Notes under the pieces: generated by a model
Seen by the model: only the letters and a program-made list of their open reading frames with translations
What the model was told of the DNA's origin: nothing
The model's database searches: none
NCBI GenBank assembly: GCA_947462535.1
Contig: CANHPN010000019.1
Location: 1-36,829, forward strand
Length of the DNA stretch: 36,829 nucleotides
Reading direction: 5' to 3'
DNA from: Akkermansiaceae bacterium
GTDB lineage: Bacteria; Verrucomicrobiota; Verrucomicrobiia; Verrucomicrobiales; Akkermansiaceae
Shown here: positions 1-36,829 of the stretch, one piece after another
Layout of the letters: the number at the start of each line of letters is the position of its first letter
How positions within the stretch are numbered: the stretch's first letter is position 1
Position numbers and translations under genes: made by a program

Positions 1-2
1 AG

Positions 3-2435
3 GACCGCCTGCGCGAACGATTTCCTCAAATCGCCTCGTTCCAACCCGGTGCTCCCTTGGTATCCGCACTGGAACTCGCCGCCCTCGGTCTGCAAGCCCA
101 GGTCGGTTGTCCGGTCGCTTTCAGCCGGTCGGTCGCCACCCCCGATCCCGGGGTCTATCAGGTGGTCGTCGAATACACCGAAGAAGCCGTCGGGCGCCTG
201 GCGATCGAGCTGGCCCTGAAATTGTGCTTGGCTGCGCTCAACGACTTGGCGTTCGACCTGCCGTCCGCCCTCAACCGGTTGCGTGAACTCGACGAGGAGG
301 TCCGGCTCGGCCCCAGCACCGGTGCCATCGTCGCCGCCGCCATCGCCCGCGACATTCCCTACCGCCGACTCACCGAGGGAAGTCTAGTGCAGTTCGGCTG
401 GGGCAGCAAACAGCGCCGCATCCAGGCTGCGGAAATGGACAGCACCAGCGCCATCGCCGAATCGATCGCCCAGGACAAGGAGCTCACCAAACATTTGCTG
501 GAAGCCGCCGGCGTGCCGGTGCCCAAGGGTCGCCCGGTCACCGATGCCGAGGATGCCTGGGCCGCCGCCCGCCAACTCGGAGGTCCGGTGGTCATCAAGC
601 CCCGCGATGGTAATCAAGGCAAGGGCGTGGCCGCCAACGTCGAGACCCGCGAAGATGTGTTAGCCGGTTACGCTGCGGCGCGTGAAGTCAGTTCCAATGT
701 CATGGTGGAACAATACCTGTCCGGCCAGGATTACCGCATGCTGATCATCGGAAACCGCCTCGTCGCCGCCGCGCGCCGCGAACCGCCGTATGTCATCGGT
801 GATGGCGAACATACTATTTTCGAACTCGTGGAAGCGGTCAACAGCGACCCACGGCGCAGTGATGGACACGCCACCTCCCTAACGAAAATTTATCTGGATG
901 AGATCGCCCTGGTCACGCTTGCCCATCAGGATTTCGATGCCGCTTCGGTGCCGCGCAGGGGCGCGCGGGTGATCCTGCGCAACAACGCCAACCTCAGCAC
1001 CGGCGGCACCGCCACCGATGTCACAGATGACGTCCATCCGGAAATCGCGGCACGCGCCGTCTCGGCTGCGCAAATGATTGGACTCGATCTGTGCGGCGTC
1101 GATGTGGTGTGCGAAAGCGTTCTCACTCCCCTGGAAAACCAGTCGGGCGGAGTGATCGAGGTTAATGCCGCACCCGGTCTGCGCATGCACCTCCAGCCCT
1201 CGTTTGGCAAGGGCCGGCCGGTGGGCGAGGCGGTGATTTCCACCATGTTCGATGAGCGCGAGGATGGCCGCATCCCGCTCGTCGCCGTGTCCGGCACCAA
1301 CGGCAAAACCACCACCGTGCGCCTCATCGCCCACCTTATTGGCCTCACCGGCAGGCGTGTGGGCATGACCAATTCCGACGGGGTTTACATTACCAACCAG
1401 CGCATCGACACTGGGGACTGCAGCGGCCCGCGTAGCGCCCGCAACGTGTTGTTCCATCCGGAGGTGGACGCTGCCGTGTTAGAAACCGCGCGCGGAGGTA
1501 TCCTCCGCGAAGGCCTCGGCTTCGACCGTTGCGACGTCGCCGTGATCACTAACATCGGCATGGGAGATCACCTCGGCCTCAATCACATCAGCACCGTCGA
1601 AGACCTCGCGGTGGTCAAGCGCGTCATCGTTCACAGCGTCGGCTCCCATGGCGTGGCCGTGCTCAACGCCGCTGACCCGATTGTTGCGGCCATGGCTGAA
1701 GTCTGCCCGGGTTCCGTCACTTTTTTCGCTCATGACCGTCACGAGCGCGTGCTCGCCAATCACCTCGCCCAGGGCAAGCGCGGCGTGTTCGTCGATGGCG
1801 ACGCGATTGTTGGGGCCAAAGGCAAACTCCGCTACCGCGTCTCGCTGAGCGACATCCCGCTCACTCACAACGGCACCATCCTGTTTCAAATCGAGAACTC
1901 GATGGCCGCCATCGCCGCCGCCTGGGGGCTTGGCATCTCATGGGAGAAAATCCGCCGCGGCCTCGCAACTTTTGTAAGCGATGCGGCCACCGCGCCCGGC
2001 CGCTTCAATGTCTTCACCCATCGTGGTGCCACCCTCATCGCCGACTACGGCCACAATCCCGACGCCATCCGGGCGCTGGTCCAAGCCGTCGAGAGCATGC
2101 CCTCGCGTCGCCGCATCGTGGTCATCAGCGGCGCGGGCGACCGCCGCGATTCCGACATCCGCCTACAAACGGAAATTCTCGGCGAGGCCTTCGACGAGGT
2201 GATTATCTATCAGGACGACTGCCAGCGCGGCCGCGCCGATGGCGAGGTGGTCGGCTTGTTGCGGGACGGCCTGGCCAACGCCCACCGCACCACCCATACC
2301 GAGGAAATCCACGGCGAGATGTTCGCCATTGACGCCGCGCTCTCCCGTCTCCAAGCCGACGATCTCTGCTTGATTCTCATCGACCGCATCGACGAGGCCC
2401 TTGCCCACATCGCCGTGCGCACCGCGGAAGCGTGA
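3..2435 (+). CDS. cphA: Cyanophycin synthetase, 5' end missing
   Basis: Makes cyanophycin (multi-L-arginyl-poly-L-aspartate), a nitrogen store, by ATP-dependent addition of Asp and Arg in the cytoplasm. The reading frame is open to the left window edge, so roughly the first 70-90 residues of the N-terminal domain lie outside; about 810 residues are visible. In order they show the end of the N-terminal region, an ATP-grasp domain (about nt 470-1230) and a Mur-ligase-like domain opening with the P-loop GTNGKTTT (about nt 1292). The C-terminal Mur-ligase part includes 'APGRFNVF' and 'DYGHNPDAI'. This two-ATPase order is diagnostic of CphA. The gene converges on the giant secreted gene with only six bases between the stop codons, so any terminator must lie inside that gene. 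No frameshift is seen. Confidence 0.95.
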   Translation, partial: DRLRERFPQIASFQPGAPLVSALELAALGLQAQVGCPVAFSRSVATPDPGVYQVVVEYTEEAVGRLAIELALKLCLAALNDLAFDLPSALNRLRELDEEVRLGPSTGAIVAAAIARDIPYRRLTEGSLVQFGWGSKQRRIQAAEMDSTSAIAESIAQDKELTKHLLEAAGVPVPKGRPVTDAEDAWAAARQLGGPVVIKPRDGNQGKGVAANVETREDVLAGYAAAREVSSNVMVEQYLSGQDYRMLIIGNRLVAAARREPPYVIGDGEHTIFELVEAVNSDPRRSDGHATSLTKIYLDEIALVTLAHQDFDAASVPRRGARVILRNNANLSTGGTATDVTDDVHPEIAARAVSAAQMIGLDLCGVDVVCESVLTPLENQSGGVIEVNAAPGLRMHLQPSFGKGRPVGEAVISTMFDEREDGRIPLVAVSGTNGKTTTVRLIAHLIGLTGRRVGMTNSDGVYITNQRIDTGDCSGPRSARNVLFHPEVDAAVLETARGGILREGLGFDRCDVAVITNIGMGDHLGLNHISTVEDLAVVKRVIVHSVGSHGVAVLNAADPIVAAMAEVCPGSVTFFAHDRHERVLANHLAQGKRGVFVDGDAIVGAKGKLRYRVSLSDIPLTHNGTILFQIENSMAAIAAAWGLGISWEKIRRGLATFVSDAATAPGRFNVFTHRGATLIADYGHNPDAIRALVQAVESMPSRRRIVVISGAGDRRDSDIRLQTEILGEAFDEVIIYQDDCQRGRADGEVVGLLRDGLANAHRTTHTEEIHGEMFAIDAALSRLQADDLCLILIDRIDEALAHIAVRTAEA

Positions 2436-2441
2436 GCGCTT

Positions 2442-5400
2442 TTATTCGACTCTCACATTGAGGCGGAAGAACCGGTCAGGACTGTCAGCCGGCAGCGTGA
2501 CGACGACGTTTTGGTCATCGCTCGTGATTCCGCTGGCGTCGGTGGCACCGACGAGGTTCGACCAACCTGTCACAGGCTGCCAGGAAGCGGCGTTGGCCAG
2601 ATTGGCGGTGCTTTCAACGGTATATTTGCGAGTGAGGCCGGTGTAGCCCGGACCGCTCGCGCGGCGCGCCATGAAGCTCAGGGTGAATTGTGTGTCGGCG
2701 ACAAGGGCAATGGCCAACGGCGGCTGGCTGAAAGCGCGGGGATCGGTGCCAAAAATGTATTCCTTGTGGTTGTTGAAATCGTCGCCATCCGCGTTCGCAT
2801 TGTCAGCTGCGAGACCGTCGCTGATTTCAGCGGCACTGAAATGGGCGCTTCTCCATGAGGTTTTCAGGTAACCGTTGATTACCAGAGTATCGTTCGCGGA
2901 ACCGATGTAATTCAAGATGACGACGGCGCTTGAGGTGCTGGTCGAATTGGTGGCGTTGCCCAGGTATTTAGCGGTGATGTTGTGGGAGCCGCTGCTCAGG
3001 CTGCTGGTGGTGAAGCTGGATTGGTAGGATCCGTTCAGGGTGCTGGTGCCGAGCAAGGCGGAGTTGTCATAGAAAGCCACATTTCCCGTTGGGTTGCTGC
3101 CAGTCACCGTGGCGTTGAAGGTCAGCGGCGTGCCGGGGTTAGCGGGCGTGCTGCCGCTGGTGAGCGCGAGCGTTGTGTTGGTGGAAGGCAGGACGGTGAT
3201 CGTGCCGACGCTGGTGCTGGTGAAGTAGCCGTCGTTCTTGAAGGCGGCCGATGAGGCGCTGCCGCCATAGGTGCCGGGCGGCATATCGATGCCACCGAGG
3301 CTGAGCAAGGCGATGACGCGGTTTCCCGAGTAGTTCAGATTGGCCTTGCCGCCGGTTGCGATGCTTAGCGCGCCGGGAGCCACCGAGGCGGCCTGATAGA
3401 CGATGGTTCCCGCCTGGATCGTGGTGGGGCCGGTGTAGCTGTTGGTGCCGTTCATCGTCCACTGTGAGGTGCCGACGGTGGTGATTCCGCCGGAGCCGCT
3501 GATGTTGCCGGATATCTGGAAGCCGCCCGTCGCTCCGAAACTGAAGGTGGAAATGCCCGTGAGGGTGACGGGACCGCTGAACAGGCTGGGGAAGCTGTTG
3601 CCGCCACTCACTGTGCCGCTGTTTAGGAAGACGGCGTTAGAAAAGAAAGTGCGATTGACGCTCAGATTGGCGTTCTCGTTGATCGTGATCGGCCCGGTGC
3701 CGAAATGCGGGGTGGTGGCGCCCGAACCTGCCAGTAAAGTCACGGTGCCGTTGTTCAGAATGGTGCCGCCGGTGTAGGTGTTGTTGAAATTGTTGATCTG
3801 AAGCGTTCCGGGGCTGGTCTTGATCAATCCGCCGCTTCCCGAAATGAGCCCCCCCAGTGTGACCTTGCCGCCATAACTGCCGCCGGCGGTGGTCGTGGCC
3901 GTGAGTTCGAGCGGCGTGTTGACCGTCACCGCGTTGGCGCTGTTCTGGTTGAGTTGGGGCAGAGTGCCGCCGTTCGCGGAAAACGAAAGGGTGTTGGTGC
4001 CGGCGATGGTCACCGTGCCGGAAAAGTTGAGCTGGTTGAGCTTGAGTCCGTTATTGAGGTCATGGGTGGCGGTGTAGGTGTCCGTCGGAGCGAAATTGAG
4101 ATTGAGGTAGGCCAGTCCGGCGGCTGGGGGTGCGGTGCCGCCGACCCAACTGGCACCGGCGCTCATGTTGGCGGAAACCACGCTGGCCCAGGTGGAAGTC
4201 ACCGGCAGGCCGGCCGCGACAGAGATGGAAACGGTGGCGGGGGATGAGTTGCCGGTGCCGTTGTTGATGAGGAAGGTGAAGCTGTCCGTGCCGTTGAAGT
4301 TGGCGGCCGGGGTGTAGGTGAGGTAGGGGGCGGTGCCTGTCAGCGTGCCGTTGGAAGGTTGGGTTAGGACGGCATAAGTGAGTGTGCCGCTACTGCCTGT
4401 CAGCGTGATCGCCTTCGCGGTGTTCAGCACGGTGGAAACCGTTTGGGCATGGGCGTAGGGTATTCGCTTGGTGATCCCGCTGCCGTCAAACAGGTAGGCC
4501 TCGGGAATGATGGCTCCGGTTATTCCGGCGACTGATGGGCCGGTCCATTTGAGTTTGGCGGCGGCGGAACCGGTGTTTTCATAATACTCCATCTGGATTT
4601 CCAGCATCTGGCCCTTGGTCAGTTGGATGGGAGCGGAGTCTGTCCATTTGGAATTCTGGTCCACGAAGTTATCGATGATGGGAACACCGTTGATGTAGAG
4701 CCGGACCCCGTCGTTGCTGAGCGTGGAAAAGGTGTAGGCGCAGGTTTCGGGAACCAACAGCAGGCCGCTCCAGCGCACGCTGAAGGTTTCCGCGTTGATC
4801 GAGGCGTGCGGAGATCCCGTTGCCCAGTCGAAGTTCACCTGCGCGTCGGCGCGCGTGAAGACGGGATTGGTGAAATTGGAGTTGTCGAAATACTCGCCCT
4901 TGAGTCCGGTGCCCGCGTTGCCGACGACGATGCCTACCGTGGCGGGTTCGGAGGTCGTGAGGGTGTCAGCGGTGCGGAAAGTGAAGTGGTCGGTGCCGGT
5001 GTAGCCGGGATTCGGGGTGTAGATGAGGTTCGGCGCGGTGCCGGTGAGCGTGCCGCTGGAAGGCTGGGTGAGAACCGTGGAGGAGACGGAGGCTTCACGG
5101 CAGGAGGACCCGGTAAGGGTGATGGCCTTCGCGGTGCCTGCGGCGGTGGTGGCGATTTGTCCGCCGGCGGCGGCTTTCAAATACGTAATGGCTGGGGCGG
5201 TGGTGGCCGCCTCGATGCTGTTGATTGCGTTGGCCAGAGCGGTTTGGGTGGAGGAGGACGGCTTCCAAGTGTTGAGGTAGCTGCGCAACGTGGGCAGCGT
5301 CCAGCGGGCCGCCTCGCCATAGGTGGCGATTTCCGATATTGCCTGGTCCACATAGCTAGCATAACCCCATTCGAAACCCGTCGGCACATCCAACACGGAC

Positions 5401-7763
5401 AATCCGAGCGGCACGGTCTCGAAGAATTTGTATTTGGAGAGCACCCGGATCCCCTGTTTACGGCCTGAACCGCTCCACATGCGGCCGCATTGGGTTTCCG
5501 AAAGGATCAGGTTGATGAAATCATTGGGCATGGCCTGGACATCGGCGATGGGCATTCTGTTATAGGCAAAGTAGGCCGGACTATGGCGCACGGCCGAATC
5601 GGGCTGCTTGAATCCGGTGCTGACGGCTGGATAGAGAAGGTTCTTCGCAGCGGTGATCGCGGTTGCCCCGAAGTCAAAATCGTTTGTTCCGGGCGCACTG
5701 GCGAAAAGCGCAAACGACAATTTGCCGTTGCTCGCCTGAAGTGGGTCGCTCCAAACAATCGTGTCAGGATTGGCCGCGTTGTCCACGAACCTCGTGAGCA
5801 TCGTGTTGACCTGGGAGTTGGCTGCGGTTCCATAATCGCGCAACGCGGTGGCTGCGGTGGCGCGCACCCAGGGATCGGTCTCGACGGTTTTGTCGAGACG
5901 CTGGGTGATCATGATCATGGCGGTGGCGTCCTTGCACAGTCCCAAAGTCTGGCAGGCCCCCATGCGGCCATTGGCATTGGTGCCGCTGAGCATGTTGCGC
6001 AGGTTAGTCAGTTCCGTAAAAGTGAGTGTGCGGGTGGCCAGTTCTTTTGCAGCCAAGTTGCGCACGACCGGATCGAACTCGCTGAGGTCGCCGATCAACT
6101 GGGTGGTGCTGCGGCTCGTGCGGTCGAATTTGTAGGTCGCCGCGGCGATGGCGTCGGAAACCTTGGTGGAATCGAGTTCATGGGCGGGGTTGGCTTCCCT
6201 GCCGGTGATGAAGAGACGCTTGAGCGGAAGGCTGTAGGTGAGCAGGTAGCAGGCCGTGGGATTCAGACCGTTGTATCCGGAAGTGCCCAGATAGGTGCCA
6301 TCAGAGGTTTTGCCCGCGTCGTATTGCTCCCCTCCGTCATAGGCGAAGGATCCGTCGGTGCGGCGCGAGAGATCCAGATGCCAGCGCACGGGTTTGAAGT
6401 ATTCGGCCACGGCAGACTGGCCGCCGATGTTGGTTGCCATGCCCTCCCACAGGTAGCTGAAGCCTTGGCCGGTGTGGCCGTGTTCTCTCCCGGTGAAACC
6501 GGCCACGCACATGCGGGTGAAGTATTCGGTTTCCGCGACCCGGTTGTCCTGCTGGCTGAAGAAGAGGGCTGCCGTCTGGTCCTTGCCGTTGGAAGCATGA
6601 TCATTCGCCCTCGGGTGGTGCTCGCCGTAGGGGATCGACCCCTTGTTGACATACCACGAGAAGAAATTCGACGCGCGCTGGATCGCGGCGTCGACCTGCG
6701 GATCGACCGTCTGTGCACCTGCGAGCAGGGCTTTTCTGCCCATGACCATCGCCAGGTTGGCCGGCAGGCCGGCGGCGTTGACAGGGCCATAGCCGGTGAC
6801 CGACATGCGGCCGGTGCCGTCCGGTCTGGGCAGCGCCGGGCCATGGCCGAAGGTGCCGAACAGGCTCTGGGATTGGGCGAGCTTGAGGCTGTATTGGCTG
6901 ATGCCGGGCAAAACGGCGGAATCCGGCACGCCGTCAGCGACGGTGCGCAGATAATATTCCGCGAGGAAGTTGCCGCAGTAACCCCAATTCCAGATCGGGA
7001 GACCGCTGTCCACCGGTCCCGCCGCAGCGAGGGCACGGGCATAGGTCTGCAGGCGGGTTTGGACCGCGCTGTAGTCGGGATCACCGGGAGCCACGCCGGC
7101 CAGCAAGGCCAGGCCGCTGGCAGCCCCCTTCCAGTCGCTCGTCAGGATGGACGGCGCCGGGGAAGGTGCAAGGAGTTGGCTGACCAGTTTGTTGCGGGCG
7201 TTAATACGGATGAGGTCCGACTTCGGGCAGTTGTAGGGGGCGCTGGCGCTGTAAGTGCCCATGGCGGCCAGGGTGACCGAGACATCGGTGGTGACCCCGG
7301 CGCGCCAGTGTTTGATGCGCAGGATGCCACCGTTCTCGGTCTTTTCAGCCTCGGTGATGGCTGCGCCGAAGGCCTTGCGGGCATCGCTGGTGAACATCGG
7401 CAGCGGGTCTGTGCCCGATCCCCAGCCCACGCCGAGAATTAGGTCGTCCACCGCCAACACCGCGTTGGCGGGTGCGCTGGCGACCGTGACCAGGATCTGC
7501 CTGTCCTCATCCGTCATCGTGCCATCCTGTCCGTAGGTCGTGCCAGAGCCGCGTCTAAGATACATCCATCCGCGCAGACCGGTGGGGCCGAGGTTGTAGG
7601 TCAGGCTGTAAAGCGGCGAGGCGGCCGTATCGGTCTTCAGTGCGGCGATCGCTCCGGCGGCCGTGAGGTCCGGCGGCGCGGCATGGACGGATGCCGACAA
7701 CATTGCAACCAAGGCAAGCGACATCAATTCGACTGATCTGCGGGAAGCAGAGAGACGTTTCAT
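2442..7763 (-). CDS. Giant secreted multidomain protein (DUF6288-like, HEAT-like, PA14, beta-strand repeats)
   Basis: The chosen start gives a 1,773-residue protein with a good Sec signal peptide (MKRLSASRR..., core LMSLALVAML, cleavage near SVHAA). The frame stays open 61 codons further upstream, but that part is repeat-rich leader. Approximate domains: DUF6288-like N-terminal half (30-520); HEAT-like helical repeats (about 530-660); a cadherin/Ig-like module with 'LTQPSSGTLTG' (864-948); a PA14 carbohydrate-binding-like domain starting GLKGEYFDNSNF (953-1075); a second 'LTQPSNGTLTG' module (1104-1190); two passenger-type beta-strand repeats with GSGGL and YTGGT/YTGPT motifs (about 1304-1349 and 1418-1465); an Ig-like Big_3-type domain (1524-1619); and a C-terminal region typical of large verrucomicrobial exported proteins. 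No autotransporter barrel, LPXTG or PEP-CTERM tail is visible. It is likely extracellular or cell-surface; a glycan or adhesive role is inference from PA14 and the repeats. Confidence 0.85.
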   Translation of the reverse strand: MKRLSASRRSVELMSLALVAMLSASVHAAPPDLTAAGAIAALKTDTAASPLYSLTYNLGPTGLRGWMYLRRGSGTTYGQDGTMTDEDRQILVTVASAPANAVLAVDDLILGVGWGSGTDPLPMFTSDARKAFGAAITEAEKTENGGILRIKHWRAGVTTDVSVTLAAMGTYSASAPYNCPKSDLIRINARNKLVSQLLAPSPAPSILTSDWKGAASGLALLAGVAPGDPDYSAVQTRLQTYARALAAAGPVDSGLPIWNWGYCGNFLAEYYLRTVADGVPDSAVLPGISQYSLKLAQSQSLFGTFGHGPALPRPDGTGRMSVTGYGPVNAAGLPANLAMVMGRKALLAGAQTVDPQVDAAIQRASNFFSWYVNKGSIPYGEHHPRANDHASNGKDQTAALFFSQQDNRVAETEYFTRMCVAGFTGREHGHTGQGFSYLWEGMATNIGGQSAVAEYFKPVRWHLDLSRRTDGSFAYDGGEQYDAGKTSDGTYLGTSGYNGLNPTACYLLTYSLPLKRLFITGREANPAHELDSTKVSDAIAAATYKFDRTSRSTTQLIGDLSEFDPVVRNLAAKELATRTLTFTELTNLRNMLSGTNANGRMGACQTLGLCKDATAMIMITQRLDKTVETDPWVRATAATALRDYGTAANSQVNTMLTRFVDNAANPDTIVWSDPLQASNGKLSFALFASAPGTNDFDFGATAITAAKNLLYPAVSTGFKQPDSAVRHSPAYFAYNRMPIADVQAMPNDFINLILSETQCGRMWSGSGRKQGIRVLSKYKFFETVPLGLSVLDVPTGFEWGYASYVDQAISEIATYGEAARWTLPTLRSYLNTWKPSSSTQTALANAINSIEAATTAPAITYLKAAAGGQIATTAAGTAKAITLTGSSCREASVSSTVLTQPSSGTLTGTAPNLIYTPNPGYTGTDHFTFRTADTLTTSEPATVGIVVGNAGTGLKGEYFDNSNFTNPVFTRADAQVNFDWATGSPHASINAETFSVRWSGLLLVPETCAYTFSTLSNDGVRLYINGVPIIDNFVDQNSKWTDSAPIQLTKGQMLEIQMEYYENTGSAAAKLKWTGPSVAGITGAIIPEAYLFDGSGITKRIPYAHAQTVSTVLNTAKAITLTGSSGTLTYAVLTQPSNGTLTGTAPYLTYTPAANFNGTDSFTFLINNGTGNSSPATVSISVAAGLPVTSTWASVVSANMSAGASWVGGTAPPAAGLAYLNLNFAPTDTYTATHDLNNGLKLNQLNFSGTVTIAGTNTLSFSANGGTLPQLNQNSANAVTVNTPLELTATTTAGGSYGGKVTLGGLISGSGGLIKTSPGTLQINNFNNTYTGGTILNNGTVTLLAGSGATTPHFGTGPITINENANLSVNRTFFSNAVFLNSGTVSGGNSFPSLFSGPVTLTGISTFSFGATGGFQISGNISGSGGITTVGTSQWTMNGTNSYTGPTTIQAGTIVYQAASVAPGALSIATGGKANLNYSGNRVIALLSLGGIDMPPGTYGGSASSAAFKNDGYFTSTSVGTITVLPSTNTTLALTSGSTPANPGTPLTFNATVTGSNPTGNVAFYDNSALLGTSTLNGSYQSSFTTSSLSSGSHNITAKYLGNATNSTSTSSAVVILNYIGSANDTLVINGYLKTSWRSAHFSAAEISDGLAADNANADGDDFNNHKEYIFGTDPRAFSQPPLAIALVADTQFTLSFMARRASGPGYTGLTRKYTVESTANLANAASWQPVTGWSNLVGATDASGITSDDQNVVVTLPADSPDRFFRLNVRVE

Positions 7764-7812
7764 GAGGGGTATGGGTTTGGAATTTCGGTCTGGGTTTGGC
7801 AGGATTTTGGTG

Positions 7813-7896
7813 CTACCAAAAGTCACTCTGAAGGTATTAGACAAAAAAGCAAGGCTCCAAAAAGCCACTTTAAAGGTATTAGTCAAAAAAGCAACG
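7813..7896 (-). repeat. Two tandem 42-bp direct repeats in the leader of the giant secreted gene
   Basis: Copy A (7855-7896) and copy B (7813-7854), read on the minus strand, share the cores TTGCTTTTTTG and CTAATACCTT, then AGTG.CTTTT; I count about 35 of 42 identical positions. The period of exactly 42 bp is both four helical turns and 14 codons. The copies lie 50-133 bp upstream of the chosen ATG. They could be tandem regulator sites, or a duplicated leader segment, since a T6 run follows each TTGC. A duplicated peptide (AFLTNTF / AFLSNTF) would be encoded if translation began at 7946, but the signal peptide argues against that start. Confidence 0.75.
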
Positions 7897-7919
7897 AGCT
7901 GCATTCCAGCTCCCGTTGC
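7885..7919 (-). terminator. Intrinsic terminator-like hairpin with T6 tract in the leader
   Basis: On the minus strand GCAACG-GG-AGCTG, a five-base loop (GAATG) and CAGCT-CGTTGC form an 11-bp stem with a two-base bulge, followed directly by TTTTTT. This is a classical intrinsic terminator shape. No minus-strand gene lies upstream (ilvD is divergent), so it would act within the leader of the giant secreted gene as an attenuator, or end a short leader RNA. The terminator shape is seen; the attenuator role is inference. Confidence 0.6.
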
Positions 7920-8251
7920 ATCGTTAAGGATTTTTACGAATCCCATGAAGCTCCGATGCCGTTAGGAGAACGATCATGTGATTTGCGCGGGCACCGTCAA
8001 AACCATGACTGTTGGAGATGAAGCTAAGGAGCACTGCCCGCGATTTGGTAGCCCCAAACCCTGGCGACTGTGAAACAACAGGGCCCGGCCATGCATTCAT
8101 GCCCCCCAGAGGAACTTTTCGGGAGCTCGCGGTCCGGAAAATCAAAGCCGCGCCGTGGACGAGTGCGTGCCGGAGCCGGTTTTCCGGGATTGATCCGCGC
8201 GTTCGCCATGTCTTGACGCGGCCCCTTGATCCGCAAGATGCTCCGCCCGCG
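7920..8251. other. Intergenic region between the giant secreted gene and ilvD
   Basis: These bases separate divergent transcription units, beyond the leader repeats. I see no convincing promoter, T-box or amino-acid-biosynthesis leader peptide for ilvD. The ilvD frame is open back to 8012, but those codons do not resemble dihydroxy-acid dehydratase. Confidence 0.4.
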
Positions 8252-9952
8252 ATGAACGACACCACCCGCCCATTCTCCAGTCCACTAGTTGACGGCCCTG
8301 ACCGCGCGCCCAGCCGCGCGATGCTTTACGCCGTTGGCTTCAAGAAAGACGATTTCACCAAGCCGCAGATCGGGATCGCCTCAACATGGAGCCAAGTCAC
8401 GCCCTGCAACATCCACATCGACAAGCTCGCCATCGAGTCCGCCAAGGGCGTGGATGCCGCGGGAGGGAAGGGGATCATCTTCAACACCATTACGATCTCC
8501 GACGGCATTTCGATGGGCACCGAGGGGATGAAATACTCGCTCGTTTCCCGCGAGGTGATCGCTGATTCAATCGAAACCGTCGTCGGTTGCGAAGGCATGG
8601 ACGGCTATGTGGCCATCGGCGGCTGCGACAAGAACATGCCCGGCTGCCTGATGGCGATGGCCCGCATGAACCGCGCGTCCGTCTTCGTTTACGGCGGCAC
8701 CATTCTTCCCGGCTGCGCCACCATCAAGGGCGAGCAAAAGGACCTCGATATCGTCTCCGTCTTCGAAGCCGTCGGCAAGCACGCGAACGGCGAATACACC
8801 GACGAGGAACTCGAGGCCGTCGAGGCCAACGCCATTCCCGGTGCGGGTTCCTGCGGCGGCATGTACACCGCTAACACCATGGCCAGCGCGATCGAGGCGC
8901 TCGGCATGTCGCTCCCCAACAGCTCTGCCCAGAACGCCATTTCCGACGACAAGATGCGCGACTGCTTCGACGCCGGGGCCGCCGTCCTCAATCTTCTCAA
9001 GCTCGGCATCAAGCCGCGCGACATTCTCACCAAGAAGGCTTTCGAGAACGCCATCACCGTGCTCATCGCGCTCGGAGGCTCGACCAACGCCGCGCTGCAC
9101 ATCCCCGCCATCGCCCACTCGGCCGGCGTGGACATCACCATCGACGACTTCGAGCGTATCGGGAAAAACGTCCCCGTTCTCGCTGACCTCAAGCCGTCCG
9201 GCAAGTTCGCGATGTCCGACCTCGTCGCCATCGGCGGCACCGTCCCGCTCATGAAAATCCTGCTCGATGGCGGCCTGCTCCACGGCGACTGTATGACCGT
9301 CACCGGCCGCACGATGCGCGAGAATATCGAGAAATTCTGCACGCCGTATCCGGAAGGCCAGGAAATCATCCGCCCTCTATCCAATCCTATCAAAAAGGAC
9401 AGCCACCTCCGCGTGCTTTACGGAAACCTGGCTGAAGGTGGCGCGGTCGCGAAAATTTCCGGCAAGGAAGGCGAACTCTTCACCGGCAAAGCCCGCGTCT
9501 TCAGCTCCGAGGACGACGCCATGCACGCCATCCTCGGCAAACAGATCACCAAGGGCGACGTCATCGTCATCCGCATGGAAGGGCCGAAAGGTGGCCCCGG
9601 CATGCGCGAAATGCTCGGACCCACCAGCGCCGTCATGGGCATGGGCCTCGGCAAGGACGTCGCGCTCATCACCGACGGCCGCTTCTCCGGCGGCAGCCAC
9701 GGATTCGTGGTCGGCCACATCACCCCGGAAGCGTTCCTCGGCGGCACCATCGGGATTCTCGAAGAAGGCGACCAGATCACCATCGACGCGGTGAACAACC
9801 GCATCGACGTGAACATTTCCGACGAGGAAATCGCCAAGCGCAAGGCCGCGTGGACCCAGCCCGCGCCGCGCTACACCCACGGCGTGCTCGCGAAATACGC
9901 CAAGCTCGTCTCCACCGCCAGCGAAGGTGCCGTGACGGACAAGTATCTGTGA
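8252..9952 (+). CDS. ilvD: Dihydroxy-acid dehydratase
   Basis: Dehydrates 2,3-dihydroxy-isovalerate and 2,3-dihydroxy-3-methylvalerate to the 2-oxo acids in valine, isoleucine and leucine synthesis; cytoplasmic Fe-S enzyme. From ATG 8252 the protein is 566 residues, the usual family length. Three cysteines sit in family motifs: Cys52 in TPCNIH, Cys125 in [10 protein letters not shown] and Cys201 in [14 protein letters not shown], as expected for the cluster ligands. The C-terminal GGPGMREML and [10 protein letters not shown] signatures are intact. The frame is open for 80 codons upstream, but homology starts at [20 protein letters not shown]. There is no obvious Shine-Dalgarno sequence. Ten bases separate its stop from the next small gene, which may be co-transcribed. 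Confidence 0.97.
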
Positions 9953-9962
9953 GAACGCCGTC

Positions 9963-10205
9963 ATGCCACCATCATCTTCCCATCCGAACGATCCGCTGCA
10001 CGGCGTCACCTTGGAAACGGTGCTGCGGGCGGTGGTGGATCGTCACGGTTGGGAACGGATGGCGGATCAGATTCCGATCCGTTGTTTCATGTTCGACCCG
10101 ACGATCAAATCCAGCCTGACGTTTCTGCGGAAAAACCCGTGGGCGCGCAAGAAGCTGGAGGACTGGTATGTCTATGACGCCCTCCGCGACCGCTCGACGT
10201 CCTGA
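9963..10205 (+). CDS. VF530 (DUF2132) family small protein
   Basis: An 80-residue protein with the family signature: DPLHGVTLETVL near the N-terminus, then HGWERMADQIPIRCF, and near the end KSSLTFLRKNPWARKKLEDWY. The family is annotated as VF530/DUF2132 and is often called DNA-binding on structural grounds; its role is not established. It begins ten bases after ilvD on the same strand and converges on metG with eight bases between the stops. The length matches the family, so it looks complete. Confidence 0.9.
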   Translation: MPPSSSHPNDPLHGVTLETVLRAVVDRHGWERMADQIPIRCFMFDPTIKSSLTFLRKNPWARKKLEDWYVYDALRDRSTS

Positions 10206-10213
10206 AGAAGCGC

Positions 10214-11785
10214 TCAAGCCTCGACCTCGGCGACGATGCGCGGGAAGACCGGGCTTGGCTTTTCGATGACGTGGCCGTCCGGCAGCAGGCCCCAGTGGAG
10301 GTCCGTTAGCTTGAAGCCGGTGAGCGCTGGCAGGTTGAGCTGACCGGCGAGTTTCGCGGCGGCGTCCGGCAGGATGGGGGAGAGCAGGACCGTGGCGTGG
10401 GCGACGCTTTCCGCAAGATGATAGAGAACGGTGGCGAGGCGCTCCTTGTTCTCAGGGTTCTTGTTGAGCTCCCAGGGCTTCATGCGCTCGGCGTATTGGT
10501 TGCAATGCACGATGTGGCGGCTGAGCGCTTCGAGGCCTTTTGAAACGTCGAACTCATCCATCGCGGTTTGATAGGCGGTGATCGATTCCGTCAGTGAGGT
10601 TTGCAGCGCGGTGTCGTCCCCGGTGAGCGGGCCGCCGTGCTGGAGCACTCCGCCGGTGAATCGTTGGCTCATGTTGAGCGCGCGGTTGCAGAGGTTGCCG
10701 AGCTCGTTGGCGAGCTCGGTGTTGAAGAGCATGATCAGCCGGTCCATGTCGAAGTCCGAATCCTTGCCAGTGACGATGTCGCGGACGAGGTAGTAGCGGA
10801 CGGCCTCGACGCCGAACTTGTCGGCGAGTTCGTTAGGATCGACGACGTTGCCGGTGGACTTGGCCATTTTCTCGCCGCGGATGTTCCACCAGCCGTGGAC
10901 GAGCAGGCGCGGCATCTGCGCATCGGTGAAGCCCATGGCGTGAAGCATGCAGAGCCAGTAGATGCCGTGTGCGGGGATCAGGATGTCCTTGCCGATGATG
11001 TGGACCGGGCGGCTGTCGGCGGGCCAGAGTCTGGCGAAATCCGGCAGGCCCGCGTCCGGCGCGGCCTGATAACCGGCGAATGAGATGTAGTTGATGAGCG
11101 CGTCGAACCAGACGTAGGTGACAAAGTTTTCATCGAAGGGAAACTCGATTCCCCATTGCAGGCGTTCCTTCGGGCGTGAAATGCAGAGGTCGATGCCGGA
11201 GTTCTTCTCAAGCGCGTTGAGCAGCTCGGATTTGCGGAACGCGGGGATGATGACCTCCGGGTTGTTCTCGATGAAATCCTTGAGCCAGTCGGTGTGGTCG
11301 CTGAGTTTGAAATACCAGTTCTCTTCCTCGATCTCGACGACCTCGCCCCACTCGGGACCGAAATTTCCGGCTTCGTCGCGGTCGCGCTCTTGGAGGAATT
11401 GTTCCTGGCGGACCGAGTAGAATCCGGAGTGTGCTTTCTTGTAAAGTTGGCCCTGATCCTTGAGCCCGGTGAGAATGCTGCGGACGCAGGCCTTGTGGCG
11501 CTCGTCGATGGTCTCGGCCCAGCCGTCGTATTTCACGTCGAGTTTCTCCCAGAGCTCGGAGAATTTCCGGGTCGTGCGTTTGACGAAATCCTCGGGGGAA
11601 ATCCCTTCTTTTTCGGCAGTCTGTTGGACTTTCTGGCCGTGCTGGTCGACGCCGGTCAGAAAAAACACCTCGTCGCCACGCAACCGGCGGTAGCGGGCGA
11701 TCACGTCGGCAAGGACCTTTTCATAAGCATGGCCGATGTGCGGGGAGCCGTTGGTGTAGTCGATGGCGGTAGTGAGATAGAACAT
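10214..11785 (-). CDS. metG: Methionine-tRNA ligase
   Basis: Charges tRNA-Met with methionine (cytoplasm). 523 residues with the class I signatures HIGH (residues 16-19, SPHIGHAYEKV) and KMSKS-type KMAKS (306-310, EKMAKSTGN), followed by the alpha-helical anticodon-binding domain. The insert lacks CxxC zinc knuckles (GFYSVRQEQFLQERD), so it belongs to the zinc-free, shorter bacterial type. The C-terminal EMAP/tRNA-binding domain of longer MetG proteins is absent; the protein ends soon after the helical bundle. Divergent from der across a 463-bp region. Confidence 0.96.
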   Translation of the reverse strand: MFYLTTAIDYTNGSPHIGHAYEKVLADVIARYRRLRGDEVFFLTGVDQHGQKVQQTAEKEGISPEDFVKRTTRKFSELWEKLDVKYDGWAETIDERHKACVRSILTGLKDQGQLYKKAHSGFYSVRQEQFLQERDRDEAGNFGPEWGEVVEIEEENWYFKLSDHTDWLKDFIENNPEVIIPAFRKSELLNALEKNSGIDLCISRPKERLQWGIEFPFDENFVTYVWFDALINYISFAGYQAAPDAGLPDFARLWPADSRPVHIIGKDILIPAHGIYWLCMLHAMGFTDAQMPRLLVHGWWNIRGEKMAKSTGNVVDPNELADKFGVEAVRYYLVRDIVTGKDSDFDMDRLIMLFNTELANELGNLCNRALNMSQRFTGGVLQHGGPLTGDDTALQTSLTESITAYQTAMDEFDVSKGLEALSRHIVHCNQYAERMKPWELNKNPENKERLATVLYHLAESVAHATVLLSPILPDAAAKLAGQLNLPALTGFKLTDLHWGLLPDGHVIEKPSPVFPRIVAEVEA

Positions 11786-11868
11786 GATGGAAGAAAATGG
11801 GAACGCGGGAGACGAAGGAAAGCAGAGAGGGTCGGAGTGTGCAAGTCGGAGTGGCGGGGGGAGAATTA

Positions 11869-11927
11869 TGTCCCGTCTGAGGCAGCCGGGAGCGGTGGCT
11901 ATGAATCCGCCTGAGACAGCCGGGACA
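11869..11927 (+). repeat. REP-like palindromic element, copy 1
   Basis: A 59-bp element beginning TGTCCCGTCTG and ending GCCTGAGACAGCCGGGACA. Its ends pair imperfectly (GTCCCG with CGGGAC, and TCTGAGGC against TCTCAGGC). An inverted copy at 18073-18130 matches at about 52 of 58 positions. It lies between metG and der, outside any supported gene. Both short spurious peptides it can encode (CLRRIH.HRSRL.QTGHN) recur at the second copy, confirming the relationship. Confidence 0.75.
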
Positions 11928-12248
11928 CTCTCTCAATTCCCACCGCGCGGTCCCCGGCGGTCACCGCGACCGCCCCACATGCCCGCTGCCGCATCGCATC
12001 GCGTTGAGTTGTGCCCCCTCGCTGTCCTGCTCCTTGAGGAAATCCACCGCCTTGCGGGGATCGCTTTTGGCGACACCCACCACCAAAGTCACAACGGGAA
12101 CCACTCAGGAGTTTTTCATAAATGTAGGGATTTCAAACCTCCGCCATGTCGATGGTTGCGCGTTTTCAGCAGTCAGACCTCCATCTCAAGTCGGAAAAAA
12201 AACCTCCGACCTTGCCTTTGCTTCGTTCTGCCCCTACATCCCTCAGCC
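11928..12248. other. Non-coding region upstream of der, with a possible gene relic
   Basis: No complete gene is seen. On the minus strand (about 11955-12100) a short open stretch reads VGVAKSDPRKAVDFLKEQ, resembling the 'WAKSDP.AA..W' repeats common in hypothetical verrucomicrobial proteins. It is bounded by stop codons and has no good start, so at most it is a relic. The der frame is open through this region, but the residues do not resemble a GTPase. No clear der promoter is visible. Confidence 0.3.
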
Positions 12249-13646
12249 ATGCCTACTGTTGCCATCGTCGGACGCCCCAATGTGGGAAAGTCCGCTCTCT
12301 TTAACCGCCTTGCCGGGCGGAAGATCGCTATTGTCCACGACCAACCGGGCGTCACCCGCGATCGCATCGCGGCTCCTTCCAAGGCCACTCAGGTCGCCTG
12401 CACGCTCATCGATACAGGCGGTATCGGCGGCGGCATCGAGGACGGCTTCGACGAGCAAGTCGGCATCGAGGCGGACATCGCCATGCAAACCGCCAATTTG
12501 ATCCTTTTCGTGGTCGATGCCCACGCCGGCCTGACCGCCGTCGATCAAGCTCTCGCGCAAAAACTCCGCAAGGCCAAGCCGTCCGTGCTGCTCGTCATCA
12601 ACAAGGTGGACGATGACAAGCACGAGAACTCCCACTCGGATTTCACCCGCCTCGGCCTCGGCAACAGCGTTTTCGTCTCCGCCGAGCACGGTAGGAATTT
12701 CGGCGTCCTCTGCGATGAAATCGACGCAGCGATCGCCCCGCTCGTTTCGGAAGCCGAGGCAGAAGCCGAAGTCGCCGAGGAAATCGGCATCAAGCTTGCC
12801 ATCGTCGGCAAGCCCAACGCCGGCAAGTCCTCTCTCGTCAACGCCATCCTCCACGACGAACGCACCATCGTTTCCGAAATCGCCGGCACCACCCGCGACG
12901 CGGTCGATCTGCCCTACACCTTCGAGGGCGAGAAATTCACCCTCATCGACACCGCCGGTCTCCGCCCACGGGCCAAGCGCGACAACTCCGTCGAAGTCTT
13001 CTCCGCGATGCGCACCGAGAAAGCCGTCCGCCGCGCCGACCTCTGTGTGCTCGTCATCGACCTAGCAGCAGGCATCACCTCGATGGACCGCAAGATCGCG
13101 CAGCTCATCATGGAGGAGAAAAAACCCTGCCTGATCGTGCTCAACAAGTTCGATCTCTTCCACCCCGGAGCCAACCGCACCGCTCGCTTAGAGGAAGCCG
13201 GCGAACACGTCCGCAAGGAGTTGTTTTTTCTCCACTACGCGCCTTTTGTCGCCTGTTCGGCGAAAACCGGTGGCTCCGTGGACCACGTGCTCAAGGAAGC
13301 GCTCAAGATCAAAAAAGGCGCGCAAAACATCCCCGGCACCGGCCAGCTCAACCGCATCCTGCAAAGTGCCTTCGAGGCCACTCCGCCGCCGATCGACAAG
13401 AAGCTCAACAAGCGCCTCAAGCTCTACTACGCCACCGCCGCCGTGGATCAGAAATACAGCGTCATTCCGGTGCCGACCATCGTGCTCTTCGTCAACGACA
13501 AGCGCCTCATGGCTACCAGTTACGAGTCCTACATCGTCAACCGCTACCGCGCCGCCCACCCAGCGCCCGGCATCCCGGTCGTTTTATCCGTGCGCTCGCG
13601 TTCCAGAAAAGAGTGGGAACCGCGACAAAAGCCGCAGGGGCACTGA
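12249..13646 (+). CDS. der: Ribosome-assembly GTPase Der (EngA)
   Basis: Essential double-GTPase required for 50S subunit assembly. From ATG 12249 (MPTVAIVGRPNVGKS) it is 465 residues, the normal length. The first G domain shows GRPNVGKS, DTGG and NKVD; the second shows GKPNAGKS (about residues 187-194), DTAG and NKFD; the C-terminal KH-like domain begins near KLNKRLKLYYAT. A longer frame from 11784 has no family similarity and crosses the repeat element, so it was rejected. A short acidic linker (EAEAEAEVAEE) joins the two G domains. Confidence 0.97.
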   Translation: MPTVAIVGRPNVGKSALFNRLAGRKIAIVHDQPGVTRDRIAAPSKATQVACTLIDTGGIGGGIEDGFDEQVGIEADIAMQTANLILFVVDAHAGLTAVDQALAQKLRKAKPSVLLVINKVDDDKHENSHSDFTRLGLGNSVFVSAEHGRNFGVLCDEIDAAIAPLVSEAEAEAEVAEEIGIKLAIVGKPNAGKSSLVNAILHDERTIVSEIAGTTRDAVDLPYTFEGEKFTLIDTAGLRPRAKRDNSVEVFSAMRTEKAVRRADLCVLVIDLAAGITSMDRKIAQLIMEEKKPCLIVLNKFDLFHPGANRTARLEEAGEHVRKELFFLHYAPFVACSAKTGGSVDHVLKEALKIKKGAQNIPGTGQLNRILQSAFEATPPPIDKKLNKRLKLYYATAAVDQKYSVIPVPTIVLFVNDKRLMATSYESYIVNRYRAAHPAPGIPVVLSVRSRSRKEWEPRQKPQGH

Positions 13647-13662
13647 GGAGTCCAAGCTTCCG

Positions 13663-14148
13663 TCAGTCGATGATCTTCCGCATCGGGATCATGCCGGAGT
13701 ATTCGAAGCCCTGCTTCTTGAAAAACTCCTGCGACTCCGCGCCGATCCGGTCCGTTAGCAGGGTGATGCGCTTGAAGTGCTTCTTCTTCGCGAAATCCAC
13801 CACGTAGTCCACCAGCATCGTGCCGTAGCCTTGGCCGCGGTGGTCGGGGTGGATCACCACGTCCTCCATCAGGATCACGAACCCGCCGCAGGCCGTGGAA
13901 ATCGTGAACAACAAATTCACCATCCCGAAGATCTGGTGCTGGTTGCGCACCACGAAGATCCGGCCGCGGTTCGGCTGTTCGAGGATCAACTGCAAGCCGC
14001 GCTCCTGCACCGCGCGATCCGGCGAGAAGTCGTCCGACAAATCGAAAAGATTCATCACCAACTCCGTCAACGCCGGCAAATCCTCGATCGTGGCGGGCTC
14101 CACGCGCGGGCGATCTTCGTCTAGATTCTGCGATGCCGTGTCCGTCAT
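13663..14148 (-). CDS. GNAT family N-acetyltransferase
   Basis: 161 residues from ATG 14148 (MTDTASQNL); a GTG three codons earlier is an alternative. The acetyl-CoA-binding motif A is clear: EDVVIHPDHRGQGYGTMLV, followed by 'RITLLTDRIGAESQEFFKKQGF', a typical GNAT C-terminus. It probably transfers acetyl from acetyl-CoA to an amine, but the substrate cannot be told from sequence. It is the last of four minus-strand genes and lies 62 bases downstream of trmD. It converges on der with 16 bases between the stops. Confidence 0.88.
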   Translation of the reverse strand: MTDTASQNLDEDRPRVEPATIEDLPALTELVMNLFDLSDDFSPDRAVQERGLQLILEQPNRGRIFVVRNQHQIFGMVNLLFTISTACGGFVILMEDVVIHPDHRGQGYGTMLVDYVVDFAKKKHFKRITLLTDRIGAESQEFFKKQGFEYSGMIPMRKIID

Positions 14149-14210
14149 TGTTTTCACGAAAATGAGTTTGGCATGGATTTGGAATCGGAAAACGAAATTC
14201 TCTCTCCATT

Positions 14211-14906
14211 TTAAATTTCAACATCCGGCTGCGGGGATTCCAACAAATCCGGCCGGTTTCGCCGCGTCCGCTCCAGCGCTCGCGCCTCCTTCCACGCCGA
14301 GATTTTCCCGTGATGCCCCGAGATCAGCAACTCCGGCACCACCATCCCGCGGAACTCGATCGGCCGCGTATAGGCCGGGGCTTCCAACAGATTCGGATCG
14401 GAAAACGACTCGTCCACCGACGAGCGTTCGTCGCCCAGCGCGCCCGGCAGCAACCGGATCACCGCGTCACACAACACCGCCGCCGCCAGCGCTCCGTTAG
14501 TCAAAATATAGTCGCCGATGGAGATCTCCTCATCCACCAGCGCCTCGATCACCCGCTGGTCTACTCCCTCGTAGTGTCCGCAGAGGATTAGCAAATGCTC
14601 CGAAGTCGTCAGTTCCCGCGCCACCGCCTGCTTGAACGGCTTGCCCTGTGGGGTCATCAAAATCACCCGCGTCGCCGGCCCGCGCAGCGCCTCCACCGCC
14701 GCGAACAACGGCTCCGGCTTGAGTAACATTCCCTGCCCGCCGCCGCACGGCGAGTCATCCACCCGCCGGTGCTTATCCTCCGACCAATCCCGCAACTGGT
14801 GCCCCACCACCTCCACCAACCCCGCCGCCCGCGCCCGCTGGATGATCGAATCACTCAGCGGAGCCAGCGCCACCTCGGGAAATAACGTCACGATATCAAT
14901 CCGCAT
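14211..14906 (-). CDS. trmD: tRNA (guanine-N1)-methyltransferase
   Basis: Methylates G37 of tRNAs with a G36 using S-adenosylmethionine, preventing +1 frameshifting. 231 residues, the normal length. SPOUT trefoil-knot signatures are present: LCGHYEGVDQRV and EISIGDYILTNGALAA. The N-terminus MRIDIVTLFPE and the SPCGGGQGMLLKPEPLF segment are typical of TrmD. Unusually it is not next to rpsP, rimM or rplS, its common partners, within this window. It lies 62 bases downstream of the alpha/beta hydrolase gene on the same strand. Confidence 0.96.
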   Translation of the reverse strand: MRIDIVTLFPEVALAPLSDSIIQRARAAGLVEVVGHQLRDWSEDKHRRVDDSPCGGGQGMLLKPEPLFAAVEALRGPATRVILMTPQGKPFKQAVARELTTSEHLLILCGHYEGVDQRVIEALVDEEISIGDYILTNGALAAAVLCDAVIRLLPGALGDERSSVDESFSDPNLLEAPAYTRPIEFRGMVVPELLISGHHGKISAWKEARALERTRRNRPDLLESPQPDVEI

Positions 14907-14968
14907 GCCGCGACCCTAGCGGGCACCGCGCGCCGACTCAACTCTCTTGCTCGTTGAAATCAAAAACC

Positions 14969-15697
14969 TCAAGCCCACAACACCCGCAGCCATTCATCGA
15001 CCGCTTCAACAAGCTGCGGGTAACTCGATTCGCCAAACGAATGCCCTGCCTCGCTGATTTCCAACCACCGCTTCTCGCAAGTGGCGGCGGCGAAGGCGTC
15101 GAGCCCGTCCTGCACCGGCACGAGATCGTCCGCATCGCCGTGGATCAGCAACCACGGCTGAGTCACCGCCTCCGCCGCATCAAGAGTGTTGTCGATCAAC
15201 TTCAGGTCATCAACGAAAGTCCGGGACAGCGGGCAATTTTCATCCTCCCACATGAAGCCCGCGTCCGGCGTGACTGCGGAAAACTCGCGCTCCACGAAAG
15301 CGGCGGTGCGCGTCATCCCTGCCAGTGAAACCAAAGCGCGAATACGCATGTCCCGGGCCGCCGTGAGCACTCCGACCGCGCCGCCCATACTGTGCCCCGC
15401 GTAAGCGACATTCACGTCGTTAGGAACCATGTCGAGCACCGCTTGTAGATCACTAATCTCCTTGGAAATGCAGCAAGCCCCAAAGTGTCCTTCCGACGCG
15501 CCGTTCCCCGAGAAGGAAATCCGCAGGCACGGCCAGCCCAGCGCCGCGAGGCCACCCGCCAGCGCGACGAGATGCGGACGGTCTTTGTTCCCCGTCACCC
15601 CGTGGCCCAGGATCACCAATGCATCCGCCCGTGTCCCCGGATGGAACGTGTAGTCGATGCTCTCGCCCGACCGGTTTCGAATTTCTGATCCTGTCAT
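14969..15697 (-). CDS. Alpha/beta hydrolase
   Basis: 242 residues with a complete alpha/beta-hydrolase core. The oxyanion segment is ILGHGVTGNKDRP, the nucleophile elbow is AGHSMGG (Ser103), the acid is in HGDADDLVP (Asp188 to Asp191 region), and the histidine is in EAGHSF (His219). It resembles serine aminopeptidase S33/BAAT-like or DUF-type esterases. No signal peptide, so cytoplasmic. It starts 14 bases after the stop of the upstream reductase, suggesting an operon with it. The substrate is unknown. Confidence 0.88.
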   Translation of the reverse strand: MTGSEIRNRSGESIDYTFHPGTRADALVILGHGVTGNKDRPHLVALAGGLAALGWPCLRISFSGNGASEGHFGACCISKEISDLQAVLDMVPNDVNVAYAGHSMGGAVGVLTAARDMRIRALVSLAGMTRTAAFVEREFSAVTPDAGFMWEDENCPLSRTFVDDLKLIDNTLDAAEAVTQPWLLIHGDADDLVPVQDGLDAFAAATCEKRWLEISEAGHSFGESSYPQLVEAVDEWLRVLWA

Positions 15698-15711
15698 GAT
15701 GTATAAAAATG

Positions 15712-16599
15712 CTAGTATTCCGCGCGACCCGGGAAACTAAGCTCCGCGATCCCCGACTTGTCGAGTTCTCCGAGCCCGAGGTCGATCATTTTCCGGTACT
15801 GCGCCTCGGTCGCCCGGGACAGCGGGACGATCACTCCTGCGGCGTCCGCCATGGCGTTTGCAATGCCGCTGTCCTTCGCCGCATGGGCGGCGGAAAAGTA
15901 GCATTCGTGCTCGCGCGTGATCATGTCGTCGCCATCGGTTTCCAGCACCCGCGAGTTCGCGCCGGTCTGCGAGAAAACCTCCTTGAGCAAATGCAGGTCC
16001 AGACCCAGCGCCGCGCCGAGCCCCAAGCCCTCGGCAAGCCCGGCGGTGTTGATGTTCATGACCATGTTCACCAGTGCCTTGATCCTCGCCGCGTTTCCAA
16101 CAGGTCCGACGTGCCGCAGCGAGCTTGAAATACCCTTCAGCAGCGGCTCCATCCGCTCGTAAACCGCAGGCTCCCCGCCGACCATCAGATAGAGCGTCCC
16201 CTGCCGCGCTTGGGTGATGCTAGACGCCATGCTCGCCGCGAGCGTCGAGGCACCGACCGAGGCCGCCGCCGCTTCCGCAGATTCATGCGCCGCCGGACTC
16301 ACCGTGGCACAGTGGATGAAAACCTTCCCCGTCGCGCCTTTGAGCAGGGACTCATCGCCCTCCAGAATCCCGCGCATCGAATCGTCATCCGTCACGACCG
16401 TGAAGATGACATCCGACGCTGCAGTAACTTCGGGCAGCGTCCTCGCCGCCAAACACCCGAGCTCAACGGCAAGCGATGCCGCTGTCGCCTCATGGTGATC
16501 GTAAACTGCGGCGACCGGGTATCCCAGATCCACGAGACGCCGGGCCATGTTCGCCCCCATCCTTCCAACTCCGACAAATCCAATGGCTGCTTTTTGCAT
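15712..16599 (-). CDS. NAD(P)-dependent 3-hydroxyisobutyrate-dehydrogenase-like oxidoreductase
   Basis: 295 residues from ATG 16599 (MQKAAIGFVGVGRMG); an upstream ATG at 16671 would add 24 unrelated residues. The Rossmann motif GVGRMG (10-15) and a lysine in RIKALVNMVMN (Lys174), at the catalytic position, place it in the beta-hydroxyacid dehydrogenase family (3-hydroxyisobutyrate, tartronate semialdehyde, glyoxylate/succinic semialdehyde reductases). The usual substrate motif DAPVSGG is replaced by AASMASSITQARQGTLYLMV, so the substrate may differ from the named enzymes. First gene of a probable operon with the alpha/beta hydrolase. Confidence 0.88.
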   Translation of the reverse strand: MQKAAIGFVGVGRMGANMARRLVDLGYPVAAVYDHHEATAASLAVELGCLAARTLPEVTAASDVIFTVVTDDDSMRGILEGDESLLKGATGKVFIHCATVSPAAHESAEAAAASVGASTLAASMASSITQARQGTLYLMVGGEPAVYERMEPLLKGISSSLRHVGPVGNAARIKALVNMVMNINTAGLAEGLGLGAALGLDLHLLKEVFSQTGANSRVLETDGDDMITREHECYFSAAHAAKDSGIANAMADAAGVIVPLSRATEAQYRKMIDLGLGELDKSGIAELSFPGRAEY

Positions 16600-16912
16600 C
16601 GGGAGAACTTTGGAGGGAACTCGCCACATGCGCAACTTGAAGTTTAACGGAAGTCCTCGACTACATTTCAAAACATCCCGCCATCAGCGGAGTCCCAGCG
16701 AATCGACCACCGCAGGCAGACCGATCGATAACAGATGGGAGAATGAAACGGTGCAATCCGCGACCGACTCACCGTCCCCCGCTTTCCTGACGAAGGCTTG
16801 TTTGAGAACCGAGAGGTAGCTGTGCGAAAGCCGCGTTCAAGGCGGGAGGGGCTGGACTGCTCCGGCATGTCGGCATGTCGGCATGTCCCCGCAGTCCGAG
16901 AGAATAGAGTTC
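16600..16912. other. Intergenic region with a hairpin, no gene seen
   Basis: Lies between the reductase gene and the end of the broken cohesin-like gene, both on the minus strand. No open frame with family resemblance was found. It holds the hairpin with internal tandem repeats at 16854-16897. Confidence 0.4.
16854..16897. repeat. Palindromic hairpin enclosing three 8-bp tandem repeats
   Basis: A perfect 7-bp inverted repeat (GGACTGC at 16854-16860 and GCAGTCC at 16891-16897) encloses three consecutive copies of GGCATGTC (16864-16887). It lies 16 bp beyond the last stop of the decayed cohesin-like gene. It may be a REP-like element or a terminator stem, but there is no T-tract on either strand. 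Confidence 0.6.
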
Positions 16913-17670
16913 CTACGGCCGCTCCACCACCACCCGCAGGAACCCCCGCGGCTTGGCATTCACGCCGGTGGCGGAAAGGGTGCCGCGCACGCTCACGAAC
17001 TCCGCGCCATCTCCCAGCCGCCGGTAGAATCCGACGCCCAAAAAGCTCTCTCCCCCCACCTAGATCCGTCCCGCCTGAATCCCGCGCTGCTGCGCGTCGG
17101 CGACGACGGGATTTCCGCCAAACGCATACTCCAACAGATTCGGCAGGCCGTTGCGGGCGTTGTCGATGTTCGGCTGGACGGTCACGGCCACTTGGCCGTT
17201 GGTCGTGACGAGCGTGTCCTTCTGGCGGAGGTCGATCACGCCGGTGCTGTCGGAAAGCATGAGGTCGGCGATCGCGAGTTCGGAAGACAGGTTCGTCACC
17301 GCGCCGGGATTGGCCCGGAATTTCAGCACCGCGAGCCGGCCCGCGCCTCCCGCCAGCGCCTCGCCGCGGAAGAACGTGAGCTGCACCAATCCATCGCCAT
17401 AGCCCTGGCTCAACTCGAAAGCCCCGCCTAACGGACAGGCCGTCACCGTCTGGAGTTCGAGCACTTTGGGATCGAAATTGATCTGCACCTGGATCGCGGC
17501 GAGCCCGGCGGCGTTGTCCAGCGTGAGCGGCACTTCGAGGATGCCACCCGGATTCGCCAGGTAGTTAGGCAGTGCAAGCTCCGGGATTCGGCTCGCACGA
17601 CCGCGCTGGTCATTGCGGTCAGCGCCATGGTTCCGAAGACGCTCACAAGCGGATGGGAAATGCGTTTCAT
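16913..17670 (-). pseudogene. Broken cohesin-domain secreted protein
   Basis: Starts with a clear Sec signal peptide in one frame (ATG 17670, MKRISHPLVSVFGTMALTAM, cleavage near AVVRA). It continues in another frame as a cohesin-like domain (PGGILEVPLTLDNAAGLAAI, then INFDPKVLEL), so a single-base loss is implied near 17585-17600. The domain ends in the common verrucomicrobial segment NGLPNLLEYAFGGNP. A TAG at 17060-17062 then interrupts the frame, but the same frame continues past it as VGGESFLGVGFYRRLGDG to a second stop at 16913. Both lesions in one short gene suggest a real pseudogene, although sequencing error cannot be excluded. It follows the dockerin fragment by 13 bases. Confidence 0.7.
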
Positions 17671-17683
17671 GAAAATTGTCAGT

Positions 17684-18072
17684 TCAGGGGCCGTTGAGCA
17701 GTTGGACGAGCAGGACAAGATCCTTTGCGTCGAGCTTGCCGGTCATCAGTTCGTCGGGCGTCGGCGGGCGCGATTTCGGCTTGGTCAAATCCTTGAGCAG
17801 GTCCTTGTCGGCATTGGAAAGGAGCCCGTCGCCGTCGCCATCCCAATCCGTCATCGCTGCGGCCGACCCCGTGCCCGCCTGAATGCCCGTGACCACGCCG
17901 GAATCAGGCGAGAAGAAATCCGTCAGCACGCCACCGATCAGCATTTTCGAGAGCCGCTCGAACGGTTGCAGGTTCACCACCACCTGCGAGGAATCCGGCC
18001 CCACCACGTCGCAATCATTTTCCAACCGTTTTCGCAAAAGCGTCTGAAATGTGCCGAAACGTGTTGAAACGT
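17684..18072 (-). pseudogene. 5'-truncated dockerin-bearing protein fragment
   Basis: A C-terminal remnant of about 130 residues. It ends in a dockerin-type module: DWDGDGDGLLSNADKDLLKD fits the DxDxDGxxxxxD calcium loop and helix, and GKLDAKDLVLLVQLLNG resembles the second half-repeat. Upstream, NLQPFERLSKMLIGG looks like real protein, and the frame runs back without an ATG to the REP-like element at 18073, where resemblance ends. The fragment therefore starts at the repeat boundary. It precedes the cohesin-like gene on the same strand, as an operon of interacting partners would. A TTG at 18037 could serve as a start but gives no signal peptide. Confidence 0.65.
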
Positions 18073-18130
18073 GTTCCGGCTGTCTCAGGCGGATTCATTG
18101 CCATCGCTCCCGGCTGAGACAGACGGGACA
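18073..18130 (-). repeat. REP-like palindromic element, copy 2
   Basis: Inverted copy of the element at 11869-11927, with about six mismatches in 58 bases. The stem here is better: CTGTCTCAG pairs with CTGAGACAG. It overlaps the 3' end of the neighbouring hydrolase gene, supplying its last codons and TGA stop. On the other side it abuts the truncated dockerin gene. A direct repeat, two copies of GAAACGTGTT (18056-18075), lies at its left edge. Confidence 0.75.
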
Positions 18131-19056
18131 CAATCCGCCAGATAGTCCAGCGCCGCCGAGGCCCGCTGGAGGATCAGCGAGAAATGCCCTCTTTCCTCGT
18201 CCACCACAAGCTCCGCGCCGGCGATTTTTCCCGTGAATTCCCGCACCATTTCCACCGGGATGTTCCGGTCCTCGCCGCCGTGCCAATAGCGGATCGGGTG
18301 GCGCAAGTTCGCCAGGTCGACCGTTAGGCGCTGGAAATAAATTTCCGCGTCCGCCATCACCCCGCGCCCGTCGTCTTCGCAGACACCTTCCTGAAAACTC
18401 TTCGTGATCACCTTCCAAACCTCCGGGAAATCCAGCAACAAGCGCCGGTCCTCCGCCGCCACGCTCCGCAACAACCACGACAGGGGCGGCCAACCCGGCT
18501 GCCACCGCGACGCGATGCTCGCGATCCGGAACAGCGCGGAAAACACCCACGGCGGAAGTTTCCGGCAGGGGACCAGCATCTGGTAAAGCGGGTGCAAGCC
18601 GTGCGGCCCGTGTCGCAGTTCCGCCAGCGGCACCGCTCCGCCTAACACTGCGGAGCCGGTCAACCGAGCCGGAATCCGCGCCGCGCATGCAAGCACGTAA
18701 GGTCCGCCGCCCGACACTCCGAGCTGACCGAATTTCCCGATCTGCAAAGAGTCCGCAAACCGCTCCATCAGCTCCGGCCACGAATCCAGCTTCCGCCCCG
18801 CTTCGAAGGTCGAGCGCCCCATCCCCGGCCGGTCCATCGCCACGATCCGCAAGCCGCGTTCGAGTGCGAGGTGGTGCGCCCACCGCGCCTGCAAGCGTGA
18901 GCTCGGCCAGCCGTGGTAATACATCACCGGCAAGCCGTTTGGATCGCCATATTCATTCCAAGCCAGTCGCCGCCCCGGTGAAATCTCCCAGAACCGCGGC
19001 TCTTCCTCAGGCGGCAGGTTCCGCAGGAATTCTAGGGAATAAACGGTATTGGACAT
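18085..19056 (-). CDS. Alpha/beta hydrolase
   Basis: 323 residues from ATG 19056 (MSNTVYSLEFLRNLPPEEEP); a longer frame from 19122 overlaps the mosaic remnant and was rejected. Catalytic features: oxyanion segment YYHGWPSSR, nucleophile elbow GVSGGGPY (Ser115), acid in WHGGEDRNIP and histidine in ERGHFSL, all intact. The pattern matches proline-iminopeptidase/epoxide-hydrolase-like esterases with a helical cap; the substrate is unknown. The last residues (SVSAGSDGNESA) are encoded by the REP-like element, so the natural C-terminus appears to have been replaced or extended by it. All catalytic residues lie upstream, so the enzyme could still work. Confidence 0.85.
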   Translation of the reverse strand: MSNTVYSLEFLRNLPPEEEPRFWEISPGRRLAWNEYGDPNGLPVMYYHGWPSSRLQARWAHHLALERGLRIVAMDRPGMGRSTFEAGRKLDSWPELMERFADSLQIGKFGQLGVSGGGPYVLACAARIPARLTGSAVLGGAVPLAELRHGPHGLHPLYQMLVPCRKLPPWVFSALFRIASIASRWQPGWPPLSWLLRSVAAEDRRLLLDFPEVWKVITKSFQEGVCEDDGRGVMADAEIYFQRLTVDLANLRHPIRYWHGGEDRNIPVEMVREFTGKIAGAELVVDEERGHFSLILQRASAALDYLADCVPSVSAGSDGNESA

Positions 19057-19069
19057 ACGCCGGTTTTGC

Positions 19070-19498
19070 TCATGCTGAAATCGCCAGCAGGCAGGCTCCG
19101 CAAATCCCGGCCTGCTGGCCAAGCGCGGGTGGCACGGCGTAGTCGACTCCTAACACCGGAGAAAAATACCCCACGGCGATTTCTATCAATCGCGCGTTGA
19201 TTTTCCGGGGCAGCCCTTCCGTCTGGCAGACTCCGCCGCCGATGCCGGTGCCGATCGTAATGTACGCCACGCCCTCAAGATCCGCCGTCGCCCCGGTTTT
19301 CGCTTCTGCCAGAGCGGCCGCGTCGACATCGGTTTCGAGTGTTAGAGTGGCGTTTGGAAAAGCATCGGCCAGCGGTTCTGCGGATTCGACCCGGTCAAGG
19401 ACGACGACGGGGACAATGCGTTTGGCGAGGATGCGGTCAATCACGGGAAGGCGAGGTTGAGGGAGGCCCCGGGGAATGCCAAAGAAAATGCCTTCCAC
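19070..19498 (-). pseudogene. Mosaic remnant: KDPG-aldolase start joined to ROK-kinase pieces
   Basis: One open frame strings together unrelated pieces. The start (VIDRILAKRIVPVVVLDRVE) matches the N-terminus of 2-keto-3-deoxy-6-phosphogluconate aldolases. It then changes to a ROK sugar-kinase segment: LETDVDAAALAEAKTGA, then ITIGTGIGGGV, the ROK phosphate-binding part. The frame then skips the middle of the kinase and ends with its usual C-terminus (AVPPALGQQAGICGACLLA). The histidine/cysteine zinc motif of ROK proteins is missing. Neither enzyme could function. A GTG at about 19444 could be the old aldolase start. Successive deletions that preserved the frame are the simplest explanation. 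Confidence 0.6.
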
Positions 19499-19508
19499 TG
19501 CAGAGTGG

Positions 19509-20738
19509 TTAGGACAGCCGGTCGCGGAAGTCGGCGTAGGTGAACTCGCGGATCACTTCGATTTCCCCATTCTCATGCTGAAGCGCGATGGCGGGGTGTT
19601 TGACGCCGTTGAAAGTCGTCGTCTTGACCATGGTGTAGTGAGCCATGTCGTCGAAAACCAAGACATCGCCGACCTTGAGTTCGCGGTGGAACGAGAAGTC
19701 GCCCATGACATCGCCGGCCAAGCAGGTGGGGCCGCCGAGACGGTAGGTATATGATTTTGGATTCTGGATTTTGGATTCTGGATTGGAAGTTGAATCTCCT
19801 GCGAGTTGATAGGATTCACCTTTGAAAACGACCGCCGGCATCTTCTCTGGTCTCTGGTCTCTGGCCTCTGGCTTATCGACGAGAAACACATCCGGGCGGT
19901 AGGGCATTTCCATGACATCGGGCATGTGGCCGGTGGCGGAGATGCTGAGGATGGCGAGGCGGTGGCCGGCGGATTCGAAGACGTCCATCACGCTGGCGCG
20001 CAAGACTCCGGTGTGGATGGCGACGGCCTCGCCGGGTTCCAGCCAGACATCGACGTTGTATTTTTCCCGGGCTTCCCGGACAAGGCGGACGAGGCGCTCG
20101 CGGTCGTAGAACGGCTTGGTGATCCAGTGGCCGCCGCCCATGTTCAGATAGGTGAACTGCGGCGAATTTAACAGGTGACCGAATTTCTCATCGACGGCGG
20201 CGAGGGTTTTTTCCAGATCGTCGGAGTTCTGCTCGCAGAGCGTGTGGAAGTGGAGGCCGGAGAGTCCGGTGAGGTCGGCGCCTGCGAGTTGTTCTGCGGT
20301 GATGCCGAGGCGCGATCCGGCAACGCAGGGGTCGTAGAGCGGGGTTTCTCCTGTCGAGCATTGCGGGTTGATGCGGAGTCCGCAAAGCAGCTCGCCGTTC
20401 TTGAACCGGGGATGCGCCATGACCCTTTCGCGGAAGCGGAACCACTGCGAGAGCGAGTTGAAATCGAGGTGATCGGTGAAGCCGCAAAGCTCCGCGATGT
20501 CCGCCTCATCGTAAGCGGGGGAGTAGGTGACGATGTGCTTTTGAAAATAATCCCGCGCCAGCCAGGCTTCCCACAGGCCCGAGGCGCAGCAGCCGTCGAG
20601 GTCGTCGCGGAAATACGGAAATGCCTTCCAGCAGGAAAACCCCTTGAGTGCGAGGACAAGATGGCAGGCGGCAGCTTCCTTCACCTCGCGCAGAATCCGG
20701 GTGTTGCGTTTCAGGGCGGCGATCGAAATGACAAACAT
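19509..20738 (-). CDS. nspC: Carboxynorspermidine decarboxylase
   Basis: PLP-dependent fold-III decarboxylase converting carboxynorspermidine or carboxyspermidine to (nor)spermidine. 409 residues from ATG 20738 (MFVISIAALKRNTRIL); GTG 20747 is an alternative. The PLP lysine is in LALKGFSCW (Lys32); LHFHTLCEQN, LNMGGGHWI and LEPGEAVAIHTG are family motifs, as is the C-terminal YRLGGPTCLAGDVMGD. Two low-complexity inserts absent from typical family members lie near residues 290-298 (ARDQRPE) and 318-329 (NPESKIQNPKS), each encoded by a short tandem DNA repeat. The partner carboxynorspermidine dehydrogenase is not in the window. The frame runs on upstream into a different protein's remnant. Confidence 0.9.
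   Translation of the reverse strand: MFVISIAALKRNTRILREVKEAAACHLVLALKGFSCWKAFPYFRDDLDGCCASGLWEAWLARDYFQKHIVTYSPAYDEADIAELCGFTDHLDFNSLSQWFRFRERVMAHPRFKNGELLCGLRINPQCSTGETPLYDPCVAGSRLGITAEQLAGADLTGLSGLHFHTLCEQNSDDLEKTLAAVDEKFGHLLNSPQFTYLNMGGGHWITKPFYDRERLVRLVREAREKYNVDVWLEPGEAVAIHTGVLRASVMDVFESAGHRLAILSISATGHMPDVMEMPYRPDVFLVDKPEARDQRPEKMPAVVFKGESYQLAGDSTSNPESKIQNPKSYTYRLGGPTCLAGDVMGDFSFHRELKVGDVLVFDDMAHYTMVKTTTFNGVKHPAIALQHENGEIEVIREFTYADFRDRLS
19753..19786 (-). repeat. Short tandem repeat inside nspC (GGATTTTGGATTCT type)
   Basis: Alternating GGATTTT and GGATTCT units on the plus strand, giving NPESKIQNPKS when read on the minus strand. The composition is far more AT-rich than the surrounding gene. 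Confidence 0.75.
19844..19872 (-). repeat. Short tandem repeat inside nspC (TCTCTGG type)
   Basis: Four imperfect 7-bp units of TCTCTGG on the plus strand, read as ARDQRPE on the minus strand. It lies 57 bp from the other tandem repeat in the same gene. Seven-base units keep frame only because the total insert is a multiple of three. Confidence 0.75.
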
Positions 20739-20819
20739 GGCTGCCACCGACTGAGAGGCGAAATGGCGGGGGAATCCAGCAACTTTTGACGGTTTTTCCG
20801 GCTTAATGTTTTTTGACGA

Positions 20820-20936
20820 GTAGGTGCGCGAGCAGAACAGCCCCGGAATCATCGGCAGCCAGAAGCTGAGTCCCCGGAACAGCAAGGTGGCCGAAAAGCT
20901 AACCGAAAGCGGCAGGCCAATGCTTTTCAGCGACAT
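20820..20936 (-). pseudogene. C-terminal scrap of a flippase-like (LPG synthase TM/UPF0104) protein
   Basis: Upstream of nspC and in its frame, the residues SIGLPLSVSFSATLLFRGLS and FWLPMIPGLFC match the last transmembrane segment of lysylphosphatidylglycerol-synthase-type/UPF0104 membrane proteins ('LFR.LTFWLP.LPG'). Only about 39 residues remain, and its stop codon appears lost, so the frame runs into nspC. Recognised from motif memory, not from a search. Confidence 0.45.
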
Positions 20937-21412
20937 CACCGACGCTGATGGCATTGGAGTCCACGAAATGCCGACGGTATCGCATTTATGGCACTTCCCT
21001 GTTCAAACTCCCGGATGATGTGTGCCTTCTCTTTGTCGGTGTGGCGTCTGCGTGACATGCCGCGATCCTGGCCAAGAGATCGCGGCGACCGAGGTTTTTC
21101 AAACGGCGGACGCTCGGCTGCTTAGGATTCGTGGCATTCGAGGGCTGCGTGCGGGCCCCCGAAACCAGCAGGGTCATCGCCACCGTGGCCGACCGCCGCG
21201 AAACGCGGACCGGCCCGCTGCGGAGATTGGCGGCGAGTGGTCGCGCCAACTGATGGAAGCGACTAACAAGGATCTTTGTCCGAAGGTGAGACGCGGCGGC
21301 ACCAGCCCGTTCTGAGCGGCGGGAAGTTTAGCCGCGCGCGAGTTCTTGCTGGCCATGCGCCCGTGCTTTGTGCGAAACTGTAAAACTAAGAAATGCTCTC
21401 ATTTCCCATGTC
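20937..21412. other. Intergenic region, no supported gene
   Basis: Open frames exist on both strands (for example an 87-codon frame at 20986-21249, minus) but none resembles a family I know. A perfect 9-bp stem (GCCGCGATC at 21059-21067 with GATCGCGGC at 21078-21086) is present, without a T-tract directly after it. The flippase scrap at its left edge suggests this stretch is decayed DNA. Confidence 0.35.
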
Positions 21413-22195
21413 ATGAACACGATTCTCCTCGGAGTCATTTTCGTCGTCGCGCTGTCCGCCAGCATTCTCGTGCTGCTGGAAATCGGGCGGCGCATCGGTG
21501 CCCGCCGCTTGGCAACGGAGGGCGAGGTCGCTGCGAAAGGACTCGGCGCGCTTGAGGGCGCGGTGTTCGCGCTGCTCGGCCTGATGATCGCGTTTTCATT
21601 CTCCGGGGCGCTCGCTCGTTTTGACGCGCGGCGGCATCTTGTCGTGGAGGAGGCCAACGCCATCGGCACCGCCTGGCTGCGCAGCGATCTGCTGCCGGCC
21701 GAGGTGCTGCCCAAGGCGCGCGAGCTTTTCCGCCGCTACCTCGACTCGCGGATTGAAACCTATCGGAAAGTGCCGGACATTGCGGCGGTCAAACAGGAGT
21801 TGGCAAGATCGGCGGAGTTGCAGCAGGAAATCTGGCAGCTCGCGATTTCCTCATCCCGCGGCGCCGGCACCAGCGCCGCGCCGGTGGTCCTGCTGCCCGC
21901 GCTGAACGCCATGTTCGACATCAGCACGACGCGGACGGAGGCCACCCGCCTGCATCCACCGCCTGTTATTTTCGTGATGCTCGGCACGCTCGCTCTCGCG
22001 TGCGCCTTGTTCGCCGGCTATGACATGGCCATCCGGAAACGCCTCAATCCGTTGCACTCCCTCGCCTTCGCGGTGGTCCTGTCGGTGACCATCTATGTGA
22101 TCGTCGATCTCGAATACCCGCGCATCGGCTTGATCCGGATGACGGATTCGGACCAGGTCCTCGTCGAGTTGCGAAAGACCATGGACGGCTTTTAG
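21413..22195 (+). CDS. Bestrophin-like (DUF4239-type) membrane protein
   Basis: 260 residues from ATG 21413 (MNTILLGVIFVV). Four membrane segments are predicted by eye: about residues 3-22, 45-62, 185-203 and 214-233. A soluble helical stretch between the second and third carries the family signature: FSGALARFDARR, then VVEEANAIGTAWLRSDLLP. This family is common and uncharacterised; a channel-like role is suggested only by the distant bestrophin resemblance. It stands alone on the plus strand between minus-strand genes. An ATG at 21368 is open but adds no membrane sequence. Confidence 0.8.
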   Translation: MNTILLGVIFVVALSASILVLLEIGRRIGARRLATEGEVAAKGLGALEGAVFALLGLMIAFSFSGALARFDARRHLVVEEANAIGTAWLRSDLLPAEVLPKARELFRRYLDSRIETYRKVPDIAAVKQELARSAELQQEIWQLAISSSRGAGTSAAPVVLLPALNAMFDISTTRTEATRLHPPPVIFVMLGTLALACALFAGYDMAIRKRLNPLHSLAFAVVLSVTIYVIVDLEYPRIGLIRMTDSDQVLVELRKTMDGF

Positions 22196-22260
22196 CCTCG
22201 CTGTGCCGCGCTCTTTCTCGCGGAATCCGGTCGGATGAAATCCGGATTCATCGCCAGGCC

Positions 22261-22770
22261 TCACAGAGAAATATCGACGGTCAGATCGTTGCCGAGGCTT
22301 TCGATGGCGGCGGTGAGCGCGGCAGGCTCCGCGTTTTCAGGGATGGAAATGATGCCATGCGCGCGGAACATCGGCTGGCCGCTCATCGGCGCGCTTTCGA
22401 GGCCGGTGGTGAGCTCCTCGATGTTGCCGCCGGCGCTGGCGACTGCGGCGGATAGCTCGCGGACGATGCCCGGGCGGTCGTTGCCGACGACTTCCACGGC
22501 GAGGGTCCGGCGGGGCAGGGGTTCCTCCGCGTGCTCGCGGACCGCGAGGATGGTGAGCCCGGAATTGCCCGGAGTTTGGAGTTCGCCGATGAGCGCGTCA
22601 GCAGTTTCTGACGAGCACTCGATGCGGACGACGCCGGCGAATTGCCCGGCGAGTCGGGCCATCCGGCTTTCGAGCCAGTTGCCGCCATGGCTGGCCACGG
22701 TGGCGGCCAGCGAGCTGACGAGTCCGGGGCGGTCATTGCCGAGCACCGTCATGACGAGGTAGGATTTCAT
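22261..22770 (-). CDS. Double ACT-domain protein, GcvR-like
   Basis: 169 residues made of two ACT domains (about 4-80 and 90-165). Each starts with the same motif: VLGNDRPGLVSSLAATVASH and VVGNDRPGIVRELSAAVASA. This is the architecture of GcvR, the glycine-cleavage repressor partner, and of related amino-acid-sensing proteins. No DNA-binding or catalytic domain is present. No gcv genes are nearby, so the ligand and target are unknown. It is divergent from the P-loop NTPase gene over about 146 bp. Confidence 0.87.
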   Translation of the reverse strand: MKSYLVMTVLGNDRPGLVSSLAATVASHGGNWLESRMARLAGQFAGVVRIECSSETADALIGELQTPGNSGLTILAVREHAEEPLPRRTLAVEVVGNDRPGIVRELSAAVASAGGNIEELTTGLESAPMSGQPMFRAHGIISIPENAEPAALTAAIESLGNDLTVDISL

Positions 22771-22916
22771 GGACCTAAATCAATCAGAGTGGTCTTGGAA
22801 TGCCAATGGATTTCCTGTGAATCCGCGTCTTTTCGAGCGGTGGAATCTCACTCCCTCCAGTCTTGTGAAACGCCGAACAGCCCCTCAGGCTACCTCCAAC
22901 TCGAATGATAACCGCC

Positions 22917-24359
22917 ATGGCCAACGAGCATCCGTTCCAACACCTTTTCGAAACCCTCGGCCTCGTTCCCGCCGCTCATGCGGACCCGGTGAACCGCCAG
23001 GCCTACGAGGTTCTATCCGATATTCTGTCGGTGCCGCTCGAAAAACCGGGCCGCTGCATCCTGCTGCGCGCACCTCGCGCCGGTCATGGGAAAACCCATT
23101 TGTTGTCCCGCATCCAGCACCAGCTCGGCGCTTCCCATGAGTTTATTCCGCTGCACGCCGCGTTCGGCAGCCGGATCGACGCGACGACGGTCATCGACGA
23201 CACCTTGCGGCGTCTCGTCCGCCAATTGCCGGCTGCGGACGGACTTTGCATGCTCGATCTGGTGGCCCGCCGCTCGTTTGCAGCCGCCTTGCAGCCACTG
23301 GTCGGCTCCGGCGAGGTGCCGAGCCAGGATCGCGAAGGCGCCCTAACGGCATTGCGCACCCGGCCGGTGGAAACCTTCGATTTCCACCATCCCAACGCGG
23401 TCACCGCGCATTGGGCGCGGGAAAATTTCGAGGTGCTCGGCCGACGGCTCAGCCTTGAACTCGCGCAACGCTGCGGCCTGCCGGTCCGCGAAATCGCCTT
23501 CTGGGTGGATGCGCTTTTCCGCTTCGCCTCCGCGCCGCTGGAAAATCCCGAGCGGGTGAGAGTTCTAGTGGAAAGCGTCCCCAGCGGAGCCGATGTCGCG
23601 ATCGAGCGGCTGGAGGCGCTGCTCGGTTTGCTCACCTTGCAGATGCGCGTGGTGCTTGTCGCCGACGATTTGGAGGGCTTTTCCGCAGATGAATCCGCCG
23701 CTCTCAGGCTGGCGGCGTTCCTCGGCGCGCTCCGCCATTCGGTGGACCGGCTCGATGTGATTCTCTCGCTCAATCAGGATATCTGGGAGAGCACCTTCGC
23801 GCCTCGCCTCAGCGGCGGACTGGCCGACCGCCTATCCGAAGTGGTCGTCGAACTCGAACCCTTGAAGGAGGCTGAAATGGAGGCCCTTCTCGATTCCCGC
23901 GTCCCCGGACTGGGGCGTCGCGTCCTCGACCACATCGACATCGGCTCGGCGGGCACCCACGCCCGCGGTCTCATCCGTGCGGCGGGCATGGCGTGGCTCA
24001 AGGCCACGGCGATGGATGCCGCTCCGCCTGTCGCGGCCGCCGTGCAAGTTCCGGCTCCTGCGAAAGAGGCTGATTCATGGTCCGCTCCCGAGTTTGCGTT
24101 GGTCTCGCCCGTGGCGATTCCCGCCGAGCCACTGAGCAATCAGGTTCCGGCGGATTCGCCGTTTCAAACGCCCCGTCCCGCGCTTATCCCGCAGCCTACC
24201 GCAATATTACCGCCAACGCCGGAACCCGCCACGGAGCCGGTTCTTTCCCCGGTGGTTGAGCCCGTCGCTGTGACCCCGCCACCCGCCGCCGCGGACACTG
24301 ATAGCGTTGATGACCTGCTCCGTCAGTTTCGCGAGCGTTACGGTCGCGGAAGCTTGTGA
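22917..24359 (+). CDS. P-loop NTPase of unknown function with proline-rich tail
   Basis: 480 residues from ATG 22917 (MANEHPFQHLFETLGL); ATG 22905 is four codons earlier. Walker A is APRAGHGKTHLL (about 52-63) and a Walker B-like strand is MRVVLVADDLEG (about 243-254), as in AAA/KAP-type or ORC-like ATPases. Residues of about 375-458 are a Pro/Ala-rich linker, followed by a short charged tail (DSVDDLLRQFRERYG) that could bind a partner. No membrane segment or known effector domain is seen. It directly precedes nuoD by 64 bp on the same strand. Its stop codon lies inside the Rex-like palindrome, so it is probably not part of the nuo unit. Confidence 0.75.
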   Translation: MANEHPFQHLFETLGLVPAAHADPVNRQAYEVLSDILSVPLEKPGRCILLRAPRAGHGKTHLLSRIQHQLGASHEFIPLHAAFGSRIDATTVIDDTLRRLVRQLPAADGLCMLDLVARRSFAAALQPLVGSGEVPSQDREGALTALRTRPVETFDFHHPNAVTAHWARENFEVLGRRLSLELAQRCGLPVREIAFWVDALFRFASAPLENPERVRVLVESVPSGADVAIERLEALLGLLTLQMRVVLVADDLEGFSADESAALRLAAFLGALRHSVDRLDVILSLNQDIWESTFAPRLSGGLADRLSEVVVELEPLKEAEMEALLDSRVPGLGRRVLDHIDIGSAGTHARGLIRAAGMAWLKATAMDAAPPVAAAVQVPAPAKEADSWSAPEFALVSPVAIPAEPLSNQVPADSPFQTPRPALIPQPTAILPPTPEPATEPVLSPVVEPVAVTPPPAAADTDSVDDLLRQFRERYGRGSL

Positions 24360-24371
24360 AAATTTTCACAA
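24354..24371. promoter_or_regulatory. Rex-type operator (perfect 18-bp palindrome) before nuoD
   Basis: TTGTGAAAATTTTCACAA is a perfect 9+9 palindrome. It fits every fixed position of the Rex consensus TTGTGAA-N4-TTCACAA. It also fits the CRP-type TGTGA-N6-TCACA. It overlaps the stop of the P-loop gene and lies 52 bp before the nuoD ATG. A weak promoter could follow (TTGCGA at 24377 and TTATTT at 24402, preceded by TGC). Rex represses respiratory genes when NADH is low, and nuo genes are known Rex targets in actinobacteria. Control of nuoD here is inference. Confidence 0.7.
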
Positions 24372-24423
24372 ACCCCTTGCGAATCCGGCCGTTTTGGGTG
24401 CTTATTTCGTCGGCAAATCCGGC

Positions 24424-25683
24424 ATGAGCAACACTACCCAAGAAATCGAGGCACCCGACACCATCGCCCGCGCCGCCAGCGCTGCGGACCACTATCATGC
24501 GGAAACGGATGATCTCGTCGGCGAGCGGATGGTCCTCAACATGGGTCCTTCCCACCCGGCCACTCACGGCGTGTTGCGCCTGATTCTCGAACTCAACGGC
24601 GAAATCATCGACTCCGCCGATCCCGACGTCGGTTTCCTGCACCGCGGTGACGAGAAGATCGCGGAAAACATGCATTACAACCAGTTCGTGCCCTACACGG
24701 ACCGTCTGGACTACCTCGCACCGCTGGCGAACAACGTCGCCTACGCCTGCGCTGTCGAGAAACTGATGGGCTGGACGCTGCCGCCGCGCGGCCAGGCTTT
24801 GCGCGTGCTTTGCTGTGAGCTCGCCCGGCTTTCCTCCCACATGCTCGGAGTCGGCGTCTGCGCCATGGACGTCGGCGCGATGACCGTTTTCCTCTACACC
24901 TTCACCGAGCGCGAAAAGGTTTACAACCTGTGCGAGCAGCTCACCGGCGCCCGCTTCACCACTTCCTACACCCGCGTCGGCGGCCAGCTCCGCGACATGC
25001 CGCCGGGCTTCGAGCAATCCGTCCGCCAGTTCCTCGACGAGTGCCTCGTCACCATCGGCGAGATCTCCAAGCTGCTCGACAAGAACAAGATCTTCCTCGA
25101 CCGGATGGTCGATGTCGGCGTGATCAGCCGCGAGTCCGCCATCGCCTGGGGCATGACCGGCCCGAACCTGCGCGCCTCCGGCGTCCCCCGCGACCTCCGC
25201 AAGGACAGCCCATACCTCGGCTACGAGAAATACGAATTCGACGTGCCGATCGCCGAGGAGGGCGACTGCTACGCCCGCTATCAGATCCGGATGGAGGAAA
25301 TGCGCCAGTCCATCCGCATCTGCCGCCAGGTTCTCGACACGATGCCGGACGGTCCTGTGAATCTAGCTGATTCCAAGAGCATGTTGCCCGACAAGGAGCG
25401 CGTGCTGATGTCGATGGAGGAGCTCATCCACCATTTCATCGTCTCCACCCAGGGTATCAATGCCCCGGCTGGCGAAGTCTATTTCGCCGCGGAAAACCCC
25501 AAGGGCGAGCTCGGATTCTTCATCCATTCCAAGGGTGGCGGCGTCCCGTATCGCCTGAAAATCCGCAGCCCCTCGTTCTGCAATCTCTCCATCACTTCCA
25601 AACTTCTACCCGGCCACATGGTGTCCGACATCCCGGCCATCCTCGGCTCGCTCGACTTCGTGATGGGTGAGTGCGACCGGTGA
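24424..25683 (+). CDS. nuoD: NADH-quinone oxidoreductase subunit D
   Basis: The 49-kDa subunit of complex I, in the peripheral arm, forming the quinone-reaction site with NuoB. 419 residues from ATG 24424 (MSNTTQEIEAP), close to the usual length; upstream codons in the same frame are not homologous. Family motifs: LNMGPSHPATHGVLRL, DVGFLHRGDEKIAEN, then YTDRLDYL, ARLSSHMLGVG, then GARFTTSYTRVGGQLRDMP, and C-terminal DIPAILGSLDFVMGECDR. It is the first gene of a short cluster preceded by the Rex-like palindrome. nuoA-C are not directly upstream, so the nuo genes are split in this genome. Confidence 0.96.
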   Translation: MSNTTQEIEAPDTIARAASAADHYHAETDDLVGERMVLNMGPSHPATHGVLRLILELNGEIIDSADPDVGFLHRGDEKIAENMHYNQFVPYTDRLDYLAPLANNVAYACAVEKLMGWTLPPRGQALRVLCCELARLSSHMLGVGVCAMDVGAMTVFLYTFTEREKVYNLCEQLTGARFTTSYTRVGGQLRDMPPGFEQSVRQFLDECLVTIGEISKLLDKNKIFLDRMVDVGVISRESAIAWGMTGPNLRASGVPRDLRKDSPYLGYEKYEFDVPIAEEGDCYARYQIRMEEMRQSIRICRQVLDTMPDGPVNLADSKSMLPDKERVLMSMEELIHHFIVSTQGINAPAGEVYFAAENPKGELGFFIHSKGGGVPYRLKIRSPSFCNLSITSKLLPGHMVSDIPAILGSLDFVMGECDR

Positions 25684-25701
25684 TCGTCTAGTAATCTTGT
25701 T

Positions 25702-26370
25702 ATGAAAAAAATCATCTGCCTGAGTTTGATATGTGCCGGCGTTTCCTGCGCCGCCTTCGAAAAGTGGACCAACAACGACGGCAAGACCGCCGAACTGGAA
25801 CTGGTCAAGGTCGTTGAAAATGGCGACGGGAAGACCGGAGAGTTCAAGATGAGAAGCGGTAAGGTAGTCATGCTCAAAGCCTCCGATCTGTCCGAGGATG
25901 CTGCGGCGAGGCTCGCGGCATGGGCACCGCCTGCGCCTGTCATCGAAGGCAAACCCAGTGTTTTCGACAAGGTGTTGGACGGCAATCTGGTCAAGCTCGA
26001 CGGCAAGTCACTGAAGAAATTCGATCTGACGGAGCGCCCGAAGAAATACTACGTCTTTTATTACACCGCGTCGTGGTGTGGTCCTTGTCAGCAGTTCACC
26101 CCGTCTCTTGTGGATTTCTACAAAAAGCACAAAAGCGACAAATTTGAACTCGTTCTCATCACCAGTGATAAGGACGAGGATTCGATGGAGGACTACGCCG
26201 CGAAGAAGAAGATGCCTTGGCCGCAGTTGAAGCTCAAAAAGGTCGAGGACTTCAGTAAGGAATTCCCGCATGGCGTCAGCGGTATTCCTTCGATCGTTGT
26301 CTGTGATCTTGAAGGCAAGAATCTCGGTAATTTTCGCAATCTCGCAGAACTTGAAGAACTCGTAAAATAG
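25702..26370 (+). CDS. Exported thioredoxin-like protein with SHD1-like N-terminus
   Basis: 222 residues. A signal peptide (MKKIICLSLICAGVSCAAF) is followed by an SHD1-like module (FEKWTNNDGKTAELELVKV ... KVVMLKASDLSEDAA, about 19-75) and a thioredoxin/nucleoredoxin-like domain with the active site WCGPC (Cys126, Cys129) and the cis-proline segment GIPSIVV. Probably a periplasmic disulfide oxidoreductase. It is inserted between nuoD and nuoE, 18 bases after the first and two bases before the second, so it is almost certainly co-transcribed. Thioredoxins are not usual nuo operon members; whether it services complex I or is a chance passenger is unknown. Confidence 0.85.
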   Translation: MKKIICLSLICAGVSCAAFEKWTNNDGKTAELELVKVVENGDGKTGEFKMRSGKVVMLKASDLSEDAAARLAAWAPPAPVIEGKPSVFDKVLDGNLVKLDGKSLKKFDLTERPKKYYVFYYTASWCGPCQQFTPSLVDFYKKHKSDKFELVLITSDKDEDSMEDYAAKKKMPWPQLKLKKVEDFSKEFPHGVSGIPSIVVCDLEGKNLGNFRNLAELEELVK

Positions 26371-26372
26371 CC

Positions 26373-26957
26373 ATGTCCGTCTCTCCGCTCGAAGAAAACG
26401 TCGCCTCGCACGAGACGCCTGGTGACAAGTTCTATCCGCCGTTCACCGTCACTCCCAAGCTTGAGGCCGAGGCCGACGAGCGCATCTCGCATTACCCGGA
26501 GAGCAAGCGCGCCGCCACCTTGCCACTGCTGCACATCGTCCAGCACCACTTCGGCTACATCTCGGCTCCTTCCATCGGGTGGGTGGCGAGTAAGCTCTCG
26601 ATCGAGCCGGTCAAGGTGCTCGAAGTCGTCACTTTCTATCCGGGTTTCCGCCAGTCCGCTCCGGGGAAGTTCCACATCCGCGTCTGCCGCACTCTTTCCT
26701 GCGCGATGGGCGGCAGCTACGAGCTGATGGAGCGCCTCTGCGAGCTAACCGGCATCGACCGCTCGGCCAGCGATTCCCACCACCACCCGATCACGGTTTC
26801 CCCCTGCGGGAAATTCTCCGTCGAGTTCGCCGAGTGCCTCGCATCCTGCGGCAGCGCTCCGGTCTGCATGGTGAACGATGATTTCCACGAAGGAATCGCC
26901 CCCGACAAGGCCGAGGAGCTCCTCGCGAAATACGCGGCTAATGCGCAACTCCATTAA
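26373..26957 (+). CDS. nuoE: NADH-quinone oxidoreductase subunit E
   Basis: The 24-kDa [2Fe-2S] subunit of the NADH-dehydrogenase module of complex I. 194 residues, normal for the family. The four cluster ligands are present in family spacing: Cys105 and Cys110 in VCRTLSCAMGG, and Cys155 and Cys159 in AECLASCGSAPV. The N-terminal helix region LLHIVQHHFGYIS is typical. It starts two bases after the thioredoxin stop, so the two are tightly coupled. nuoF, its usual next neighbour, does not follow; the cluster ends here. Confidence 0.95.
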   Translation: MSVSPLEENVASHETPGDKFYPPFTVTPKLEAEADERISHYPESKRAATLPLLHIVQHHFGYISAPSIGWVASKLSIEPVKVLEVVTFYPGFRQSAPGKFHIRVCRTLSCAMGGSYELMERLCELTGIDRSASDSHHHPITVSPCGKFSVEFAECLASCGSAPVCMVNDDFHEGIAPDKAEELLAKYAANAQLH

Positions 26958-27094
26958 GGATTGGGAGTCACCATAGTTTCTTTGAGCTGTTCCGTGCCGC
27001 ACTCCTGCCGGGATGGGCAGACTGCCTGCATTGAATCCAAAAAGGCACTGGACTGAAGTCCCGGCCTGCTTTGGACGGGCATCCAAAACTCCGA

Positions 27095-27122
27095 TTGCGC
27101 TTCGGCGTGGATTCTGTATAGG
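27095..27122 (+). promoter_or_regulatory. Possible sigma70-type promoter for the glycosyltransferase gene
   Basis: TTGCGC (27095-27100) and TATAGG (27117-27122) are separated by 16 bp, in a region otherwise without signals. Transcription would start almost at the chosen GTG, implying a near-leaderless message. Weak evidence. Confidence 0.25.
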
Positions 27123-27130
27123 ATCCAAGG

Positions 27131-29410
27131 GTGAATTCCCGTGAAATAATTCAATTGGATGAAGTCGCGCCGCCGCAGCGGATCGGCTTCGTGGGTGGCT
27201 TTGAACCCCGGCGCTGCGGGATTGCCACTTTCACGCATGACCTGTGCGAGGCGGTGGCGGTGGCAGTCCCCGAGGCCCGGTGTTTCGCCGGAGCGGTGAA
27301 CGACCGGGCGGAAGGCTACAATTATCCGCCGCAGGTGCGCTTTGAAATTCTCGAGAGCGATCTGGATTCCTACCGACGCGCGGCGGATTTTCTGAACTTC
27401 AACAACACCGAGGTGCTCTGCTTGCAGCACGAGTTCGGCATCTACGGCGGGCCGGCGGGCAGCCATGTGTTGGCCTTGCTCAAGGAGGTTCGGATGCCGG
27501 TCGTGACGACCCTGCACACGGTGTTGCAGCAGCCCGACGCAGCCCAGCGCAAGGTGATGGACGAGGTGGTGAGCCGCAGCGAGCGGTTGGTCGTGATGGC
27601 ACGCAAGGGCGCGGAAATCCTGCAGGAAACCTACGGCGTTTCGGCCGCGAAGGTGGATGTGATCCCGCATGGGATACCCGACACTCCCTTCGCGGATCCC
27701 GATTTGCACAAGGCCCGCTTCGGGGTGGAGGGGTGCGGAGTCCTGCTGACCTTCGGTCTGCTAGGTCCGGGCAAAGGGATCGAGCATGCCATCGGCGCGT
27801 TGCCGGAAATTGTCCGGCGGCATCCGAATACGGTCTATCTGGTGCTCGGGGCCACCCACCCGCATCTGGTCGCGCGGGAGGGGGAGAGTTACCGGCTGGG
27901 CCTGGAGCGCCTGGCGGAAAACCTCGGGGTCGGGGAGAACGTGTTTTTTTACAACCGCTTCGTGTCAGCGGAAGAGCTCGCCGAGTTCATCGGAGCGGCG
28001 GACATCTATCTGACGCCGTATCTCAACGAGGCGCAGATCACTTCCGGCACGCTGGCACACGTCTTGGGCGCGGGAAACGCGGTCATCTCCACGCCGTACT
28101 GGCACGCACGGGAGCTGCTCGCGGACGGGCGGGGGATTCTGGTGCCGTTCCGAGATCCGCAGGCCATCGCCGCGGGGGTGTGCGCGTATCTGGACGATCC
28201 GGCACTGCTGGCACGGACCCGTCAAGAGGCTTATCAATTCGGTCGGGAGACGATCTGGCCGGCGGTGGCGAGGCTCTATCTGGAGTCCTTCCGGCGGGCG
28301 CGCGCGGATCACGAGCTCGCGCCGCGCAACACGGTCGGTGGCTGGAAGCTCGGCCGCCGTTCGTATGATCTTCCGCCGCTGCGGCTCGACCACATCATGC
28401 GGATGAGTGATGGCACCGGCATTTTCCAGCACGCCACCTTCACCGTCCCTAACTTCCACGAGGGCTATTGCACCGATGACAACGCACGGGCGTTCATCCT
28501 TTGTAACCTGTTGGAAGAGCCCGCTTGTCTCGACGATTTGGCGACAAGCTACCTCGCCTTCCTCGCGGCGGCACTGGACCATGAGACCGGACGCTTCCGG
28601 AATTTCATGAGCCACGGGCGGCAATGGCTCGCAGGCCCGGGCAGCGAGGACAGCCACGGCCGCGCCCTGTGGGCGTTGGGCGTCGGTGCGGGCCGCTCGC
28701 GCAACAGCGGCCACCGGCGTTTGTGCGTGCAGCTGTTTGATGACGGGCTGCCGGTGGTGGAATCGTTCACCTCGCCGCGGGCGTGGGCCTTTACGCTGTT
28801 AGGAATTCACGAGCTCTTGCGAAGCACCGGCGACGACGCTGAGGCAAGCACGGCATGCGAAATCCTGACCGGCAAGCTGGTGACGCTGTGGCGGAGCTGC
28901 GCCACCGAGGACTGGCCGTGGTTTGAGACCCGCGCGACTTACGACAACGCACGGCTTTCCCAGGCGCTGATCCTCAGCGGCAAGGCGGACGTGCTGGAAA
29001 TCGGCCTCAAGTCATTGCAGTGGCTCGTCTCGATGCAAAAAACGCAGGCCGGTCATTTCCGCCCGATCGGCAGTAACGGATTCCATGAGAAGGAAGGTGC
29101 ACGCGCCGACTTCGACCAACAGCCGGTGGAATCCCATGCCATGGTGGCTGCTTGTCTGGAAGCGTTCCGCGTCACGCAGGATCCGTTCTGGTCGGTCGAG
29201 GCGAAGCGCGCCTTCGAGTGGTTTTTGGGCCGCAATGACCTGGGGTTGCCGCTTTACGACTACACCACCGGCGGCTGCGGCGACGGGCTGCATCATGACA
29301 GGGTCAACGCGAACCAGGGCGCGGAGTCGTCTCTCGCCTTTCATCTGTCACTTGCTGAAATGAAGTATGTCGAACCGATTCCCACACGAACCGCCAGCTT
29401 TGCCATATGA
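27131..29410 (+). CDS. Family 4 glycosyltransferase fused to a glycosidase-like helical domain
   Basis: 759 residues, start GTG 27131 (no nearby ATG). The first half (about 14-405) is a GT4-type GT-B glycosyltransferase: IGFVGGFEPRRCGIATFTHD, VIPHGIPDTPF, then LTFGLLGPGKGIEHAIGAL and YLTPYLNEAQITSGTLAHVL. The second half (about 415-745) is a predicted alpha/alpha-barrel, glycoside-hydrolase-like domain: EGYCTDDNARAFILC, SPRAWAFTLLGIHELL and YDNARLSQALIL. It overlaps the next gene, a GH130 enzyme, by four bases (ATGA), implying translational coupling. The pair may build and trim or phosphorolyse a mannose-containing glycan; the sugar is inferred from GH130 only. No signal peptide, so cytoplasmic. 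Confidence 0.85.
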   Translation: MNSREIIQLDEVAPPQRIGFVGGFEPRRCGIATFTHDLCEAVAVAVPEARCFAGAVNDRAEGYNYPPQVRFEILESDLDSYRRAADFLNFNNTEVLCLQHEFGIYGGPAGSHVLALLKEVRMPVVTTLHTVLQQPDAAQRKVMDEVVSRSERLVVMARKGAEILQETYGVSAAKVDVIPHGIPDTPFADPDLHKARFGVEGCGVLLTFGLLGPGKGIEHAIGALPEIVRRHPNTVYLVLGATHPHLVAREGESYRLGLERLAENLGVGENVFFYNRFVSAEELAEFIGAADIYLTPYLNEAQITSGTLAHVLGAGNAVISTPYWHARELLADGRGILVPFRDPQAIAAGVCAYLDDPALLARTRQEAYQFGRETIWPAVARLYLESFRRARADHELAPRNTVGGWKLGRRSYDLPPLRLDHIMRMSDGTGIFQHATFTVPNFHEGYCTDDNARAFILCNLLEEPACLDDLATSYLAFLAAALDHETGRFRNFMSHGRQWLAGPGSEDSHGRALWALGVGAGRSRNSGHRRLCVQLFDDGLPVVESFTSPRAWAFTLLGIHELLRSTGDDAEASTACEILTGKLVTLWRSCATEDWPWFETRATYDNARLSQALILSGKADVLEIGLKSLQWLVSMQKTQAGHFRPIGSNGFHEKEGARADFDQQPVESHAMVAACLEAFRVTQDPFWSVEAKRAFEWFLGRNDLGLPLYDYTTGGCGDGLHHDRVNANQGAESSLAFHLSLAEMKYVEPIPTRTASFAI

Positions 29411-30870
29411 ACTCTATCCACTTGTGCCGCCATGACATCACGATGCTCCCGGAAAGCACCCGGGTGCTGATTCGTCCGTTCATCCCGTCGGAGCCGCAGC
29501 GCGTCACCGCCATTCTCGGCCGCGCGCTGGCTTTGACGGAGGAGGAGGTCGTGCGGAAACTCCAGGACGTGCATCACGAGTTCGACTCGCGGCATTATGA
29601 CATCGACTCGCTGCTGTGGCAACATTACCTGAAAGTGGAGTCGCGAGTCTTCACTCAGCGCGAACTCTCCCGCGAGCGGAAACTTCTGATAGGCGCGTTC
29701 TTCTCCGGGGAGTATTCGCTGGAATCCGCCGCCTTGTTCAACCCTTCCATCGTGCCGCATCCGGATCAAAGCGACCTGCAGGACGGGGCGCTGCGATTCG
29801 TCATGAGCCTGCGGGCCACGGGCGAGGGGCATATCTCTTCCATCGAATTCCGCTCGGGCGTGATCTCGCAGGGCGGGCACATCGGCCTCGATCCCATTTC
29901 CCGCTTCGTCACGCTGCCGGAAATCGTCCCTAATCCCAGCTATCGAAAAAAAAGTTTCATCCACAAGTTTCATGAAATGGGATTCTATAACGATTATGCC
30001 AACGCGGTGATGGCTCCGCTGGCGAACGAGTTCACCCGCAGCGACCTGAACAAGAGCGTGGGCACCGTCCGCCATCAGAACCAGCCGTGCACGGTGGATC
30101 TCCAGCGGACCCTCGAATGCATCCAGTGGCTGGCGGACTCCAATTACGAAGTCCGCTTTTCGCCCTCGCTCGGCATGAGCGAGCGGATCATTTTCCCGGT
30201 CTCCTCCAACGAGAGTAACGGCATCGAGGACGCGCGCTTCGTCCGCTTCACCGATGACGACGGCTCTATCATGTATTACGCCACCTATACTGCGTATAAC
30301 GGCCGCACCATCCTTCCGCAGTTCATCGAGACGCAGGATTTCCTGCACTTCCGCGTGCTCACCCTCAACGGCAGCGCGGTGCAGAACAAGGGCATGGCGC
30401 TCTTTCCAAGGCGTATCGATGGCCGCTACGCGATGCTGTCGCGGCAGGACGACGAGAACCTCTTCGTCATGTTTTCCGACAATCCCCACTTTTGGAATGA
30501 CGCGCAGATCTTGATGCGCCCCGCCGAGGTCTGGGAGTCGGTGAAAGTCGGCAACTGCGGCTCGCCTATCGAAACCGAGGCCGGCTGGCTGGTCATTACC
30601 CACGGCGTCGGACCGATGCGCAAGTATTGCATCGGCGCGGCGCTGCTGGATCTTCACGATCCCACGAAGCTCATCGGCCGGCTCCGCGAACCTCTGCTCT
30701 CGGCCGAGGGCAACGAGCGCGAAGGCTATGTGCCCAACGTGGTCTATAGCTGCGGCTCGCTGCTGCACGATGGCAAAATCATCCTGCCTTATGCGATGAG
30801 CGACATCGCCACAGCCATCGTGAGCGTTTCCTTGGATGAAATCCTAGCGGCCTTGACGTCGGGGAACTGA
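29407..30870 (+). CDS. Glycoside hydrolase family 130 protein
   Basis: 487 residues. GH130 contains beta-mannoside phosphorylases and some hydrolases with a five-bladed propeller. The catalytic-region motif GIEDARFVRF (about 273-282) and SAVQNKGMALFPRRIDGRY are typical of the family, as is YVPNVVYSCGSLLHDGKIIL near the end. An N-terminal helical extension of about 90 residues precedes the propeller. No signal peptide, so it probably acts on cytoplasmic oligosaccharides. Phosphorylase and hydrolase types cannot be told apart by eye. Translationally coupled to the preceding GT4 fusion. Confidence 0.9.
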   Translation: MNSIHLCRHDITMLPESTRVLIRPFIPSEPQRVTAILGRALALTEEEVVRKLQDVHHEFDSRHYDIDSLLWQHYLKVESRVFTQRELSRERKLLIGAFFSGEYSLESAALFNPSIVPHPDQSDLQDGALRFVMSLRATGEGHISSIEFRSGVISQGGHIGLDPISRFVTLPEIVPNPSYRKKSFIHKFHEMGFYNDYANAVMAPLANEFTRSDLNKSVGTVRHQNQPCTVDLQRTLECIQWLADSNYEVRFSPSLGMSERIIFPVSSNESNGIEDARFVRFTDDDGSIMYYATYTAYNGRTILPQFIETQDFLHFRVLTLNGSAVQNKGMALFPRRIDGRYAMLSRQDDENLFVMFSDNPHFWNDAQILMRPAEVWESVKVGNCGSPIETEAGWLVITHGVGPMRKYCIGAALLDLHDPTKLIGRLREPLLSAEGNEREGYVPNVVYSCGSLLHDGKIILPYAMSDIATAIVSVSLDEILAALTSGN

Positions 30871-30962
30871 GGTTTCGGCGGGTATCGGCTCGTCCCTCCT
30901 TTTCAGACCGGGCGAACTGCCTGCGGGATCGCTTGGTCGCGGGTCCCGAGCCTCATGGTCTG

Positions 30963-30999
30963 CCTCCGCCTATCGGCGACCCCCTGTTGGGGGCGGAGG
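30963..30999. terminator. Nested GC hairpin downstream of the GH130 gene
   Basis: Outer CCTCCG pairs with CGGAGG, and inner CCCCC-TGTT-GGGGG forms a second stem. It lies 92 bp past the GH130 stop. There is no T-tract, so it may be a repeat element rather than a true terminator. Confidence 0.35.
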
Positions 31000-31017
31000 T
31001 GCCTCCGAGGCTACCCC

Positions 31018-31401
31018 ATCTTTGATCCGGTGGCCAAGGCCGGGAATACATCGGCTGAGGAAATCTTTCTCTGCACTGGTTCGGGGGCGAACGGGCGCGG
31101 CATCTACACTCAAGAGGGGTTCGTTGTTTTCAAGGATTCGCGGGCGCGCATTGAAAACGTGCCTTCCATGGCAGGAACGGCAATGGAGACATTTCGGAAG
31201 AAACTTTTCGATTCCGGCGTCTTGTCGATTGATGGCGAAACCGCCGTGATGACGAAAGACCATCTCTTCCAATCTCCCAGTTACGCCGCCATCGCCCTGA
31301 TGGGCAGGAATGCGAACGGATGGACGGAATGGAAAACCAAGGATGGCAAGACACTGGATGCCGTGAAGCGCCAGTCAGTTAGCGCGACATCAACATCATG
31401 A
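31018..31401 (+). pseudogene. DUF4357 domain remnant, N-terminus lost
   Basis: From about 31018 the frame reads IFDPVAKAGNTSAEEIFLCT, then EGFVVFKDS, DHLFQSPSYAAIALMGRNAN and GWTEWKTKDGKTLD, matching the C-terminal DUF4357 module found on GIY-YIG nuclease-like and restriction-associated proteins. The 21 codons before it, from ATG 30955, run through a GC hairpin and do not resemble protein. No GIY-YIG part is present. About 127 residues remain, so this is a 5'-truncated gene, though expression of the domain alone cannot be excluded. Confidence 0.65.
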
Positions 31402-31456
31402 CACCGTGAAGATCCCCGTAAGATTTGCGCGCAAAGTGAAGGGCTCAAAACCAAGC

Positions 31457-31493
31457 AGGGAGGCCTCGCCAAATGGATTGGCGAAATCTCCCT
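31457..31493 (-). terminator. Long hairpin downstream of tmRNA
   Basis: AGGGAG/CTCCCT (6 bp) and TCGCCAA/TTGGCGA (7 bp) pair perfectly, separated by a symmetric 3x3 internal loop, with a five-base apex (31457-31493). On the minus strand it lies 71 bp past the tmRNA 3' end and is followed by GCTTGGTTTTG. A smaller 6-bp hairpin (31516-31542) lies between. Probable tmRNA terminator or precursor-processing structure; the T-run is short. Confidence 0.45.
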
Positions 31494-31564
31494 GTCCGTT
31501 CACTGGTGGTATAAGCTGAGGTATAAGAAACTCATTCCTCAGACTTAAGTGATTGATTGTCAGG

Positions 31565-31923
31565 TGGTGGAGGCGAGGGGAGTCGAACCCCTGTCCGAAA
31601 CGCCGTCAACACTGGCATCTACACGTTTAGCATGATGTCTGGAGTTTCGGACGGGCTAGGCCCTCATGCAGCGTTGCTCGTCCTAGAAACCTGTTTGATC
31701 TCGGAAAGGAGCCCGGTCACCCGACTCCGATCCCAGCCTGCCAGGTGTTCGCCATCCCCCTCAGCAGGTGTCGGGGTTCAGACGTGGTCGTCAATTAAGC
31801 GGCCAGTGCGAGCTCGTTAGAGTCTGCATTTATTTGTTTTGAGCGGCTTTTTTAAGAGGCCAACCGATCAACCTCTACGTGCAACCAGCGCGTCAAACAT
31901 CCCGTCGAAACCAGAACGCCCCC
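31565..31923 (-). ncRNA. ssrA: Transfer-messenger RNA (tmRNA)
   Basis: 359 nt. The 5' end GGGGGCGTTCTGGTTTCGAC and the 3' end GGTTCGACTCCCCTCGCC followed by TCCACCA form the tRNA-like acceptor stem and T-arm, with CCA encoded. The tag reading frame starts with GCA (31827) after AATAAAT and runs to TAA (31795): tag peptide ADSNELALAA, matching the LALAA-type degradation tags of other bacteria. One-piece (not permuted) form. It rescues stalled ribosomes with SmpB, which is not in this window. A 12-bp palindrome, GTCACTTGTGAC (31924-31935), directly abuts the mature 5' end. Confidence 0.97.
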
Positions 31924-31965
31924 GTCACTTGTGACAGCGGCAAGATGCACCGGATCCCGCCGGGA

Positions 31966-32619
31966 TCAATGAGAATTTGGAATTTCATCCACAGAGGGCA
32001 GCCGGTCTGCGGCGGAAAAGTGCAAAGGTTGCCTGATGTGGGGGCGCAGCGGAGTGATGATCCCGGTGTCCAAGCGGTAAATCCAGCTGTGGATGGATAT
32101 TTGTTGCCCGCGCTCCCAGGCGTCTTCCAAGATGGTCGTTCGGGCGACGTGGTGGGCTTGCGCGAGCACATTGAGCTCACACAGCCGGTCCACGGCGGCT
32201 TCCGGTTCCAGGGCATCGAGTTCCTGTCGATGGACGCGGCTAAGTGAGCGAATGCCGGCCAGCCAGTTGTCGATCATGCCGTGCCGGAAATTTTCCAAAG
32301 CGGCCTGCACGCCGCCACAGCCGTAGTGGCCGCAGACGATGATGTGGCGGACTTTCAGGACATCCACGGCGTATTGAATCACGGCGAGCACGTTGAAATC
32401 TGTCTCTGCGACGACGTTCGCTACGTTGCGGTGGACGAAAATTTCTCCGGGTGCGAGGCCGGTGATCTGGTTGGCTGGCACTCGGCTGTCCGAGCAGCCG
32501 ATCCACAAATACTCGGGATGTTGCTGGTTCGCGAGATTGCGGAAAAAATCCGGATCGTTCGCATTGATCGAGTCGGCCCAGACTTTGTTGTTGTCCAGAA
32601 GATGAATGAGTGAATGCAT
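31966..32619 (-). CDS. can: Beta-class carbonic anhydrase
   Basis: Interconverts CO2 and bicarbonate; cytoplasmic zinc enzyme. 217 residues, matching the usual bacterial Can length. Zinc ligands and catalytic dyad are complete: Cys42, Asp44 and Arg46 in GCSDSRVPA, and His98 and Cys101 in CGHYGCGGV. The start MHSLIHLLDNNKVWAD is typical of the Can type. It lies upstream of ssrA on the same strand with 42 bases between. A perfect palindrome, GATCCCG-C-CGGGATC (31953-31967), overlaps its stop codon. Divergent from hrpA. Confidence 0.96.
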   Translation of the reverse strand: MHSLIHLLDNNKVWADSINANDPDFFRNLANQQHPEYLWIGCSDSRVPANQITGLAPGEIFVHRNVANVVAETDFNVLAVIQYAVDVLKVRHIIVCGHYGCGGVQAALENFRHGMIDNWLAGIRSLSRVHRQELDALEPEAAVDRLCELNVLAQAHHVARTTILEDAWERGQQISIHSWIYRLDTGIITPLRPHIRQPLHFSAADRLPSVDEIPNSH

Positions 32620-32673
32620 CGTGGCCGCGAGTGAAGCGGGAATTTCCGGGGCCGTCCACCGTCACTTTCGTTG

Positions 32674-32680
32674 TATAATA
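32674..32680. promoter_or_regulatory. Possible shared -10 region between can and hrpA
   Basis: TATAAT (32674-32679) reads toward hrpA, and the overlapping TATTAT on the other strand reads toward can. It is one of the few AT-rich patches here and lies about 55 bp from both starts. No good -35 hexamer is visible on either strand. Confidence 0.35.
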
Positions 32681-32732
32681 TCACGGACTTGACTCCGCGC
32701 CCCATCCGCTGACCGTGCGCGATCTTCGAAGA

Positions 32733-35700
32733 ATGAATTGGAATTACCCAAAAGAGCTGCCGGTCGTCGAACACCGGGAGGAAATCCTCGCGGCCATCCG
32801 CGCGCATCCGGTTGTAGTCGTGGTCAGTGAAACCGGCTCCGGGAAAACTACCCAGCTGCCGAAAATGGTCGCCGAAGCGCTCGGTGACGATGGCGGGCGC
32901 ATCGGTTGCACCCAGCCACGGCGGCTCGCGGCGGCCAGCGTCTCGAAGCGCGTGGCCGAGGAGTTGCAGGTCCCGCTCGGAGATTACGTCGGCTACCAGG
33001 TCCGCTTCGAGGACCGCACCTCGCGGGAGACGCGGATCAAATTCATGACCGACGGCATCCTGCTGGCGGAAACCCAGGGCGACCGCGACCTCAAGCAATA
33101 CGAGGCCCTCATCCTCGACGAAGCACACGAACGCTCGCTCAACATCGACTTCCTGCTCGGCTACGTGAAGCGCCTTTTGGAACGCCGGAAGGACCTGAAA
33201 CTCGTCATTTCCTCCGCCACCCTCGACGCCGGATCGTTCGCGGAGTTCTTCTCCTTCAACGGCGTGCCCGCGCCGGTCATCGAAGCACCGGGCCGGATGT
33301 TTCCCGTCGCGGAATTCTTCCTGCCGCCTTTCGACGACGAGGATCTCGCCCAACATGTCGCCCGCGCCGTGGACTATCTCGGCGACGTCGAACCGAACGG
33401 CGACGTCCTGATTTTCCTCCCCGGCGAGCGCGAAATCCGCGAGTGCGCCGACGTCCTCGACGGCCGCCAATACCGCAGCACCGAGGTGCTGCCGTTATTC
33501 GCCCGCCTCGGCCTCGGCGACCAGCAGCGTGTTTTCAATCCCGGCAACAAGCGCCGCCTCATCCTTGCCACTAACGTCGCGGAAACTTCGCTCACCATCC
33601 CGCGCATCGCCTGCGTCATCGACACCGGCATCGCCCGCGTCAGCCGCTGGAGTCCGGGAAAAGGCGTGCAGCGCCTGCAAATCGAGCCAGTCAGCCAGGC
33701 CAGCGCCCGCCAGCGGAAAGGGCGCTGCGGCCGTGTGAGGGACGGCGTCTGCGTCCGGCTTTACGAGGAAACCGAACTCACCGAACGCCCGGAATTCACC
33801 GACCCGGAAATCCGCCGCAGTTCCCTGGCCGGCGTGATCCTGCGGATGAAGGCGCTCAACCTGCCGGAGATCGACGAGTTTCCCTTCCTCGATCCACCGT
33901 CGCCCAAGGCCGTTTCCGAAGGCTATCGCACCCTTCGCGAGGTCAACGCACTCGATAAGGAAAAACGCCTCACCGACTATGGCCGTCAGATCGCACGGTT
34001 ACCGGTCGATCCACGGTTAGGCCGTATGCTCATCGAGGCCCGCAAGGAACATTGCCTGGCGGAAGTCCTGCCCATCGTCGCCGCTTTAGAGTCCAGCGAC
34101 CCCCGCGAACGTCCCGCCGAGAAAACCCGCGAAGCCGACGCCGCGCATGCCAAGTGGAAGGACGGCGATAGCGATTTCATCTCGCTCCTCCGCCTCTGGA
34201 ACGACCTCGCGAAGTTCCGCGACCACCGCGGCCGCTGGCAGCGCAATGCCCTGCGGAAATTCTGCGGACCCGCCTTCCTCAACGCCCGCCGCGTGATGGA
34301 GTGGGCGAACGTCCGCGACGAGCTCGCCGATCTGCTGGAGCGCGAGTGGAAGCTCAAGATCGGCGGCATCGGCGACGATATATCCGGCGCGGAGAACTAC
34401 GCCACGCTTCACAAAGCACTTCTAGCAGGCGTGCCGCGGCAGTTCGGCGTGTGGGACCGCGAGTCGAAATCCTACCGCAGCGCGAACGGCGGCTTCTTCG
34501 CGGTGTTTCCCGGCTCCGGCCTGTTTTCCCTGCCCAAGCGCTTCGAGTGGGTGATGGGCATGGAGCTGGTGGAAACCTCGCGGCTGTGGGCGCGGCGGGT
34601 TGCTAGGATTGATCCCGCGTGGGTCGAGCTGGTCGCGCCGCACCTGTGCAAGAGCAAGTATGGCGAGGCGCACTGGGACGAAGCCCAAGGCGCGGTTTAC
34701 GGCAAGGAAACCGTGATCTGCGGCGGCCTGCCCGTCGTCGCCGGGCGGCGGGTTCACTACGGCCGCGTCGATCCCGTAGCGGCTAGAAATATTTTCCTGC
34801 GGGAAGGCATCATCGGCAACGGCCTGCGCAAGCGCTGCAAGTTCCTCGACCACGTGCTCGAAATGCGCGGCGAGATCGAGGCTATCGAACAGAAACTCCG
34901 CCGCCCCGGCGGGTTGTGGAGCGACGAGGCCGTCCTGCGCTTTTACGAGGAGCGCATCCCCGAAGACATCAACACCGCCGCCGCCTTCCACAAGTGGCTG
35001 GAGAGAAACGAGGATGTCCTGATGCTCGGCGTCGGCGACGTGGTGGACGAGGATCTCGAATACCTCGGCCTCGCAGGTTTCCCCGACAACATCACCCACG
35101 CTGGTCAGGAATACTCGCTCTACTATCACACCGCGCAGGGCGAGCGCGATGACGGCGTCACGCTCGGCGTCCACGTTGATCAACTGCCGAAATTTCCTGA
35201 CTGGCTGCCCGCCTGGGGTGCCGATGGAAACCTGCGCGAGCGCGCGGAAATCCTGCTGCGCTCGTTGCCAAAAGACTACCGCCGAATCTGCCAGCCCATC
35301 GCCCCCGCAGCGGAAAGCTTTGCCGAGCTGTGGAGTTTCGCACCCAAGGACCGTTCCATCTATCAATCTCTATCCGAGCATATGAAGGACCGCAACGGAG
35401 TCTATGTCCCCGTCGGTGAATTCGACACCAGCAAGCTCCCGCCCGAGCTCGTCACGAAAATCTGGGTCTGCGATGACGACGCCAACGAGCTGGCGATGGG
35501 CGACGACGTGGCCGTGCTCAAGCTCCAGCTCGCCGACCGCATGCGCGTCCGTTTCGAGGCTGCCGCGAATGCCGATGTCGAGCGCAAGGGCATCAGCACG
35601 TGGGACGGAGAAAGCCTGCCGGAACTCGTGATGACACCGGGCGGCGCGGCCTATCCGGCGCTGGTGGACGAGGGCAAAACCGTCGGCGTCCGCGCCTTCA

Positions 35701-36413
35701 CCTGCGCCGCTGAGGCGGCGGAATCCCACCGCGCAGGCGGCGCGCGCCTGCTGTGGCTCGCCCACGCCGACCAGGTCGCCTATCTGAAGAAGAAATTCCC
35801 GCTCGGCCTGATGGCGAAGGTCGAGCTGCCGCGCCTCGGTCCCGGCGGCACCTCGCTGGACATGCTCATCCTGCTCGCCGCGGAGGGCGCTGCTAGAGGG
35901 GTTTTTCCGAGATCGCCCGATGAGTTCGCCGCGCTCAAGGAGCAGGCGAGGGGACACTGGTATGAAGCCGCTGCAGTTATCGGCAGAGCCATCGACGAAA
36001 TTTTCGAGATCCTGCCGGAAATCCAGCGCTGGATCGCCGCCAACCGGAATGACCGCAACCTCGGCGAGATCGCGGAGGATCTCGAAGAGCAGCTCGCCTG
36101 GCTCTTCCGCAAGGACTTCGCCTGGCGCGCCGGCTTTGCTGGCCTGCGTGAATACCCGCGCCGCCTGCGGGCGATCCGTTCCCGGTTAGGCCGTCTTTCC
36201 TCGCTGCCCATCGTCAAGGATCTGGAGAAAATGCAGCGCCTCCGCCGCCTCTGGCAGCCGTGGTTCCAGCGCTGGTCCGCCAAGCCCGGGGACCCGCGCT
36301 CCTGGCCCCACGGCTGGGCGCTGGAGGAATTCCGCGTTTCGCTCTTCGCCCCGGACATCCCGCTGCTAAGCAAAGTTTCCGAGAAGCGGATCGAAGAGAT
36401 GATCTTCGGCTAA
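32733..36413 (+). CDS. hrpA: ATP-dependent RNA helicase HrpA
   Basis: DEAH-box RNA helicase acting on structured RNA and stalled ribosomes. 1,226 residues from ATG 32733 (MNWNYPKELPV); GTG 32715 is an alternative. Motif I is SETGSGKTTQLPK (about 31-43), motif II DEAH (about 129), motif III SSATLD (about 159), and motif VI is QRKGRCGRV. Helicase-associated HA2 and OB-fold regions follow, then the long C-terminal DUF3418 region characteristic of HrpA. The length is slightly under the E. coli protein, with no visible breaks. No clear ribosome binding site. Stands alone on its strand. Confidence 0.95.
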   Translation: MNWNYPKELPVVEHREEILAAIRAHPVVVVVSETGSGKTTQLPKMVAEALGDDGGRIGCTQPRRLAAASVSKRVAEELQVPLGDYVGYQVRFEDRTSRETRIKFMTDGILLAETQGDRDLKQYEALILDEAHERSLNIDFLLGYVKRLLERRKDLKLVISSATLDAGSFAEFFSFNGVPAPVIEAPGRMFPVAEFFLPPFDDEDLAQHVARAVDYLGDVEPNGDVLIFLPGEREIRECADVLDGRQYRSTEVLPLFARLGLGDQQRVFNPGNKRRLILATNVAETSLTIPRIACVIDTGIARVSRWSPGKGVQRLQIEPVSQASARQRKGRCGRVRDGVCVRLYEETELTERPEFTDPEIRRSSLAGVILRMKALNLPEIDEFPFLDPPSPKAVSEGYRTLREVNALDKEKRLTDYGRQIARLPVDPRLGRMLIEARKEHCLAEVLPIVAALESSDPRERPAEKTREADAAHAKWKDGDSDFISLLRLWNDLAKFRDHRGRWQRNALRKFCGPAFLNARRVMEWANVRDELADLLEREWKLKIGGIGDDISGAENYATLHKALLAGVPRQFGVWDRESKSYRSANGGFFAVFPGSGLFSLPKRFEWVMGMELVETSRLWARRVARIDPAWVELVAPHLCKSKYGEAHWDEAQGAVYGKETVICGGLPVVAGRRVHYGRVDPVAARNIFLREGIIGNGLRKRCKFLDHVLEMRGEIEAIEQKLRRPGGLWSDEAVLRFYEERIPEDINTAAAFHKWLERNEDVLMLGVGDVVDEDLEYLGLAGFPDNITHAGQEYSLYYHTAQGERDDGVTLGVHVDQLPKFPDWLPAWGADGNLRERAEILLRSLPKDYRRICQPIAPAAESFAELWSFAPKDRSIYQSLSEHMKDRNGVYVPVGEFDTSKLPPELVTKIWVCDDDANELAMGDDVAVLKLQLADRMRVRFEAAANADVERKGISTWDGESLPELVMTPGGAAYPALVDEGKTVGVRAFTCAAEAAESHRAGGARLLWLAHADQVAYLKKKFPLGLMAKVELPRLGPGGTSLDMLILLAAEGAARGVFPRSPDEFAALKEQARGHWYEAAAVIGRAIDEIFEILPEIQRWIAANRNDRNLGEIAEDLEEQLAWLFRKDFAWRAGFAGLREYPRRLRAIRSRLGRLSSLPIVKDLEKMQRLRRLWQPWFQRWSAKPGDPRSWPHGWALEEFRVSLFAPDIPLLSKVSEKRIEEMIFG

Positions 36414-36829
36414 CGAAGTCACGCTTGTCGTTGTTCCCGGATGTCGGGATCTTGGCGCAGTTCACCGTCTTGAAATCAGTCAATCCCTGCAATCAATGGT
36501 TAATTTTGAAAAACAACTGATCTCCGGCCTAAATCAGCCGCTATAACGCAAGCTTTAAATAAATTCACCCTCACCCGGTTCGGGGAGGATTGCGCGTTGT
36601 ATCGCCTTCTGGGCTTCGTGCCGGAGAGCGAGCGGAAAAGCGGCCAGCGCCGCAAGTCCGGGGCCGCCGGAACCCCAGCGCCGCCTCGCGGTATCAAGAG
36701 TCTCGCCGGGTGCGGGCGGCGGCGTGAACGTCGGATGATTTGGGCGGTTTAAAAATCGGATGTTAGTGCATGGGTTTTTGCTGGGGTGGACGATGGCGGT
36801 TCTCAGCTTTCGACGCGGTCTTTCATGCG
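36414..36829. other. Region after hrpA, no gene seen
   Basis: No family-like open frame was recognised. A weak 5-bp hairpin (TCCCG-GATGT-CGGGA) lies about 25 bp after the hrpA stop. A 10-bp direct repeat, CCAGCGCCGC, occurs at 36644-36653 and 36675-36684 in a GC-rich patch that may be a repeat element. A 65-codon minus-strand frame through it is low-complexity and unconvincing. Confidence 0.35.

Follow-up and report, generated by a model that had tools for sequence, protein, structure and literature searches.

The window analysed here is a stretch of 36,829 nucleotides from an Akkermansiaceae bacterium whose genome (G000; other genomes are numbered likewise) comprises 2.82 Mb in 104 contigs and is 95 % complete. 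It carries two mutually inverted copies of a short palindromic element, the second of which reaches into the reading frame of an alpha/beta hydrolase (Table 1). No longer inverted repeat was found in the window than this pair, whose arms (11860-11928 and 18071-18139) are 87 % complementary over 69 nt and are spaced by 6142 nt. The initial annotation had described a palindrome of 58-59 bp present twice, in inverted orientation, 6.1 kb apart; the inverted pair is real, while the size has to be corrected, as the element proper, with limits taken from a 22-nt motif, measures 61 bp and is 1-2 bases wider. A tmRNA gene lies elsewhere in the window (31565-31923, minus strand; Rfam RF00023, 156 bits).

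Table 1 Genes and repeat elements at the two junctions of the window
Feature	Position	Strand	Remarks
metG	10214..11785	-	Homology to G001 C26 up to 11856, ending at a REPIN in both genomes
REPIN copy 1	11868..11928		Lies between the divergent genes metG and engA; first arm (11868-11889) degenerate, second arm 11907-11928
Right flank of copy 1	11929..12198		Pieces homologous to DNA after gene Y and its REPIN in G001 C60
engA (der)	12248..13646	+	Start according to a simple gene caller
Cohesin-like open frame	17060..17533	-	Weak Pfam match, E 8.5e-7
Open frame, earlier called "dockerin"	17684..18037	-	No Pfam match; occupies the place of gene X in relatives
REPIN copy 2	18071..18131		REP arms 18071-18092 (+) and 18110-18131 (-); overlaps hydrolase 3' end
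REPIN-derived tail VPSVSAGSDGNESA and stop	18085..18129	-	G011 and G040 orthologues: VPAVSAGREGPESG
Alpha/beta hydrolase (Abhydrolase_1)	18085..19122	-	345 aa as called; last 14 codons and TGA inside REPIN copy 2

A dispersed family of 22-nt hairpins

Each copy of the element consists of two inverted 22-nt units flanking a 17-nt spacer, one arm of copy 1 having degenerated to 5 mismatches from the 22-nt motif. This two-arm inverted layout is that of a REPIN, a doublet of REP sequences forming a hairpin, as defined in the original description (Bertels and Rainey 2011, PMC3116915). Copy 2 is predicted to fold, on the plus strand, into a single long hairpin with a z of -6.6 relative to shuffled sequences; the remaining three folds, out of two copies on two strands, gave z values of -2.5 to -3.5. 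The 22-nt unit is a predicted hairpin by itself, CCGRCTG-TCT-CAGYCGG preceded by GTGTY. Four genomes were sampled for half-elements with up to 5 mismatches; in the 226 obtained, positions 9 and 19 form a G-C pair in 145 and an A-T pair in 46, adding up to 191, as compared to a maximum of 147 in 2000 shuffles. Using Rfam at gathering thresholds, no match was obtained at either copy. A short degenerate tandem repeat of the GAAACGTGTT type, seen by eye, adjoins copy 2 at 18036-18070.

Both window copies belong to a dispersed family, GTGTYCCGRCTGTCTCAGYCGG, the members of which are often paired head to head. In G000, 63 half-elements were found (22-mer with up to 3 mismatches), versus none for a reversed-pattern control. 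The REP-like nature proposed in the initial annotation is thereby supported, and absence of the element elsewhere in the genome, which had been named as evidence against the proposal, was not observed. The number of half-elements was 118 in G040, 92 in G001, 27 in G011, 11 in G020, and at most 6 in eight more genomes. Any REP match was present in 13 of the 41 genus genomes searched (G000 included), and the 37 genomes outside the top four had 0-11; the reversed-pattern control gave single matches in four of the 41. With a stricter search setting, a match was obtained in 12 of 73 genomes. Large copy numbers occur in only a few genomes and, therefore, the expansion belongs to a few species.

The unit combines the properties of a REP, a palindromic stem-loop of 20-40 bp in many extragenic copies, with the inverted pairing around a short spacer that is typical of REPINs. 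In a sample of 44 sites of G000, 19 were doublets in +- orientation (up to 4 mismatches) and 25 were singlets, copy 1 of the window being scored as a singlet because one of its arms has 5 mismatches. The neighbouring genes are convergent at 17 of these sites, in tandem at 18, and divergent at 6; the other three are at the ends of stretches. None of the 44 sites lies 30 bp or more inside a gene on both sides, and the distance to a gene 3' end is often no more than about 10 bp. In the 226 half-elements, the first four positions are G (213), T (215), G (215), and T (203); just outside the unit, A is present at -3 in 211 of 225 half-elements and at -2 in 188 of 225. The consensus is about AAWGTGTYCCGRCTGTCTCAGYCGG, and neither a GTAG nor a CGTC tag was present in the family as judged from these 226 half-elements.

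The hydrolase tail and the two junctions of the window

The hydrolase frame crosses the left arm and the spacer of copy 2 and terminates at the TGA in the right arm: the protein ends in ...DYLADC followed by VPSVSAGSDGNESA, and the stop codon (18085-18087) is that of the element itself. The earlier claim that the second copy encodes the last residues and the stop of the hydrolase was correct, as 14 residues and the TGA lie within it. The orthologues in G011 and G040 (84 % identity) carry the same element at the same place and end in VPAVSAGREGPESG. Between G000 and G011, 9 of the 14 tail residues agree by eye, a stretch too short to infer selection. The element is absent from all eight other orthologues that were read to their end; seven of these stop only a few residues away from the last helix, and the tail of the eighth (G027) is unrelated. 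Two more distant orthologues (about 40 % identity) also end without the element. The ten element-free relatives thus end differently and the two with the element share the tail, so the presence of the repeat matches this ending; none of the ten has the hydrolase ending without the repeat, the observation that had been named as one that would speak against the earlier proposal. Using the simple gene caller, a stop codon inside a REP was found at only 3 of the 44 sampled sites, and the call is weak for one of the three genes. The tail represents a selfish repeat becoming part of a protein: inserted, donating a stop, and kept across species.

In G011 and G040, the hydrolase gene is followed by the REPIN and then by a gene here called gene X. 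By eye, gene X also comes after the hydrolase gene in G009 and G004, without a REPIN at that position. In G000, gene X is located at C7:54478-55940 with a lone REP just before it. Gene Y lies on the other side of this REP; in G001 C60, gene Y has a full REPIN after it. The initial annotation had suggested that the element either marks a rearrangement junction or was itself mobilised to this position. The first is supported by gene X, which is next to the REPIN in G011 and G040 and beside a lone REP elsewhere in G000. Both possibilities fit, the insertion coming before the rearrangement because the insertion is common to G011 and G040 and the rearrangement is not. Only one arm is present at C7, so a simple reciprocal crossover of two full REPINs does not fit exactly; an 8-bp microhomology shared by the end of gene Y and the REPIN spacer, TGAATCCG, could explain the loss of the second arm. 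A full-length match to the hydrolase was not found in G001, where the DNA upstream of the hydrolase gene meets a REPIN (stretch L164).

The place of gene X is taken in the window by a segment (16830-18064) for which no convincing homologue was found in its own genome or in four congeners, the best other match having an E value of 5.8e-6 over 60 bases. The name "dockerin" for the frame adjoining copy 2 found no support, as Pfam finds no domain in it even at an E value of 5. By eye, this frame has no convincing start before the REPIN, and no convincing candidate for its supposedly missing 5' part was found in five genomes or, at the protein level, among the stretches compared. The cohesin-like frame seems, by eye, to be frame-shifted relative to an upstream start (17060-17670, minus strand) and may be a decaying gene.

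At copy 1, the homology of the metG side with G001 ends within 23 bp of a REPIN in that genome. On the other side, three pieces of the window (11869-11982, 11995-12085, and 12070-12198) are 76-80 % identical to G001 C60. The order metG-REPIN-Z in G000 thus corresponds to metG-REPIN-W and gene Y-REPIN-Z in G001; in other words, the flanks of copy 1 are those of two different REPINs in G001. The genes engA and metG are on different contigs in G001, G011, G040, and G009. Both window copies share stem changes that deviate from the consensus (CCGTCTG and CCGCCTG) as well as 23 identical nt, which suggests conversion or exchange between the two. A simple inversion between the window copies was considered and rejected: within the engA block (about 12200-16645), the arrangement is the same in G001, in G011, and, apart from gaps, in G040, and it is the neighbours that differ.

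Gene order at REPs across genomes

The REP-centred stretches of G000 (433 kb with the 44 sites, window included) were compared with 1.22 Mb of G001, part of which (C13, C16, C25, C26, C33, C60, and C63) had been chosen for its REPs or for genes of the case study. Genes were called with a simple codon model and it was scored whether adjacent genes stay adjacent in G001; of 325 junctions, 152 were judged and 173, among them 16 with a REP, were not judgeable. Synteny was lost at 18 of the 25 junctions with a REP and at 32 of the 127 junctions without one (p 1.3e-5). When only the largest G001 contigs, C1-C11, were used, the numbers were 8 of 13 versus 23 of 92 (p 0.011), and leaving out the window and C7 gave 16 of 23 versus 27 of 113.

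A common cause could produce this association, with REPs and breakpoints both favouring dispensable intergenic DNA and the REPs being inactive in exchange. REPs are indeed intergenic and near gene 3' ends, positions at which a break may do little harm in any case. The association was retained when junctions were stratified by gene orientation and gap (odds ratio 6.3, p 6e-5), a procedure that reduces but does not remove positional bias; individual orientation classes hold few junctions, and not every class reaches significance (-- p 0.14, -+ p 0.08). A REP of G001 lies within 400 bp of a conserved flank at 17 of the 18 broken REP junctions, and at 2 of the 32 broken junctions without a REP in G000. 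As REPs on the same flanks were also present in G001 at 6 of the 7 conserved REP junctions, a point in line with a common cause, the 17 of 18 mainly reflects REPs shared by both genomes. With REPs mostly shared, exchange has to be judged by the presence of a REP at each of the two separated flanks.

Flank mapping of the 44 sites classified 14 as broken, 8 as colinear (out of 22 with both flanks found), 10 as one-sided, and 12 as unplaced. Adding six more stretches of G001, likewise chosen for their REPs, changed this to 17 broken, 10 colinear (out of 27), 7 one-sided, and 10 unplaced. Over four genomes, 27 broken site-genome pairs were obtained in which homology on either side comes to 100 bp or less from the REP; these pairs overlap because one exchange is visible from several genomes. 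In 15 pairs, each of the two separated flanks lies at a REP in the other genome, and homology often continues to 0-2 bp from the REP before it switches; in 9 pairs one flank does so, and in 3 neither. In these 15 of 27 overlapping pairs, the junction REP joins the flanks of two other REPs, the pattern of REP-mediated recombination, whereas a REP on just one side would be expected from a shared preference alone; a common cause is accordingly regarded as improbable. Site G000 C2:24299 and its counterpart in G040 C2 have the spacer, the right arm, and the right flank in common and differ in their left flanks, a clear mosaic that fits a crossover inside an arm. One flank (flank B) has three different partners, in G001, G000, and G040. 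In G001, the homologues of two flanks that are bounded by REPs in G000 C1 meet without an intervening REP. A dprA-like gene (by eye) has REPs on both sides in G000 (L246:5094-6348), G001 (C2:3963-5210), and G040 (L351:5040-6328).

Contigs misjoined at short repeats would also give swaps at REPs, which would then be no more than chimeric contigs. Each of the four main genomes is split into many contigs (104 to 170, with 104 in G000), at least two of these genomes are MAGs, one contig of G000 opens with a REP (C59:4), and both window junctions rest on one assembly. The exact tracts shared with other copies are somewhat longer at broken sites (18-29 nt) than at colinear ones (0-29 nt). Exact tracts of up to 29 nt would be short for a false assembly join, and in the G000 sample no more than 29 exact nt are shared between REP sites, the two window copies sharing 23. 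The same arrangement across a REP was found in two assemblies, with a third differing or showing one flank, in 20 site rows, which a hand count reduced to about 11 distinct arrangements; for three of these, the two flanks were located and lay apart in the third genome, two of the three having REPs at the broken ends. Moreover, hydrolase and gene X are also adjacent in G009 and G004, where no REPIN is present at that position.

Unequal flank identities (98/92 and 99/91) had raised the possibility of a chimeric contig at the REPIN, which was rejected when sliding identity revealed tracts of high identity crossing it, without a step, in the two pairs examined. G011 and G040 are 96-100 % identical (500-bp bins) over ~4.5 kb around the hydrolase REPIN (L152 about 3000-7500 versus L153), identity further to the right being about 84-93 %. 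Raised identity was also seen over about 3.2 kb (92-100 % in 250-bp bins) across a REPIN in G001 C2:54220 and G011 C62:1042. The tract in G011 and G040 is likely the result of a recent exchange between species, and the arrangement may thus be common to both by recent gene exchange. Taken over these assemblies, misjoining seems a poor candidate for the swaps; for the two junctions of the window itself, it may still apply.

An enzyme acting in trans, a RAYT or another transposase, might move or cut the REPINs, in which case the rearrangements would be failed or alternative transposition and not the result of repeat annealing. G000 has eight matches to Y1-type transposases, and an E. coli RAYT cleaves single-stranded REP DNA, according to Di Nocera et al. 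(2013, PMC3733652). A REP is present in the vicinity of two RAYT-like genes, each time past another open frame: in G000 (C1:154715-155824) a REPIN is present 1.1 kb after the gene, and at the 31st Y1 locus, in G011 (C11:36989-38089), a REP is present 0.6 kb past the gene end. Against this, 30 of the 38 Y1_Tnp loci of G000, G001, G011, and G040 were examined and no REP (up to 5 mismatches) was found within about 1.5 kb or up to the contig end; the REP-associated, RAYT-type transposase that the initial annotation had proposed to look for does not directly flank the elements at these 30 loci. In addition, Y1 counts in 41 genomes do not track REP counts, with 42 in REP-free G035 and 6 in REP-rich G040. 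Transposase-driven rearrangement is therefore considered doubtful. A different palindrome, TTCCCGGCGTAAGGCCGGGAA, occurs after the RAYT-like gene of G000 C1 (stretch L035, C1:153269-156439) and may be the cognate repeat of that gene.

A composite mobile unit was rejected, as some neighbouring REPs are 610-618 bp apart but enclose unrelated DNA. Of the ten inter-REP stretches shorter than 3 kb, seven are mutually unrelated and three represent one orthologous gene, a stretch of 1169 bp with REPs on both sides in three genomes. As for a MITE of a DDE transposon, which would have a target-site duplication, no clean empty site for such a check was found among three candidates.

The explanation we favour, and consider probable, is that a REPIN insertion donated its TGA to the hydrolase and that REPIN copies subsequently served as points of ectopic recombination at which flanking DNA was swapped. 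The REPIN doublet would have been inserted at the hydrolase 3' end in an ancestor common to G011 and G040, or would have been exchanged with them later, after which its built-in TGA became the stop codon of the hydrolase. Ectopic recombination between REPIN copies, with crossovers in the near-identical 22-nt arms, would then have swapped the flanking DNA. In G000, such exchanges would have split gene X from the hydrolase and joined it to gene Y at C7 via a lone REP, joined metG to the DNA that follows the REPIN of gene Y in G001, and placed the unrelated cohesin-like segment after the hydrolase. The family, the hydrolase tail, the insertion shared with G011 and G040, and the changes of synteny that meet at REPs are direct observations. 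We infer both this order of events and the route through the arms, which would involve annealing of identical stretches of about 18-29 nt, with breaks at extruded hairpins as a possible trigger.

A wider reading would have this family, without a GTAG tag and unlinked to a RAYT, act as a genome-wide set of exchange points at which any 22-nt arm can swap flanks, possibly with catalysis by an enzyme in trans. We deem it unlikely; if true, gene order would be modular and the family would in effect be a site-specific shuffling system. On the favoured explanation of REPIN insertion followed by ectopic recombination, tiny palindromic repeats appear to drive changes in gene order between species, and many of the swaps have preserved a repeat at each of their two ends.

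Relation to known REP systems

Opitutus terrae belongs to the same phylum as the source bacterium. Shyamala et al. reportedly observed, in 1990, duplications and rearrangements mediated by REPs. The REPIN paper (PMC3116915) describes inverted short palindromes around a short spacer, a predicted hairpin, compensatory changes, an extragenic location, and the occurrence of both singlets and doublets, all of which apply here. Unlike those REPINs, the present family has no RAYT that was found directly beside it, has GTGT at its outer end, and comes from a bacterium of another phylum than those named there. It is a family without the tag and without the flanking transposase expected of REPINs.

According to Di Nocera et al. 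(2013, PMC3733652), GTAG- and CGTC-tagged REPs are stem-loops of 20-40 bp that form head-to-head dimers, are located near gene 3' ends, and sometimes provide the stop codon or encoded residues of a flanking gene; GTAG families are present in O. terrae. The size of the stem-loop, the dimers, the siting at 3' ends, and the donation of stop and residues are similar in the family described here, which differs in lacking either tag and in donating an internal TGA as the stop.

Clusters of REPs are reported to be recombination hot spots in P. fluorescens (PMC11708052). As in those systems, recombination between dispersed REPs probably rearranges the chromosome here; the difference is that isolated elements of 22-61 bp are found at many places where synteny changes from one species to another, some of them with a REP on either side of the exchange. 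REPs as donors of stop codons and as sites of recombination are, therefore, already known. In the open-licence literature searched, no description was found of the family or of REP-bounded shuffling between species, and this family and the extent of the shuffling look new. For a known kind of system, the record of exchange is unusually clear.
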